From: Phycicoccus sp. Root101
GTDB lineage: Bacteria > Actinomycetota > Actinomycetes > Actinomycetales > Dermatophilaceae
DNA: 64,000 nt
NCBI RefSeq assembly: GCF_001426245.1
Contig: NZ_LMCM01000006.1
Location: forward strand, 222,865 to 286,864
Direction: 5' to 3'
Part shown: one piece after another, positions 1 through 64,000 of the stretch
How the letters are laid out: the number at the start of each line of letters is the position of its first letter
How positions within the stretch are numbered: position 1 is the stretch's first letter
The notes under the pieces: model-generated
The model's database searches: none
Told to the model about the DNA's origin: nothing
What the model saw: only the letters and a program-made list of their open reading frames with translations
Program-made: the position numbers and the translations under genes

Positions 1-886
1 TGAGCACGTGATGAGCGACTCCCTTGGCGGCGTACACCACCAGCAGCACGGGCAGCGGCACCACGACCACGGCGACGGCGACCGGGCCGAATGCCCGCTG
101 CCAGCGCCCCGATCCTCGGCGGACCTGGCGGTCCGGCAACAGCGCCGCAGCACCCACTGCGACGTAGCCCGCCAGCCAGAGGATGAACAGCGGGCCATCA
201 GACCGGAACGAGCCGCGCAGCACCTGCACCGCGTACACGATGTCGCCGACCGCCTGCGCCACCACCCAGAGAGCGAGAAGCCAGGTGCGTGGGCCGCGGA
301 GATCGGCGAACAGGACTCGGGCGGCAACCGCGACGAGCAGCACGTCGACGACCAGGTACGTCAGCAATGCGGAGCGCACCTCGCCGGACACTCCAGCGGT
401 CGGCGCGGAGGGCTGCACCAGCACCCACACCAGCACCCCGAAGCCGACGCCGAGCATCCCAGCGTCCAGGACCGCGACGCGGTCGCGCCGCCGCCACCCC
501 ACCAAGGTCACCAGCCCCGCCGCCGAGACCAGGTACGACAGCACGAAGAGGGCGTCTGCACCGGCCTTGGAGGGATCAACGCCACCGATCCACCACGGGT
601 CCAAGCGCATCCAAGCCCAGGCAGCAGCGGACAGCACGCTCCCCACGGCGAGTGCCCACCAGGCCGGTGCGCGCGCCAACCGGTGCAGGCGGGCCACCGT
701 GGTCACGGTGGCGCCAGCGATCACCGGGACGCCTACCAACCCCACCGTCCGTACCGTCTCGGAAGGTCCGCCGAAGAAGAGAGCGCAGCAGATCAGCTGG
801 AGGACGACGTACCCAACGAGCCAGCGGTCAGGAGCCCTGACGCCGCGCATGGACAAGCGGGCAACTCGAGGGACGTGGAGAATCAT
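1..886 (-). CDS. Membrane protein N-terminus, probably sensor of a GGDEF/EAL-type signalling protein (partial)
   Basis: The minus strand is open from an ATG at 886 to the window edge, so only about 295 N-terminal residues are present. Translation gives at least seven hydrophobic segments joined by short Arg-rich loops. Fragments such as ADALFVLSYLVSAAG, VGDIVYAVQVL and LFILWLAGYVAVGAAALLPD resemble the multi-helix sensor region found before GGDEF/EAL domains in actinobacterial cyclic-di-GMP enzymes. The catalytic part would lie beyond position 1, so that assignment is inference. An in-frame stop at 926-928 limits the start; ATG 850 is an alternative. I see no good ribosome binding site. Confidence 0.6.
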   Translation of the reverse strand, partial: MILHVPRVARLSMRGVRAPDRWLVGYVVLQLICCALFFGGPSETVRTVGLVGVPVIAGATVTTVARLHRLARAPAWWALAVGSVLSAAAWAWMRLDPWWIGGVDPSKAGADALFVLSYLVSAAGLVTLVGWRRRDRVAVLDAGMLGVGFGVLVWVLVQPSAPTAGVSGEVRSALLTYLVVDVLLVAVAARVLFADLRGPRTWLLALWVVAQAVGDIVYAVQVLRGSFRSDGPLFILWLAGYVAVGAAALLPDRQVRRGSGRWQRAFGPVAVAVVVVPLPVLLVVYAAKGVAHHVL

Positions 887-1340
887 CGCTCGCCGGTGCG
901 GCAGCCTGCAGGGAGGACATGGGCGCTACCGTCCCCGTCCCGACGCCCAGGAGCCCACGAGGGTGGGCGCCATGGCTCGCGTCGCGGAGGGGTGTGTGGC
1001 CGACCAGAGGAGCGGATGTCGGATGACCGGTGGCTGCCGTGATGCCGGTTCAAGGTGTCTGATGCAATCCGGGCCAAGCCGATCGGGCCCTCACACCGGT
1101 CCGGTAGCCGGACGGTGGTCCTCGGCCGGGCTCGTCTGAGTGGTGGACCCGGTCGCTCGCAGAACATGGAGCGAGTCTGGCGCAGGCACGCAGACCCCTG
1201 ACAGCCGCGAAGCGCGGCCCCCTAGCCGATTCGCGCCGGTTGAGGCGGGGTGGCCGTCACTCGGGCGCAGGCAGGCGCCTCGGCCGAACTGAGCAGTCCT
1301 GGTGACCCACCCCTGTAACGCGTTGCCGACCGGATCGGGC
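887..1340. other. Intergenic stretch without a recognised gene
   Basis: This 454-base gap separates the upstream end of the truncated membrane gene from the end of the minus-strand gene at 1341-2108. Open frames exist on both strands but have Arg/Pro/His-rich translations typical of GC-rich noise. I recognise no tRNA, repeat array or strong terminator hairpin. Confidence 0.5.
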
Positions 1341-2108
1341 TCAGGCCGGTCGCCAGCCGGCCAGCACGGCGCACGCGGCGTTCGTGGCGTCGGCCAGCGC
1401 GTGGTCGGCCGCCCGCTGCAACCTGAGCAGCAGCGAGTGCCGGGACGCTGCCGTGGCGGCGTTCAACGCCCCGTCACCGGTCTCGATGGCGACGTCGACG
1501 ACGTGGCCCACCGTCCCGGCGAGGGCGATCACCTGAGCCGCTCGTCCCGGGAGCCCGCCGGGCAGGCCCCACCGCCCACCGAGCGCGGCATCGGCCATCT
1601 CCCGCGCTGCCGACCGGGCGAACGGCTGTCCGCCCAGGGCGTCGAGGTGCTCCGTGGCCACCCGCAGCTCCTCGCGCAGGTGCCGCTCGAGCTGCGACGC
1701 CTCGAGCGCCTCGATGCGGTGGCGGGGGACCGGTTCGGAGTCGTATGCGGTCCAGTCCACCCGGGTGCCCACGTCCAGCCCACCCCGGGCGTCGTCCCCG
1801 AACGACGAGATCGACGGCACCAGCATCCCGCCGAGGGCTGGGACGAACACCGCCTCCCCTCCGGCTGCGGCGGCGCCCAGGGCGTCGGCCGACGCGCGGG
1901 GGAGTCCGGCGAGGTCGCCCGGAGCGGGCAGGGAGACGAGGAGCGCCTGCTCGCCGAGGTCGCGCCATACGGACAGGCGGTCGAGGTCGCCGTCGACGTG
2001 GTCGATGTCGGGCAGTGCCCGCCGCACCGCGTCCTCCAAGGGCGAGCCGGTCGCCCACGCGTGCGTGGTCCACAGCGAAAGGCGCACGGAGGCAGGGAGT
2101 TCGGGCAC
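1341..2108 (-). CDS. Conserved hypothetical protein, 255 aa
   Basis: A GTG start at 2108 has the hexamer TAGCAT six bases upstream, the leaderless arrangement common in this window. The product is a soluble, moderately acidic protein without a signal peptide or membrane segment. It is divergent from the ABC ATPase gene, with only 32 bases between starts, so the two promoters overlap. Codon bias and balanced amino-acid composition support it as real, while frames on the other strand are Arg/Pro-rich. I recognise no catalytic motif and do not assign a function. Confidence 0.75.
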   Translation of the reverse strand: MPELPASVRLSLWTTHAWATGSPLEDAVRRALPDIDHVDGDLDRLSVWRDLGEQALLVSLPAPGDLAGLPRASADALGAAAAGGEAVFVPALGGMLVPSISSFGDDARGGLDVGTRVDWTAYDSEPVPRHRIEALEASQLERHLREELRVATEHLDALGGQPFARSAAREMADAALGGRWGLPGGLPGRAAQVIALAGTVGHVVDVAIETGDGALNAATAASRHSLLLRLQRAADHALADATNAACAVLAGWRPA

Positions 2109-2114
2109 CCGATC

Positions 2115-2120
2115 ATGCTA
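2115..2120 (-). promoter_or_regulatory. -10 element, leaderless start at 2108
   Basis: TAGCAT on the minus strand, six bases before the GTG. It lies back to back with the -10 element of the divergent ABC gene. Confidence 0.5.
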
Positions 2121-2126
2121 AGCCGA

Positions 2127-2132
2127 TAGGGT
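2127..2132 (+). promoter_or_regulatory. -10 element, leaderless start at 2141
   Basis: TAGGGT eight bases before the ATG of the ABC ATPase, with no Shine-Dalgarno sequence in between. Confidence 0.5.
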
Positions 2133-2140
2133 CCGGTGCC

Positions 2141-2959
2141 ATGAGTGACGTCCTTGAGTTCGCCGGGGTGAGTGTGGTCCGCGGCCACACGACCCTTCTC
2201 GACGACCTCACGTGGGAGGTCGAGGAGGGCCAGCGCTGGGTCGTCCTCGGGCCGAACGGCGCGGGCAAGACCACGTTGCTGCAGCTGGCCTCGGGCCGGA
2301 TGCACCCCACGCGCGGCGTCGCCGGCGTCCTGGGCGAGGTGCTGGGCGCCGTCGACGTCTTCGAGCTCCGACCCCGGATCGGCCTGGCCTCCGCCGCCCT
2401 GGCCGAACGCATCCCGAACGACGAGGTCGTGCACAACGTCGTCGTGACCGCCTCGTACGGCGTGGTCGGGCGGTGGCGCGAGACGTACGAGAACTTCGAC
2501 CACGCCCGGGCCTTCGAGCTCCTCCAGGCCCTCGGCGCCGACCACCTCGCCGACCGGACGTACGGGACGTTGTCGGAGGGTGAGCGCAAGCGGGTGCAGA
2601 TCGCGCGCGCCCTGATGACCGACCCCGAGCTGATGCTCCTCGACGAGCCCGCGGCCGGTCTCGACCTCGGCGGTCGCGAGGACCTGGTCCGCCGGCTCGG
2701 CGAGCTGGCGGGCGACGTCGACGCCCCCGCGCTGGTGCTGGTGACCCACCACGTCGAGGAGATCCCCCCGAACTTCACCGACGTGCTGCTCCTGCGCGAG
2801 GGCCGGATCGTCGCGCAGGGCCCGGTCGAGATCACCCTGACCGAGGAGAACCTGTCGGCCACCTTCGGGATGCCGCTGGAGCTGGAGCGTCGTGGGGAGC
2901 GCTGGTCGGCCCGGCTCAAGGTCGGCGCAGGAACGACTGGGGCATCTCCCTCGTCCTAG
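2141..2959 (+). CDS. ABC transporter ATP-binding protein (orphan)
   Basis: A 272-residue nucleotide-binding subunit. The Walker A motif GPNGAGKTT lies near residue 38, the signature is LSEGERKR, Walker B is LMLLDEP, and the H-loop is in VTHHVEE. No permease or binding protein is adjacent, so the transported substrate is unknown; the architecture resembles stand-alone ATPases of the YlmA/ModF kind. The ATG at 2141 is chosen because of the TAGGGT box ahead of it; the longer upstream reading is low-complexity Arg-rich sequence. The nfeD-like gene follows after 31 bases on the same strand. Confidence 0.88.
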   Translation: MSDVLEFAGVSVVRGHTTLLDDLTWEVEEGQRWVVLGPNGAGKTTLLQLASGRMHPTRGVAGVLGEVLGAVDVFELRPRIGLASAALAERIPNDEVVHNVVVTASYGVVGRWRETYENFDHARAFELLQALGADHLADRTYGTLSEGERKRVQIARALMTDPELMLLDEPAAGLDLGGREDLVRRLGELAGDVDAPALVLVTHHVEEIPPNFTDVLLLREGRIVAQGPVEITLTEENLSATFGMPLELERRGERWSARLKVGAGTTGASPSS

Positions 2960-2990
2960 AGTTACCGCACACGAACAGAAGGGGGCACTC

Positions 2991-3458
2991 ATGGACGTCT
3001 TCGCGGACAACCCGTGGTTGGCGTGGTTGGGGATCGCCCTGATCCTCGCGGCGATCGAGGTCGCCACGGTCGACTTCGTGTTCCTGATGCTGGCCGGCGG
3101 GGCGCTGGCCGCCTCCGCTGCCTCGGCGCTGGGAGTGCCCTTCCCGTTGCAGGTCGTCGTCGCCATCGTCGTGGCGCTGCTGCTGCTCGGGGTGGTCCGG
3201 CCCATGATCAAGAAGAAGTTCATGGTGTCCGAGGCGAGCCACGACATCGGGGCGGCGAGCATGGTCGGCCGCCACGGCCGGGTGCTCCAGACGGTCACGG
3301 CGACCGATGGTCGCGTCAAGGTGGCAGGGGAGACGTGGTCGGCTCGCACCGTCCGTGACGGTGCCACGTGCCAGCCCGGCCAAGAGGTCCGGGTTGTATC
3401 CATCGAGGGGGCCACCGTGATCGTCACCGACGACACGGCGGGTCAGAAATCGGAGTAA
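2991..3458 (+). CDS. NfeD-family membrane protein
   Basis: A 155-residue protein with hydrophobic segments at about residues 9-30, 33-45 and 52-68, then a soluble C-terminal half of OB-fold type (GRHGRVLQTV to VVSIEGATVIV), as in NfeD proteins. It ends three bases before an SPFH/stomatin gene, the usual partner; the pair is thought to organise membrane microdomains. A purine-rich GAAGGGGG lies before the ATG, so translation is led by a ribosome binding site. Confidence 0.85.
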   Translation: MDVFADNPWLAWLGIALILAAIEVATVDFVFLMLAGGALAASAASALGVPFPLQVVVAIVVALLLLGVVRPMIKKKFMVSEASHDIGAASMVGRHGRVLQTVTATDGRVKVAGETWSARTVRDGATCQPGQEVRVVSIEGATVIVTDDTAGQKSE

Positions 3459-3461
3459 GTC

Positions 3462-4700
3462 GTGGACTTCAGTGCAGGCTTCGTTGTCCTGCTGATCCTG
3501 GTGGCGTTCGCGCTCATCGTGCTCTTCCGCACGGTGCGCATCGTCCCGCAGCAGACAGCGCTGATCATCGAACGGCTCGGTCGCTACTCACGCACCCTCG
3601 AGGGAGGCATCCACATCCTGGTGCCCTTCGTCGACAAGGTCCGCGCCAACGTCGACCTGCGTGAACAGGTCGTCTCCTTCCCGCCGCAGCCCGTCATCAC
3701 GTCCGACAACCTCGTGGTCAACATCGACACGGTCATCTACTACTCCGTCATCGACGCCAAGTCGGCGGTCTACGAGATCGCCAACTTCATCCAGGGCATC
3801 GAGCAGCTCACCGTCACCACGTTGCGCAACGTCATCGGCTCGCTCGACCTCGAGCAGACGCTGACCAGCCGCGACCAGATCAACGCCCAGCTGCGCGGCG
3901 TCCTCGACGAGGCCACCGGCAAGTGGGGCATCCGCGTCAACCGCGTCGAGCTGAAGGCGATCGACCCGCCGCACTCAGTCCAGGAGTCGATGGAGAAGCA
4001 GATGAAGGCCGAGCGTGAGCGTCGTGCCCAGATCCTGTATGCCGAGGGCACCAAGCAGTCGGCCATCCTCACCGCCGAGGGCGAGAAGCAGAGCCAGATC
4101 CTGCGCGCCGAGGGTTCGGCCCAGGCCCGCATCCTCGAGGCGCAGGGCCAGGCCCGCGCCATCCAGCAGGTCTTCGACGCGATCCACCGGGGCAAGCCCA
4201 CCCAGAAGCTGCTGGCCTACCAGTACCTCCAGGTGCTGCCGCAGATCGCGCGGGGCGACTCCAACAAGATGTGGATCATCCCCAGCGAGCTCACCGACGC
4301 CCTGCGCGGCATCGGTGGCGCCCTGGGTCAGGCGGACGCGCCGCGCCCGGACGACCAGGGCGACGACGGCGAGTGGGTCGACCCCGGTCCGATGCAGGAC
4401 GCCTTCGACGAGACCACGCTCGAGGACCCGATGCAGGCCCTCGCCGAGGCCCGCGGGCAGGCGGGTCGGGCCAGCCGCGAGGCGACCGAGCACGCCAACC
4501 CGGTCAAGCGGGTGGCACCGCCGATCCCGCCGTCGGCCGACGCCGTGCCGGAGTTCGAGCCGCCCACGGCACCGACGACTCCGGCGGACCCGGAGCCCGC
4601 TCCACCCGCTGCTCCCACCGCGCCGCCGGCCCCGCCCACTGCTCCTCCCACCGAGCCGCCCGCGGCTCCGGAGGACGGTCCGCGCGCCCCGGGCGCCTGA
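3462..4700 (+). CDS. SPFH/Band 7 (stomatin/paraslipin) protein
   Basis: A 412-residue protein from a GTG start, with one N-terminal membrane helix (about residues 4-22). A band 7 domain follows (RTVRIVPQQTALIIERLGRY to about residue 190) with the family motifs NVIGSLDLEQTLTSR and KAIDPP. A Glu/Lys/Ala-rich coiled coil with repeated AEG(E/T)KQS units comes next. The last 110 residues are Pro/Ala/Thr-rich and probably disordered. It is co-transcribed with nfeD. A 15-bp hairpin terminator lies 20 bases after the stop. Confidence 0.9.
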   Translation: MDFSAGFVVLLILVAFALIVLFRTVRIVPQQTALIIERLGRYSRTLEGGIHILVPFVDKVRANVDLREQVVSFPPQPVITSDNLVVNIDTVIYYSVIDAKSAVYEIANFIQGIEQLTVTTLRNVIGSLDLEQTLTSRDQINAQLRGVLDEATGKWGIRVNRVELKAIDPPHSVQESMEKQMKAERERRAQILYAEGTKQSAILTAEGEKQSQILRAEGSAQARILEAQGQARAIQQVFDAIHRGKPTQKLLAYQYLQVLPQIARGDSNKMWIIPSELTDALRGIGGALGQADAPRPDDQGDDGEWVDPGPMQDAFDETTLEDPMQALAEARGQAGRASREATEHANPVKRVAPPIPPSADAVPEFEPPTAPTTPADPEPAPPAAPTAPPAPPTAPPTEPPAAPEDGPRAPGA

Positions 4701-4720
4701 CCACGCGGCATACCTCGTCC

Positions 4721-4754
4721 GAGCGCCGCCCCCGCACACGCGGGGGCGGCGCTC
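4721..4754 (+). terminator. Rho-independent-type hairpin after the nfeD-SPFH operon
   Basis: Perfect 15-bp stem (GAGCGCCGCCCCCGC and its complement) closed by the loop ACAC. GTCGTT follows rather than a long T run, as is common in GC-rich actinobacteria. Confidence 0.8.
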
Positions 4755-4759
4755 GTCGT

Positions 4760-4765
4760 TAGGGT
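4760..4765 (+). promoter_or_regulatory. -10 element, leaderless start at 4772
   Basis: TAGGGT six bases before the ATG of the TauE-family gene, directly behind the terminator hairpin. Confidence 0.5.
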
Positions 4766-4771
4766 TCTGGG

Positions 4772-5548
4772 ATGTCCGTTCTTGAAGCCCTCGGGATCCT
4801 GCTCGCGGGCCTCGGCGCCGGTGCCATCAACACCGTCGTCGGCTCGGGCACCCTCATCACCTTCCCGACCCTGCTGTTCTTCGGCTTCCCACCCGTGGTG
4901 GCGAACGTGTCCAACACGCTGGGCCTCGTGGCCGGCGGCATCACGGGCGTGCACGGGTACCGGCACGAGCTGAAGGGGGCCGGCCCGACCCTCAAGCGGC
5001 TGGCGCCGGCGTCGTTGGTGGGCGGGGTGATCGGGGCGGTGCTGCTGCTCGTGCTGCCACCCGAGGCGTTCACGGCGATCGTGCCGGTGCTCATCGGGCT
5101 GGGGCTGCTCCTGGTCCTCCTCGGCCCCCGGCTCAACCGTCGGGCGGCCGAGCGCCGCGAACGAGGCGTGACGGCCCAGGTCGCCTGGCACGGACCTGCC
5201 CTCGTGGCCGGTGTGCTCGTCGGTGGCATCTACGGCGGGTACTTCGGCGCCGCCCAGGGCGTCATCCTCATGGGGCTGATGAGCGCGCTGACGACCGACC
5301 CGATCCAGCGCCTCAACGGCTACAAGAACGTGCTCGCCACCATCGTCAACGCCGTCGCAGCCGTGACCTTCATGCTCGTCGCCTGGGACCAGATCAACTG
5401 GGCGGCGGCGGGACTCATCGCGATCGGGGCGTTCGCAGGAGGATGGGTCGGTGGCAAGGTCGGGCGCCGCCTGCCGCCGGTGGCGCTCCGTGGGGTCATC
5501 CTCGTCGTCGGCGTCGTGGGGATCGTCAAGATCGTCTGGTTCAGCTGA
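4772..5548 (+). CDS. Sulfite exporter TauE/SafE family membrane protein
   Basis: A 258-residue integral membrane protein with about eight hydrophobic helices. The family's duplicated motif is visible: GLGAGAINTVVGSGTLITFPTLL at the N-terminus and GGIYGGYFGAAQGVILM in the second half. The family includes exporters of sulfite and organosulfonates, but the substrate cannot be read from sequence. It has its own leaderless promoter after a terminator, so it is probably transcribed alone or with the RNA methyltransferase 86 bases downstream. Confidence 0.87.
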   Translation: MSVLEALGILLAGLGAGAINTVVGSGTLITFPTLLFFGFPPVVANVSNTLGLVAGGITGVHGYRHELKGAGPTLKRLAPASLVGGVIGAVLLLVLPPEAFTAIVPVLIGLGLLLVLLGPRLNRRAAERRERGVTAQVAWHGPALVAGVLVGGIYGGYFGAAQGVILMGLMSALTTDPIQRLNGYKNVLATIVNAVAAVTFMLVAWDQINWAAAGLIAIGAFAGGWVGGKVGRRLPPVALRGVILVVGVVGIVKIVWFS

Positions 5549-5621
5549 GCCCCGACCTCGTATGCCGCCGGCGGCAGCTCCCGCCGCAGGCGCCGGTGCC
5601 CGGCCGGCCTCCGTCGTGTCC

Positions 5622-5627
5622 TAGCCT
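5622..5627 (+). promoter_or_regulatory. -10 element, leaderless start at 5635
   Basis: TAGCCT seven bases before the GTG of the SpoU-family gene. It fixes the start well inside the longer open frame. Confidence 0.5.
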
Positions 5628-5634
5628 GCTGGCC

Positions 5635-6444
5635 GTGCCCATCGCGATCACCACCCCCGACGACGAGCGACTCGCCGACTACGTGTCGCTCACCGACGTG
5701 GCGCTGCGGCGTCGCACCGAGCCGGAGCGGGGGCTCTACATCGCGGAGTCCGAGAAGGTCATCCGGCGGGCCCTGGCCGCGGGACACCGGCCGCGCAGCT
5801 ACCTCATGGCGCAGCGTTGGCTGACCGACCTCGCGGACCTCGTCGAACGGGCCGAGGCGGACGGCGTACCCGTGTTCGTCGGCGAGCACGACGTCATCGA
5901 ACAGCTCACGGGCTTCCACCTGCACCGCGGGGCACTGGCGTCGATGCAGCGGCCCGTCCTGCCCACCGTGGCCGAGGTCGTCCGCGACGCCCGCCGGGTC
6001 GTCGTCCTCGAGGACATCGTCGACCACACCAACGTGGGAGCTGTCTTCCGTTCGGCTGCCGCCCTCGGCGTCGACGCGGTGCTGGTGACCCCGCGGTGTG
6101 CGGATCCGTTGTACCGCAGGGCGATCCGGGTCTCGATGGGCACGGTCTTCCAGGTGCCGTGGACCCGGATCGACCCGTGGCCCGCCGGGATCCAGGACCT
6201 GCGTGACCTCGGGTTCACCGTGGCCACGCTGGCCCTGGCCGACGACGCAGTCAGCCTCGACGACCTGGCCGCCGACCCGCCCGAGCGCCTGGCGCTGGTC
6301 CTCGGCACGGAGGGTGACGGCCTGTCGCGGCGGACGCTCGAGGCTGCCGACCTCACGGTCACGATCCCGATGGCGGGGGGAGTCGACTCGCTCAACGTCG
6401 CGGCAGCAGGCGCGGTCGCAGCCTGGGCGCTGCGACCGCGCTGA
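5635..6444 (+). CDS. TrmH/SpoU-family RNA 2'-O-methyltransferase
   Basis: A 269-residue S-adenosylmethionine-dependent RNA methyltransferase. An N-terminal substrate-binding region precedes the SPOUT domain, whose motifs are visible: VVLEDIVDHTNVGAVFRSAAALG, ALVLGTEGDGLS and IPMAGGVDSLNVAAAGAVAAW. The last two form the knotted cofactor site. The target (rRNA or tRNA) is not determinable here. The open frame extends upstream to 5443, but that part overlaps the TauE gene, and the TAGCCT box supports GTG 5635. Confidence 0.9.
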   Translation: MPIAITTPDDERLADYVSLTDVALRRRTEPERGLYIAESEKVIRRALAAGHRPRSYLMAQRWLTDLADLVERAEADGVPVFVGEHDVIEQLTGFHLHRGALASMQRPVLPTVAEVVRDARRVVVLEDIVDHTNVGAVFRSAAALGVDAVLVTPRCADPLYRRAIRVSMGTVFQVPWTRIDPWPAGIQDLRDLGFTVATLALADDAVSLDDLAADPPERLALVLGTEGDGLSRRTLEAADLTVTIPMAGGVDSLNVAAAGAVAAWALRPR

Positions 6445-6465
6445 TCGAGCCGACGACGGCGGAGG

Positions 6466-7014
6466 TCAGCCGTTCTGGTACGTCGCCGAGACGACGCCGC
6501 GCGCCAGGGTGTGGAAGCCGGTGTTGAAGGCGGCCACGGCGGGGGACACCGAGTCGTCGATGCCGAGGTCGTCGGTGTCGAGGGCGCTCACCGCGAACAG
6601 GTACCGGTGGGCCCGGTCCCCCTCGGGCGGGGCGGCGCCGCCGAAGGCCTTCGTTCCGTAGTCGGTGGCCACCATGAAGGCTCCCTCGGGCAGGGACGCG
6701 CCACCTTCGGCGCCTGCGCCCTCCGCCAGCTCGGTGGTGTCGGCGGGGATGCCGACGACGACCCAGTGCCAGAAGCCCGACGGGGTCGGCGCGTCCGGGT
6801 CGAAGCAGGTGACGACGAACGACTTCGTGCCCTCGGGTGCCCCGCTCCAGGACAGCTGCGGCGAGGTGTTGCCGCCGCTGAAGCCCCAGTCGTCGAACAC
6901 GTGCGCGTCCGGGAGCGTCCCTCCGTGCTCGAAGGAGCTGCTGCTCACGGTGAGTGCGGGCACCTGCGGGAGCAGGTCGTAGGGGTTGGGGGCGACGGGG
7001 CGCTCGAGAGTCAT
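6466..7014 (-). CDS. YbhB/YbcL-type Raf kinase inhibitor-like (PEBP) protein
   Basis: A 182-residue phosphatidylethanolamine-binding-fold protein. The ligand-pocket motifs are visible: NTSPQLSWSGAPEGTKSFVV, then DPDAPTPSGFWHWVVVGIP, then HRYLFAVSALD. No signal peptide, so it is cytosolic; bacterial members have no firmly established function. The ATG at 7014 has TAGGTT six bases upstream. It is convergent with the SpoU gene, leaving only 21 bases between stop codons. Confidence 0.88.
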   Translation of the reverse strand: MTLERPVAPNPYDLLPQVPALTVSSSSFEHGGTLPDAHVFDDWGFSGGNTSPQLSWSGAPEGTKSFVVTCFDPDAPTPSGFWHWVVVGIPADTTELAEGAGAEGGASLPEGAFMVATDYGTKAFGGAAPPEGDRAHRYLFAVSALDTDDLGIDDSVSPAVAAFNTGFHTLARGVVSATYQNG

Positions 7015-7020
7015 GCCCCG

Positions 7021-7026
7021 AACCTA
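7021..7026 (-). promoter_or_regulatory. -10 element, leaderless start at 7014
   Basis: TAGGTT on the minus strand, six bases before the ATG of the PEBP gene. Confidence 0.5.
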
Positions 7027-7050
7027 ACCCGCGCCGCGGTGCGCAACCAC

Positions 7051-7446
7051 TCAGCCGACGAGGCGCTCCACCAGGGCGGCGAGCGAGGCGGCTGGGTCCT
7101 GCGTGAGGCCGCCGTGGATCGGGCCGGGCTGCACCACGGTGCTGCGGGGTGCGCTCAACCACCCGAACCGGCGTCCCAGCCCGCCCAGGGTGGGCAGACC
7201 CCCGCCGGTGACCCCACGGCACACCTGGCAGACCGTCTCGAGCGCGTCGCCGACCGCGGCGGCGTCCACCTCGGGGAAGAGCGTCCGGAGCCGGTCCTCG
7301 TCGACGCGGTAGGCGGCCTCGAGGAACTCGGCGCCCTGGGAGTAGAGGATGACGCCCACGTTGACGAACTCCTCACGCTCGACGCGGGGGACGCAGCGCA
7401 GGGTGACGTACTGGTAGCCGTGCCGGGTCGGTGCCTGCCCGGTCAT
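7051..7446 (-). CDS. DUF3037 family protein
   Basis: A 131-residue protein matching the DUF3037 pattern: a YQYVTLRCVPRVEREEFVNVGVIL opening and a C-terminal stretch with GPIHGGLT. The start is placed at ATG 7446 because it overlaps the TGA of the upstream kinase-like gene (ATGA), implying translational coupling; an ATG at 7467 would add seven residues. DUF3037 genes often accompany HipA-like genes, as here. The biochemical role is unknown. Confidence 0.8.
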   Translation of the reverse strand: MTGQAPTRHGYQYVTLRCVPRVEREEFVNVGVILYSQGAEFLEAAYRVDEDRLRTLFPEVDAAAVGDALETVCQVCRGVTGGGLPTLGGLGRRFGWLSAPRSTVVQPGPIHGGLTQDPAASLAALVERLVG

Positions 7447-8210
7447 GACGGCGCACCCGGCAGCCATGCGGCAGGGTTGGCCACCCGCGCCTGGAAGTGC
7501 TCACGATACGCCGCGCGAACCTCGGCGGGGGAGTCGAGGCCGGGGGCCGGCTCCAGCCACTCGTCGGGCACCAGCGCGGTGACCGAGTCCAGCAGCTCGG
7601 TCGTCAGCAACGGTGAGAGCCGCTCATGGGCTGCAGCCGGGTCCGCCGCGACGTCGCGCAGCACGTGGGTGCTCGCGTCGAACGGCTGGGCGGCGAACCG
7701 CTCCGGGTTGGCGCCGCGACCGGGCCAGCCGTGGTGGAAGTACAGCGCTGCGCCGTGGTCGATGAGCCACGGCTTGCGGTGCCAGACGAGGAGGTTGGGG
7801 TTGCTCCACGTGCGGTCGACGTTCGCCGTGAGGGCGTCCAGCCACAGCACCTGCGAGGCCACCTCGGGAGCGGGAGGGCGCGAACCGTCGTACCCGAACG
7901 AACCGGGGAGGAAGTCGATGCCGAGGTTGAGCCCGAGGCTCGCGGTGAGCAGGTCCTGGACCTCCTCGTCGGCCTCGTACTTCGCGATGGGCGACTGCAG
8001 GTCGACGACGGCGAGCCGCGGGACGTCCAGCCCGAGGGCCCGCGCGAGCTCACCGACGAGCACCTCCGCGACGAGCACCTTGAGCCCCTGGCCGGCGCCG
8101 CGGAACTTCAGCACGTAGGTGCCGAGGTCGTCGGCCTCGACGATGCCGGGAAGTGACCCGCCCTCCTTGAGGGGGGTCACGTACCGGGTCGCCGTGATCT
8201 GTTCGAGCAC
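7443..8210 (-). CDS. HipA-like kinase-fold protein
   Basis: A 255-residue protein resembling the HipA_2 family. Catalytic-type elements can be seen: Lys in YVLKFRGAGQG for nucleotide binding, then LDALTANVDRTWSNPNLLV (N-x-D catalytic segment), then WLIDHGAALYF, where D-H-G sits in the metal-binding position. It lacks the usual HipB partner; the coupled DUF3037 gene takes that place. The GTG at 8210 has TAGGCT six bases upstream. Kinase activity is inferred from the fold; targets are unknown. Confidence 0.8.
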   Translation of the reverse strand: MLEQITATRYVTPLKEGGSLPGIVEADDLGTYVLKFRGAGQGLKVLVAEVLVGELARALGLDVPRLAVVDLQSPIAKYEADEEVQDLLTASLGLNLGIDFLPGSFGYDGSRPPAPEVASQVLWLDALTANVDRTWSNPNLLVWHRKPWLIDHGAALYFHHGWPGRGANPERFAAQPFDASTHVLRDVAADPAAAHERLSPLLTTELLDSVTALVPDEWLEPAPGLDSPAEVRAAYREHFQARVANPAAWLPGAPS

Positions 8211-8216
8211 GGCGCC

Positions 8217-8222
8217 AGCCTA
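8217..8222 (-). promoter_or_regulatory. -10 element, leaderless start at 8210
   Basis: TAGGCT on the minus strand, six bases before the GTG of the HipA-like gene. Confidence 0.5.
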
Positions 8223-8245
8223 GGGGGCGGGGGAGCGGCCCCGGG

Positions 8246-9469
8246 TCAGGCGTCGCCGACCGTGACGGCCTCGGCCTCGAGGTCGCGCTCCTCGATCGTG
8301 CGCTCGGTGGTGGCGTGGCCGTGCACCTCGTCGGTCGCCATCACCTCCCGACGGGCGGTGAGCAGCACGAGCACCGCGAGCACGACGGCTCCGGAACCCA
8401 CCCAGAAGGGGATGTGCACCGAGCGCTCACCGAGCTTGCCGGCGAGGTATGGCGCGACGGCACCCCCGCCGAAGCGGACGAAGCTGTAGGCCGCGGAGGC
8501 GACCCCGCGCTCGACCGGCGAGACCTTCATGACCGTCTCGGTGATGAGGGTGTTGTTGATGCCGAGGAACGCTCCGGCGACGATGACGCCGACGACGAGG
8601 ACCGGCTTGTGCTCGGTGCCGATCGCCATGGCCGCGAGCACGATCGCGAAGCCGATGAGCGCCCCGACGATGCCGGGCAGCGTGCCGAACCGGCGCTGCA
8701 GCCGCGGGGCGACGACCACCGAGGTGAAGGCGAGCAGCACGCCCCAGCCGAAGAAGACCAGGCCGACCTCGTGGGCGCCCATGGCAAGCGGGAACGGCGT
8801 GAAGGCGAGCAGCGTGAAGAAGCCGAAGTTGTAGAGCAGGGCGGTGATGCCGACGGTCAGCAGTCCTCGGTGCGAGAGCGCCTTGAGGGGCGCGGCGAGG
8901 CTGGTGCCGCCGCCGGTCGGCTTCGTCGGGGGCAGGGTGGCCACGATGCCGATGAAGGCGATGGCCATGAGCGCGGAGACGCCCCAGAAGGGCCAGCGCC
9001 ACGAGTGGCCGCCGAGCCAGCCACCCAGCAGCGGACCGGTGGCGATCCCGACCCCCAGCGCGGCTTCGTAGAGGATGATCGCCTGGCCGACCGACCCTCG
9101 GGCGGCGCTGACGATCGTGGCCAGGGCGGTGGCGATGAACAGCGCGTTGCCGAGGCCCCACACCGCGCGGAAGGCGACGATGCCGCCCACGGAGTCCTGG
9201 GCCCCGGCGAGGCCGGCGCCCACGATGATGACGAGCAGGCCGACGAGCAGGGTGCGCTTGGCCCCGACCCGGCTGGACACCCAGCCGGTGCCGAGCATGG
9301 CCACTCCCATGACGGCCATGTAGCTGGTGAACAGCAGCGACACCTGCGAGGCGCTGGCCCCGAGGTCGTCGGCGATGGGCTTGAGGATGGGGTCGACGAG
9401 GCCGATGCCCATGAAGGCGATGACACAGGCGAGGGCGACGGACCAGACGGTCCTGGGTTGGCGCCACAT
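8246..9469 (-). CDS. MFS drug-type efflux transporter
   Basis: A 407-residue major facilitator with about twelve membrane helices. The loop 2-3 motif is in GWVSSRVGAKRTLLVG, and the helix 5 region reads GIATGPLLGGWLG, as in proton-coupled drug exporters (DHA1/Bcr-like). The C-terminal 40 residues are acidic and cytosolic. The start is ATG 9469, 17 bases after the MarR gene and preceded by AAAGGA; the longer open frame upstream is a shadow of marR. Expression is probably controlled by the MarR protein at the 9938-9962 operator. Confidence 0.88.
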   Translation of the reverse strand: MWRQPRTVWSVALACVIAFMGIGLVDPILKPIADDLGASASQVSLLFTSYMAVMGVAMLGTGWVSSRVGAKRTLLVGLLVIIVGAGLAGAQDSVGGIVAFRAVWGLGNALFIATALATIVSAARGSVGQAIILYEAALGVGIATGPLLGGWLGGHSWRWPFWGVSALMAIAFIGIVATLPPTKPTGGGTSLAAPLKALSHRGLLTVGITALLYNFGFFTLLAFTPFPLAMGAHEVGLVFFGWGVLLAFTSVVVAPRLQRRFGTLPGIVGALIGFAIVLAAMAIGTEHKPVLVVGVIVAGAFLGINNTLITETVMKVSPVERGVASAAYSFVRFGGGAVAPYLAGKLGERSVHIPFWVGSGAVVLAVLVLLTARREVMATDEVHGHATTERTIEERDLEAEAVTVGDA

Positions 9470-9486
9470 GAGTGGTGGACGTCCTT

Positions 9487-9930
9487 TCAGTGGTGGGTGT
9501 CGGTGCGGGCGGCCCGGAGGAGCAGGTCGTCCAGGGCGGCGACGGCGGCGCGCAGCTGCGCGACCTCCGACTCGTCCAGGCTGGCGAGGGTGGGGGAGAG
9601 GACCGCGGCGCGAGCCCGTCGGATCTCCTCGAGCGTGTCCCGGCCGGCCGGCGTCAGCGACAGCAGGCTGGCCCGGGCGTCGGCGGGGTCGGGGACCCGT
9701 CCCGCCCACCCCTGGGACTCGAGGCGCTGCAGCGCGGTCGACATCGTCGGCTGGCTGCAGTGGTCGGCCTCGGCCAGCGCGCTCACGCGGGCCGGGCCGA
9801 GCTCGTCGAGCAGGGCCAGGAGCCGCGCCTGGGCGTACGACACGTCGAACGCGGCGAGTCGCGAGGCCCAGCGGGACAGCCGGGCAGCAGACCGCAGCAG
9901 GTCGTTGGCAACCGTCTCCCTCGGGTTCAT
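9487..9930 (-). CDS. MarR-family transcriptional regulator
   Basis: A 147-residue winged-helix protein. The recognition-helix region is in ADHCSQPTMSTALQRLESQGW, followed by the wing VPDPADARASLLSLTPAGR. It is the first gene of a two-gene operon with the MFS exporter. The ATG at 9930 is leaderless, with TAAACT six bases before it. A 25-bp inverted repeat lies across its own promoter, so autoregulation relieved by a ligand is the expected behaviour. The peroxiredoxin gene reads away from the same region and may share control. Confidence 0.9.
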   Translation of the reverse strand: MNPRETVANDLLRSAARLSRWASRLAAFDVSYAQARLLALLDELGPARVSALAEADHCSQPTMSTALQRLESQGWAGRVPDPADARASLLSLTPAGRDTLEEIRRARAAVLSPTLASLDESEVAQLRAAVAALDDLLLRAARTDTHH

Positions 9931-9936
9931 GGTCCC

Positions 9937-9965
9937 AGTTTACATAGTTCACCTATATAAACCAA
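9937..9965 (-). promoter_or_regulatory. marR promoter with overlapping palindromic operator
   Basis: On the minus strand, -35 TTGGTT (9960-9965), a 17-base spacer and -10 TAAACT (9937-9942) precede the marR ATG by six bases. The inverted repeat 9938-9962 has arms GTTTACATAG and CTATATAAAC (one mismatch) around a 5-base centre and covers the spacer and most of both boxes. This is the expected placement for a MarR repressor site. The AT-rich stretch is unusual for this genome. Confidence 0.75.
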
Positions 9966-10062
9966 TCCGGCCGGTCGGTCGTGGCGAACTGCTCCCGGAC
10001 GTGCAGGGTCCATCCGATCCTGCGCACCGCCCGGACCGACCGACCGCAGCAGGAGGCACCCC

Positions 10063-10527
10063 ATGAAGTCACTTCGCATCGGAGAGCTCGCACCGGAGTT
10101 CGAGCTTCCCGACCAGGGCGGTCGGACCCGCAGCCTGACCGGCCTGCTGGAGGAGGGGAGTGTCGTGCTCTTCTTCTACCCCGCAGCGCTCAGCGGCGGC
10201 TGCACCAAGGAGGCGTGCCACTTCCGCAACCTGCGCGCCGAGTTCGCCGCCGTGGGTGCCCAGCCGGTCGGCATCAGCATGGACACCGTCGAGGCGCAGT
10301 CGCAGTTCGACGGCAAGGAGTCGCTGGGCATGCCGCTGCTCTCCGATGCCGACGGTGCCGTGGCGACGGCCTTCGGGGTGCGCCGGAAGTACATCACCCC
10401 CGTGAAGCGCGCGACCTTCGTCATCGCCCCCGACCGCAGGATCATCGAGGTCATCGAGTCCGAGTGGAGCATGGAGAAGCACGCCGACACGGCGCTCCAG
10501 GTGCTCGGCGCTGCCGTCAGGCGCTGA
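10063..10527 (+). CDS. Peroxiredoxin, BCP/PrxQ type
   Basis: A 154-residue thiol peroxidase that reduces hydroperoxides. The peroxidatic Cys47 and putative resolving Cys52 are in GGCTKEACHF; the DAPEF-like opening and FVIAPDRRI stretch fit the AhpC/TSA fold. No signal peptide. A strong AGGAGG lies eight bases before ATG 10063. It is divergent from marR with 132 bases between starts, so the marR operator may also affect its expression. Confidence 0.88.
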   Translation: MKSLRIGELAPEFELPDQGGRTRSLTGLLEEGSVVLFFYPAALSGGCTKEACHFRNLRAEFAAVGAQPVGISMDTVEAQSQFDGKESLGMPLLSDADGAVATAFGVRRKYITPVKRATFVIAPDRRIIEVIESEWSMEKHADTALQVLGAAVRR

Positions 10528-10559
10528 CGCAGGACCTCCGGGCCGGTGCGGGCTTGCCC

Positions 10560-12095
10560 TCAGGCGCGCAGGGACCGCACCGTGTCGACGGTGTCGGCCT
10601 GTTCGGCGGTCTTGTCGTCGCGGTAGCGGATGACGCGGGCGAACCGCAGCGCCATGCCTCCGGGGTAGCGCGAGGACGTCTGGATGCCGTCGAACGCGAT
10701 CTCGACCACCTGCTCGGGACGGACGTGCACGACGTGTCCCTTGCGGTGCGTCTCGAGCTCGAGGAACCGCGCCGTCTGCCAGGTGAGGATCTCGTCGGTC
10801 ATCCCCTTGAACGTCTTGCCCAGCATGACGAATCCATCGGTGTCGGGGTCACGGGCACCGAGGTGGATGTTGGAGAGCCAGCCCTCGCGCCGGCCGCTGC
10901 CCCACTCGACGGCCAGGACCACGAGGTCGAGGGTGTGCCGTGGCTTCACCTTCACCCACCCGGCACCTCGGCGCCCGGCGGCATACGGCGCCGACGGTGA
11001 CTTGACCACCACGCCCTCGTGGCCGTCGGTGACGAGGCGGTGGAAGAACTCGGCAGCCTGAGTCGGGGACGGCGCCAGGGTGCGTGGCACCTGCCACTGC
11101 CCGGGCACGAGGTCGGCGAGGCGGGCGAACCGCTCGGTGGCCGGCAGGTCGAGCAGGTCCTCGCCGTCCACGTGGAGCAGGTCGAAGAAGTAGGGGGTGA
11201 CGGGGACGGTCGCCCTCAGCTCGTCGACCCCGGTGCTGCTCATGGTGCGCGAGGCCGTCTCCTGGAACGGGCGTGGTCGACCGTCCTCGGTCAGCGCGAT
11301 CGCCTCACCGTCGATGACCAGCCGCTGGGCCGGCAGGGCCAGCACCGCCTCCACCACCTCGGGCAGTCGGTCGGTGATGTCGTCCAGGGAGCGGGTGAAG
11401 AGCCTGACCTCGTCGCCGTCGCGATGGGCCTGGAGGCGGATGCCGTCGAGCTTGCCGTCGACGAAGACCCCGGCCCCGTCGTCAGGGGCGACCTGCTCCC
11501 AGGCGGCGTCCACGTCGGGAGCGGAGGCGGCCAGCATCGGCCGCACGGGGCGCCCGACCTCGAGGCCGATCTCCGCCAGCGCGGTGCTGCCGCCGGCCAG
11601 CGCGGCAGCCGCCACCGGGCCGGTGTGGCCGGCGAGCATCACGGCCCGCCGGACCTCCGTCTCGGGGACCTCGGACGCCGCGGCGATGGCGGCGAGCATC
11701 ACGCCGTCGAGGGCGCCCTGGCGGACCTGCCCGGTCACCAGCGCGCGCAGGTAGACCTGCTCGTCCTCGGTGAGCCGCTCGAACAGCTCGACGACCGCGG
11801 CGGCCCGCGAGGCCCCGCTGCCGCTGCCGGCGATCGCCCCGATCGAGGTGAGGGCGGCGTCGACCTCGGCCACCGTGACCGACGGCTCCGGGGCCGGGAC
11901 GGGCAGGGTGGACAGCCCGCGCCAGCTCACGCCGATGCGTCGCTGGGGGAGGACGCCGGACAGGTAGGCGGCGACCGTGGCCGCGTCGCCCGGGCCGGCC
12001 GCCCGCAGGGCGTCGGCCACCGCGGCCGTCTTGGCCAGCCTGGAACGGGTCGCGGAGGCCGCGTGGGAGGCGGCGACGACATCGGCGAGGAGCAC
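10560..12095 (-). CDS. ligB: ATP-dependent DNA ligase (LigB-like)
   Basis: A 511-residue ligase with an N-terminal DNA-binding region (about 1-190), an adenylylation domain with nucleophile Lys215 in [10 protein letters not shown], the ERxxID-type motif [11 protein letters not shown], motif V as VVKSP and GWVKVKP, and a C-terminal OB domain ending near [13 protein letters not shown]. Length and order match mycobacterial LigB, a non-essential ligase acting beside NAD-dependent LigA. GTG 12095 is leaderless (TAGGTT). It is convergent with the BCP gene. Confidence 0.92.
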
Positions 12096-12101
12096 GCCCC
12101 G

Positions 12102-12107
12102 AACCTA
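12102..12107 (-). promoter_or_regulatory. -10 element, leaderless start at 12095
   Basis: TAGGTT on the minus strand, six bases before the GTG of the DNA ligase gene. Confidence 0.5.
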
Positions 12108-12131
12108 GTCGCCGCCGCCGACAGCCGCCGG

Positions 12132-13250
12132 TCAGCCGGCGAGCACGTCCGCGAGGTCGACCGAGTCGAACCCGTGGGCCTCCGCAACGGGGGCGTACGT
12201 CACGTGGCCGTCGTGGGTGTTGAGCCCGAGGGCGAGTGGACGGTTCGCCGACAGCGCGGCCTGCCACCCCTGGTTGGCGAGCTGCACGGCATACGGGAGG
12301 GTCACGTTGGTGAGGGCGTAGGTGCTGGTGTGCGGCACCGCGCCGGGCATGTTGGCGACGCAGTAGAAGACCGAGTTGTGCACCGCGTAGGTGGGGTCGG
12401 CGTGGGTCGTCGGTCGGGAGTCCTCGAAGCAGCCGCCCTGGTCGATGGAGATGTCGACGAGCACCGAGCCGGGCTTCATCCGGGAGACCTGCTCGTTGGT
12501 GACGAGCTTGGGCGCCTTGGCGCCGGGGACGAGGACCGCACCGATGACGAGGTCGGCGTCGGCGATCGCGCGCTCCACCTCGTAGGCGTTGGAGGCGACG
12601 GTCTGGCAGTGGCCCTGGTAGATGGCGTCGGCGTGCCGCAGCTTGCTGATGTCGCGGTCCAGGAGCAGCACCTCGGCCTGCATGCCGAGGGCGATCGCGG
12701 CAGCGTTCATGCCGGAGACTCCGGCACCGATGACGACCACCTTCGCGGCGTACACCCCGCTCACACCGCCCATGAGGACGCCACGACCACCCTGCGCGCG
12801 CATCAGCGTCTGTGCGCCCACCTGCGGCGCGAGGCGACCCGCGACCTCGGACATGGGGGCCAGGAGGGGCAGTGAGCGGTCGGGCAGCTCGACGGTCTCG
12901 TAGGCGATGCCGGTGACCTTGCGCTTGACCAGCTCCTCCGTGAGGGCCCGGTCCGCGGCGAGGTGCAGGTAGGTGAAGAGGGTCTGGCCCTCGCGCATCC
13001 GGTGGTACTCCGGCTCGATCGGCTCCTTGACCTTGAGGATAAGGTCCCCGGTGCCCCACACGTCGTCGGCGGTGTCGAGGATCTTCGCGCCGGCTGCGAC
13101 GTAGTCCTCGTCGAGGATCGAGGAGCCGACTCCGGCGTCCTTCTCGACGTACACCTCGTGGCCCTGGACGACGAGCTCGTGCACCCCCGACGGCGTGATG
13201 GCGACCCGGTACTCGTTGTTCTTGACCTCGCGGGGGATCCCGACCTTCAT
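12132..13250 (-). CDS. ald: Alanine dehydrogenase
   Basis: A 372-residue NAD-dependent enzyme interconverting L-alanine and pyruvate plus ammonia. It opens with [23 protein letters not shown], carries the substrate-site segment [11 protein letters not shown], and has a Rossmann nucleotide-binding [10 protein letters not shown] near residue 175. The start is ATG 13250, preceded by GAGGAG; the extra 21 residues of the longer open frame are Arg-rich and not family-like. Length equals that of characterised Ald enzymes. It ends 36 bases from the ligase start. Confidence 0.95.
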
Positions 13251-13344
13251 GTGACGCTCCTCCATGGTTCGGCGTGGTCCTCGAACAATGGCGGAGTTGC
13301 GGCGCCCTGCCAACCTCCGTCGGCAGGTCCGTGCTCGCGACGGC

Positions 13345-13530
13345 TCAGGCGGCCAGCCGCTCGGAGTGACCGAGGGCGTCGACGAGGGCCTGTCGCCACG
13401 AGACCACCTCGTGGCCGGTGCGGCAGGAGGCGCCGCCGCACGAACACATCCAGACCCAGCTACCGGTCGTCGCGCGGAACACCATCGGGTGGTGGTGGGC
13501 GACGTTCCTGCGGTGCGAGCGGACGGTCAT
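13345..13530 (-). CDS. 61-residue Cys-rich mini-protein, copy A
   Basis: From ATG 13530 this encodes 61 residues with the core WVWMCSCGGASCRT followed by WRQALVDALGHSERLA. Three cysteines (29, 31, 36) and a conserved His55 could form a metal site or redox centre, but this is inference. It is the same length as the next gene upstream and identical at about 32 of 61 positions without gaps. An AGGAA lies upstream. Function unknown. The longer open frame extends beyond the similarity and is not needed. Confidence 0.7.
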   Translation of the reverse strand: MTVRSHRRNVAHHHPMVFRATTGSWVWMCSCGGASCRTGHEVVSWRQALVDALGHSERLAA

Positions 13531-13642
13531 GGCAGGTTCCTGGGTGGGAGGGGTGGACGGTGTGGTTCCAGTGATGAGGAGGCGTCGGACGCGTTCCAGA
13601 TACACGGGCCGGCCGGGTGGGGGTCCCCGACACGGTGGTGGC

Positions 13643-13828
13643 TCAGGGAGCGACTGCGGAGGAGTGGTTGAGCGCACCGATCAGGGCGACCCTCCAGGGC
13701 GTTGCCTCGCGGGTGGTGCGGCACGAGGCGCCGCCACAGGAGCACGCCCAGACCCAGCCACCCTGGCTGGAGCGCTGGACGCGGGGGTGGTGGAGGGCTG
13801 AGGACCGGTGGGCCGTGCGGGTGTTCAC
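13643..13828 (-). CDS. 61-residue Cys-rich mini-protein, copy B
   Basis: Paralogue of the neighbouring 61-residue protein, with core WVWACSCGGASCRT and tail WRVALIGALNHSSAVA. GTG 13828 is chosen because it gives exactly 61 residues, like copy A, and has TACATT six bases upstream. Conservation of HHP, WVW, the CSCGGASC core and the WR-AL-AL-HS tail, with changes elsewhere, indicates selection after tandem duplication. I do not recognise a named family. Confidence 0.7.
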   Translation of the reverse strand: MNTRTAHRSSALHHPRVQRSSQGGWVWACSCGGASCRTTREATPWRVALIGALNHSSAVAP

Positions 13829-13834
13829 GTGTCG

Positions 13835-13840
13835 AATGTA
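13835..13840 (-). promoter_or_regulatory. -10 element, leaderless start at 13828
   Basis: TACATT on the minus strand, six bases before the GTG of mini-protein copy B. Copy A may be read from the same transcript. Confidence 0.45.
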
Positions 13841-13964
13841 GGACGCGTGCCAGCACGCCCACGCGTCGCCGCGCCGTGGGTCGGCCACCCTCGGGAGGCA
13901 TCCCACCCGAACGGACGAGGCCGGTATGGGGAGTTGTCACCACCCCGGCGTAGGGGCGGTGGGC

Positions 13965-15146
13965 TCAGCCGGCGCTGAAGACGTTCGGGACCGCGCGCTG
14001 CGCCTCGGAGAGACCGCGGTCCAGCCGGACGACGGTGCCCGAGGGCAGCCGCGCCAGCATCGTCGTGGAGCCACCCCCGTCGAGGTTGGTGGCGTTCCAG
14101 GCGCCCAGCTTCTGGAGGTAGTCGGCCATCTGGTGGATCGTCGCGCCGCCGTAGCGGACGCCGTTGACCGTGGCCCGTCCGGAGACCGTCACGAACAGCA
14201 GGTCGCCGGCCTTGGTCCAGCCGATCGCGGTCCGCGGGCGGAGCAGCTCGTCGCGGGCACCGCAGGTGCCGCCGTTCTTCACCCCTGCGTTGAGGTAGCG
14301 GGCACCCCGGCCCACCGCCTCCCAGACGGCGATGGACGCGTCCGTGTGGGCGGCATACGACACGGACACGGCGTTGCCCACGCGGAGGCTGGACAGCCAG
14401 GTGGCGGTCGCACCGGTGCCGGTGAGGATCGTCTGCCCGGAGGCCGGCACCTTGCCGCGGCTCGTGCCGGTCCGCAGCGCGACCACCTTGCCCCCGACGA
14501 CGACGACGTCCACCGAGCCGTAGGGGCGCGACTGCGAGCCCCAGGCAGTCGTGTAGACGGTGACGCCCTCGGTCACGGCCTGCCAGTTGAGTCCGGTGAC
14601 GGTGCGCGCGCCCTTGCTGCCGGCCGAGGCCGAACCGGTGAGCCAGAGCTTGGTCGGCACCGACGCACCGCTCTTGCTCACGGCGATGACGGCGTCCTTG
14701 ACCGAACGCGCCTTGGTGACCTGGCCCCCGACCATCTGCGGCAGGTCGGGCAGTGCGCCCCGAGTGGGGTCGAAGACCCCACCGTTGACCATGACGACCG
14801 CGCCGGGGGCCCCCTTGAGGTAGGCCGACGGCGTGCTGGCCTTGGTGAGCGCAGCCGCTGCCCTGACCCGCGGGTGCAGCGCCGACGACGCCGGAACGCG
14901 CACGACGACGATGCGGGTCGACGCCTGGGGGTTGCTCGGGGTGGGGCCGGTGTCCCAGATCCTGGCGCTGAGGCCGCCGGCCAGCCTGGTCGTCGTCGGC
15001 GTCCGCGACAGGAGGGCCGGCGTCGCCCGGCAGGTCGCTGCCGTGGCGCTCGTCGCCACCGGGGCGGTGACCAGCAGGGCGCCGGCGAGGGCGGGGACGA
15101 GCAGGGGGGCGACGGCGCGCAGACCGCGGGCGGGGGAGCTGGGCAC
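13965..15146 (-). CDS. Exported phosphodiester glycosidase-family protein
   Basis: A 393-residue protein from GTG 15146 (AGGA six bases ahead). Residues 1-36 form a signal peptide (LRAVAPLLVPALAGALL, then TSATAA). The C-terminal half carries the NAGPA/DUF2233 hallmarks: AVVMVNGGVFDP, RTAIGWTKAGDLLFVTVSGR and NLDGGGSTTML. Family members cleave sugar-phosphodiester links; the substrate in this organism is unknown. The longer frame to 15296 would place Pro/Arg-rich sequence before the signal peptide and is rejected. Confidence 0.85.
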   Translation of the reverse strand: MPSSPARGLRAVAPLLVPALAGALLVTAPVATSATAATCRATPALLSRTPTTTRLAGGLSARIWDTGPTPSNPQASTRIVVVRVPASSALHPRVRAAAALTKASTPSAYLKGAPGAVVMVNGGVFDPTRGALPDLPQMVGGQVTKARSVKDAVIAVSKSGASVPTKLWLTGSASAGSKGARTVTGLNWQAVTEGVTVYTTAWGSQSRPYGSVDVVVVGGKVVALRTGTSRGKVPASGQTILTGTGATATWLSSLRVGNAVSVSYAAHTDASIAVWEAVGRGARYLNAGVKNGGTCGARDELLRPRTAIGWTKAGDLLFVTVSGRATVNGVRYGGATIHQMADYLQKLGAWNATNLDGGGSTTMLARLPSGTVVRLDRGLSEAQRAVPNVFSAG

Positions 15147-15335
15147 GAGGGGTCCTGGGGGCTGCGGGGGACGGAGGGCCCCCACGCTAGGTCGGCCCGC
15201 CGCCGGGCGTGGGGTGGTCGCAGAGGGTCGATCCGTTCGGACGAGGGGGTATGGCGCACGGACCCCCGGGTGGGTGCCGGTCGACGGTGGACGCACGTCC
15301 GATTCGTGCCGGATTTTCGTTGGGACCGAGGCGGT

Positions 15336-15365
15336 TTGGGAGTTGTGGCCGCTGACGTGTATCGT
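15336..15365 (+). promoter_or_regulatory. Candidate tRNA-Leu promoter
   Basis: TTGGGA (15336-15341), an 18-base spacer and TATCGT (15360-15365) sit about 47 bases ahead of the tRNA, giving a short leader. Confidence 0.45.
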
Positions 15366-15411
15366 TCCGGGTCGCAGCAGGCGCTCCTCTGGAGCGTGTG
15401 TGAAACACCTT

Positions 15412-15499
15412 GTCCGGGTGGCGGAATGGCAGACGCGCTAGCTTGAGGTGCTAGTGCCCTTTATCGGGCGTGGGGGTTCAAGTCCCCCTCCGGACACCA
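15412..15499 (+). tRNA. tRNA-Leu (anticodon GAG)
   Basis: The 88-base cloverleaf starts GTCCGGG and pairs with TCCGGAC before an encoded ACCA end. The anticodon stem CTAGC/GCTAG encloses the seven-base loop TTGAGGT, giving anticodon GAG. A long variable arm (TGCCCTTTATCGGGCG) marks it as a class II Leu tRNA, and the T arm contains GGTTCAAGTCC. It reads CTC/CTT leucine codons, abundant here. Confidence 0.97.
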
Positions 15500-15503
15500 G
15501 CGT

Positions 15504-15544
15504 GACGAAGGACCTCCAGGCGACTGGGGGTCCTTCGTCGTTTC
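15504..15544 (+). terminator. Hairpin terminator after tRNA-Leu
   Basis: Stem GACGAAGGACC (15504-15514) pairs perfectly with GGTCCTTCGTC (15529-15539), followed by GTTTC. Confidence 0.85.
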
Positions 15545-15557
15545 CCTCCCGCGCGCC

Positions 15558-15563
15558 TAGTGT
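15558..15563 (+). promoter_or_regulatory. -10 element, leaderless start at 15571
   Basis: TAGTGT seven bases before the ATG of the M20 peptidase gene. Confidence 0.5.
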
Positions 15564-15570
15564 GGACGGC

Positions 15571-16914
15571 ATGAGCGACGTCACCAGCCCTGCCCGCGAA
15601 GTCGAAGGTCCCGTCGACGAGGTCGTCCGGATCTGCCGGGACCTCATCCGCATCGACAGCACGAACTACGGGGACGGCAGCGGGCCGGGGGAGAAGGAGG
15701 CGGCCGCCTACGTCGTCGCCCAGCTGCGTGAGGTCGGCCTGGATCCGACCGTGGTCGAGAGCGACCCCGGCCGCACGAGCGTCATCGTGCGGGTCGAGGG
15801 CGAGGACCGCAGCCGCCCGGCCCTGTGCATCCACGGCCACCTCGACGTGGTGCCGGCCAACGCCGCCGACTGGCAGGTCGACCCGCTGAGCGCCGAGCTG
15901 CGCGACGGGTGCGTCTGGGGACGCGGAGCCGTGGACATGAAGGACATGGATGCCATGATCCTGGCCAACATCCGCGACCTCGCCCGCCGCGGCGCCAAGC
16001 CGCCGCGGGACGTCGTCTTCGCCTTCTTCGCCGACGAGGAGGCCGGTGGGGTCAAGGGTTCGCACCATGTCGTGAAGACCCGGCCCGAGCTGTTCGACGG
16101 GGTGACCGAGGCCGTCAGCGAGGTGGGGGGCTACAGCGTCACCGTGCCCACCAAGGACGGAGAGCAGACCCGCGCGTACCTCGTGCAGACCGCCGAGAAG
16201 GGGATCCTCTGGCTGCGCCTCGTGGCCACCGGACGCGCCGGCCACGGCTCGGTCCCGAACCCCGACAACGCGATCGTCCACCTGGCCGAGGCGATCAGCC
16301 GGATCAACGCGCACAAGTGGCCCCGCGAGTACATCGCGTCGGTCCGCGAGCTGCTCGACGGGCTGAGCGACCTCACCGGCACGAGCTACTCCGACGAGGA
16401 CCTCGACGAGCTGCTCGAGCACCTTGGAGGCGCCCAGGGGTTCGTCCGGGGGACGTTGCAGGACACCGCGAACTTCACGATGGCCGAGGCCGGCTACAAG
16501 CACAACGTCATCCCGCAGAGCGCCAGCGCCGCGCTCGACTGCCGCTTCCTCCCGGGTCACGACGAGGACCTGCTCGCGACGATCCGCGAGCTTGCCGGCG
16601 ACAAGGTCGAGGTGCAGGTCGTCCACCGCGACATCGCCCTCGACTCGCCCTTCGAGGGTGAGCTGGTCGACGCGATGACCGCCGCGCTGCTCGCCGAGGA
16701 CCCGGGTGCGCAGGTCCTGCCCTACTGCCTCTCCGGCGGCACGGACAACAAGGCCCTGAGCACCCTGGGCATCACCGGCTACGGCTTCGCCCCGTTGCAG
16801 CTCCCCGCCGACCTGGACTTCGCCCCGATGTTCCACGGCATCGACGAGCGGGTGCCGGTGTCGGCCCTCGAGTTCGGCGCCAAGGTGCTCCAGCGCTTCA
16901 TCGCCACCTGCTGA
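15571..16914 (+). CDS. M20/M25/M40-family metallopeptidase
   Basis: A 447-residue cytosolic dinuclear zinc hydrolase. Metal ligands and base are visible: CIHGHLDVVP (His90, Asp92), WGRGAVDMKDMDA, FAFFADEEAGG (catalytic and metal-binding Glu pair) and a late HGIDERVPV with a metal His. A dimerisation domain separates them (AGHGSVP to LDCRFLPG). Such proteins are dipeptidases or deacylases; the exact substrate is open. The start is set by TAGTGT; the frame running back into the tRNA is spurious. Confidence 0.9.
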   Translation: MSDVTSPAREVEGPVDEVVRICRDLIRIDSTNYGDGSGPGEKEAAAYVVAQLREVGLDPTVVESDPGRTSVIVRVEGEDRSRPALCIHGHLDVVPANAADWQVDPLSAELRDGCVWGRGAVDMKDMDAMILANIRDLARRGAKPPRDVVFAFFADEEAGGVKGSHHVVKTRPELFDGVTEAVSEVGGYSVTVPTKDGEQTRAYLVQTAEKGILWLRLVATGRAGHGSVPNPDNAIVHLAEAISRINAHKWPREYIASVRELLDGLSDLTGTSYSDEDLDELLEHLGGAQGFVRGTLQDTANFTMAEAGYKHNVIPQSASAALDCRFLPGHDEDLLATIRELAGDKVEVQVVHRDIALDSPFEGELVDAMTAALLAEDPGAQVLPYCLSGGTDNKALSTLGITGYGFAPLQLPADLDFAPMFHGIDERVPVSALEFGAKVLQRFIATC

Positions 16915-16919
16915 CAGGA

Positions 16920-16952
16920 GGTATGGCGCGTGGCCCGGCCGCGCGCCATACC
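16920..16952. repeat. Hairpin with GGTATGGCGCG arms
   Basis: GGTATGGCGCG (16920-16930) and CGCGCCATACC (16942-16952) form a perfect 11-bp stem around an 11-base loop, five bases after the M20 stop. It probably acts as a terminator, though no T run follows. The arm contains the heptamer GTATGGC that is over-represented in this window. Confidence 0.7.
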
Positions 16953-17047
16953 GGCCTCTCGCACGCGTTTGCTACTGACCCGTAGCGTTCGCCCCGCTGT
17001 CTCGTTTGACCGGATACAACCCCCGTGTGTCCGGCAAAGGAGCCACC

Positions 17048-17962
17048 ATGACTCGGCGTCGTCCCCGCCTGCTCGCCCTTCGTTCGGCCGCTGCCCTCGG
17101 CGTGGCCGTCGCGCTGTGCGGCCTGGCCACCTCGCCGTCGCACGCGCTGGGGCTGCCCGAGCCCGTGAGCACGGCCGTCGGTGGGGTCACCTCCACGGTG
17201 AAGGGTGCCACCGGGGGTCTCGGGCTGCCGGTTCCCGGGGCGACCAGCACGGCCCCGACCGGGACGGGTTCGCCGACCTCGTCCGCCCACCCTTCCTCGT
17301 CGGGCACCGGCACCGCTCACGGCCCGAGCGCGACGTCGTCCGGGGCCTCGGGCAAGGGTGCGGGTTCATCCGCTGGCAGCGCGCCTGCCGACGGCGCGGT
17401 CGTGGACTCCCCGGCAGCCACCGTCTGCCTCATCCCCACGGGCGGTTCGTCACCCGCGGTGCGCGTCGACCTCAAGGCGGCGGGGGTGGACCTGTCCTCG
17501 CCGCTGGTCAAGCAGTTCCCCCAGGCCCTCGCGCCCTGCCCCAAGGGGGCCGTGCCCGCCGGTGACCACGTCCTGTCGATCGACGCGACGGTCAAGGGCC
17601 TCCTGGGTGCCTGTGTGCGGGTGACCCGCCAGGTCGTGCCGGTGCAGACCACCCTCGTCGTGCTCGACCGCGACCTCATCAAGGAGCTCACGGCCGCCGG
17701 TGTGCCGCTCCAGCGCCTCGTCGTGTCGTGCCCCCGTGGTGCCGGGGCTCCGCCCGCCGGGCACACGCCGTCCTCGGGCACCCCGGGTCACCCCGCCGCC
17801 GGCCACACCCCGGGCGCGGCCTCGGCCCTGCCCGCCGGTCTGGCCTTCACGGGCACCGACCCGGTCCCGATGGCCCTGGTCGGTGCAGGCCTGCTGTGGC
17901 TCGGGGTGCTGTTGACCCGACGCGCCCGGGTGGCCCTCAGGACGAACGCGGCACGCGGATGA
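17048..17962 (+). CDS. Secreted Ser/Thr/Pro-rich surface protein with LAFTG sorting signal
   Basis: A 304-residue protein. AAAGGAG precedes ATG 17048. The signal peptide spans about residues 1-34 (LLALRSAAALGVAVALCGLA). A low-complexity Gly/Ser/Thr region (about 55-115) precedes a compact middle domain with two Cys pairs, then a Pro/Gly/His-rich spacer. The C-terminus has LAFTG (265-269), a hydrophobic helix and an Arg-rich tail, as in substrates of class E sortases, which favour LAXTG. Cell-wall anchoring is therefore likely; function unknown. Confidence 0.8.
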   Translation: MTRRRPRLLALRSAAALGVAVALCGLATSPSHALGLPEPVSTAVGGVTSTVKGATGGLGLPVPGATSTAPTGTGSPTSSAHPSSSGTGTAHGPSATSSGASGKGAGSSAGSAPADGAVVDSPAATVCLIPTGGSSPAVRVDLKAAGVDLSSPLVKQFPQALAPCPKGAVPAGDHVLSIDATVKGLLGACVRVTRQVVPVQTTLVVLDRDLIKELTAAGVPLQRLVVSCPRGAGAPPAGHTPSSGTPGHPAAGHTPGAASALPAGLAFTGTDPVPMALVGAGLLWLGVLLTRRARVALRTNAARG

Positions 17963-18131
17963 TCTTGCGCCGCAGCCAGGTCCGCTGGATGCCCCCGAGG
18001 TAGATCCGGGTCCGGTGCAGCTCCCAGTGGCCGTACTCGGCGTGCTCCACCAGGGCGCGCCTGATCTCGGAACGGCTGTCTCCTCGCGTGAAGCTCACCA
18101 CGCGGTACTCGTACTCGACCATCGACGCCAT
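17937..18131 (-). CDS. DUF5703-like small protein
   Basis: A 64-residue basic protein (EYEYRVVSFTRGDSRSEIRRALVEHAEYGHWELHRTRIYLGG), conserved in type with short actinobacterial proteins named DUF5703. ATG 18131 or ATG 18122 could be the start; neither has a clear ribosome binding site. Its last 26 bases overlap the end of the surface-protein gene on the opposite strand. It is divergent from the acidic protein gene, with 29 bases between starts. Confidence 0.7.
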   Translation of the reverse strand: MASMVEYEYRVVSFTRGDSRSEIRRALVEHAEYGHWELHRTRIYLGGIQRTWLRRKIIRVPRSS

Positions 18132-18148
18132 TGTCACCCAGAACCCGC

Positions 18149-18154
18149 TACGGT
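18149..18154 (+). promoter_or_regulatory. -10 element, leaderless start at 18161
   Basis: TACGGT six bases before the ATG of the acidic protein gene. Confidence 0.45.
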
Positions 18155-18160
18155 CGGCAC

Positions 18161-18595
18161 ATGACCGCAGACCCGCGTGGCGCGCTGGCCGACCTCGTCG
18201 CCGCATTCGAGCGGCACCTCGAGGCCTCCGCCTCCAAGCGCGGGGAGGACGATCCGACGGTCATCGCGACGTACGACGACCTCGCCGACGCCTTCGCCTC
18301 CTACGACGACGCCCTGCTCCAGGCCTACGGCGAGATGACGCCCCTGGACATCTACGACGGCGATGACGAGGACGACGAGGACGACGACGAAGAGCTCGAC
18401 GACCACTCCGACGAGGACGGCGACGGCACGGTCTACTCGGGGCTGGACGACGCGGACTACGACGACGCCGACGACGACTCGGACGACGACTCGGACGACG
18501 ACTCGGACGATGACTCCGACGATGACGACGACGACTCGGACGATGACGACGACGACCAGGGCCACTCCCACGACGCGGACCACGCGCAGCGCTGA
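18161..18595 (+). CDS. Highly acidic protein with Asp/Ser repeat tail
   Basis: A 144-residue protein. The first 65 residues look globular and helical (ALADLVAAFERHLEASASKRGEDDPTVIATYDDLADAF). The second half is almost entirely Asp, Glu and Ser, with DDDS units repeated near residues 105-135. At the DNA level this is a decaying 12-bp tandem repeat (GACGACGACTCG) at about 18472-18555. The tail is expected to be disordered and strongly negative, perhaps binding cations or basic proteins. ATG 18161 follows TACGGT. Function unknown. Confidence 0.75.
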   Translation: MTADPRGALADLVAAFERHLEASASKRGEDDPTVIATYDDLADAFASYDDALLQAYGEMTPLDIYDGDDEDDEDDDEELDDHSDEDGDGTVYSGLDDADYDDADDDSDDDSDDDSDDDSDDDDDDSDDDDDDQGHSHDADHAQR

Positions 18596-18614
18596 GGCTC
18601 GCTGAGGCCGACCG

Positions 18615-19553
18615 TCAGTCGGACACCTCGTCCAGTGCTGCCACGAGCTCGGCCGGCAGCTCGAGCTGCTCGCTCGCCAGCGACGTGCGCAGCTGGGCCG
18701 TGGTCCGGGCCCCGACGACGGGGCTGACCACCCCGGGTCGGTCCCGCACCCAGGCCAGGGCGACCTCGGTGGTGCTGACCTCGAGGCCCTTGGCCGCGAT
18801 GGCGAGAGCCTCGACGATGTTGGTGCTGCGGTCGTCGAGGTAGCGGGCGGTGAAGCGCGGGAAGTCGCGGGAGGCGGCTCGGGAGTCGGCAGGGATCCCG
18901 TGCCGGTACTTGCCGGTGAGCACGCCTCGCCCGAGCGGCGACCACGGCAGGATGCCGAACCCCAGGGCCTGCGCGGCCTCGAGCAGGTCGGGCTCCGGGT
19001 TGCGGTTGACCAGGGAGTACTCGACCTCGTTGGCCACCAACGGAACTCGCGCCTGCTCGAGCAGCGAGAACGCCCGGGCGCTCTGCCACCCGCTGAAGTT
19101 GGACACGCCGACATACCTCGCACGCCCGGTCGCCACCGCCCACTCCAGGGCTGACAGGGTCTCGGTGAGCGGCGCCTCGTCGGACCAGGTGTGCACCAGC
19201 CACAGGTCGACGTGGTCGGTGCCGAGGCGTTCCAGCGAGGTGTCCAGCTGGCGCAGGAGGCTGTGGCGCGAGGTGTCGACGACCCGCTGCCCCGAGCGGC
19301 GCGAGATCCCGGACTTGGTGCAGAGCATGACGTCCTCGCGGTCCACGGCGTCGCCCATGAGCCGGCCGATGATCTCCTCGGCCGCACCGTCGGAGTAGCC
19401 GTGGGCGGTGTCGAGGAGGTTGCCCCCGGCGTCGAGGAAGGTCCGGAGCTGCTCGCGGGCATTCTCCTCGTCGGTGGTGCGGCCCCAGGTCATCGTGCCG
19501 AGGGCCAGCCGGGACACGGACAGGCCTGAGGTCCCCATTCGTCGCTGGCGCAT
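18615..19553 (-). CDS. Aldo/keto reductase
   Basis: A 312-residue NADPH-dependent oxidoreductase with a TIM-barrel fold. The family pattern is visible: LLDTAHGYSDGAAEEIIGRLM (Asp/Tyr of the tetrad), VMLCTKSG (Lys), DLWLVHTW (His), YVGVSNFSGWQ and a C-terminal NIVEALAIAAKG cofactor segment. ATG 19553 is chosen, eight bases after TACGGT; GTG 19559 would add two residues. It is convergent with the acidic protein gene. Confidence 0.9.
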   Translation of the reverse strand: MRQRRMGTSGLSVSRLALGTMTWGRTTDEENAREQLRTFLDAGGNLLDTAHGYSDGAAEEIIGRLMGDAVDREDVMLCTKSGISRRSGQRVVDTSRHSLLRQLDTSLERLGTDHVDLWLVHTWSDEAPLTETLSALEWAVATGRARYVGVSNFSGWQSARAFSLLEQARVPLVANEVEYSLVNRNPEPDLLEAAQALGFGILPWSPLGRGVLTGKYRHGIPADSRAASRDFPRFTARYLDDRSTNIVEALAIAAKGLEVSTTEVALAWVRDRPGVVSPVVGARTTAQLRTSLASEQLELPAELVAALDEVSD

Positions 19554-19561
19554 GGTCACTC

Positions 19562-19567
19562 ACCGTA
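19562..19567 (-). promoter_or_regulatory. -10 element, leaderless start at 19553
   Basis: TACGGT on the minus strand, eight bases before the ATG of the aldo/keto reductase gene. Confidence 0.4.
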
Positions 19568-19654
19568 GTCGCCGGGGTCGCCCGCCCCGGGCCGCGGCAC
19601 GCGCAAGGGGCTCGGCCGGCACCCGGCTTCGGCACGCAGCGAGGGCTCCGCCGC

Positions 19655-19660
19655 TAGCCT
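19655..19660 (+). promoter_or_regulatory. -10 element, leaderless start at 19667
   Basis: TAGCCT six bases before the ATG of the LLM oxidoreductase gene. Confidence 0.5.
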
Positions 19661-19666
19661 CGGTCC

Positions 19667-20725
19667 ATGGAACTCGGTGTGAACCTCGGCTACTTCGGCA
19701 TGGGCATGGACCAGGACAACGTCGCGGTCGCGCAGGAGGCCGACCGGCTCGGCTACGCCGTCGCCTGGGTGGCGGAGGCGTACGGGTCCGACGTCCCCAC
19801 CGTGCTGTCCTGGATCGGCGCCCTGACCGAGAAGATCCACCTCGGGGCAGCCGTCATGCAGATTCCCGCCCGTACCCCGGCGATGACGGCGATGACCGCA
19901 GCCACGCTCGACACCCTGTCGGGCGGCAGGTTCCGGCTCGGCCTCGGGGTCAGCGGCCCGCAGGTGAGCGAGGGCTGGCACGGGGTGCGCTTCGCGGCAC
20001 CGCTGGGCCGAACCCGTGAGTATGTCGACATCGTCCGCATGGCCCTGCGCCGCGACACGGTCTCCTACTCCGGCAAGCACTTCACGCTCCCGCTGCCCGA
20101 CGGCCCGGGCAAGGCGCTCAAGCTCACCATCCACCCGCCTCGCACCGACCTGCCGATCTACCTGGCGGCCGTGGGTCCCAAGAACCTCGAGCTCGCCGGC
20201 GAGGTCGCGGACGGGTGGCACGCCATCTTCTTCAGCCCCGAGCACTCCGGCGACCAGGTGGCCAGCGTCGTCGCCGGGCGCCGTCGCGCTGGTCGCGGCA
20301 CGGACGAGAACCCCTTGGCCGGCTTCGACATCGCCCCGTCGGTGCCGGTGGTCGTCGCCGACGACGTCGAGGCCGCGGCGGACGCGATCCGCCCCTACGC
20401 TGCCCTGTACATCGGCGGCATGGGTTCGCGTGAGCAGAACTTCTACAACCAGCTCGCCTGCCGGATGGGCTTCGAGGACGCCGCCGCGAAGGTCCAGGAC
20501 CTCTACCTCGCCAAGCAGCACCGTGACGCCGCGGCCGCCGTGCCGTTCGAGTTCATCGACGCCACGTCCCTCATCGGACCCAAGGCGCGCATCGCCGAGC
20601 GCATCGGCCGGTATGCCGCCGCGGGCGTCGGGACGCTCTCCGTCGCCCCCTTCGCAGGGAGCCTCGACGCACGGCTGCATGTCGTGCGGACCATGGCCGA
20701 GGTCATGCGGGAGACTGTCGGCTGA
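19667..20725 (+). CDS. LLM-class F420-dependent oxidoreductase
   Basis: A 352-residue luciferase-like TIM-barrel protein. MELGVNLGYFG at the start, the segment LGAAVMQIPARTPAMTAMTAATLDTLSGGRFRLGLGVSGPQ and YLAAVGPKNLELAGEVADGWH are typical of actinobacterial F420-binding members. It probably transfers hydride between F420 and an unknown substrate. Thirty-three bases separate it from uppP on the same strand, suggesting co-transcription. Confidence 0.9.
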   Translation: MELGVNLGYFGMGMDQDNVAVAQEADRLGYAVAWVAEAYGSDVPTVLSWIGALTEKIHLGAAVMQIPARTPAMTAMTAATLDTLSGGRFRLGLGVSGPQVSEGWHGVRFAAPLGRTREYVDIVRMALRRDTVSYSGKHFTLPLPDGPGKALKLTIHPPRTDLPIYLAAVGPKNLELAGEVADGWHAIFFSPEHSGDQVASVVAGRRRAGRGTDENPLAGFDIAPSVPVVVADDVEAAADAIRPYAALYIGGMGSREQNFYNQLACRMGFEDAAAKVQDLYLAKQHRDAAAAVPFEFIDATSLIGPKARIAERIGRYAAAGVGTLSVAPFAGSLDARLHVVRTMAEVMRETVG

Positions 20726-20758
20726 ACCTGCCCAGTCCCCGCCCTCGAAAGTAGAGCC

Positions 20759-21616
20759 GTGACCCTCAGCTACCTCGACGCCGTGATCCTCGGCATCGTC
20801 GAAGGACTCACCGAGTTCTTGCCGGTCTCCTCGACCGGCCACCTCACCATCACCGAGAAGCTGCTCGACCTGAAGATCGACGACCCGGGCGTCACGGCCT
20901 ACACCGCCGTGATCCAGCTCGGCGCGATCCTGGCCACGCTTCTCTACTTCCGCAAGGACATCGTGCGGCTGCTCGTCGCCTGGGTCGGGGGACTGACGCG
21001 GGCCGAGGGCCGGACCCACCACGACTACCAGCTGGCGTGGGCCGTCATCGTCGGGTCGATCCCGGTGGGCATCGTCGGCTTCCTCGCCAAGGACGCGATC
21101 AGCGGACCGCTGCGCAGCCTCTGGGTGGTCGCCGGGGCGCTCATCCTGTGGAGCGCGGTGATGTACCTCGCGGAGACGCGTCACGCGGCCCTGGTCAAGC
21201 ACGGGGAGGAGCGGGGCGAGGGACAGGTGACCCTGCGCGACGGGATCGTCATCGGCCTCGTGCAGTGCGCCTCGCTGGTCCCCGGCGTCTCCCGCTCGGG
21301 AGCGACGATCTCGGCCGGGCTGTTCCGTGGCCTCGACCGACTCACGGCCACCCGCCTGTCGTTCTTCATGGCCATCCCCGCCCTGACCGCGGCGGGCCTG
21401 TTCGAGATGGTCAGCGAGGCCGACCACCTCAAGCTGCTCGGCGTCGGCCAGATGGTCGTGGGCGTCGTGGTGTCGTTCGTCGTGGCGTACGCGTCCATCG
21501 CCTGGCTGCTCAAGTTCGTCAGCTCCAACAAGATCACCGCGTTCGTCTGGTACCGCGTCCTGCTGGGTGTGGTGCTCATCGTCGTGCTGTCCGCAGGCTG
21601 GATGACCGCCACCTGA
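20759..21616 (+). CDS. uppP: Undecaprenyl-diphosphatase UppP (BacA)
   Basis: A 285-residue membrane enzyme that dephosphorylates undecaprenyl pyrophosphate to recycle the lipid carrier for peptidoglycan. Both catalytic regions are present: GIVEGLTEFLPVSSTGHL near the N-terminus and PGVSRSGATISAGLFRGL in the middle. Seven to eight hydrophobic helices. GTG 20759 lacks a clear ribosome binding site, and the nearby TAGAGC is too close to be a leaderless -10 element. A two-sided terminator separates it from the convergent corA. Confidence 0.95.
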   Translation: MTLSYLDAVILGIVEGLTEFLPVSSTGHLTITEKLLDLKIDDPGVTAYTAVIQLGAILATLLYFRKDIVRLLVAWVGGLTRAEGRTHHDYQLAWAVIVGSIPVGIVGFLAKDAISGPLRSLWVVAGALILWSAVMYLAETRHAALVKHGEERGEGQVTLRDGIVIGLVQCASLVPGVSRSGATISAGLFRGLDRLTATRLSFFMAIPALTAAGLFEMVSEADHLKLLGVGQMVVGVVVSFVVAYASIAWLLKFVSSNKITAFVWYRVLLGVVLIVVLSAGWMTAT

Positions 21617-21623
21617 CGGAGGT

Positions 21624-21667
21624 GACGACAGGGGCGGGCCGGGTCACCGGGCCGCCCCTTCGTCGTC
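21624..21667. terminator. Bidirectional hairpin between uppP and corA
   Basis: GGGGCGG/CCGCCCC forms the inner stem, extended by GACGAC (21624-21629) pairing with the GTCGTC at 21662-21667. The genes are convergent, so it can end both transcripts. Confidence 0.75.
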
Positions 21668-22646
21668 AGAGCCAGCCGGAGCGGCGGAACGCGCGGTAGA
21701 GGCTGCCGCAGGCCCCGGCCATGACGGCCAGGACGATGAAGTAGCCGTACCGCCACTTGAGCTCCGGCATGTTGTCGAAGTTCATGCCGTAGATGCCGGC
21801 GATCATCGTCGGCACCGCGGCGATCGCGACCCACGCCGAGATCTTCCGCATGTCGCTGTTCTGCTGCACGGTGATCTGCGCGAGGTGCGCGTTGAGGACG
21901 TCGGTGAGCAGTCGGTCGTACGACTCCACGTGGTCGATGACGCGCAGGAGGTGGTCGGCGACGTCGCGGAAGAGCAGCCGCATCTCCTTGACGGACACCG
22001 GGCTGCGCGAGCCGTCGTGCAGCATGTTGAGCGGCGCGGCGAGGGGGGTCGCGGCCCGGCGGAACTCCACGACCTCGCGCTTGAGGCTGTAGATCTGCTC
22101 GGAGTCTGCGTGACCGCGCCCGCCGAAGACCGCCGCCTCGATCTGCTCTAGGTCGGTCTGCAGCTCGGCGTCGATCTCGACGTAGTTGTCCACGATGGCG
22201 TCCATGACGGCGTGCAGCACCGAGATCTCGCCGTGGCGCAGCATGTCGGGGGCTGCCTCGAGGCGCTTGCGCACGGCGGCCAGCGGGCTGAGCTCGCCGT
22301 ACCGGACGGTGACGACGAAACGGTCGCCGACGAAGAGCATCACCTCGCCGGTCTCGACGTCGCTGGTCTCGTCGAGGTACCTCAGGGTCTTGAGGACCAC
22401 GAAGATCGTGTTGTCGTAGAGCTCGACCTTGGCCCGCTGGTTGCCCTTGACCGCGTCCTCGACGGCGAGCGGATGCAGCTTGAGCTCGTCGTTGACGAGG
22501 TCGAACTCCGCGTCCGTGGGGTCCTTCAGCCCGATCCACAGGAACGCGTGCGGGTCGTCCCCGGTGCGCAGCGCTTCCAGGGCCTCGCTCAGGTCTCCGC
22601 ACGCCTGGCGGACCCCGTCGCGGTAGATGGCTTGGTCGACGATCAC
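21666..22646 (-). CDS. corA: CorA-family magnesium/cobalt transporter
   Basis: A 326-residue channel subunit. A long N-terminal cytosolic domain (IVDQAIYRDGVRQ onward) leads through the stalk helix to two C-terminal membrane helices. The selectivity motif GMN is at 287-289 in IYGMNFDNMPE, and a short basic tail (RAFRRSGWL) ends the protein. GTG 22646 is preceded by GGAG at proper spacing. The open frame reaches further upstream but overlaps the divergent phosphomutase-like gene. Confidence 0.92.
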   Translation of the reverse strand: MIVDQAIYRDGVRQACGDLSEALEALRTGDDPHAFLWIGLKDPTDAEFDLVNDELKLHPLAVEDAVKGNQRAKVELYDNTIFVVLKTLRYLDETSDVETGEVMLFVGDRFVVTVRYGELSPLAAVRKRLEAAPDMLRHGEISVLHAVMDAIVDNYVEIDAELQTDLEQIEAAVFGGRGHADSEQIYSLKREVVEFRRAATPLAAPLNMLHDGSRSPVSVKEMRLLFRDVADHLLRVIDHVESYDRLLTDVLNAHLAQITVQQNSDMRKISAWVAIAAVPTMIAGIYGMNFDNMPELKWRYGYFIVLAVMAGACGSLYRAFRRSGWL

Positions 22647-22692
22647 GGGGCTACTCCACCACGTCCGTGCAGTCGGTGCGAGCGACCGGCCG

Positions 22693-22698
22693 TAGAGT
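22693..22698 (+). promoter_or_regulatory. -10 element, leaderless start at 22705
   Basis: TAGAGT six bases before the GTG of the phosphoglycerate-mutase-like gene. Confidence 0.5.
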
Positions 22699-22704
22699 TC
22701 CCGC

Positions 22705-23403
22705 GTGCCCACCCTGCTGCTCGTCCGCCACGGCCACTCCAGCGCGAACGGCGAGGGGATCCTCGCCGGACGGCTGCCCGGGGTCCACCTCACGGACCGC
22801 GGTCGCGAACAGGCGCAGCGCCTCGGCGAACGCTTCACCGACCTCACCCCGGTCCGGGTCGTGAGCAGCCCGCTCGAGCGCTGCCTCGAGACCGCGGCGC
22901 CGCTCGCCGAGGCCGTCGGCGCGACCGTGCAGGTGGAGGACGACCTCCAGGAGTGCGCGTACGGCGCCTGGAGCGGGCGCAAGCTCGCCGAGCTCGCGAA
23001 GGAACCGCTGTGGTCCACCGTCCAGGACGACCCCGCCTCCGCGCGCTTCCCGGACCACGAGACGTATGCCGCGGAGAGCCTGCAGGAGATGAGCGACCGG
23101 GTGGTGGCCGCGGTGCGGCGCATCGATGCCGAGGTCGCGGCCGAGCACGGCGACACGGCCATCTGGGTCGCGGTGAGCCACGGCGACCTCGTCAAGGCGC
23201 TGCTCGCGGACGCCACGGGATCGGGGCTCGGCCACTTCCAGCGCTACACCGCCGACCCCGCGTCGGTGTCGGCGATCCGTTACGGCGGACGGCACACGTT
23301 CCTCCTCGCGGCCAACGAGCTGACCCCGGACCTGACCCGCTTCGTGCCGCCGAAGGACGCGCCGCCGACGGGTGATGCGCAGGTCGGCGGGGGAGCCGGT
23401 TAG
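22705..23403 (+). CDS. Histidine phosphatase, MSMEG_4193-type putative phosphomutase
   Basis: A 232-residue protein of the histidine phosphatase superfamily. The active-site RHG is in LLLVRHGHSSANGEG, a second Arg is in VVSSPLERCLETA, and the second catalytic His is in WVAVSHGDLVK. It heads a conserved actinobacterial cluster with DUF3090, the SCO1664 family and MshC. Whether it acts in mycothiol metabolism is not established. GTG 22705 has a TAGAGT box six bases ahead. Confidence 0.9.
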   Translation: MPTLLLVRHGHSSANGEGILAGRLPGVHLTDRGREQAQRLGERFTDLTPVRVVSSPLERCLETAAPLAEAVGATVQVEDDLQECAYGAWSGRKLAELAKEPLWSTVQDDPASARFPDHETYAAESLQEMSDRVVAAVRRIDAEVAAEHGDTAIWVAVSHGDLVKALLADATGSGLGHFQRYTADPASVSAIRYGGRHTFLLAANELTPDLTRFVPPKDAPPTGDAQVGGGAG

Positions 23404-23406
23404 AGT
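23401..23406 (+). promoter_or_regulatory. -10 element, leaderless start at 23414
   Basis: TAGAGT seven bases before the ATG of the DUF3090 gene; its first three bases are the upstream gene's stop codon. Confidence 0.45.
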
Positions 23407-23413
23407 TTTGGGC

Positions 23414-23950
23414 ATGTCGCTGCTCGAGTTCGACCCGCCGGACCGGTTCGTCGCCGGCACCGTGGGGCCCCCCGGCCAGCGGACCTTCTTCCTCCAGGCC
23501 AGCGAGGGGCGCCGCATCAGCAGCGTCTCGCTCGAGAAGGAGCAGGTCCGGGTCCTGGCGACCCGCATCAACGACCTCCTCGACAGCTATGCCGGTGGGA
23601 TGGGCGGTGACCACGCCGCGGCGGAGGTCGTCGACAACGCACCGCTCGACACCCCCATCGAGGACGACTTCCGCGTCAACACCCTGGCGCTGGCCTGGGA
23701 CGAGGACCGTCAGGTCGTCATCATCGAGGCGCTCGACCGCGACCCGGACGAGCCCGAGGCGGGTGACCCGGAGGTGCTGGCGTCCGAGCCCCGCCAGGTG
23801 CGGGTCGTGCTCTCGCCGGCACGGGCGAGGGCCTTCGCCCGTCGCGCCCAGTCGATCGTCGCCGCCGGTCGTCCGCCCTGCCCCTTCTGCGGTGGCCCCC
23901 TCGAGACCGAGGGTCACATCTGCCCGCGCGCGAACGGCTACAAGCGCTGA
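23414..23950 (+). CDS. DUF3090 family protein with zinc-ribbon tail
   Basis: A 178-residue soluble protein, opening with LLEFDPPDRFVAGTVGPPGQRTFFLQA and ending in CPFCGGPLETEGHICPR, a four-ligand zinc-ribbon-like motif. It always keeps company with the phosphomutase-like and SCO1664-type genes in actinobacteria, but no activity is known to me. Its TGA overlaps the likely CTG start of the next gene (CTGA), which suggests translational coupling. Confidence 0.9.
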   Translation: MSLLEFDPPDRFVAGTVGPPGQRTFFLQASEGRRISSVSLEKEQVRVLATRINDLLDSYAGGMGGDHAAAEVVDNAPLDTPIEDDFRVNTLALAWDEDRQVVIIEALDRDPDEPEAGDPEVLASEPRQVRVVLSPARARAFARRAQSIVAAGRPPCPFCGGPLETEGHICPRANGYKR

Positions 23951-24756
23951 GCGCGAGCCAGTCCGCTGACGCGGCCCTGCTCGACGTCCTCTCGAGGGCG
24001 GACCTGGAGGTGGTCGGCCGGCTGGCCGACGCGTCGAACCTCGCCGTCCTCGTGCGCGTCGGCGCCGGTGGCCCCTACGCGATCTACAAGCCGGTGCAGG
24101 GGGAGCGGCCGCTGTGGGACTTCCCCGACGGCACCCTCGCGGGCCGCGAGGTCGCCTGCTACCTCATCAGCGCCGCCGGTGGCTGGGACGTCGTCCCCCC
24201 GACCGTCCTGCGGTCCGGCCCCCAGGGGATCGGCTCGGTCCAGCAGTGGGTGGGTGACCCCGGCGAGGAGCCGGAGCACCCTGTCGACCTGGTCGCACCC
24301 AAGCAGGTTCCCCGCGGCTGGCTGCCGGTCCTGCGTGGGGAGAACGAGCTGGGCCAGCCGGTCGTGGTCGTCCACGAGGACACCCCGGCGGCCCGGTCCG
24401 TCGCCGTCTTCGACGCCCTCGTCAACAACTCCGACCGCAAGGGCTCCCACCTCGTGCGTGACGGAGACCGCCTGCGCGGGTTCGACCACGGCGTCAGCCT
24501 GCACCAGGAGCCCAAGCTGCGGACGGTGCTGTGGGGCTTCGCCGGTGAGCCGCTGCCGGACACCGAGCTCGCCCGCGTGGCGAGGGTGTGCGACCTCGTC
24601 GAGGACGAGGACTCCGAGCTGCGGGTCGACCTGGACGGCCTGCTGACCATCGACGAGGTCGCAGCCCTGCTCGGCAGGGGGCGCCGCCTGCTCGACCGCG
24701 CGGCATACCCGATGCCGTCCGGGCAGTGGCCGGCCATCCCGTGGCCGCCCCTGTGA
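23947..24756 (+). CDS. SCO1664-family kinase-fold protein
   Basis: A 269-residue protein if started at CTG 23947, which overlaps the preceding TGA. The first ATG/GTG/TTG in frame is GTG 24010 and would cut off LLDVLSRADLEV, which looks like the family's N-terminal region. Kinase-fold features similar to HipA/PI3-4 kinases are seen: AIYKPVQGERPLWDFP (nucleotide Lys), DALVNNSDRKGSHLV and LRGFDHGVSLH. Next gene is mshC. Activity unknown; the start codon is the least certain point. Confidence 0.8.
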   Translation: MSASQSADAALLDVLSRADLEVVGRLADASNLAVLVRVGAGGPYAIYKPVQGERPLWDFPDGTLAGREVACYLISAAGGWDVVPPTVLRSGPQGIGSVQQWVGDPGEEPEHPVDLVAPKQVPRGWLPVLRGENELGQPVVVVHEDTPAARSVAVFDALVNNSDRKGSHLVRDGDRLRGFDHGVSLHQEPKLRTVLWGFAGEPLPDTELARVARVCDLVEDEDSELRVDLDGLLTIDEVAALLGRGRRLLDRAAYPMPSGQWPAIPWPPL

Positions 24757-24766
24757 GGGCTCACCG

Positions 24767-24772
24767 TAGAGT
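24767..24772 (+). promoter_or_regulatory. -10 element, leaderless start at 24779
   Basis: TAGAGT six bases before the GTG of mshC. Confidence 0.5.
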
Positions 24773-24778
24773 TCCGCT

Positions 24779-26026
24779 GTGATCTCCTGGCCCACCCCGT
24801 TCCTCCCCGCCGTCCCCGGCACCGGCCACCCGGTCCAGGTCTTCGACACCGCCACGGGCGGTGTGCGGCCCCTGACGCCGGGGCCGACGGCGCGGATGTA
24901 CGTCTGCGGCATCACGCCGTACGACGCGACGCACATGGGTCACGCCGCGACCTACGTGACGTTCGACGTCCTCGGCCGCGCGCTGCGCGACGCGGGCCAC
25001 GAGGTCGAGTACGTCCAGAACATCACCGACGTCGACGACCCCCTGATCGAGCGGGCCGAGCGCGACGGCGTCCGCTGGCAGGACCTCGCCCACCGCGAGA
25101 TCGCACTGTTCCGCGAGGACATGACCGCCCTCGCGGTCGTGCCGCCGGACCACTACATCGGCGTCGTCGAGAGCATCGAGCCGGTCGCGGCCGCCGTGCG
25201 CGGGCTGCTGGCCACCGGTGCTGCCTACGAGGTCGAGACGGCCGAGTCCGAGGGCAACGACCTGTACCTCGACCTGACCAGCGACGAGGGCTTCGGGTCG
25301 GTCTCGAACTGGACCCGGGAGGAGATGCTCGCGGTCTACGCCGAGCGCGGGGGCGACCCCGACCGGCCCGGGAAGCGCGACGCCCTCGACCCGCTGCTGT
25401 GGCGCTCGGCCCGGGAGGGCGAGCCGTCGTGGGAGGTCGACGGGCTCCCCGCCGGCCGCCCCGGATGGCACATCGAGTGCACCGCCATCGCGCTGGACCA
25501 CCTCGGCATGAGCTTCGACGTGCAGGGTGGCGGCACCGACCTGATCTTCCCCCACCACGAGATGAGTGCGACCCAGGCCGTCGTCCTCACCGAGGAACGC
25601 CCGTTCGCCCGCACCTACGCCCACCAGGCGATGGTCGGTCTCGACGGCGAGAAGATGAGCAAGTCCAAGGGCAACCTCGTGCTCGTCTCGAAGCTGCGCG
25701 CGGACGGCGTCGACCCCATGGCGATCCGGTTGGCCCTGCTCTCGCAGCACTACCGGACCGAGTGGTCGTGGACCGACGACCTGCTCGCGCAGGCGCAGGC
25801 GCGACTCGAGACGTGGCGTGCCGCGCTGTCCGTCAACGCCGCCCCGGACGCCGAGGAGACGATCGAGCAGGTGCGGCGCCACGTCGCCGACGACCTCGAC
25901 ACGCCGGGCGCGCTGGCTGCGGTGGACCGCTGGGCCAAGGAGTGCCTGACGCGCGGGGGCCGTGACGCCACCTCGGCGGGCGTCCTCGCCCGGGCCCTGG
26001 ACGCCATCCTGGGCGTCCGGGTCTGA
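24779..26026 (+). CDS. mshC: Mycothiol ligase MshC (Cys:GlcN-Ins ligase)
   Basis: A 415-residue class I aminoacyl-tRNA-synthetase-like enzyme. It joins cysteine to glucosaminyl-inositol with ATP in mycothiol synthesis. The zinc-binding Cys43 is in [20 protein letters not shown], which also holds the HIGH-like site; KMSKS is at 292-296 in EKMSKSKGN. The segment [32 protein letters not shown] is shared with CysRS, but the protein is shorter than CysRS. It closes the four-gene cluster and is convergent with PAC2 after ten bases. Confidence 0.95.
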
Positions 26027-26036
26027 CCGGAGGTCG

Positions 26037-26888
26037 CTAGCCGGGGCCGTCCTGGCCCCGACGACGCAGGTAGCGCTCGAACTCGCGGGCGATCGCGTCG
26101 CCGCTGGCCTCGGGGAGGTCGGCGGTGTCCTGGGCCTCCTCGAGGGACTGGACGTACTCCGCGACCTCGTCGTCGGTCTCGGCGAGCTCGTTGATGCCGC
26201 GCTCCCACGCCTTGGCCCCGTCGGTGAGGTCACCGTGCGGGATGGGGAGGTCGAGCAGCTCCTCCAGCCGGGACACCAGCGCCAGGGTGGCCTTGGGCGA
26301 GGGGGAGTGGCCGGCGTAGTGCGGCACGGCGGCCCAGCAGGAGATCGACTGCAGGCCTGACTGGGTGGCCGCGTCGGCGAGGACCCCGACGATGCCGGTC
26401 GGTCCTTCGTAGCGGCTCGGCTCGAGGTCGAAGCGGTGCAGGACGTCCTCGTCGTCGGACGTCGCGGTCACCGGGATGGGTCGGGTGTGTGCGACGTCGG
26501 CCATGAGCGCGCCGAGCGTGACCACGGTGCTCGCCCCCACCTGCTGGGCGAACTCCATCAGCTCGATCGTGAACGCGCGCCAGCGGAAGGAGGGCTCGAT
26601 GCCCTGGATGAGGACGATGTCGCGCTCCAGCGCGTCACTCGTCGCGACCAGGATCCGGGTGGTGCGCCAGTGGATGCGGCGGCGGCCGTCGTCGAGGACC
26701 ACGCGGGGGCGGTTGACCTGGAAGTCGTAGTACTCCTCCGGGTCCAGCGCGGCGATGGCCTCGGCGTCCCACACGTCGATGAGGTGGTCGATGGCTGCGG
26801 TGGCGGCCTCGCCGGCGTCGTTCCAGCCCTCGAAGGCGGCGATGACGACCGGGTTGTTGAGCTCCGGTACGTCTTCGAGCTCGATCAC
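26037..26888 (-). CDS. PAC2 (proteasome assembly chaperone-like) family protein
   Basis: A 283-residue soluble protein from GTG 26888, with a strong AAGGAGG ahead. It opens with IELEDVPELNNPVVIAAFEGWNDAGEAA and carries VLIQGIEPSFRWRAF and VVTLGALMADVAHTRPIPVTATS, matching the bacterial PAC2 family (Rv2125-like). The family shares a fold with eukaryotic proteasome assembly chaperones, but a role in bacterial proteasome assembly is unproven. The long upstream extension in frame is a shadow of the HAD gene. Confidence 0.9.
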   Translation of the reverse strand: MIELEDVPELNNPVVIAAFEGWNDAGEAATAAIDHLIDVWDAEAIAALDPEEYYDFQVNRPRVVLDDGRRRIHWRTTRILVATSDALERDIVLIQGIEPSFRWRAFTIELMEFAQQVGASTVVTLGALMADVAHTRPIPVTATSDDEDVLHRFDLEPSRYEGPTGIVGVLADAATQSGLQSISCWAAVPHYAGHSPSPKATLALVSRLEELLDLPIPHGDLTDGAKAWERGINELAETDDEVAEYVQSLEEAQDTADLPEASGDAIAREFERYLRRRGQDGPG

Positions 26889-26980
26889 TGTTCCTCCTTG
26901 CCCGGGCCGGCCCGTTGCCGACGGCACACCTCGTCCTCCCAGCCTACGGTCCGCGGTGCGGCACCACCGGAGAGGCTGCG

Positions 26981-26986
26981 TATAGT
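26981..26986 (+). promoter_or_regulatory. -10 element for the HAD phosphatase gene
   Basis: TATAGT about 50 bases before ATG 27037. The transcript would have a leader with GGAG, unlike the leaderless genes around it. No convincing -35 box. Confidence 0.45.
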
Positions 26987-27036
26987 CGGGCGCGCCGTCC
27001 CAGCCTGCCCCACCGACCGCGCGGAGCACCCCAGTC

Positions 27037-27738
27037 ATGTCCACGCCCAGCACGTCGCCCTCCGCACCGGAGGCAGGGCTCCCCGCCGCGGTGTTCTGGG
27101 ACATGGACGGCACCCTCGTCGACACCGAGCCGTACTGGATCACGGCCGAGCACGCGATCGTCGAGGAGGCCGGCGGGGTCTGGAACGACGAGTACGCCCA
27201 CCAGCTCGTCGGCAACGACCTCATGGTCTCCGCCGAGTTCATCCGCGACAACAGCCCCGTGGAGCTCGAGCCCCTCGAGATCATCGAGGAGCTGCTCCGC
27301 CGGGTGGTCGTCCAGGTTCAGGAGCACGTGCCGTGGCGGCCGGGTGCGCTCGAGCTGCTCGACGCGCTCCAGGCCGCAGGAGTCCCCAACGCCCTGGTCA
27401 CCATGTCGTGGCGGTCGCTGGCCGACAGCGTGGTGGGGGCCCTCCCCGAGGGCACCTTCGCCGCGGTCATCACCGGCGACGAGGTCGAACACGGCAAGCC
27501 CCACCCCGAGCCGTACCTCGCGGCCGCCCGCGCCCTCGGCGTCGAGGTCGGCGACTGCGTCGCGATCGAGGACTCCCCGACCGGGGTGCGGTCGGCCGTC
27601 TCGGCAGGGGTGCCGACGATCGCGGTGCCGCACGTCGTCCCGGTGCCCGTGACCGCCGGGGCGGTGCAGGTGCCGAGCCTTCGGGGGCTGGCCCCGGCCG
27701 ACCTGGTCAGCCTGTTCGACGGGTCCCGTCGGAAGTAG
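27037..27738 (+). CDS. HAD-IA family phosphatase
   Basis: A 233-residue haloacid-dehalogenase-type hydrolase. Motif I is AVFWDMDGTLVDTEP (nucleophile and acid/base Asp), motif II lies in NALVTMSWRS, the Lys is in HGKPHPEPYLAAA, and motif IV is CVAIEDSPTGVRSA. The helical cap between motifs I and II is of the beta-phosphoglucomutase type. Likely a small-molecule phosphatase with unknown substrate. It is divergent from PAC2. Confidence 0.92.
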   Translation: MSTPSTSPSAPEAGLPAAVFWDMDGTLVDTEPYWITAEHAIVEEAGGVWNDEYAHQLVGNDLMVSAEFIRDNSPVELEPLEIIEELLRRVVVQVQEHVPWRPGALELLDALQAAGVPNALVTMSWRSLADSVVGALPEGTFAAVITGDEVEHGKPHPEPYLAAARALGVEVGDCVAIEDSPTGVRSAVSAGVPTIAVPHVVPVPVTAGAVQVPSLRGLAPADLVSLFDGSRRK

Positions 27739-27769
27739 GCAGGTCCTGCGTCGGGCAGGGCCCGCGCGG

Positions 27770-28615
27770 CTACTCGTCCGTGGGCTCGACCTGCCCGGAC
27801 ACGGCAGGGTTGAGCGCGATGAGCGCGGCGTTCTCCGGCAGCGGCGGGGGCGTGCCACCCCACGCGGGGCAGAACTCGCGGAAGTCGCACCAGTCGCAGA
27901 GCTTGGACGTCTTGGGTCGCCAGTCGCCGGTCGTCGCGGCCCGCTCGATCGCGACCCAGACCGCCTTGAGGTTGCGCTCCAGGCTGAGCAGGTCGTGCTC
28001 GTCCGGCGCGTACCGGACGACCTCGCCGTTGCCGAGGTAGACGAGCTGGAGCAGTCGCGGGATCTCCCCGCGGAGCCGCCAGAGCACGAGGGCGTAGAAC
28101 TTCATCTGGAACAGCGCCTTGCCCTCGAACAGCTCGCTCGGCGACCGGCCGGTCTTGTAGTCGACGACGCGCATCGCCCCGTCCGGCGCCACGTCGAGGC
28201 GGTCGACGTAGCCGCGCAGCACGAGCCCGTCGACGTCGGTCTCGACGTAGAGCTCCCGCTCGGCGGGCTCCAGCCTCGTCGGGTCCTCGAGGGTGAACCA
28301 CGTCTCGATGAGGGCCTGCGCGTCGCTGAACCAGCCGTCCTCGGTCAGCTTGGCGTCGTCGGCGATCATCGCGGCCAGCTCGGGCTCCTCCTCGACCAGC
28401 GCGCTCCACTGCGGGCCGAGGAGGGCCTGGGCCGCGGCCGGGGTGCGCTCGTCCGCCGGCAGGTCGAACAAGCGCTCGAGGACCGCGTGCACGAGCGTCC
28501 CGCGCGCCGCAGCGGGGCTGGGCGGCGAGGGCAGCTTGTCGATCGTGCGGAACCGGTACAGCAGCGGGCACTGCTTGAAGTCGGACGCACGGCTCGGCGA
28601 GAGAGCGGGAACCAT
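27770..28615 (-). CDS. RecB/Cas4-like PD-(D/E)XK exonuclease with Fe-S cysteines
   Basis: A 281-residue nuclease. Motifs include the opening SPSRASDFKQCPLLYRFR, the catalytic VVDYKTGRS and a C-terminal CDWCDFREFCPA. With the N-terminal Cys these can hold a 4Fe-4S cluster, as in AddB and Cas4. No CRISPR or helicase gene is adjacent; its position matches mycobacterial Rv2119. ATG 28615 follows TAGAGT by seven bases. Confidence 0.9.
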   Translation of the reverse strand: MVPALSPSRASDFKQCPLLYRFRTIDKLPSPPSPAAARGTLVHAVLERLFDLPADERTPAAAQALLGPQWSALVEEEPELAAMIADDAKLTEDGWFSDAQALIETWFTLEDPTRLEPAERELYVETDVDGLVLRGYVDRLDVAPDGAMRVVDYKTGRSPSELFEGKALFQMKFYALVLWRLRGEIPRLLQLVYLGNGEVVRYAPDEHDLLSLERNLKAVWVAIERAATTGDWRPKTSKLCDWCDFREFCPAWGGTPPPLPENAALIALNPAVSGQVEPTDE

Positions 28616-28622
28616 GACCCGC

Positions 28623-28628
28623 ACTCTA
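28623..28628 (-). promoter_or_regulatory. -10 element, leaderless start at 28615
   Basis: TAGAGT on the minus strand, seven bases before the ATG of the RecB-family gene. Confidence 0.5.
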
Positions 28629-28659
28629 GGTGCCCCGACCGACACGGCCGCGCGGGCCG

Positions 28660-28704
28660 CGCCATACCTGTGGACGGGTCGTGAACGCGTCCACAGGTAT
28701 GGCG
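28660..28704. repeat. 17-bp stem hairpin with GGTATGGCG arms after metH
   Basis: CGCCATACCTGTGGACG (28660-28676) pairs perfectly with CGTCCACAGGTATGGCG (28688-28704) around an 11-base loop. It lies five bases after the metH stop, so a terminator role for metH is likely, although no T run follows on the minus strand. Confidence 0.75.
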
Positions 28705-28709
28705 TGCGC

Positions 28710-32507
<3,798 letters not shown>

Positions 32508-32554
32508 CGGTCAAGTATGGACCGGCGCCTGCTCGGACGTCCGGGTGGTTCACG

Positions 32555-32560
32555 TACTGT
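32555..32560 (+). promoter_or_regulatory. -10 element, leaderless start at 32567
   Basis: TACTGT six bases before the ATG of the site-2 protease gene. Confidence 0.45.
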
Positions 32561-32566
32561 CAGGGC

Positions 32567-33694
32567 ATGACGACCGCTGCCCGAGGGCACCACGCCCCCG
32601 AGGACGAGCAGGACCGCGGCCTCGGGGTCCGCATCGCGCGGGTCGCCGGGATCCCGGTCTACGTCGCACCCAGCTGGTTCCTCATCGCCGTGGTCATCAC
32701 CGCGATCGTGGCCCGCCCGTTCCTGGGGACGCGGCCGCTGCTCGGCATCGGCATCGGCATCGCGCAGGCCCTCGTCCTCCTGGTGAGCGTGCTCGTGCAC
32801 GAGGCCGCGCATGCCGCGACGGCAAGGGCCTTCGGCATGCCCGTGGTCCGGATCGTCGCGAACCTCTGGGGCGGCCACACCTCGATGGAGGCCGGTCGCA
32901 CCACCCCGGGACGGATGGCGCTCGTCGCCGCCGCCGGTCCGGCCTCGAACGCGGTGTTCGCCGGGCTGGCGTGGCTCGCCCTTCCCTCCGCGACCGGCGA
33001 CGTGTCGGGGCGCATCCTCGAGGGACTGGTCATCATCAACGGCTCGCTGGCCGTCCTCAACATCCTTCCCGGCATGCCGCTCGACGGCGGGCAGGTGCTC
33101 GAGTGCCTCGTGTGGAAGGTCACCGGGGACCGCAACAAGGGCTCGGTCGTGGCCGGCTGGAGCGGCCGTGTCCTGGCGGCCCTGGTCGTCCTGTGGTTCT
33201 TCGTCCGGCCCGTGGCCACTGGTCAGCAGATCGGGTTCAGCCACATCTGGTCGCTGTTCATCGCCTCCATCCTCTGGACCGGCGCGACGGAGTCGATCCG
33301 GCGCGGGCGGGCCCTCTCGACGATCGGTCGCCTGCGGCTGGGCTCGGTGATGCACCCGGCCATCGCGGTGCCCGAGACGGCACACGTCGCCGAGCTGCCC
33401 GCCACGCCGGGCGGCGAGCTCGTCGTCGTGGACGCGCACGGGCGGCCCACCGCCTACGTCGACTCCGCCCACCTGTCGTCGGTGCCGCCGGACGCGCGCC
33501 CCCACACGCCGGTGAGCGCCGTCGCCAGCCAGCAGCACCCGGGCTGGGTGATCGAGGCCGACCCCGCGGGGGACGTGATGCCTGCGGTCGCCGCCCTCCA
33601 GGAGTTCCAGATCACCGTGGGCGCCGTCGTCCACCAGGGCCGGGTGGTGGGCGTCGTGCACGCCGCCGACATCGGTCGCGCCCTCAACGGCTGA
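32567..33694 (+). CDS. Site-2 protease (M50) with C-terminal CBS-like region
   Basis: A 375-residue intramembrane metalloprotease. The zinc site HEAAH is at 78-82 in a membrane helix; the second motif is in NILPGMPLDGGQVLE. Six or so helices are followed, from about residue 250, by a soluble region with CBS-type sequence (LRLGSVMHPAIAV, GVVHAADIGRALNG). CBS domains often sense adenyl nucleotides. In actinobacteria this gene commonly sits beside TrmI and the proteasome ATPase. Substrates unknown. Confidence 0.92.
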   Translation: MTTAARGHHAPEDEQDRGLGVRIARVAGIPVYVAPSWFLIAVVITAIVARPFLGTRPLLGIGIGIAQALVLLVSVLVHEAAHAATARAFGMPVVRIVANLWGGHTSMEAGRTTPGRMALVAAAGPASNAVFAGLAWLALPSATGDVSGRILEGLVIINGSLAVLNILPGMPLDGGQVLECLVWKVTGDRNKGSVVAGWSGRVLAALVVLWFFVRPVATGQQIGFSHIWSLFIASILWTGATESIRRGRALSTIGRLRLGSVMHPAIAVPETAHVAELPATPGGELVVVDAHGRPTAYVDSAHLSSVPPDARPHTPVSAVASQQHPGWVIEADPAGDVMPAVAALQEFQITVGAVVHQGRVVGVVHAADIGRALNG

Positions 33695-33759
33695 GCGCGG
33701 CCGGTGGGTCGTTCGGTCCGGATGCGCGGGCATCCCTTGATGGGACATTTCGGGCGACG

Positions 33760-33765
33760 TAGGGT
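33760..33765 (+). promoter_or_regulatory. -10 element, leaderless start at 33773
   Basis: TAGGGT seven bases before the ATG of the SGNH hydrolase gene. Confidence 0.5.
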
Positions 33766-33772
33766 CCGGCCC

Positions 33773-36278
<2,506 letters not shown>

Positions 36279-36350
36279 TTCAGGGTTAGGTTTGCTTATC
36301 GGCCGTCCCCGCACGGTCGATGACCGAGGTTCGCCACCGAGGGAGTCGAC

Positions 36351-38093
36351 ATGACCGACCACAGCCAGCCCACCCCCGACCGCAGCGAGGAGCGCCGCCA
36401 GGCGGAGCTCCTCTCCGAGGAGGTCGCCGCCCTGCGGCAGCGGCTCGCCGACGCCCCCGTGCGCTCGCGCGAGCTCGAGACCAAGGTGCTGCAGCTGCAG
36501 TCCAACCTCGCGACGATCTCCTCGCAGAACGAACGCCTCGTGCGCACCCTCAAGGAGGCGCGCGAGCAGATCGTCACCCTGAAGTCCGAGGTCGACCGGT
36601 TGGCCCAGCCCCCGGCTGCGTATGGCGTGATCCTCGAGTCCTACGACGACGCCACGGTCGACATCCTCACCGGCGGCCGCAAGATGCACGTGGCCGTGAG
36701 CCCGGCCGTCGACCCGTCCGAGCTCTCGAGCGGTCGGGAGGTACGCCTCAACGAGGCGATGAACGTCGTGGCGACCTGCGGCTACGAGCGCATCGGCGAG
36801 GTCGTCATGATCAAGGAGCTGCTCGGGGAGGGCAGGGTCCTGGTCGTCTCGCACGCCGACGAGGAGCGGGTCGTCCGCATGGCCGACTCCCTCGAGGGGG
36901 AGCCGATCCGGGTGGGCGACGCGCTCATGCTGGAGTCGAGGTCCGGGTTCGTCTACGAACGCATCCCCAAGGCCGAGGTGTCCGAGCTCGTCCTCGAGGA
37001 GGTGCCCGACATCGACTACGAGGACATCGGTGGGCTGGCCGGCCAGATCGAGGCCATCCGGGACGCCGTCGAGCTGCCCTACCTGCATCCCGACCTGTTC
37101 ACCGAGCACCAGCTCAAGCCCCCGAAGGGCGTCCTGCTCTACGGCCCGCCCGGGTGCGGCAAGACGCTCATCGCCAAGGCCGTGGCGTCCTCGCTGGCCC
37201 GGAAGGTGGCGGAGAAGGAGGGCAAGCCGGTCGGCAAGTCGTTCTTCCTCAACATCAAGGGCCCCGAGCTGCTCAACAAGTACGTCGGTGAGACCGAGCG
37301 CCACATCCGGCTGATCTTCCAGCGGGCCCGGGAGAAGGCGTCGGGTGGCACGCCGGTCGTGGTGTTCTTCGACGAGATGGACAGCCTGTTCCGCACCCGC
37401 GGTTCGGGGGTCTCCTCCGACGTGGAGACGACGATCGTGCCGCAGCTGCTGTCGGAGATCGACGGGGTCGAACGGCTCGAGAACGTCATCGTCATCGGCG
37501 CCTCGAACCGCGAGGACATGATCGACCCCGCCATCCTGCGGCCCGGCCGCCTCGACGTGAAGATCAAGATCGAGCGCCCCGACGCCGAGAGCGCCCGCGA
37601 CATCTTCACGAAGTACCTCACCTCCGACCTGCCGCTGCACCCGCACGACCTGGCCGAGCACGACGGCTCCGCCCAGGCGACGGTCGACGCGATGATCACC
37701 GCCACGGTCGAGCGGATGTACTCCGAGATCGAGGAGAACCGGTTCCTCGAGGTCACGTACGCCAACGGTGACAAGGAGGTCCTCTACTTCAAGGACTTCA
37801 ACTCCGGCGCGATGATCCAGAACATCGTGGACCGGGCCAAGAAGATGGCCATCAAGGACTTCCTCACGGTCGGGGCCAAGGGCATCCGGGTGGACCACCT
37901 GCTGGCGAGCTGCGTGGACGAGTTCAAGGAGAACGAGGACCTGCCGAACACGACCAACCCGGACGACTGGGCCCGCATCTCCGGCAAGAAGGGCGAGCGG
38001 ATCGTCTACATCCGCACGCTCATCACCGGCAAGAGCGGCACCGAGCCGGGCCGGTCGATCGACAACGTCGCCAACACCGGCCAGTACCTCTAG
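36351..38093 (+). CDS. arc: Proteasome-associated AAA ATPase ARC/Mpa
   Basis: A 580-residue hexameric unfoldase that recruits pupylated substrates. Order: N-terminal coiled coil for Pup binding (about 20-85), two OB folds (to about 220), then AAA domain with Walker A GPPGCGKT (265-272), Walker B FFDEMD (Asp341, Glu342) and SRH near RPGRLDVKI. The C-terminus GQYL carries the penultimate Tyr used to open the 20S gate. A 72-base leader precedes ATG 36351. Its stop overlaps the stop of the convergent gene. Confidence 0.97.
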
Positions 38094-40678
38094 GGGGTGC
38101 CGGCGGTCCCCTTCACGCGGCCGACGAGGCGCCCCGCCGCGGCTTCGACGCGCAACCACAGCTGCCAGTAGGCCACCCCGACGGCCACGGAGGCGGCCAT
38201 GGCGAGCACCGAGCTCGTCCCCATGATGTGCGGGTAGACGACGAAGTGCGTGAGGTAGACGAACAGGCTGGCGCTGGCGACCACGGCAGCCGCCCGCCCG
38301 AGGAACGCCGGCAGGACGACCGTCGGCACCCAGACCAGGACGAGCAGCCCGACGATGATGGTCACCTCCCGCATCGGCATCGACGGCCAGAACCCCGGCA
38401 CCGTGAGGACCGGGATCGCCGAGACCAGGAGACGCTGGGCGGTCGACGACGCCCGTGCCGCGGCCCAGCCGGTGGCGAACAGCCAGATGAGGACGTAGGC
38501 GTTGGCCCCTCGGTAGGGGCCGGCGTCGGGCACCACGACGGCATACCTCGTCAGCAGGCCGAGGCCCACGAGGGCGACGGGGAGGGCGAATGGCCAACGG
38601 CGTTCCCAGCGGTCCACCGCCGGGACCGCGAGGAGCGCGGCGGTGCCGAGCAGCAGGGCGACCACCGCCTCGACGAACCAGTAGTGCCAGTGGTCGGACC
38701 AGCGTGACCAGTCGCCGAGCACCTGGTTGAGCAGCAGCACGTTGCGCCAGTCGTAGGTGCCTGCCACGACGGCGACGACGCCGATCCAGGCCGCACTGGG
38801 CGCCCAGATCCGCAGGGCGCTCCGGGCGACGCCCTTCACGCGCTCTCCGCGGGAGCGGCTGGTGAGCTGGAACCGGGCGAGGTTGAAGCCGGCCAGCGCG
38901 AGCAGCGTGTGCGCGCCTCCGGGGACGAACGACAGGTGGGTGTGGTTGGCGAGGATGAGCAGCACGGCGACGGCTCGCAGCACGACGCTGGTCTCCACGC
39001 GGTGCAACCAGGTCCGCGCCGGGCGCCGGGTCGCTGCAGCCGCACCGACGAGCTCGGCAGGGGCGAGGAGGTGCCAGCCGGACGGGAGCGCGTCCAGGAC
39101 CCGCTCGAGACGGAGCGACACCTCGACGTAGGAGAGGGAGTCGCCACCGAGGTCGACGAAGCTGGTCCGCTCGGTGGCGTGCGGGGCGTCCAGCAGCCTG
39201 CGGTACAGCCCGACGACGCGCGCCACGACGTCCCCGTCGGCCGTCGTGCCCTCGTCGGTGGTCGGGTGCGCCTCGCGGTGGGCTCCCAGCAGCTCGGCGA
39301 TGCGTGGGTAGTCCGGCTTGCCGGTGGCCAGCCGGGGGGCCTGCAGCCCGTCGAGGACGACGACCGCGGCCGCCGGTATGCCGTGCTGGCGGCGCAGCGC
39401 CTGCGTCACCTCCGGGCCGGCCCCGGTGCGTTCGGCGAGCACACCCACCGCGTCCCCGAGGTCGACGCAGTGGGTGGGGTGCCCGGCGTCGCGCAGGTCG
39501 CGCTCGACGTGGTCGAGGTCGATGCGCAGGCCCATGACCTTCGCGAACCGGCTCCGTCGGCCGACGATCTCGACGAGGCCGTCGGGTCCGAACCGCGCCA
39601 GGTCACCGGTCCGCAGCTCGGTCACGTCACGGCCGCGGGCGAGGTCGGCCGAGGACCGGGCGTAGCCCAGCATGACGTTGGGGCCGGAGTAGACGAGCTC
39701 GCCGAAGCCGCAGTCGATCTCCCCGAGGGGCTCGATGCGGAACGAGCCACCCGGCACGGGAGCGCCCACGGTCCCCGGCCGTACGCCCGCGAGGTCCGGC
39801 GGGAGGACGGCCATCCGGGCGGTGGCCTCCGTCTGGCCGTACATGACGAACAGGTCCCAGCCCTGCTCGCGCCCGAGGTCGGCGAAACGGGTGACGACCT
39901 CCGGGTCGAGTCGCCCACCGGCCTGGGTGACGCAGCGCAGCGTCGGGTGGTGCCGGTCGGCGAACCCGCTGCGCTCCAGCAGGTCGAAGCTGTGCGGGAC
40001 CCCCGCCAGGGTCGTGGCGGCGGTCTCGTCGAACAGCCGCCAGAAGCAGGGGTCGACGACCGAGAGCTCGGTGAGCACGATGCTCGCGCCGGCGGCGAGG
40101 TGGCTGTGCACCACCGACAGGCCGTAGCAGTAGTGCAGCGGCAGGCTGGTCACGGCGCGGTCGGTCGACCGGATGCCGAGCGCGTCCGCGATCGCGTGGG
40201 CGTTGCTGTCGAGGTTCTCGTGTGAGAGCCGCACGACCTTGGGGGAGCCGGTCGACCCCGACGTGGGCAGGAGCAGCGCGAGGTCGGGGTGCAGGTCGTG
40301 GGCCGGCGAGGCCGGGTCGTGGCGGTCGACCACCTGCCAGCCGGCCGGGCCGCGCCCGGCCACGACGTCTGGGTCGTAGGCGTCGGCGAGGCGGTCGAGG
40401 TGCTGCACCCGGTCGCCGGGGGCCAGCAACGGCACGTGCCCGGCAGCGAGGGCCCCGAGGTAGGTCACCAGCGCGTCGAGGGTGTTGTCGGCGGCCAGGA
40501 GCACCAGGCGCCGACCACCGCCGAGGGCGGCGGCAGCCGCGTCGACGAGGTCGGCCAGGGCGGCATATGTCAGGGTCCGGGAGCCGGTGTAGACGGCCGG
40601 GACGGCACCGCGGGAGCGCAACGAGGTCGCGAAGGCGACTTCCGGTCTGGCCGGGGCGACAGCAGGGAGCGCAACCAC
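38090..40678 (-). CDS. Adenylation/carrier/acyltransferase fusion, iron-box controlled
   Basis: An 862-residue protein with three parts. Residues 1-470 are an AMP-binding domain with [38 protein letters not shown] and TGKPDY. Residues about 480-560 are a carrier domain with phosphopantetheine Ser514 in [10 protein letters not shown]. Residues about 565-850 are a ten-helix acyltransferase-3-like membrane domain. It probably activates a carboxylic acid, loads the carrier and transfers the acyl group at the membrane. The promoter contains a DtxR-type iron box, suggesting a siderophore or iron-starvation role. The product is unknown. Confidence 0.85.
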
Positions 40679-40685
40679 GCCCAGG

Positions 40686-40715
40686 AGCGTATTAGGTAAG
40701 GCTTACCAAACTCAA
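40686..40715 (-). promoter_or_regulatory. Iron-regulated promoter with DtxR/IdeR box
   Basis: On the minus strand, -35 TTGAGT (40710-40715), an 18-base spacer and -10 TACGCT (40686-40691) precede GTG 40678 by seven bases. The spacer holds the plus-strand palindrome TTAGGTAAGGCTTACCAAA (40692-40710), nearly identical to the DtxR/IdeR consensus. GGTAAG-G-CTTACC is a perfect inverted repeat. Fe2+-repressor binding here would block RNA polymerase. Confidence 0.85.
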
Positions 40716-40737
40716 ATGCCCTGCACAGGGGGGCCGG

Positions 40738-41139
40738 CTAGCGCGACACCCGCTCGCGGGCCTGCGACCAGCGGGCCACGCCCTCGACGGCGAAGCGGCC
40801 CACCTCGCGCACGCAGCGCCACCCCACGAGGAACAGGCCGAGCACGACGAGGGTGACCACGGCGAAGCTCCAGGCGAACCCACCGCCGGTCGCGACCCGC
40901 AGCGCCAGGCCGAGGACCACGGTCGTCAGCCAGACCACGGGCGAACCGGGCACCCGCACCGGCCAGTCACCGCGCGTGCGGGCCAGCAGCCAGCCGAGCG
41001 CCAGTGCTGCGAGGAAGGGCCAGGCGACGAGGACGACGCCGCGCAGGGTCACGCCCTCGGCATGGCTGGCCCGGCCGATGGTCGCGAAGAGCAGGACTGC
41101 GACGACGTCGAGCAGGAACGCACCCGCGGCACGCCTCAC
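40738..41139 (-). CDS. DUF3054 family membrane protein
   Basis: A 133-residue protein with four hydrophobic helices (FLLDVVAVLLFATIG, VVLVAWPFLAALALGWLLA, PVVWLTTVVLGLALR, WSFAVVTLVVLGLFLVGW) and a basic C-terminal tail. It matches the DUF3054 pattern. Its GTG overlaps the TGA of the upstream prs-like gene (GTGA), so the two are translationally coupled. Function unknown. Confidence 0.82.
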   Translation of the reverse strand: MRRAAGAFLLDVVAVLLFATIGRASHAEGVTLRGVVLVAWPFLAALALGWLLARTRGDWPVRVPGSPVVWLTTVVLGLALRVATGGGFAWSFAVVTLVVLGLFLVGWRCVREVGRFAVEGVARWSQARERVSR

Positions 41140-42125
41140 GCGCGCACCTTGTCGAACAGCGTCGCCTGCGGGGGTGAGAGCGTCGGGTCGACCCCGTCGA
41201 AGAGGCTGCTCACGGACTCGCCGGCGTGGATGCGCTTGATGGCCTCGGCGAACAGCTGCGCCACCGAGCGCACCTGCAGCTCGGGCCAGTGGCCCGGGGC
41301 GGGCACGGTGTCGGTCGTGACGACCTCGCCGATCATCGGGTGGTCGCGGAGCCGTTCGACGGCCTTGCCGGCGAACAGCCCGTGCGTGCAGGCGACGTCG
41401 GCACCGGTGCAGCCGAGGTCGCGCAGCCGCTCGAGGAGCTCCACGATCGAGCCGCCGGTGGCGATCTCGTCGTCGAGCACGATGGCGCGCTTGCCGGTGA
41501 CGTCGCCGACGATGGAGTCGATGATGACGCGGTCGTCGGCCAGGCGCTGCTTGGACCCCGCTGCCACGGGCAGCCCGAGGAGCCGGGCGAACTGCGTGGC
41601 CGTCTTGGCGTTGCCGAGGTCGGGGGAGACCACGACCGAGTTGGTCAGGTCCCCGGACCGGAAGTGGTCCGCCAGGACCCCGATGGCGGTGAGGTGGTCG
41701 ACCGGCACCGAGAAGAAGCCGTGGACCTGCGGTGCGTGGAGCGTCATGGTGAGCACGCGGTCGACACCTGCGGCCACGAGCATGTCGGCGACCAGACGGC
41801 CACCGAGGGAGATCCGCGAGGCGTCCTTCTTGTCGGAGCGGGCGTACGCGTAGTGCGGGATCACTGCCGTGATCTGGGCCGCCGAGGCACCCCGCGCCGC
41901 GTCGACCATGAGGAGCAGCTCCATCAGGTGCTCCTGCGTCGGCGGCACCAACGGCTGGACGATGTAGACGTCGCGCTGGCGGCAGTTCGCCAGCAGCTGC
42001 GCCTGGAGGCAGTCGTTGCTGAACCGCGTGATGTCAGCGGGTGAGAGGTCGACGCCCAGGGCGTCGCAGATGCGTCGGGCGAGGGCGCGGTGGGCGCTCC
42101 CGGAGAAAACCACGATGTCCCGCAT
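41136..42125 (-). CDS. prs: Ribose-phosphate pyrophosphokinase (PRPP synthetase) paralogue
   Basis: A 329-residue enzyme making PRPP from ribose-5-phosphate and ATP. It opens MRDIVVFSGSAHRALARRICDALG, has HYAYARSDKKD (flexible loop region), VSPDLGNAKTATQFA and the PRPP-binding loop IVLDDEIATGGS. It departs from the classic Prs consensus, for example NAKTATQFA instead of GGVKRA-type sequence, so it may be a second, specialised copy. ATG 42125 is preceded by GAGGAG. It is coupled to DUF3054. Confidence 0.88.
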   Translation of the reverse strand: MRDIVVFSGSAHRALARRICDALGVDLSPADITRFSNDCLQAQLLANCRQRDVYIVQPLVPPTQEHLMELLLMVDAARGASAAQITAVIPHYAYARSDKKDASRISLGGRLVADMLVAAGVDRVLTMTLHAPQVHGFFSVPVDHLTAIGVLADHFRSGDLTNSVVVSPDLGNAKTATQFARLLGLPVAAGSKQRLADDRVIIDSIVGDVTGKRAIVLDDEIATGGSIVELLERLRDLGCTGADVACTHGLFAGKAVERLRDHPMIGEVVTTDTVPAPGHWPELQVRSVAQLFAEAIKRIHAGESVSSLFDGVDPTLSPPQATLFDKVRA

Positions 42126-42160
42126 GACGCTCCTCGGTCGACCGGTGATGCACGTCGAGA

Positions 42161-43171
42161 CTAACCGCCGCGGGGCCCCTGTGGGACCTCCCCGTCCCAC
42201 AGGTGGGACCGGAGCTCGCCGACGAGCTCGGCGCGGTGCTGGGCCGCGGTGGGCACGACGCCGGGGATGGAGGCGAAACCGTGCGGGACGCGGACGTAGT
42301 TGGTGAGCCGGACGGGCACGCCCGCGGCCCGCAGCGCGGCGGCATACCGGGAGCCGTCGTCGCGCAGCGGGTCGCGGTCGGCGGTCTGGATCAGGGCGGG
42401 CGGCAGGCCCTCGAGGCTGCCGAACAACGGCGAGACGAGCGGGTCGCGCAGGTCCGAGCCCTCGGGGGCGTAGTGGTTGCGGAAGGCGACGATGCTGGCC
42501 CGGGTGAGCATCGGCGCCCCGGCCAGCTCGTGGATCGAGGGGGATGCCAGGGTCATGTCGGTCGCGGGGTAGATCAGGGCCTGGTGGCGCACCGGTGAGT
42601 CCCCGCGGTCGCGCAGCACCTGGGCGGTCACCGCGGCGAGGTTGCCCCCGGCGCTGTCACCGCAGAGGGCGACCCGCGAGGTGTCGGCGCGCAGGACGTC
42701 ACCCTGCCCGGACAGCCACGTGGTGGCGTCGACGCAGTCGTGCGCGGCCGTGGGGGCCCGGTGCTCGGGCGCCAGCCGGTAGTCGACGCTCACGACCACG
42801 GCGCGGACCTGGGCGGCGAGGTGGCTGCACAGCGGGTCGTACATCACGACGTTGCCCTGCACGAACCCCCCGCCGTGCAGGAAGACGATGACCGGGACCT
42901 CGGTCTCGGTGTCGCGGACGCCACGGGGGCGGTACAGGCGCAGCGGGATCGAGTGGCCGTCACGCGCCGGTGCCGTGCCGTAGGTGATGCCGACCGACCG
43001 GTCCACGGCCCCCGTGATCCACGAGAACGGCGGCCGGTCCGGCGTCACCGCACCCCGGTCCGCCTGGATCTGCTCGACGCTGCGACGCTCCACCGGCGGC
43101 CGGAGACCACTGTCGAGGAGCGCGGTGAGGGCGGCGGTCTGCGGGTACAACGCTCTGGGGGAGTGACGCAT
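42161..43171 (-). CDS. Alpha/beta hydrolase, HSL-type esterase
   Basis: A 336-residue lipase/esterase of the bacterial hormone-sensitive lipase family. The oxyanion motif HGGG is in VIVFLHGGGFVQGN, the nucleophile is in ALCGDSAGGNLAA, and the Asp/His pair is near TADRDPLRDDG and VPHGFAS. ATG 43171 is leaderless, with TAGTTT six bases upstream. It shares a 75-base divergent promoter region with dop. Confidence 0.9.
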   Translation of the reverse strand: MRHSPRALYPQTAALTALLDSGLRPPVERRSVEQIQADRGAVTPDRPPFSWITGAVDRSVGITYGTAPARDGHSIPLRLYRPRGVRDTETEVPVIVFLHGGGFVQGNVVMYDPLCSHLAAQVRAVVVSVDYRLAPEHRAPTAAHDCVDATTWLSGQGDVLRADTSRVALCGDSAGGNLAAVTAQVLRDRGDSPVRHQALIYPATDMTLASPSIHELAGAPMLTRASIVAFRNHYAPEGSDLRDPLVSPLFGSLEGLPPALIQTADRDPLRDDGSRYAAALRAAGVPVRLTNYVRVPHGFASIPGVVPTAAQHRAELVGELRSHLWDGEVPQGPRGG

Positions 43172-43177
43172 CTGCAG

Positions 43178-43199
43178 AAACTAACTCACCTAGGGTGAG
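43178..43199. promoter_or_regulatory. Divergent leaderless promoters with a 15-bp palindrome
   Basis: The esterase -10 box TAGTTT (minus strand, 43178-43183) and the dop-side -10 box TAGGGT (plus strand, 43191-43196) face away from each other. The perfect palindrome CTCACCTAGGGTGAG (43185-43199) covers the dop-side -10 box and abuts the other. A protein bound here would affect both transcripts. Confidence 0.6.
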
Positions 43200-43202
43200 G
43201 AC

Positions 43203-43250
43203 ATGAGCCAGGACGCACGACCCGGACACCGCCGCGAGCTCGACCGATGA
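43203..43250 (+). CDS. 15-codon upstream ORF coupled to dop
   Basis: ATG 43203 lies six bases after TAGGGT, where all other leaderless genes here start. It encodes [15 protein letters not shown] and stops at TGA 43248-43250, overlapping the dop ATG at 43247 (ATGA). The peptide may only serve to bring ribosomes to dop. No similarity is recognised, so this is inferred from position alone. Confidence 0.45.
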   Translation: MSQDARPGHRRELDR

Positions 43251-44764
43251 CCGTCCGCCGGGTCATGGGGATCGAGACCGAGTACGGCATCTCGGTGCCC
43301 GGCGACCCCGCAGCCAACCCCATGGTCCTCTCCGGCCAGGTGGTCAACGCGTACGCGTCGGCCCAGGGCATCCGGGCCGCGCACGCCTCCTGGGACTACG
43401 CCGACGAGGCGCCCCTGCGGGACGCCCGGGGGTTCGAGATGGGCCGCGGGCTCGCCGACCCCAGCCAGCTCACCGACGAGGAGGACCCGACGCTGGCCAA
43501 CGTCGTCCTCACCAACGGCGCACGCCTCTACGTCGACCACGCCCACCCGGAGTACTCCTCGCCCGAGGTCACCACCCCGCGCGCGGCCGTGGCCTGGGAC
43601 CGGGCCGGCGAGCTGATCATGGCCGAGTCGGTGCGCCGCCTGTCGCACGTGCCGCCGGGGGTCAACCTCTACAAGAACAACACCGACGGCAAGGGCCAGT
43701 CCTACGGCACGCACGAGAACTACCTCATGCGCCGCGAGACGCCGTTCTCCGACATCGTGCGCCACCTCGTGCCGTTCTTCGTCGCCCGCCAGGTGGTCAC
43801 CGGGTCCGGGCGGGTGGGCATCGGGATGGACTCGCGCCGCGACGGGTTCCAGCTCAGCCAGCGCAGCGACTTCTTCGAGGTCGAGGTGGGCCTGGAGACG
43901 ACGCTCAAGCGGCCCATCATCAACACCCGGGACGAGCCGCACGCGGTGGCGGACCTGTACCGCCGGCTGCACGTCATCATCGGCGACGCCAACCACTGCG
44001 ACGTCGCGAACCTCCTCAAGCTGGGCACCACGTCGCTGGTCCTGGCCATGATCGAGGACCGTGCGATCAGCGCCGACCTCACCGTCGCCCGCCCTGTCGC
44101 GACCCTCCAGGCCGTCAGCCACGACCCCACCTGCCGCCAGCTCATCGAGCTGCGGGACGGGACGAAGCTCACCGCGGTGCAGCTGCTGTGGCGCTACCAC
44201 GACGCCGCGGAGCGCTACCTCCAGGACCGGTATGGCGCCGAGCGGGACGACGACACCGCGGAGGTCATGCGGTGGTGGGCCCTGGTCCTCGACAAGCTCG
44301 AGCGGGACCCCTCCGAGGCCGCCCGCGAGGTCGACTGGGTCGGCAAGCTGCAGGTGCTGCAGGGGTACATCGACCGCGACGGCCTGGACTGGTCCGACTC
44401 GCGGCTGCGCGCCATCGACATCCAGTGGTCGGACGTGCGCCCCGACAAGGGCCTCTTCCACCGGTTGCGCAGGGCTGGGCGGTTCGAGGAGCTCGTGCCG
44501 GAGGAGGTCGTCCTCGAGGCCGTGCGCGAGCCCCCGCACGACACCCGGGCGTACTTCCGGGGCAAGTGCCTGGAGAAGTACCCCGACCAGATCGCCGCCG
44601 CCTCGTGGGACTCGGTGATCTTCGACGTCCCGGGCCACGCGTCGCTGCAGCGGGTGCCGATGCTGGAACCGTTGCGGGGCACCAAGGCCAGCGTCGGGTC
44701 GTTGCTCGACCGGAGTCCGGACGCCGCCACCCTGCTGCGCGAGTTGGCCTCGGCATCGGGTTAG
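43247..44764 (+). CDS. dop: Deamidase/depupylase Dop
   Basis: A 505-residue glutamine-synthetase-like enzyme that converts Pup C-terminal Gln to Glu and removes Pup from proteins. It has the ATP-site motif [47 protein letters not shown] and [11 protein letters not shown]. The Dop-specific loop is present near residues 65-85 ([19 protein letters not shown]), which distinguishes it from PafA. ATG 43247 overlaps the upstream ORF stop and has no ribosome binding site of its own. Confidence 0.95.
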
Positions 44765-44772
44765 GTTCGGAC

Positions 44773-44778
44773 TAGGGT
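44773..44778 (+). promoter_or_regulatory. -10 element of the pup-prcB-prcA operon
   Basis: TAGGGT nine bases after the dop stop. The next ATG is 64 bases away and has GAGAGGT ahead of it, so pup has a leader of about 55 bases. Dop readthrough may add to expression. Confidence 0.45.
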
Positions 44779-44841
44779 CGACGCAGGACGGGCGCCCGCG
44801 CCCACGTCGCCACACGCAGCACCGAGCGAGAGGTCACGGAC

Positions 44842-45048
44842 ATGCCGAGCCAGGAGCAGAGCCGCCCACAGCGCAGGGACGACGCGCCCGACGAGGCGCC
44901 CGAGCCCACCCCCGCAGCGCCCGAGGCCACCGCCCGCAAGGAAAACCTCGACTCCGACATCGACAGCGTCCTCGACGAGATCGACGGGGTCCTGGAGTCC
45001 AACGCGGAGGAGTTCGTCCGGGGGTTCGTCCAGAAGGGTGGCCAGTGA
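44842..45048 (+). CDS. pup: Prokaryotic ubiquitin-like protein Pup
   Basis: A 68-residue, highly charged tag. The disordered N-terminal half is followed by the Mpa-binding region [16 protein letters not shown] and the conserved C-terminus [13 protein letters not shown]. The final Gln means Dop must deamidate it to Glu before PafA can ligate it to lysines. It overlaps prcB by GTGA. Confidence 0.98.
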
Positions 45049-45872
45049 CCACAGGCGCCGACGCGGGGAGGCTCCCCGCGGCATACCTGTCCACGGGCTC
45101 CTCGTCCTTCACCGACTTCGTCGGGGCGCACTCCCCTCACCTGCTGCCTTCTCGCAGGGCCCTCCCGGTCGGGAGCACCATGGAGGCTCCGCACGGCACG
45201 ACGATCGTCACCGTCACCTACGACGGCGGCGTCGTGATGGCCGGCGACCGGCGGGCGACGATGGGCAACCTCATCGCCAACCGCGACATGGAGAAGGTCT
45301 TCGCCGGTGACGAGTACTCCGCCGTCGGCATCGCCGGCACCGCGGGCATCGCCATCGAGCTGGTCAAGCTGTTCCAGGTCGAGCTCGAGCACTACGAGAA
45401 GATCGAGGGGACGCTGCTCTCGTTGGAGGGCAAGGCGAACCGGCTGGCGTCGATGATCCGGGCCAACCTCGGCATGGCCATGCAGGGGCTGGCCGTGGTG
45501 CCGCTGTTCGCGGGCTACGACCTCGACAAGCGGACCGGCCGGATCTTCTCCTACGACGTGACCGGCGGCTGCTACGAGGAGCACGACCACCACAGCGTGG
45601 GCTCGGGCTCGCTGTTCGCGCGCGGGGCGATGAAGAAGCTCTGGCGACCCGGGCTGTCGGCCGACGGCGCGGTCTCGGTCGCCGTCGAGGCGCTGTACGA
45701 CGCCGCGGACGACGACTCCGCGACCGGTGGACCCGACGTCGGTCGACGCATCTGGCCGACCGTGGCGGTGGTGGGTGACCAGGGCGTGGTGTTCCGTTCC
45801 GACGACGAGCTGAGGACGACCGTGGAGGCCGTCATCGCCGCCCGCCAGGGCAACCCGGGAGGTGCGCGATGA
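45045..45872 (+). CDS. prcB: 20S proteasome beta subunit PrcB
   Basis: A 275-residue precursor. A 51-residue propeptide (with [16 protein letters not shown]) ends at HG, exposing the N-terminal nucleophile Thr52 in [24 protein letters not shown]. Lys and Asp of the active site lie in MEKVFAG and the GDRRA segment. GTG 45045 overlaps the pup stop, and its own stop overlaps the prcA start, so the three genes are translationally coupled. Confidence 0.98.
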
Positions 45873-46708
45873 GCAGCATGCCGTTCTACGTCTCGCCCGA
45901 GCAGCTGATGAAGGACCGGGCCGACTACGCCCGCAAGGGAATTGCGCGCGGTCGCTCGGTGGTCGTGCTCGGCTACGACAAGGGGATCGCGTTCGTCGCC
46001 GAGAACCCGTCGCGGGCCCTGCACAAGGTGTCCGAGATCTACGACCGCATCGCGTTCGCCGCGGTCGGCAAGTACAACGAGTTCGAGAACCTCCGGGTGG
46101 CAGGCGTCCGCTACGCCGACCTGCGCGGCTACTCCTACGACCGCACCGACGTCACGGCTCGCGGCCTGGCCAACGCCTACGCGCAGACCCTCGGCACCGT
46201 GTTCACCCAGGAGTCCAAGCCCTACGAGGTCGAGATCGTGGTCGCCGAGGTGGGCAGCACCGCCGACGAGGACCAGATCTACCGGCTCACGTATGACGGG
46301 TCCGTCGCCGACGAGCGCGGGTTCGTGGCCATGGGTGGCGCGGCCGAGCCGATCGAGACCGGGCTCAAGGAACGCTGGGAGCCCGGACTGTCGCTCGCCG
46401 ACGCGTTGCGGCTCGCGGTCGAGCTGCTCGCCAAGGACCCGGCGAAGGACGCGGGCAAGGAGGGCGGCGCACCGACCCGCACGCTCGGTGCGGGTCAGCT
46501 TGAGGTGGCCGTCCTCGATCGCGAGCGTCCGCGCCGGACGTTCCGCCGCATCGGGGGTGGGCTGCTCGACGCGCTGCTCAGCACCGAGGACCCGACGCAC
46601 GACGCCCCGGCCGAGGACGACCGGACGCCGGGACGCCACGACACCCTCACCGGTGAGTCGCCGCGCGACGAGTCGACCAACCCGCAGACCCAGCGCCCGA
46701 CCGAGTAG
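45869..46708 (+). CDS. prcA: 20S proteasome alpha subunit PrcA
   Basis: A 279-residue outer-ring subunit. The N-terminal gate segment [21 protein letters not shown] is followed by the alpha fold ([20 protein letters not shown]). There is no Thr nucleophile or propeptide. The last 45 residues are charged and probably disordered. ATG 45869 overlaps the prcB TGA. A strong hairpin follows the gene. Confidence 0.98.
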
Positions 46709-46720
46709 CACCGCGCGCAC

Positions 46721-46754
46721 GAGGACGGCCGCCCCCGTCGGGGCGGCCGTCCTC
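46721..46754 (+). terminator. Hairpin terminator of the pup-prcBA operon
   Basis: Perfect 15-bp stem GAGGACGGCCGCCCC / GGGGCGGCCGTCCTC with a CGTC loop, 13 bases after the prcA stop. Confidence 0.85.
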
Positions 46755-46795
46755 CTGTCCGGGCCTGCTGCGCTGCGCGCTCAGACAGGGACCTT

Positions 46796-47521
46796 CTAGA
46801 CAGGGAGCTTCTCGAGCAGGAAGCTCTCGGTCGCGACCCAGGCCTGGCTCGAGGCGGCCTCGTGGTGGAACATCGGCGACGGGTTGTCGAAGGCGTGACC
46901 GGCGCCTTCGTAGGTGAGGAAGGTGACGTCGTCGTTGTCGGCCGTGACTGCTGCCTCGATCTCCTCGACCTTATCCATCGGGATGTAGTCGTCGGCCGTG
47001 CCGAAGTGGTGCAGGCTCGGGGAGGTGACCTGGGGCGCCATACCGAGCAGGGTGGGCAGTGCCGAGCCGTAGTAGCTCACGAGCGCGTCGGGGGCCGCGC
47101 GGTCGGCCGCGGCAGCGGCAGCGACGTTGAACGCCATCCCGCCGCCGAAGCAGAACCCGATCACGCCCGCCGGCCCGCGGACCTCCGCCCGGTCGCGCAC
47201 GGCGGCCAGCGCGGCCACACCGTCCTTGACGCCCTGCTCCCAGTCGAACCGGCCCATCAGCTCCATGGCCTGCGGCAGGCCGTCGCCACCTTCCTCGACG
47301 ACCGGGTCGCCGAGGCGGTGGTAGAGGTGCGGGACCAGGACGACGTACCCGAGGGCAGCCAGGTCGGCGGCCCGTGAGGTGATGTAGTCGGTGACGCCGA
47401 AGATCTCCTGGTACAGCACGATGCCCGGGCCCTCCGCGGACTCGGGCAGGTGCAGGTCGGCGGGCATGGAACCGCCGTCGACCTCGATGGACAGGACCTC
47501 GGGGGAGCGGGTGTTGGTCAT
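46796..47521 (-). CDS. Dienelactone hydrolase family protein
   Basis: A 241-residue alpha/beta hydrolase with the dienelactone hydrolase nucleophile Cys124 in VIGFCFGGGMAF, an early YQEIFGV, Asp near HHFGTADDYIP and His in YEGAGHAFDNP. No signal peptide. It may hydrolyse a lactone or ester in aromatic-compound metabolism, but no such pathway is adjacent. ATG 47521 is leaderless (TACGTT). Confidence 0.92.
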   Translation of the reverse strand: MTNTRSPEVLSIEVDGGSMPADLHLPESAEGPGIVLYQEIFGVTDYITSRAADLAALGYVVLVPHLYHRLGDPVVEEGGDGLPQAMELMGRFDWEQGVKDGVAALAAVRDRAEVRGPAGVIGFCFGGGMAFNVAAAAAADRAAPDALVSYYGSALPTLLGMAPQVTSPSLHHFGTADDYIPMDKVEEIEAAVTADNDDVTFLTYEGAGHAFDNPSPMFHHEAASSQAWVATESFLLEKLPV

Positions 47522-47527
47522 GTCACC

Positions 47528-47533
47528 AACGTA
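47528..47533 (-). promoter_or_regulatory. -10 element, leaderless start at 47521
   Basis: TACGTT on the minus strand, six bases before the ATG of the dienelactone hydrolase gene. Confidence 0.45.
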
Positions 47534-47557
47534 GGCCGCGCGGGCCCCGGGTGCCCC

Positions 47558-48193
47558 TCAGGCAGAGGGCGCGTCCGCGTAGCGCAGGTACGGCTTGACG
47601 ACCTCGACACCCTTGAACCGCGCCTGGGCGTCCTCGGTCGAGACGGTCGGGGCGACGATGACGCGCTCGCCCGCCTTCCAGTCAGCAGGCGTCGAGAACG
47701 GGCCTGAGTCGTTGACCTGCAACGCATCCAGGGCCCGCAGGATCTCGTCGAAGTTGCGTCCGGCGCTCTTGGGGTAGGTGAGCGACAGGCGCACCTTGCC
47801 GGCCGGGTCGATGAGGAACACGGAGCGGACGGGTGAGGTGTCGCCGGCGCCGGGGTGGATCATGTCGTAGAGCTCGGCGACGTTGCGGTCCTTGTCGGCG
47901 ACGATCGGGTAGGTCACCGAGGCGCCGGAGACCTCCTCGATGTCGGCCTTCCACGAGTTGTGGTCGTCGAGGCCGTCGACGGACACCGCGAGGACCTTGG
48001 TGTTGCGGCGGGCCCACTCGTCCTTGAGCTGGGCCACGCGACCGAGCTCGGTGGTGCAGACGGGCGTGAAGTCGGCGGGGTGGCTGAACAGCACGGCCCA
48101 GCCGTCGCCCTTCCAGTCGAGGAAGGTCAGCTCGCCCTCGGTCGTGTCGGCGGTGAAGTCCGGGGCGTCGTCGCCCAGTCGCAGCGTGGCCAT
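47558..48193 (-). CDS. 1-Cys (Prx6-type) peroxiredoxin
   Basis: A 211-residue peroxiredoxin whose only cysteine is the peroxidatic Cys46 in HPADFTPVCTTELG. The long C-terminal domain (LQVNDSGPFSTPADWKAGERVIV to VVKPYLRY) places it in the Prx6/1-Cys group. Regeneration would need an external thiol, possibly mycothiol. AAGGAG precedes ATG 48193. A large inverted repeat lies directly upstream. Confidence 0.93.
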   Translation of the reverse strand: MATLRLGDDAPDFTADTTEGELTFLDWKGDGWAVLFSHPADFTPVCTTELGRVAQLKDEWARRNTKVLAVSVDGLDDHNSWKADIEEVSGASVTYPIVADKDRNVAELYDMIHPGAGDTSPVRSVFLIDPAGKVRLSLTYPKSAGRNFDEILRALDALQVNDSGPFSTPADWKAGERVIVAPTVSTEDAQARFKGVEVVKPYLRYADAPSA

Positions 48194-48211
48194 GACGGCT
48201 CCTTCTCGAAG

Positions 48212-48248
48212 GTAACGCGATGTTTGTCGGATCCAAACATGCCGTTAC
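48212..48248. promoter_or_regulatory. 37-bp interrupted palindrome upstream of the peroxiredoxin gene
   Basis: Arms GTAACG-cg-ATGTTTG and CAAACAT-gc-CGTTAC surround a 7-base centre, with only the two CG/GC positions unpaired. The last bases overlap the stop of the gene upstream. No T run follows, so an operator for a redox- or metal-sensing regulator is more likely than a terminator. Confidence 0.55.
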
Positions 48249-49165
48249 TTGACCGAGGTGTGGATATCTCGTCCGGATGCTGGACCCAGCGCGGCGACCA
48301 GGGCCGCCGCGACGGTGCCCACCACGGCAGGGTCGAGCAGCAGGCCGTAGTGGTCGGAGTCGAGCTCCCGCACAGCAAGATCGGGGGGCAGGTGCGCCGC
48401 GGCGATGCGCTCCGCCGTGTACAACCCGACCGGCTGGTCCAGGGGTCCGCGGCGGGCGTACAGCAAGGTGGTGGGGGACTGGAGGGTGTGGATGGCGCTG
48501 AGCGTCGCCGGGTCGGACACGAGGTCGGCCCAGTCGGCCCGCACGCACTCCAAGGACGACGTCGAACGCATCCGACCCCGGGGCCCGGACAGGTCGTGCA
48601 GCAGGTAGGCCGCGAGGGCGGCTCCCGCGGGTCCGGACAGGTGCCGCCCGAGGGCGGGGTGGGCGCCCCAGTGGGCGAGGTAGGCCTGCTCGTCCTCGAA
48701 CGTCATCGACAGCCGTTCCATCGCCGGGCCGATGATGCTGTGCAGGACCTCGTCGATGTCGAGGGTGCCCGGTGAGGGAAAGGCCAACCCGCCGTCGACC
48801 AGGACGACGGCCCCGACGTCCTGGGGGTGGGTGGCCGCCGCGAGCGCGGCGACGAAGGCTCCCATGTCGTGGCCGGCCAGCACCGGGCGCTCCAGGCCCA
48901 GGTGGATGGTGAGGGCGTGCACGTCGGCCACGTGGTCGGCCAGCCCGGTGGAACGCAGGTGCGCACTCTCGGCCCGCCCGCGCATGTCCGGGGCCAGCAC
49001 GTGCACGAGGCCATCGAGGCGCTCGGCCACCGGCACCCACGCGAGGGCGTTCGAGGAGGTGCTGTGAAGGGCCACGACGACCGGCGCCCCGGCGGGCGCC
49101 TGCGTGAGGCGGTGCACCGTGAGGTGGCCGCCGTCGACGGGAACCTGCTCGGTCAGCGGTGGCAC
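48245..49165 (-). CDS. Alpha/beta hydrolase with Asp in the nucleophile position
   Basis: A 306-residue protein with oxyanion segment ALHSTSSNALAW and nucleophile elbow VLAGHDMGAFVAALA. The elbow reads G-H-D-M-G, so Asp replaces the Ser of esterases, as in epoxide hydrolases and haloalkane dehalogenases. His is in SDHYGLLLD near the C-terminus. GTG 49165 has AGAGGA ahead. Substrate unknown. Confidence 0.88.
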   Translation of the reverse strand: MPPLTEQVPVDGGHLTVHRLTQAPAGAPVVVALHSTSSNALAWVPVAERLDGLVHVLAPDMRGRAESAHLRSTGLADHVADVHALTIHLGLERPVLAGHDMGAFVAALAAATHPQDVGAVVLVDGGLAFPSPGTLDIDEVLHSIIGPAMERLSMTFEDEQAYLAHWGAHPALGRHLSGPAGAALAAYLLHDLSGPRGRMRSTSSLECVRADWADLVSDPATLSAIHTLQSPTTLLYARRGPLDQPVGLYTAERIAAAHLPPDLAVRELDSDHYGLLLDPAVVGTVAAALVAALGPASGRDIHTSVK

Positions 49166-49299
49166 GCAGGGTCCTCTCTCGGGGTGACCGCGTCGTCGCG
49201 GCGCCGGGGCCGGCCCGGACGAAGCCGGCCGGAGCTCCCGGTCGACGCGCTGGGCCCGACGCTACGCACCGGCGGCGCCCCTCCCTATGGCGCCCGCCG

Positions 49300-49324
49300 C
49301 CACATCCCGGTCCGGGAAATGTGG
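49300..49324 (-). terminator. Possible terminator of the coiled-coil/epimerase operon
   Basis: CCACAT-CCCGG pairs with CCGGG-ATGTGG, with a two-base AA bulge and a single-base loop. It lies 13 bases past the epimerase stop on the minus strand. No T run. Confidence 0.4.
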
Positions 49325-49336
49325 TCGGTCGACGTC

Positions 49337-50335
49337 TCAGCCGACCGCCCGGGCCAGGTCGACCAGGGCGACCTCGTCAGCAGGGGCGAGACCGGCCCGG
49401 CGCGGGCGACCTGGGCCCTGCGCCAGCTCCCACGCGAGGGTGTCCTCCAGGGTCTGGGCGAGTGGCCGCGCCCTGAGTCCGAGCGACTCGGCCGCAGCAG
49501 TGCTGCGGCTCATCATGCCGGCGTACTCCGGCAGGGGGAGCCACAGCGGGAGCGAGCGCTCGCCCGACCACGGTGCGACCTCGTGCTCGGCGAGCCAGTC
49601 CTGCGACACCCCCACCAGCTCGCCGTCGTGCCCCGTCACCTGCCGGGCGGTGCGCAGGTGGTCGGGCAGCGGGACGACCGACCCGGCAGCGTTCGCCACG
49701 CCCACCGCGGCCACCTCGGCGCAGTGCAGCAGCCAGGCCGCGAGGTCGCGGACGTCGATCACCTGGGTGTCGATGGGTGAGTCGGGCACGAGGACCGCTC
49801 CGTCGGCCGTCGCCGGGTGGGCGAACCGCAACGGCCAGTACCCGGTCCGGTCCGTGTGGTCGCCCGGCCCGGCGACCAGTCCCGCCCTCGCCACCAGGGC
49901 CCGGTCCGGTATGGCGCCGAGCACGGCCTGCTCGCACGCCACCTTGCGCGCGCCATACGTCTCCCACCCCTCGTCGTCCTCGGGGGAGGGGTCGAGCAGG
50001 GGCGCCGACTCGTCGGCGCCGGGGTCGTCGTGCGACGCGTAGACCGACGCGGAGGACACGAAGACCCAGGACCGGGCTCGGTCGGCCAGCGCCGCCAGGG
50101 CGCCGCGGACGTGGCTGGGCTGGCGGGCGACGTCGACGACGGCGTCCCAGTCGGCCCCACCCAGCGCGTCGTACGCGCCGGGCGTGGACCGGTCGGCCCG
50201 GACGAGGGACACCCCGGCAGGGACCTCCCCGGCCCGGCCGCGGGCCAGCGCCGTCACCCGGTGCCCGGCGGCCACCGCCTGCGCGGCGACCTCGCCACCC
50301 AGCCAGGCCGTCCCGCCGAGCACGAGGATCCTCAT
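49337..50335 (-). CDS. NAD-dependent epimerase/dehydratase (extended SDR)
   Basis: A 332-residue Rossmann protein from ATG 50335 (MRILVLGGTAWLGGEVAAQAV, the cofactor loop). The catalytic Ser region is VFVSSASVYA and the Tyr/Lys pair is in YGARKVACEQAV. This resembles atypical SDRs that act on nucleotide sugars or serve as reductases. It starts 19 bases after the DivIVA-like gene on the same strand, so it is likely the third gene of that operon. The GTATGGCGC heptamer forms an inverted pair inside it (49909-49917 and 49950-49958). Confidence 0.88.
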   Translation of the reverse strand: MRILVLGGTAWLGGEVAAQAVAAGHRVTALARGRAGEVPAGVSLVRADRSTPGAYDALGGADWDAVVDVARQPSHVRGALAALADRARSWVFVSSASVYASHDDPGADESAPLLDPSPEDDEGWETYGARKVACEQAVLGAIPDRALVARAGLVAGPGDHTDRTGYWPLRFAHPATADGAVLVPDSPIDTQVIDVRDLAAWLLHCAEVAAVGVANAAGSVVPLPDHLRTARQVTGHDGELVGVSQDWLAEHEVAPWSGERSLPLWLPLPEYAGMMSRSTAAAESLGLRARPLAQTLEDTLAWELAQGPGRPRRAGLAPADEVALVDLARAVG

Positions 50336-50354
50336 GACCGCACCACCGCCGCGC

Positions 50355-51500
50355 TCAGGCGCGGCTCGGTTGCTTCGTGCCCGGGGCCGGGGCGGGCCGG
50401 GCTGCGTCGTCCTTCTGCTTCGACGGCTGGTCGGTCTTCGGCGCCGCGTCCCCGGCAGCCTCCGGAGCAGGGACGGCGTCCTGCGCGCCCTCAGACCGGT
50501 CCTGGTCCTGTGCCGGGACCACCGCGGCGGACTCGCCGGCCTCGGAGCCGCTCGCCGCCGCCACCTCGGGCAGGGCGCCCTCGATCGAGTCGACCATGGA
50601 CGCACCACCGAGGGTGGCGAGCATCTGGCGCACGTTGCTCAGCTGTGCGGTGATGCTGTCGCGGCGGGCCGTGGCCGCTGCGAGCTCACGCTCGGAGTCG
50701 CGACGGATCCGCTCGGCCTGCTCACGGGCGGACGCGACGAGCGCGTCGGCCTCGGCCTTGGCCGACTCGAGCGTGCGCCGGCTCTCGGCGGTGGCGTCGG
50801 CGTGGGCCCGCTCGCTGTCGGCAGCCAGCCCGGTGGCGCGCTCCTGCGCCTCGTTGAGCGCCTTCTCGTGCGCCGCCATCTGGGCGGTGAACTCGGCCGA
50901 CGCCTTGTCGCGGCGCTGGCCCAGGGTCGCCTCGAAGTCGGCCGCCGCGGCGGCGGCGCGGGCGCGCTGGTGCTCGTAGAAGGCCTCCGCCTCCTCCCGA
51001 CGGGCCGAGGCCTCGCGGTCGGCGTCGTCGAGGATCGAGTCGGCCTGCTGCCTGGCCTTCTCGACGACCTGGCTGGCCTGGGCGTCGGCGCGGGTGCGCA
51101 CGTCCTCGGCGTAACGGTCGGCGTCGGTGCGGGTCTGGTCCGCGGCCAGGCGCGAGGTGCCGGCCAGGGTCTGGGCGTCGACGTCCGCGTTCCGGCGGAT
51201 CTCGGTGGCCTCCTCGTCGGCCATCGTGAGGATGGCACCGATGCGTTCACCGAGGTCGGCGAAGGTCGGGGCCGCAGCCTTGCGCTGCTCGTCCTTCAGG
51301 CCTTCGAGCGCGCGAGCCGTCTGGGCGCCCTCCTCCTGGACCTTGGCCAGGGTCGAACGCAGCTCGCTGACCTCGACCGTGCGCTCGGCCGCCTCACGGC
51401 GGGCCTGCTCCAGGGCTCCGGCGTGCTCGGCCCGCCACTGGTCGACCTGGGCCGGGTCGTAGCCGCGCAGGACGCTGCGGAAGGAGGTGGTGTCACTCAT
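50355..51500 (-). CDS. DivIVA-like long coiled-coil protein
   Basis: A 381-residue protein. It opens FRSVLRGYDPAQVDQW, a DivIVA-type N-terminal motif. About 280 residues of Ala/Glu/Arg heptads follow without Pro, then a disordered tail rich in Pro, Ala and Asp. The coiled coil could form long filaments or a polar scaffold, like Scy/FilP proteins. ATG 51500 overlaps the end of the upstream coiled-coil gene by eight bases. Confidence 0.82.
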   Translation of the reverse strand: MSDTTSFRSVLRGYDPAQVDQWRAEHAGALEQARREAAERTVEVSELRSTLAKVQEEGAQTARALEGLKDEQRKAAAPTFADLGERIGAILTMADEEATEIRRNADVDAQTLAGTSRLAADQTRTDADRYAEDVRTRADAQASQVVEKARQQADSILDDADREASARREEAEAFYEHQRARAAAAAADFEATLGQRRDKASAEFTAQMAAHEKALNEAQERATGLAADSERAHADATAESRRTLESAKAEADALVASAREQAERIRRDSERELAAATARRDSITAQLSNVRQMLATLGGASMVDSIEGALPEVAAASGSEAGESAAVVPAQDQDRSEGAQDAVPAPEAAGDAAPKTDQPSKQKDDAARPAPAPGTKQPSRA

Positions 51501-52974
51501 GGGTGTTCCGTTCGGTGTCGTGGGTGGTGGGTCCGTCGTCAGCGGTGGTCTGGTGGGAAGGCACCGACAGGGCGTCGATGACGCCGGTCAGGTGGCCCAG
51601 CTGGGTGGTGATGTCCTCGCGGCGGGAGGCCAGGGAGGCGACCTCGGCCCGGGCCCGCTCCAGCATGGCCCGTGCCTCCTCCCGGACGCGGTCGGCGTCC
51701 GCCCTCGCCTGGGTGCTCGTGGCGATGAGCTCCTCTCGAGCGGCCCGGTGGGACGCGTGGGTCTCGCGTTGCAGGCGCTCGATCTCCTCGGCGGTGCGCT
51801 CCCGGACCAGCCGGGACGCACGTTCGGCCTCCTCGAGGCGCCGGTTCGCCCGCTCCTCGGCAGCCTTCTCGCTCTCTGCCGCCGACAGCCGTGCGCGGTC
51901 CGCCTCCTCGCGGGCCAGCGCGGTCGTCCGCTCGGCCTGGGCCTGCGCCGCGGTCATGACGGCCTCGGCCTGGGCCCGCAGGTTGCCGGACTCCGCCCGG
52001 GCCGCGTCGCGCTCGGACCGCGCCCGGTGGGCGGCACGGGCGAGCGAGGTCTGGATCAGCTGGCGACGGGAGCGCACCCGGGTGGCGAGCTGCTGGTGCG
52101 TCTCGCGGCGCTGGCGGGCCAGGTCGGCCTCGGTCTCCTCGAGGATGCCGCGAACCGTCCGCTGGCTCCAGGCCAGGTGCTCCTGCGCCTCGGCCGTGAC
52201 CTGGTCGGCCTCGGCATGAGCCGTCTCGAGGACCACCCGGGCCCGGTCCCGCGACTCCTCGCCGAGGGCCGCCGCCCTCGCGGCAGCCTCGTCGGTCAGG
52301 CGCGACGCCTCGACCTGGGCCTCCTCCACCCGGGTCCGCGCCTGCGCCAGCAACGCCTCCGCCTCCTCGCGGGCCTCGGCCAGCAGGGCGGCGTGCTGCG
52401 CGGCCTGCTCCGCGTCGCGCTCGGCGAGCCGGACGTCCATGCGCGCCACGCCCTCGGCGAAGGCCGCATCGCGCTCGCGCTCGTGGGCGGCATACCGGGC
52501 CATCGCGGTGTCGTGGTCGTGCTGGGCCGCGGCGCGCAGGGCCTCGGCCCGCTGCTCGGCGTCCTCGACGAGGGCGCGGGCCTCGGCCCGGGCGCCGGCG
52601 ACGGCCTCCTCGCTCGTCCGGGAGGCGGCCTCGGTGAGCCTCGAGGCCTGGTCGGCCGCGTCGGTGACGAGCGCCTCGGCCTCGCGGCGGGCGTCGTCGA
52701 GGGCCCGGCCGACCTGCTCGCGGTCACGGACCGCGTCGGCGTGCTGCCGCTGGGCGTCCTGCAGGAGCGACTGCGCCTCGGAGCGCAGCCGCTCGGCGTC
52801 CTGCCTGGCGAGGGCCAGTGCCGCGTCGGACTCGGCTCGGAGGGCGTCGGCATGGGCCTGAGCTCGTTCGAGGATCGACTGGGTGTGCCGGGTGAGGTCG
52901 CCGATCTGGGTGGCGGGCGGACCCGGTGGACGCTTCAGCGCGTCCGCTGGGAGGGCGTCGGGCATGGCGGTCAT
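51493..52974 (-). CDS. Very long coiled-coil (Scy/FilP-like) protein
   Basis: A 493-residue protein. After a short Pro-rich head (PADALKRPPGPPATQIGDL) almost the whole chain is Ala/Glu/Arg/Gln heptads, with a short acidic tail. ATG 52974 or ATG 52965 can start it. The open frame runs much further upstream, but that part is antisense to pafA and not credible. It heads an operon with the DivIVA-like gene and epimerase, and is divergent from pafA. A cytoskeletal or polar role is inferred from architecture only. Confidence 0.8.
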   Translation of the reverse strand: MTAMPDALPADALKRPPGPPATQIGDLTRHTQSILERAQAHADALRAESDAALALARQDAERLRSEAQSLLQDAQRQHADAVRDREQVGRALDDARREAEALVTDAADQASRLTEAASRTSEEAVAGARAEARALVEDAEQRAEALRAAAQHDHDTAMARYAAHERERDAAFAEGVARMDVRLAERDAEQAAQHAALLAEAREEAEALLAQARTRVEEAQVEASRLTDEAAARAAALGEESRDRARVVLETAHAEADQVTAEAQEHLAWSQRTVRGILEETEADLARQRRETHQQLATRVRSRRQLIQTSLARAAHRARSERDAARAESGNLRAQAEAVMTAAQAQAERTTALAREEADRARLSAAESEKAAEERANRRLEEAERASRLVRERTAEEIERLQRETHASHRAAREELIATSTQARADADRVREEARAMLERARAEVASLASRREDITTQLGHLTGVIDALSVPSHQTTADDGPTTHDTERNTHE

Positions 52975-53019
52975 GATTCCACGCCGAGGGTTTGCCGTGG
53001 CCCAAGAGGAGTTCAAGCC

Positions 53020-53025
53020 TAGAGT
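53020..53025 (+). promoter_or_regulatory. -10 element, leaderless start at 53032
   Basis: TAGAGT six bases before the ATG of pafA. Confidence 0.5.
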
Positions 53026-53031
53026 GGGTCC

Positions 53032-54399
53032 ATGGAGCGCCGGATCTTCGGGATCGAGAACGAGTACGGCATCACGTGCACGTTCGAGGGGCAGCGCAGG
53101 CTGACGCCCGACGAGGTCGCGCGCTACCTCTTCCGCAAGGTCGTCTCGTGGGGCCGGTCCTCCAACGTCTTCCTCTCCAACGGTTCCCGGCTCTACCTCG
53201 ACGTGGGTTCGCACCCCGAGTACGCCACCCCCGAGTGCGACCACGTCCGGCAGCTCGTCATCCACGACAAGGCAGGGGAGCGCATCATCGAGGGCCTGGT
53301 GGCCGATGCGCAGGACCGGCTGGTCGAGGAGGGCATCGAGGGCGAGATCTACGTCTTCAAGAACAACACCGACTCGGCCGGCAACTCCTACGGCTGCCAC
53401 GAGAACTTCCTCGTCGGCCGGGCGGGGGAGTTCCAGCAGCTGTCCGACGTGCTGATCCCGTTCCTCGTCAGCCGTCAGATCACCAGCGGCGCGGGCAAGG
53501 TCGTCACCACCTCCAAGGGCGCGACCTTCTGCGTCAGCCAACGAGCCGACCACATCTGGGAAGGCGTCTCCTCGGCCACGACCCGCTCGCGCCCGATCAT
53601 CAACACGCGCGACGAGCCGCACGCCGACGCCGAGAAGTACCGGCGCCTGCACGTGATCGTCGGCGACTCCAACATGAGCGAGACGACCACGATGCTCAAG
53701 GTCGGCTCGGCCGACCTGGTCCTGCGGATGATCGAGGCCGGCATGGTCGTGCGCGACCTGACCCTGGAGAACCCCATCCGGGCGATCCGGGAGATGAGCC
53801 ACGACATGACCGGCCGCAAGACGGTGCGGCTGTCGAACGGTCGCGAGCTGTCCGCGCTGCAGATCCAGTCCGAGTACCTCGAGCGGGCGCAGGCCTACGC
53901 CGACCGTGAGGGGCTGGAGGACCCGATCCACAAGCAGGTCCTCGACCTCTGGGAGCGCACCCTCACCGCCGTCGACACCGGCAACCTCTCGCTCGTCGAC
54001 ACCGAGATCGACTGGGTCATCAAGCACAAGCTCATCACCGGCTACATGGACAAGCACGGCCTCCCGATGGAGCACCCGCGGATCGCCCAGATCGACCTCG
54101 CCTACCACGACGTCAACCGCCAGCGCGGTCTGTTCTACGTGCTGCAGAAGCACGGTCGCGCGGCGCGGCTGTGCACCGACCCCGAGGTGTTCGAGGCCAA
54201 GACGGTGCCGCCGCAGACCACGCGGGCCAAGCTGCGTGGCGACTTCATCAAGGCGGCCCAGGAGCACCGGCGCGACTTCACCGTCGACTGGGTGCACCTC
54301 AAGCTCAACGACCAGGCGCAGCGGACCGTGCTGTGCAAGGACCCGTTCGCGGCCGTCGACGCCCGGGTCGAGCGGCTGATCGAGGGCATGCGCGGCTGA
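53032..54399 (+). CDS. pafA: Pup-protein ligase PafA
   Basis: A 455-residue glutamine-synthetase-like ligase that joins deamidated Pup to substrate lysines with ATP. Motifs: [32 protein letters not shown] (catalytic Asp), [20 protein letters not shown] and [23 protein letters not shown]. It lacks the Dop loop after the first strand pair. It lies 6.3 kb after prcA, separated by six minus-strand genes. Leaderless start. Confidence 0.97.
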
Positions 54400-54475
54400 C
54401 CACCGGGCGCCGGTGCCGGCCGCCGTCCCCAGCCTTCGCACATGGGGCATTTCGGGCTTTGCCAGCCTCCGCGGT

Positions 54476-54481
54476 TAGGGT
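54476..54481 (+). promoter_or_regulatory. -10 element of the FKBP lipoprotein gene
   Basis: TAGGGT. A leaderless reading would start at the TTG 54488, while a 33-base leader would lead to the preferred GTG 54521. Confidence 0.4.
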
Positions 54482-54520
54482 GGGTCCTTGGTCCACCGCC
54501 CCGATCGAAGGTCCCTCACC

Positions 54521-55492
54521 GTGTCTGTGCGTTCCCTGTCTGCCCGCCCGAGCCGCCGCCGCCTGTCGGTGATGGCCGCGGCCCTGACCGCCCTCCTGGC
54601 CCTGACGGCCTGTGGCAACTCCGACGACGCCAAGGCCTCGCCCTTGGACGGCATCACCGTGACCGGGGGCAACGACACCACCGCGCCGACGGTCGCCATC
54701 ACCCCGAAGCCGTTGTCGGTCAAGGAGACGACGACCAAGGTCGTCAAGGCCGGTGACGGCCCCGTGGTGAAGGACGACGAGATCGTCAGCGTCAAGTACG
54801 TCCTGCTCAACGCCAAGGACTCCTCGGTCCTCGACACCAACTACGGCAAGCAGAACCTCGGCCTCAGCCTCGGCGCCGAGGGCCTCCTGCCCGGCCTGAA
54901 GAAGGGCCTGGCGAACCAGAAGGTGGGTTCGCGCGTGCTGGTGGCCGTGCCGCCCAAGGACGCCTTCGGCGCCCAGGGCAACACCGACATCAAGGTCGGC
55001 GGCACCGACACCGTCGTCTTCCTCATGGACGTGCTCTCCGTGACCAAGCCCCTGGCCAGCGCCGAGGGCAAGGAGGTCAAGCCCTCCGCCGACCTGCCGT
55101 CGGTCAAGGTCGAGAGCGGCAAGGCCGCGACCATCACGATCCCCAAGGGCAAGAAGCCGCCGACGAAGACGGTCGGCCAGAACCTCATCGACGGCACCGG
55201 CGCCAAGGTCGCAGCCGGCCAGACCATCCGGGTCACCTACACCGGTGCGCTCTGGAAGGACGGCAAGGTCTTCGACTCGTCCGCGACCTCCCCGCAGGGC
55301 TACTTCGAGACCGTCATCGGCAAGCAGCAGGTCATCAAGGCCTGGGACGCCCAGCTCGTCGGCAAGGCCGTCGGCAGCCGCGTCCTCATGGTCGTCCCCC
55401 CGGCAGACGGGTACGGCGCCGCGGGCAGCCCGCCCAAGATCAGCGGCACGGACACCCTCGTGTTCGTCGTCGACATCCTCGCGGCCTACTGA
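54521..55492 (+). CDS. FKBP-type peptidyl-prolyl isomerase lipoprotein with two FKBP domains
   Basis: A 323-residue secreted protein. The signal peptide ends in the lipobox LTACG (Cys about residue 34), so it is lipid-anchored outside the membrane. Two FKBP domains follow, about 68-175 (AGDGPVVKDDEIVSVKYVLL to VVFLMDVLSV) and 225-323 (IDGTGAKVAAGQTIRVTYTG to LVFVVDILAAY). The second keeps more of the FKBP active-site pattern. GTG 54521 gives a normal signal peptide; TTG 54488 is an alternative. Likely an extracytoplasmic folding helper. Confidence 0.9.
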   Translation: MSVRSLSARPSRRRLSVMAAALTALLALTACGNSDDAKASPLDGITVTGGNDTTAPTVAITPKPLSVKETTTKVVKAGDGPVVKDDEIVSVKYVLLNAKDSSVLDTNYGKQNLGLSLGAEGLLPGLKKGLANQKVGSRVLVAVPPKDAFGAQGNTDIKVGGTDTVVFLMDVLSVTKPLASAEGKEVKPSADLPSVKVESGKAATITIPKGKKPPTKTVGQNLIDGTGAKVAAGQTIRVTYTGALWKDGKVFDSSATSPQGYFETVIGKQQVIKAWDAQLVGKAVGSRVLMVVPPADGYGAAGSPPKISGTDTLVFVVDILAAY

Positions 55493-55533
55493 GCCGCACC
55501 CGTCCCACCCCTCTCTTCCCAAGGAGCAGCAGC

Positions 55534-55920
55534 ATGGGTTTCGACCCCAACACCACCAAGCCCGAGATCGACTTCCCCGGCGACGAGGCCCCCAGCGAGC
55601 TCGTCATCGAGGACCTCACCGAGGGTGACGGCCAGGAGGCCGGCGCCGGTGACACCATCTCGGCGCACTACGTCGGCGTGGCCCACTCCACCGGCGAGGA
55701 GTTCGACTCCTCGTGGAACCGTGGCGCCCCCCTGGACTTCCGCCTCGGCGTCGGCCAGGTCATCCGCGGCTGGGACGACGGCATCGTCGGCATGAAGGTC
55801 GGCGGCCGTCGCAAGCTCGTCATCCCCGCCCACCTCGCCTACGGCGACCGTGGCGCCGGCGGCGCGATCAAGCCGGGCGAGACCCTGATCTTCGTGGTCG
55901 ACCTCGTGGACGTCCGCTGA
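55534..55920 (+). CDS. Cytosolic FKBP-type peptidyl-prolyl isomerase
   Basis: A 128-residue single-domain isomerase with the complete pattern LVIEDLTEGDGQEAGAGDTISAHYVGV, GEEFDSSWNRGAPLDFRLGVGQVIRGWDDG and RRKLVIPAHLAYGDRGAGG. No signal peptide. AAGGAG precedes ATG 55534. It follows the lipoprotein FKBP by 41 bases, so inside and outside versions of the activity are co-transcribed. Confidence 0.95.
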   Translation: MGFDPNTTKPEIDFPGDEAPSELVIEDLTEGDGQEAGAGDTISAHYVGVAHSTGEEFDSSWNRGAPLDFRLGVGQVIRGWDDGIVGMKVGGRRKLVIPAHLAYGDRGAGGAIKPGETLIFVVDLVDVR

Positions 55921-55935
55921 CCGCGGACCGTCCCC

Positions 55936-55954
55936 GGGTCCGCTGAGCGGACCC
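55936..55954 (+). terminator. Hairpin after the FKBP genes
   Basis: GGGTCCGC / GCGGACCC (8 bp) with a TGA loop, 15 bases after the FKBP stop and before the convergent DUF3866 gene. Confidence 0.6.
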
Positions 55955-55968
55955 ATGGCTGGGTCACC

Positions 55969-57087
55969 TCAGCCGTCAGCGTTCTCCGACAGCAGCCGGG
56001 CGGCCCACCGCCCGGCTGCTGCGCTGTGCAGGAACGCCGCGTGGTCCTCGTCGAGCCCGCGGCCCATGGTGGAGAGCTTCACCGGGGTGCCGCGCAGCGC
56101 CGCGTCGAGCCCGTCGACCGGCACCTCGCGCAGGGTCAGGTCGCCGGTCGCCTCGTCCACGAGGTCGCCCGCCTGCGCGAGCACGAGCCGTCCGAACTCG
56201 TCGTCCACGATCCCCACCGGCACGTCCGCCGCGGTGAGGCACACCCTCCCGTATGCCGTCCGGCTGTGGTGCGAGATCCCACGGTGCCGCCCGCGCTGGT
56301 CGGCGTCGGAGACGCGCAGGGCCGCGACCCCGCGACCGCGCAGGACCCCGACGGCGTTGAGCGCCTCGCCCGCCGCGACGCCCGTGTACCCCCAGGTCGT
56401 TCCCGTCCCGACGTTGCCCGGTCCCTGGATGACGACGGCCACGTCGGCCCCGAGGACGTGGCGCGCAGCGAGCAGACCGGAGTGCAGGGTGACCGCCTCG
56501 TGCTCGCCGCCGTAGGCCTGGCCCACCGTCACGGTGCCGTGCAGCCAGCCCGCCTCGGTGAGGCCGGCGACCGCCCGTGAGAACGCGAGCGGCAGGGCTC
56601 CACCGTCGGTCATGAGGTAGACGACCCGGGCGTCCGGGCGTTCGGTGCGCAGGCCGGCCAGGACCGCGGGAAGGGCCGAGTGCAGGTCGGCGACGACGAC
56701 CGGCAGGCCGAGCAGGTCACCGGCGGCCGCGGGGCCGGTGGTCAGGGCTGCGTGGTGCGGGCTGTCCTGCTCGTCCACGGCCATGAACATCTGCTGCTGG
56801 GGCGTGTACCTCGCCTTGACGATGTGGCCCTCGCTGGCCGGCGGGTCGGCGGGGAGGCGGTCTGGTGCCGCGACGACGAAGGCCAGCCCCCCGGTGCCGA
56901 GGCCGCGCAGCAGCGCGGAGGCGTTGAGCAGGACCCGGTCACCGACCTGTGGCTCACCGACCAGGGCCGTGTACGCGAGGGCGCGCACCACGTCTCCGTC
57001 GTCGCCCGCCAGCTGGACCGCATACTCGACGGCGCCCGGCCACCGGCCACGCACCTGCTGAACCGTGCCCTCGCGCCACTGCATCAC
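55969..57087 (-). CDS. DUF3866 family protein
   Basis: A 372-residue protein from GTG 57087 (V-M-Q-W-R-E-G), with TACTCT seven bases ahead; ATG 57084 is the alternative. Characteristic parts are MFMAVDEQDSPHH, VVYLMTDGGALPLAFSRAV, GGEHEAVTLHSGLLAARH and VVIQGPGNVGTGTTWGYTG. The family is widespread in actinobacteria and firmicutes but uncharacterised. It is divergent from pafB. Confidence 0.9.
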   Translation of the reverse strand: MMQWREGTVQQVRGRWPGAVEYAVQLAGDDGDVVRALAYTALVGEPQVGDRVLLNASALLRGLGTGGLAFVVAAPDRLPADPPASEGHIVKARYTPQQQMFMAVDEQDSPHHAALTTGPAAAGDLLGLPVVVADLHSALPAVLAGLRTERPDARVVYLMTDGGALPLAFSRAVAGLTEAGWLHGTVTVGQAYGGEHEAVTLHSGLLAARHVLGADVAVVIQGPGNVGTGTTWGYTGVAAGEALNAVGVLRGRGVAALRVSDADQRGRHRGISHHSRTAYGRVCLTAADVPVGIVDDEFGRLVLAQAGDLVDEATGDLTLREVPVDGLDAALRGTPVKLSTMGRGLDEDHAAFLHSAAAGRWAARLLSENADG

Positions 57088-57094
57088 GACACGC

Positions 57095-57100
57095 AGAGTA
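57095..57100 (-). promoter_or_regulatory. -10 element, leaderless start at 57087
   Basis: TACTCT on the minus strand, seven bases before the GTG of the DUF3866 gene. Confidence 0.45.
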
Positions 57101-57126
57101 GTCACGGGCGGTACCGCGCACTCCGG

Positions 57127-57132
57127 TAGCGT
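57127..57132 (+). promoter_or_regulatory. -10 element, leaderless start at 57140
   Basis: TAGCGT seven bases before the GTG of pafB. Confidence 0.5.
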
Positions 57133-57139
57133 CGGGCGG

Positions 57140-58153
57140 GTGAGTTCACCCACCGGCCCCGCGGCCAAGACCGAGCGCCTGCTCAACCTCGTGCTCTGCC
57201 TGCTCTACACGCGCCGGCCGCTGCCCAAGTCCAAGATCCGCGACATCGTGCCGCAGTACGGGGACGCCGCGAGCGACGAGGCCTTCGACCGGATGTTCGA
57301 GCGTGACAAGGACGAGCTGCGCGAGCTCGGCATCCCGCTCGTCACGGCCGAGATCGGCGGGGTCTGGGACGACGAGGTGGGGTACCGCATCGACCAGCGC
57401 GAGTACGCGCTGCCCGACATCGAGTTCGAGCCCGACGAGCTGGCCGTCCTCGGCCTGGCCAGCCGCACCTGGGCGCACGCCTCGCTGGCCGGTCCCGCCG
57501 CCCAGGCCCTGCGCAAGCTCAAGGCCGCCGGCATCGAGCGGGACGGCGACTCGCTCATCGGCATCGAGCCGCGGCTCGGCACGAGCGAGCCCGCCTTCGA
57601 GCCCGTGAAGAACGCCGTCGTCGGCCAGCAGACCATCTCCTTCGGCTACCGCACCGGCGGGCAGGGCGAGGTCAACACCCGGCGCGTGCAGCCGTGGGGT
57701 CTGGCCTCCTGGCACGGCCGCTGGTACCTCACCGGGTTCGACCTCGACCGGGGCGCACCCCGGGTCTTCCGCCTCTCGCGCATCGATGGTGCGGTCTCGG
57801 TCGTGCGCAAGGCGGAGCCGTACACCGTCCCCGCCGACCACCGGGCCCAGGAGATGATCGCCTCGACCGTCGGCGAGCAGGAACCCCGGACCTCGGTCGT
57901 CCGGGTCCGGGAGGGCCGCGGACAGTCGCTGCGCCGCCGTGGCACCGCCGTCGGCACCGAGGGGGAGTGGACCGTCCTCGAGGTGCCCTTCTCCGACCCC
58001 TACGCGTTCGCCGACGAGGTGAGCGGGTATGGCGCGGACGTGGTCGTCAGCGAACCCGTCGAGGTCCGCGACCTCGTCGTTGAACGCCTGCGCGGGGCCG
58101 TCCGGGCCCACGCCGCCGTCGCCTCGGCCCCGACCACCGGAGGAGCCGCATGA
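57140..58153 (+). CDS. pafB: WYL-domain regulator PafB
   Basis: A 337-residue regulator with an N-terminal winged helix (TERLLNLVLCLLYTRRPLPKSKIRDIVPQY), a central WYL domain (RVQPWGLASWHGRWYLTGFD) and a WCX-type C-terminal extension. With PafC it forms the activator of the LexA-independent DNA damage response in mycobacteria. GTG 57140 is leaderless. The stop overlaps the pafC start by ATGA, as expected for a heterodimer. Confidence 0.94.
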   Translation: MSSPTGPAAKTERLLNLVLCLLYTRRPLPKSKIRDIVPQYGDAASDEAFDRMFERDKDELRELGIPLVTAEIGGVWDDEVGYRIDQREYALPDIEFEPDELAVLGLASRTWAHASLAGPAAQALRKLKAAGIERDGDSLIGIEPRLGTSEPAFEPVKNAVVGQQTISFGYRTGGQGEVNTRRVQPWGLASWHGRWYLTGFDLDRGAPRVFRLSRIDGAVSVVRKAEPYTVPADHRAQEMIASTVGEQEPRTSVVRVREGRGQSLRRRGTAVGTEGEWTVLEVPFSDPYAFADEVSGYGADVVVSEPVEVRDLVVERLRGAVRAHAAVASAPTTGGAA

Positions 58154-59139
58154 GCACCCCCGAGACCGCAACCGCCCGACTCACGCGGTTGCTGACGATG
58201 GTGCCGTGGCTGGTCAACCGCCAGGGCATCGACACCGGTCAGGCAGCGGCCGAGCTCGGCATCAGCGTCGACCAGCTCGAGGCCGACCTGCGGCTGCTCT
58301 ACCTGTGCGGGTACGGCCAGATGCCGGACGAGCTCATCGACGCCCAGTGGGAGAACGGCCGGGTGTTCGTCACCAACGCCGACACCATTGCCCGGCCCCT
58401 GCGGCTCGGGCGCGACGAGGCCCTCACCCTCATGGTCGGGCTGCGCGCCCTCGCCGCCGTCCCCGGGCTCGGGGAGCGCGACGCCATCGAGCGCGCCATG
58501 GCCAAGCTCGAGGAGGCCACCGGCGCCAGTGCCGAAGCCGCCTCCCGCGTCGAGGTCGCCATCAGCGAGGGCGTCGAGGCCGGGCTGCTCGCCGACGCCC
58601 GGCGCGCCGTCGAGGGCCACCGGCGGATCCACCTGCGCTACCTCGTGCCCAGCCGCGACGAGTCCACCGAGCGCGACGTCGACCCCATGCGCGTGGTGAA
58701 CATCGACGCCAAGTGGTACCTCGAAGGGTGGTGCCACCGGGCGCAGGACACCCGGCTGTTCCGGATGGACCGCATCGAGTCGCTCGAGGTCCTCGACGTC
58801 GACGGCACACCGCCGGCCGAGGCCGAGCTGCGCGACCTCGACGCCGGCACCTTCACCCCGCGCGCCGACGACACCCTCGTCACCCTGCACCTGGGCCGTG
58901 GTGCGGCCTGGGTCGCCGACTACTACCCGGTGGAGACCGTCGAACCAGGACCGGACGGGTCGCTCACGGTGACCCTGCGCACCGCCGACACTCTGTGGCT
59001 GCGCCGGCTCGTCTGGCGACTCGGGGGCCACGGCACCGTCGTCTCACCCCCCGAGCTGGCCCGCACGGTGACCGACGGCGCGGCCGCAGCCCTGGCGGCA
59101 TACGGCATCGACGCCTCCGCGCCCAGCGCGGACGGGTAG
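58150..59139 (+). CDS. pafC: WYL-domain regulator PafC
   Basis: A 329-residue partner of PafB. The N-terminal helix-turn-helix region is TARLTRLLTMVPWLVNRQGIDTGQAAAELGIS. The WYL core is in VDPMRVVNIDAKWYLEGWCHRAQDTRLFRMDRIESLEV, where Trp-Tyr-Leu is visible, followed by the WCX domain. It is translationally coupled to pafB. Confidence 0.94.
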   Translation: MSTPETATARLTRLLTMVPWLVNRQGIDTGQAAAELGISVDQLEADLRLLYLCGYGQMPDELIDAQWENGRVFVTNADTIARPLRLGRDEALTLMVGLRALAAVPGLGERDAIERAMAKLEEATGASAEAASRVEVAISEGVEAGLLADARRAVEGHRRIHLRYLVPSRDESTERDVDPMRVVNIDAKWYLEGWCHRAQDTRLFRMDRIESLEVLDVDGTPPAEAELRDLDAGTFTPRADDTLVTLHLGRGAAWVADYYPVETVEPGPDGSLTVTLRTADTLWLRRLVWRLGGHGTVVSPPELARTVTDGAAAALAAYGIDASAPSADG

Positions 59140-59142
59140 GGT
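59137..59142 (+). promoter_or_regulatory. -10 element, leaderless start at 59150
   Basis: TAGGGT seven bases before the ATG of the small membrane protein gene; its first three bases are the pafC stop. Confidence 0.4.
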
Positions 59143-59149
59143 CGGGCAC

Positions 59150-59461
59150 ATGTGGTGGTGGGTCCTGATCTGGGTGCTTCTCGTGCTGATCGCAGTGGGC
59201 TACCTCGCGAGCCGCGCGTGGGGCGTCTGGGGCCAGGTCAAGGAGCTCAACACCGAGATCGGGCGTGCGTCCGAGACGGTGTCGGCCCTGCAGGCCCAGA
59301 CCGAACGGCTCGGTGACCCCGCCCCACCCGTCGAACCCGCCATCTTCGGCGACCCCCGCCAGCTGCGCCGGGAACGCGAGGTCACCCGTGCTTCGTTGAA
59401 GCAGCAGCGGCGCGCCCGACAGGCGTCTCGCCGTCCGGCTTGGGCACGGCATCTAGACTGA
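59150..59461 (+). CDS. Small membrane-anchored protein between pafC and tatA
   Basis: A 103-residue protein with one N-terminal helix (MWWWVLIWVLLVLIAVGYLA), a short coiled coil (VKELNTEIGRASETVSALQAQTERLG), a Pro-rich spacer and a basic tail with LRREREVTRASLKQQRRAR. The topology resembles TatB-like or divisome accessory proteins, but no family is recognised. A TAGACT near its stop could start the tatA transcript. Confidence 0.78.
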   Translation: MWWWVLIWVLLVLIAVGYLASRAWGVWGQVKELNTEIGRASETVSALQAQTERLGDPAPPVEPAIFGDPRQLRREREVTRASLKQQRRARQASRRPAWARHLD

Positions 59462-59550
59462 CCACAAGGCACGGGAGTCGAAGGGCGCTCCCGGCCCGGC
59501 ACACCTACTGACGCAGATCACCCGCAGGGTGGTCGAGAGGACTGAATTCC

Positions 59551-59874
59551 ATGGGTCGCGGACTCTTCGAAGGCTGGCACATCATCGTCCTGCTGGTCCT
59601 GCTGGTGGTGCTCTTCGGGTTCAAGCGGCTCCCCGACGCCGCCCGGAGCATCGGTCGCTCCATGCGCATCTTCAAGTCGGAGGTGCACGAGATGAAGAAC
59701 GACGGGAAGAGCGCTGCGAGCAGCGACACCGTCAAGGGTGAGGCCGTGGCCGACCCCCAGGCTCCGGGCGCCACCGCGCCGGGCAGGACGCAGGCGGCTC
59801 CCGGTGCGACGACTGCCGCCTCGCCCATCACCGAGGACAACAGTCCCCGCACGGACAACGCCACCGGTCTCTGA
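59551..59874 (+). CDS. tatA: Twin-arginine translocase subunit TatA
   Basis: A 107-residue pore subunit. The N-terminal helix (GWHIIVLLVLLVVLFG) is followed by the amphipathic helix KRLPDAARSIGRSMRIFKSEVHEMKND and a disordered Pro/Ala/Thr tail. GAGAGGA lies ahead of ATG 59551. It pairs with TatC 35 bases downstream. No tatB gene is nearby. Confidence 0.95.
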   Translation: MGRGLFEGWHIIVLLVLLVVLFGFKRLPDAARSIGRSMRIFKSEVHEMKNDGKSAASSDTVKGEAVADPQAPGATAPGRTQAAPGATTAASPITEDNSPRTDNATGL

Positions 59875-59909
59875 CCGAACACGAGTAGAACCACCGAGAC
59901 CGACTGATC

Positions 59910-60716
59910 ATGGCCTTTCGTCGTGCCCGCAGTCCCGAAGGCCGCATGACTCTCGGTGACCACCTGCGCGAGCTCCGTCGGCGGTTCCTGATCTCGGCCA
60001 TCGCCGTGCTGCTCGGGGGCGTGCTCGGCTGGATCTTCTACCCGCAGGTCTACGCGCGCCTGGCAGCGCCCTTCAACGACTACAAGCTGGCCAACCCGCA
60101 GAGCGTCATCAGCCTCAACTTCGGGAACGCCACGGCGGCCTTCTCCCAGCAGGTCAGCCTCTCGATCTTCGTCGGCGTCATCGCCTCGAGCCCCGTGTGG
60201 CTCTACCAGGTCTGGGCGTTCATCCTCCCGGGGCTGACGAAGAAGGAACGCAACATCTCGCTGGCGTTCATCGCGGCGATCTTCCCCTTGTTCCTTGCTG
60301 GTTGCGGCCTGGCCTACTTCGTCCTCCCGGCCGTGCTGGCGGTCCTGTACGGGTTCACCCCCGCCGGCGCCTCGAACATCCAGCAGGTGTCCGAGTACTT
60401 CAGCTTCGTCACGCGGTTCATCCTGGTCTTCGGAGCCGCCTTCCTGCTGCCGGTGTTCCTCGTGGCGCTCAATGCGATCGGCATCCTCCCCGCATCGGCG
60501 ATGCTCAAGGCGTGGCGACCCGCCATCTTCGGCATCTTCGTCCTCTCGGCCATCGCGACGCCCACACCGGACGCCTTCACGATGTTCCTCATGGCCATCC
60601 CGCTCACGGTCCTCTACTTCGTCGCGATCCTCGTGAGCAAGCTGATCGAGCGGCGCAAGCGCAAGGCACGGCCCGACTGGGTCGAGGTTCCGGACGACGA
60701 GGCCTCGACGCTCTGA
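59910..60716 (+). CDS. tatC: Twin-arginine translocase subunit TatC
   Basis: A 268-residue six-helix receptor for Tat signal peptides. It has the conserved N-terminal MTLGDHLRELRRRFLIS, the first-loop Phe/Glu region, SPVWLYQVWAFILPGLTKKERN and the late SAIATPTPDAFTMFLMAIPLTVLY. The C-terminal tail is basic, then acidic. Tat substrates in this window may include the SGNH hydrolase. Confidence 0.96.
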   Translation: MAFRRARSPEGRMTLGDHLRELRRRFLISAIAVLLGGVLGWIFYPQVYARLAAPFNDYKLANPQSVISLNFGNATAAFSQQVSLSIFVGVIASSPVWLYQVWAFILPGLTKKERNISLAFIAAIFPLFLAGCGLAYFVLPAVLAVLYGFTPAGASNIQQVSEYFSFVTRFILVFGAAFLLPVFLVALNAIGILPASAMLKAWRPAIFGIFVLSAIATPTPDAFTMFLMAIPLTVLYFVAILVSKLIERRKRKARPDWVEVPDDEASTL

Positions 60717-60768
60717 AGCCGTCCCCCGACACCTTCCGGGACGGTGCCGCAGCGCCGTCGTGGAGCGG

Positions 60769-60774
60769 TAGCCT
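60769..60774 (+). promoter_or_regulatory. -10 element, leaderless start at 60781
   Basis: TAGCCT six bases before the GTG of the lipid kinase gene. Confidence 0.5.
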
Positions 60775-60780
60775 CCGCGC

Positions 60781-61692
60781 GTGAGCAAGCGCATCGGCCT
60801 GGTCGTGAACCCGACGTCGGGCAAGAACCGCGGCATGAGCCTGGGCCTCGAGGTGGCCCACCGCATGCGGGCCGCCGGCCACGAGGTGCTCGACCTCTCG
60901 GACGAGTCGTATGCCGCCGCGCGGGACCGTGCGCTCGGGGCGATCGCCCAGGGCATCGACGTGCTCGCCGTCGTCGGCGGTGACGGCATGGCGCACCTCG
61001 GCGTCAACCTCGCTGCCGAGACGAAGGTTCCGCTGGCGCTCATCGCAGCCGGCACGGGCAACGACATCGCGCGCGGCCTCGGCCTGCCCGTCCACGACCC
61101 GGTCCGCGCCGCCGACCTCGTGAGCACCGGGCTGCCCCGCACCATCGACGCGGTGCGCCACGTGGACGAGCACGGGCGGCCGCGGTGGTTCGGCGGCGTC
61201 CTGGGGGCCGGGTTCGACTCGCTCGTCAACGAGCGCGCCAACACCTGGCCGTGGCCCAAGGGGCAGATGCGATACAACCTGGCGATCCTGCGCGAGCTGC
61301 CCCTGTTCAGGGCGATCCCGTACGCCGTGACGGTCGACGGGGTGCGCCACGAGACGCGCGCGATGCTCGTGGCCGTCGGGAACGGCCCCAGCTACGGGGG
61401 CGGGATGCAGGTCCTGCCCGACGCCCGGATGGACGACGGGCTCATCGACGTCCTCGTGCTGCACGAGATCAGCACCGTGGAGTTCCTCAAGGTGTTCCCC
61501 ACGGTGTTCAAGGGCGCGCACGTCGGCCATCCCGCGGTCGAGATCCTGCGCGGGCGCCAGGTGACCCTGGAGGCCGCCGGGATCGTCGCCTACGCCGACG
61601 GCGAGCGGTTCGCCCCGCTGCCCCTGACGGTCGAGGTCGTGGCCGGCGCGGTCACGGTGCTGGCACCCTCCCCGCACCGACCCGGCGCCTGA
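60781..61692 (+). CDS. YegS/DagK-type diacylglycerol/lipid kinase
   Basis: A 303-residue soluble lipid kinase. The nucleotide-binding motifs are VVNPTSGKNRG, VVGGDGMAHLGVN and IAAGTGNDIARGLGLP; a later region with DARMDDGLIDVLVLHE matches the family. It probably phosphorylates diacylglycerol or a related lipid, as Rv2252 does. GTG 60781 is leaderless. Confidence 0.92.
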   Translation: MSKRIGLVVNPTSGKNRGMSLGLEVAHRMRAAGHEVLDLSDESYAAARDRALGAIAQGIDVLAVVGGDGMAHLGVNLAAETKVPLALIAAGTGNDIARGLGLPVHDPVRAADLVSTGLPRTIDAVRHVDEHGRPRWFGGVLGAGFDSLVNERANTWPWPKGQMRYNLAILRELPLFRAIPYAVTVDGVRHETRAMLVAVGNGPSYGGGMQVLPDARMDDGLIDVLVLHEISTVEFLKVFPTVFKGAHVGHPAVEILRGRQVTLEAAGIVAYADGERFAPLPLTVEVVAGAVTVLAPSPHRPGA

Positions 61693-61694
61693 CG

Positions 61695-61700
61695 TAGCCT
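61695..61700 (+). promoter_or_regulatory. -10 element, leaderless start at 61708
   Basis: TAGCCT seven bases before the ATG of the helicase gene. Confidence 0.5.
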
Positions 61701-61707
61701 CGGCACC

Positions 61708-64000
61708 ATGTCGACCCCTGCCGAGCGGTTCGCTGCCTCTGCCGCGCGCTCGCCCGCCCGCAACCCGCAGCTCGCGGTGTTCACGGCGGGTCTCGAGTTC
61801 CCCCTCGACGACTTCCAGGAGAAGGCGTGCCGGGCCGTCGAGGCCGGCCGAGGTGTCCTCGTCGCCGCTCCCACCGGCGCCGGCAAGACGATCGTCGGCG
61901 AGTTCGCGGTGCACCTGGCGCTGGCCACGGGGCGCAAGGCGTTCTACACGACCCCCATCAAGGCCCTGTCCAACCAGAAGTACGCCGACCTGGTCCGTCG
62001 CCACGGTGCCGCCAACGTCGGCCTGCTCACCGGCGACTCCTCGATCAACGGTGAGGCGCCCGTGGTGGTCATGACCACCGAGGTCCTGCGCAACATGATG
62101 TATGCCGGGTCCACCACCCTGCGCGGCCTCGGCTTCGTGGTCATGGACGAGGTGCACTACCTCGCCGACCGCTTCCGCGGCGCCGTCTGGGAAGAGGTCA
62201 TCATCCACCTCGCGGAGGACGTGCAGGTCGTCTCGCTGTCGGCGACCGTGAGCAACGCCGAGGAGTTCGGCGACTGGCTGGCCGAGGTCCGTGGCAACCA
62301 CGAGGTGATCGTCTCCGAGCACCGTCCCGTGCCCCTGTGGCAGCACGTCATGGTCGGCCAGGGTGTCTACGACCTGTTCGTCGACGAGCTCTCGGCACCG
62401 ACCACGGGCGCGGACGCGACGCGGGTGAACCCCGAGCTGCTGCAGGCGATCCGGACGACCGAGCAGCGGGGTCGCTGGGACGACGCCGGCCGCACTGCCG
62501 GGCGGGGCGGGGGCGGTCGCCTCCCGCACCACGGCAGGGGGGCTCCCCGCGGTCCGGGTGGCGGTCACGGCGGACGGGGTATGGCGCGCGGCGGCTCCGG
62601 TGGCGGCCCGGGCGGTGGCGGCCGTCCCGGCGGGGGAGCGACGCGCTCCGAGGTCGTGTCCCGGCTCGACCGTGACGGCCTGCTCCCGGCGATCACCTTC
62701 ATCTTCAGCCGGGTCGGCTGCGAGGGCGCGGTCCAGCAGCTGCTGCGCGACGGCGTGCACCTCATCCCCGAGGCGGAGGGGGACCGCATCCGACGCACCG
62801 TCGAAGAGCGCATCCAGGGCCTTGCGGAGGAGGACCTGGGGGTCCTCGGGTACTGGGACTTCGTGGAGGGCCTGTCGCGCGGATTCGCCGCGCACCACGC
62901 CGGCATGCTGCCGACCTTCCGCGAGATCGTCGAGGAGCTGTTCACGGCCGGTCGGATCCGGGCGGTCTTCGCGACCGAGACCCTGGCGCTCGGCATCAAC
63001 ATGCCGGCCCGCACCGTGGTCCTCGAGAAGCTCGTGAAGTTCAACGGTGAGACGCACGCGGACATCACCCCGGCCGAGTACACGCAGCTCACCGGTCGCG
63101 CGGGCAGGCGTGGCATCGACATCGAAGGTCACGCCCTCGTGCTGTGGAACCGTGGCCTGGACCCGCTGTCCGTGGCGGGGCTCGCCTCGACACGGACGTA
63201 CCCCCTGCGCTCGAGCTTCCGCCCGACCTACAACATGGCGGTGAACCTCGTCGCCCAGGTGGGGCGCGAGACGGCGCGCGAGATCCTCGAGACGTCGTTC
63301 GCGCAGTTCCAGGCGGACCGCGCGGTCGTCGGGATCGCCCGGGCGGTGCGCCGCAACGAGGAGGGGCTCGAGGGCTACTCCGAGGGGATGGCGTGTCACC
63401 TCGGTGACTTCAACGAGTACGCCGGGATCCGCCAGGAGATCGCCCGGCTCGAGAAGGACGGTGCCAAGGCACGTTCGGCGGGCCGCAGGGCCGAGGCCGC
63501 GGTCTCGTTGGAGGCGTTGCGCATCGGCGACGTCATCAAGGTCCCCTCGGGCCGCAACGCCGGGTGGGCCGTGGTGGTGCAGCCCTCGAAGTCCTACCGC
63601 GGCGAGGCACCCGCCCCGACGGTGGTGACCGAGGACAAGCAGCTGCGCAAGCTCACCCTCGTCGACGTCCCCGAACCCGTGGAGGCGATCGCCCACGTCA
63701 AGGTGCCGCCACACTTCAACGCCAAGAGCCCCAAGGCCCGTCGCGACCTCGCGACGTCGCTGCGCATCGCCGTGCCGCACGAGCCGCCCCCGAGGCGCCG
63801 GGCGGAGTCGCAGCCGGGCGAGGACGAGAAGATCGCCGAGCTGCGCCGCCAGCTGCGCGCCCACCCCTGCCACCAGTGCCCCGACCGCGAGGACCACGCC
63901 CGCTGGGCCGAGCGGTGGTGGCGGCTGAAGCGCGAGACCGTCGGCCTGCAGCGCAAGGTCGAGGGCCGCACCAACTCGGTGGCCCGCACGTTCGACCGGA
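61708..64000 (+). CDS. helY: HelY/Mtr4-like DEAD/DEAH RNA helicase (partial, 3' end outside)
   Basis: The first 764 residues of a Ski2-like helicase. Walker A is VAAPTGAGKTIVGEF (Lys60), DEVH is at 147-150, SAT is in VVSLSATVSN, and the second RecA domain shows FIFSRVGC, ATETLALGINMPARTVV and QLTGRAGRRGID. A Gly/Arg-rich insert lies at about residues 266-311 between the two RecA domains. A beta-barrel region (IGDVIKVPSG) follows. A CHQC motif with nearby Cys lies around residue 722. Gene position matches Rv2092c. Confidence 0.95.
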   Translation, partial: MSTPAERFAASAARSPARNPQLAVFTAGLEFPLDDFQEKACRAVEAGRGVLVAAPTGAGKTIVGEFAVHLALATGRKAFYTTPIKALSNQKYADLVRRHGAANVGLLTGDSSINGEAPVVVMTTEVLRNMMYAGSTTLRGLGFVVMDEVHYLADRFRGAVWEEVIIHLAEDVQVVSLSATVSNAEEFGDWLAEVRGNHEVIVSEHRPVPLWQHVMVGQGVYDLFVDELSAPTTGADATRVNPELLQAIRTTEQRGRWDDAGRTAGRGGGGRLPHHGRGAPRGPGGGHGGRGMARGGSGGGPGGGGRPGGGATRSEVVSRLDRDGLLPAITFIFSRVGCEGAVQQLLRDGVHLIPEAEGDRIRRTVEERIQGLAEEDLGVLGYWDFVEGLSRGFAAHHAGMLPTFREIVEELFTAGRIRAVFATETLALGINMPARTVVLEKLVKFNGETHADITPAEYTQLTGRAGRRGIDIEGHALVLWNRGLDPLSVAGLASTRTYPLRSSFRPTYNMAVNLVAQVGRETAREILETSFAQFQADRAVVGIARAVRRNEEGLEGYSEGMACHLGDFNEYAGIRQEIARLEKDGAKARSAGRRAEAAVSLEALRIGDVIKVPSGRNAGWAVVVQPSKSYRGEAPAPTVVTEDKQLRKLTLVDVPEPVEAIAHVKVPPHFNAKSPKARRDLATSLRIAVPHEPPPRRRAESQPGEDEKIAELRRQLRAHPCHQCPDREDHARWAERWWRLKRETVGLQRKVEGRTNSVARTFDR

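Follow-up and report, generated by a model that had tools for sequence, protein, structure and literature searches.

The window analyzed here is a stretch of 64,000 nucleotides from Phycicoccus sp. Root101, and it contains two small genes, A and B, lying in tandem upstream of an alanine dehydrogenase gene. The features at the locus are the following.

10560..12095, minus strand: ATP-dependent DNA ligase (Pfam DNA_ligase_A_M), the conserved next gene
12132..13265, minus strand: ald, alanine dehydrogenase (gene call, Pfam AlaDh_PNT_N and AlaDh_PNT_C), same-strand neighbor downstream of the pair
13345..13530, minus strand: copy B, 61 aa, ATG start, called from its open reading frame and codon usage; the putative sigma-linked paralogue
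13577..13603, minus strand: ECF-type promoter motif GTATCT-N16-CTCCT, an exact match in the A-B spacer
13643..13828, minus strand: copy A, 61 aa, GTG start; the ald-linked paralogue
13907..13919, minus strand: CTCGTCCGTTCGG box upstream of copy A; the box is conserved ahead of ald-type copies

Two adjacent minus-strand open reading frames of equal length and about 52% identity had been predicted here from the sequence, and both are found at these positions, encoding 61 residues each and separated by 112 nt. The WVW-x-CSCGGASCRT stretch that the original prediction described as common to them is present in both proteins, as is the shared C-terminal tail, WR-x-AL-x-x-AL-x-HS. By BLASTP, 33 of 60 aligned residues are identical (55%, E 6e-23), and identity across all 61 columns is 52%; the corresponding values are 54% in the family alignment and 56% in the family search, where A and B match with E 8.4e-18 and copy B itself is recovered at E 2.7e-39. 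Copy A is 93% identical to the ald-upstream copy of one relative (G007) and 82% identical to that of another (G010), with omega 0.17 against both.

Extent and constraint of the family

A third copy is encoded elsewhere in the same genome (C7:362579, E 5e-16). When aligned pairs were compared at the codon level, omega fell between 0.04 and 0.39 in 19 of 20 pairs, the remaining pair being A versus B at 0.55. The third copy and the low omega of the aligned pairs argue that the resemblance of A and B is not due to chance. These codon-level values indicate that the family is real and under purifying selection, and A and B are very probably real proteins that are expressed and constrained.

A profile search of 186 Dermatophilaceae genomes, the check that had been proposed with the original prediction, gave a match at E ≤ 0.01 in 61 of them. 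Of the 61, we regard 53 as clear (E < 1e-9) and one (G206) as a partial match, with the other seven being weak and probably due to chance; positive genomes carry one to five copies. The outcome that had been named as counting against a genuine family, an absence of homologues together with neutral drift between the copies, did not occur, and homologues were instead recovered in the 53 genomes with clear matches. Samples of 396 genomes from the order and 394 from the class contained no convincing member beyond Dermatophilaceae. Three matches from these two samples (G455, G498, and G851) were rejected because their translations lack the HH and helix parts. As far as sampled, the family appears to be confined to Dermatophilaceae and to have expanded there.

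Pfam, NCBIfam, and PHROGs contain no credible match to the family, in agreement with the earlier statement that no described family could be recognized, and PADLOC has no match for A or B. A sequence search of the PDB returned one row, at E 0.41, and none when the family alignment A3 was used. No description of this 61-aa family was found in the literature searched, which was largely without subscription papers.

The member set used below comprises 74 proteins from 59 fetched regions and the window, and it does not include every match of the 186-genome search. The pattern used for collection demands H13, C29, C31, and G32, restricts the choice at H14, W25, and W27, and failed to capture two sequences: the partial match in G206 and, in G118, a divergent second copy (C50:8192). 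Because start codons were assigned by a simple rule, M1 is no evidence of conservation, and the starts chosen in two regions (L093 and L099) may be too far downstream. Because the members share descent, their counts are not independent. We note that one genome (G005) carries two near-identical family copies 15.7 kb apart (L081:1729 and L081:17392), and that the sigma factor described below was not found there.

Promoter motif, sigma factor operon, and gene neighborhoods

In the A-B spacer, 46 nt separate the end of the motif's -10 element from the ATG of B, a distance that means B itself is not leaderless. In its exact form, GTATC[AT]-N16/17-CTC[CT]T, the motif lies upstream of 22 of the 74 members but of only 1 of 873 other genes at the same loci (Fisher 4e-25). 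Tolerating one mismatch raises the counts to 26 of 74 members versus 5 of 873 controls, while shuffled upstream sequences (n = 1480) yielded no exact and four one-mismatch matches. The spacer between the two elements is 16 nt in 19 of the 26 motif-bearing members and 17 nt in the other 7. In 16 of the 26, exactly 7 nt separate the end of the -10 element from the start codon, which suggests a leaderless mRNA for most members of this sigma class; in L093 and L099, an ATG lies 6 nt after the -10 element, upstream of the assigned start. The motif is absent from the remaining 48 members. Copy A has no match within 150 nt upstream at up to one mismatch, and the leaderless -10 pattern TANNNT, considered for copy A, is not enriched among members (11/74 versus 142/873 controls).

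Across whole genomes, the motif was in clear excess over a reversed-pattern control in five of nine genomes (7 versus 1, 6 versus 0, 8 versus 0, 15 versus 1, and 6 versus 0) and in slight excess in two (G122, 10 versus 6; G065, 4 versus 2), with no excess in the last two (G123, 12 versus 14; G199, 3 versus 4). One match in the source genome (C5:587805), identical in G007 and near-identical in G065, resembles a stretch of ribosomal RNA and was discounted. Other candidate targets of the motif are a 203-aa protein, proteins with an LNPQPLPP string, and a zinc-dependent phospholipase C domain protein (L183:2999-3610, L196:2829-3350, and L200:400-2820); the LNPQPLPP string is not mentioned in the literature searched.

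The genome searches led to facing motif pairs ahead of an operon that encodes a subtilase (Peptidase_S8), a sigma factor (Sigma70_r2), a small protein, and a TPR-CHAT protein, and in the source genome this pair is found at C10:117773 and C10:117886, with the sigma gene at C10:115485-116078. The small gene gave a weak match to CarboxypepD_reg in one genome only. Upstream sequence was fetched for 40 more Dermatophilaceae genomes, two of which were excluded as too short. Among the 38 that were retained, the exact motif stands at the head of the subtilase-sigma operon in 29, where it usually also faces outward; a further 3 have a variant ending in CTCTG, 4 have only a one-mismatch match on the opposite strand, and 2 have none close to the head of the operon. 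We also inspected 14 sigma genes in genomes that belong to the class but to families other than Dermatophilaceae. Allowing up to one mismatch, the motif is found no more than ∼300 nt away in 10 of these and at 1.8-2 kb, the expected start of a leading subtilase gene, in 2 (six exact and six one-mismatch matches in total); of the remaining two, one has the exact motif 782 nt away and the other lacks it. The recurrence of the motif at the operon head within Dermatophilaceae and near the sigma gene in other families indicates that it very probably serves as the promoter of the sigma factor itself, consistent with autoregulation.

Several details of these operons can be recorded here. A facing pair of sigma-type promoters lies between the subtilase-sigma operon and its divergent side in six regions (L184, L186, L189, L195, L201, and L213). 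The divergent gene beside the operon in G122 and G123 encodes a protein of 470-495 aa, and the one in G122 has no Pfam match. In one group of genomes, the sites near the sigma operon read GTATCA-N16-CTCTG, with a variant -10 element (L278, L284, L285, L289, and L290).

The sigma factor is present in 102 of the 186 Dermatophilaceae genomes and in 48 of the 53 that are clearly positive for the 61-aa family (Fisher 9e-11, with relatedness ignored). All 26 motif-bearing members sit in sigma-positive genomes, while the motif is found in none of the nine members from sigma-negative genomes (Fisher 0.015). The sigma factor is also present in 54 of 133 genomes without a clear family member, and thus the 61-aa family is not a core part of the sigma system. 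From the motif observed upstream, we infer that transcription of the class that includes B depends on this sigma factor.

By gene context, the sigma factor is ECF54-like. The published context of ECF54 has subtilase, CHAT, and carboxypeptidase-type domain genes around the sigma gene (PMC8999054, section 3.3), and the same domains surround the present sigma gene, the carboxypeptidase-regulatory type in one genome. The accessible part of that review gives no promoter and no target genes for ECF54, and none were found in the rest of the literature searched, again largely without subscription papers. The 61-aa family differs from the published genes in being a proposed target and not an operon member. 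A second system offers a comparison: according to the accessible text of PMC10028731, the TPR-CHAT protease of the CRISPR-associated Csx29/Csx30/CASP-sigma circuit cleaves an inhibitor of a sigma factor. In both systems, a TPR-CHAT protease, an ECF sigma factor, and a candidate inhibitor are encoded together, in the setting of a transcription response. Inhibitor cleavage, known there, would be hypothetical for the present operon, which by gene calls in three regions has no adjoining gene of CRISPR-effector size. The accessible part of a paper on conflict systems that combine CHAT and trypsin (PMC10907252) contains nothing on sigma factors.

Neighborhoods were read from gene calls around the 59 fetched regions. 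In each of the 11 genomes examined from the genus, an A-type copy lies upstream of ald, with one called gene intervening in three, so that ald, which had been singled out as a neighbor worth checking, is indeed conserved. Six other genomes of the genus have a second family copy just past the ligase, between DNA ligase and marR, and placement of B between A and ald was seen in the source genome only. In other lineages, copies are flanked by a Crp-like regulator and a response-regulator/kinase set or are divergent from a LysR-type gene. Another genus has two copies, the first following lexA and a gene for a LysM-like protein, the other preceding nrdR. Regions L052-L056, L076, L079, L084, L086-L090, and L107 contain copies that diverge from a Crp-like regulator and have no sigma motif.

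That gene order is conserved within each lineage, be it with ald (11/11), a divergent LysR or Crp-like gene, lexA, or nrdR, is what would be expected if each copy were a local regulator of its adjoining gene (ald, nrdR, or a LysR-, Crp-, or MarR-type gene) and the sigma motif were incidental. We consider this unlikely, as the neighbors are wholly different between lineages and yet several lineages show the sigma motif at a constant distance, and the same motif stands at the head of the sigma operon.

Conserved residues and predicted fold

In alignment A1 (21 rows), which was built from search matches with no motif filter, the invariant columns are H13, H14, V17, W25, W27, C29, C31, G32, A52, L53, and H55. 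In A5 (74 rows), H13, H14, W25, W27, C29, C31, G32, A52, and H55 are constant; the collecting pattern builds in part of this constancy, and the unfiltered A1 shows the same. The original prediction saw three close cysteines and a conserved His as a small metal or redox center. C29, C31, and H55 are constant, but the third cysteine, C36, is present in only 25 of 74 members, and a three-Cys center is not supported for a family in which only two Cys are constant and C36 is absent from most members. C19 is found instead in 28 members, no member has both, and 21 have neither. Counted as candidate Cys/His ligands, of which a zinc finger or zinc ribbon would take four, H13, H14, C29, C31, and H55 are conserved in 21/21 rows of A1 and 74/74 rows of A5. 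The constant CxC, HH, and H make a small metal site plausible.

AlphaFold models of B and A agree on a strand at 16-19, a strand at 25-28, and a helix at 45-58/60, with middling confidence (pLDDT 76 and 75), and the predicted layout of both proteins is zinc-finger-like (beta-beta-alpha). The family resembles small Cys2-His2-like zinc fingers in its two predicted strands, its CxC knuckle, and a helix that ends in His. It differs from them by its CxC spacing and by the HH ahead of the first strand, and it has no sequence match and no convincing fold match to them. No solved structure is a convincing match to the predicted fold: Foldseek searches with the models returned nothing at E ≤ 0.001 in the PDB or BFVD, and the best VIA-align hit (6q2z, Z 4.2, rmsd 3.2, 49 aligned) is too low to use.

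Three known identities were considered and rejected. An SprT-like zinc ribbon (PF17283) matched only 2 of 36 members at E up to 1, with a best E of 0.15. WhiB-like proteins have four conserved Cys, and this identity was ruled out by the two constant Cys of the family. The ZAS anti-sigma signature is H-x3-C-x2-C, and this identity was ruled out because the constant Cys pair here is C-x-C.

The same residues could also serve a metal buffer, a metallochaperone, or a redox thiol protein with no nucleic-acid function. Such a protein would account for the constant C-x-C and three constant His, for the abundance of His (median five per protein), and for a third Cys that is placed at either C36 (25/74) or C19 (28/74) but never at both. 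We doubt this reading: only two Cys are constant, the constant Trp and Ala positions and the basic charge (median +5) suggest a folded binding domain, and no recurring metal-transport or redox neighbor was noticed, save an AhpC-like gene near ald in some genomes.

Paralogue lineages and proposed wiring

In a tree of the 74 rows, copy A is nearest to the ald-linked copies of G007 and G010. Copy B is nearest by path to five copies of the same genus that carry the sigma motif and lie between ligase and marR, in a tree that has few columns and many open forks and in which no well-supported set includes B. Promoter class goes with paralogue lineage, changing 4 times on this tree versus 21.8 times in shuffles, none of 500 being as low. 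The pairing of a sigma-class copy with one from the other class recurs in two genera, at loci that are unrelated: ald-ligase in the source genus and lexA-nrdR in another. The lexA-linked copies of the latter have a similar CTCGTCCGTTCGG-like box in the opposite orientation. The two genes of the pair appear to represent long-separated paralogue lineages, each with its own type of promoter, and not a fresh duplication. This fits different roles for the tandem copies, for which the original prediction had suggested dosage or different partners.

The alternative that B is a recent tandem duplicate of A, retained by chance, would agree with its position between A and ald in a single genome and with the omega of 0.55 between the two copies. 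We regard it as very improbable, since A is 93% identical to its G007 orthologue but only 54% identical to B, and B is nearest by tree path to the post-ligase sigma-class copies and has their promoter motif. An origin as leftover phage or mobile-element genes is hardly credible: although actinophages may carry small proteins of a similar predicted shape (one BFVD row has probability 0.98, TM 0.64, and E 0.13), copy A has no match in phage records and copy B none in plasmid records, no viral contig matched, and gene order is stable across species.

The reading that we favor, and think probable, is that A and B are paralogues in an undescribed family of small zinc-finger-like proteins and that the class including B is transcribed by an autoregulated, ECF54-like sigma factor. 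The proteins are basic, with a predicted layout of HH-P-x-V, a strand, a W-x-W-x-C-x-C-G knuckle, and a helix ending in A-L-x-H, and would probably hold one metal ion through C29, C31, H55, and either H13 or H14. The sigma factor proposed to transcribe the class including B is encoded with the subtilase, the small protein, and the TPR-CHAT protease, and most genes of this class may start at or next to the transcription start, that is, be leaderless. The class including A has a different upstream box. In the tandem pair, one product would have a control of its own and the other would rise when the protease-linked sigma factor is active. As to the molecular role, a small effector that binds nucleic acid or RNA polymerase is our guess, and one that we would sooner expect to fail than to hold. 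More tentatively still, the family could be the output arm of a protease-gated response, in which a TPR-CHAT/subtilase sensor frees the ECF54-like sigma factor and the zinc-finger genes, often leaderless, retune transcription or translation, with copy A as the basal form.

In the part of the literature that was searched, ECF54-type sigma factors seem to have no described targets. The motif supplies a testable consensus and candidate targets for such a sigma factor, and the small protein family could serve as a compact readout gene. Should the proposed wiring prove correct, it would connect a bacterial caspase-like protease system with a set of zinc-finger-like effectors.

We also observed that the box at 13907-13919, when read as CTCRNCCGTTCGG, has 8 sites in the source genome versus 1 for the reversed control, and that the corresponding counts in four relatives are 9 versus 0, 9 versus 1, 3 versus 1, and 7 versus 1. 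Some of the CTCRNCCGTTCGG sites are close to flgB-like and Flp-pilin-like genes.
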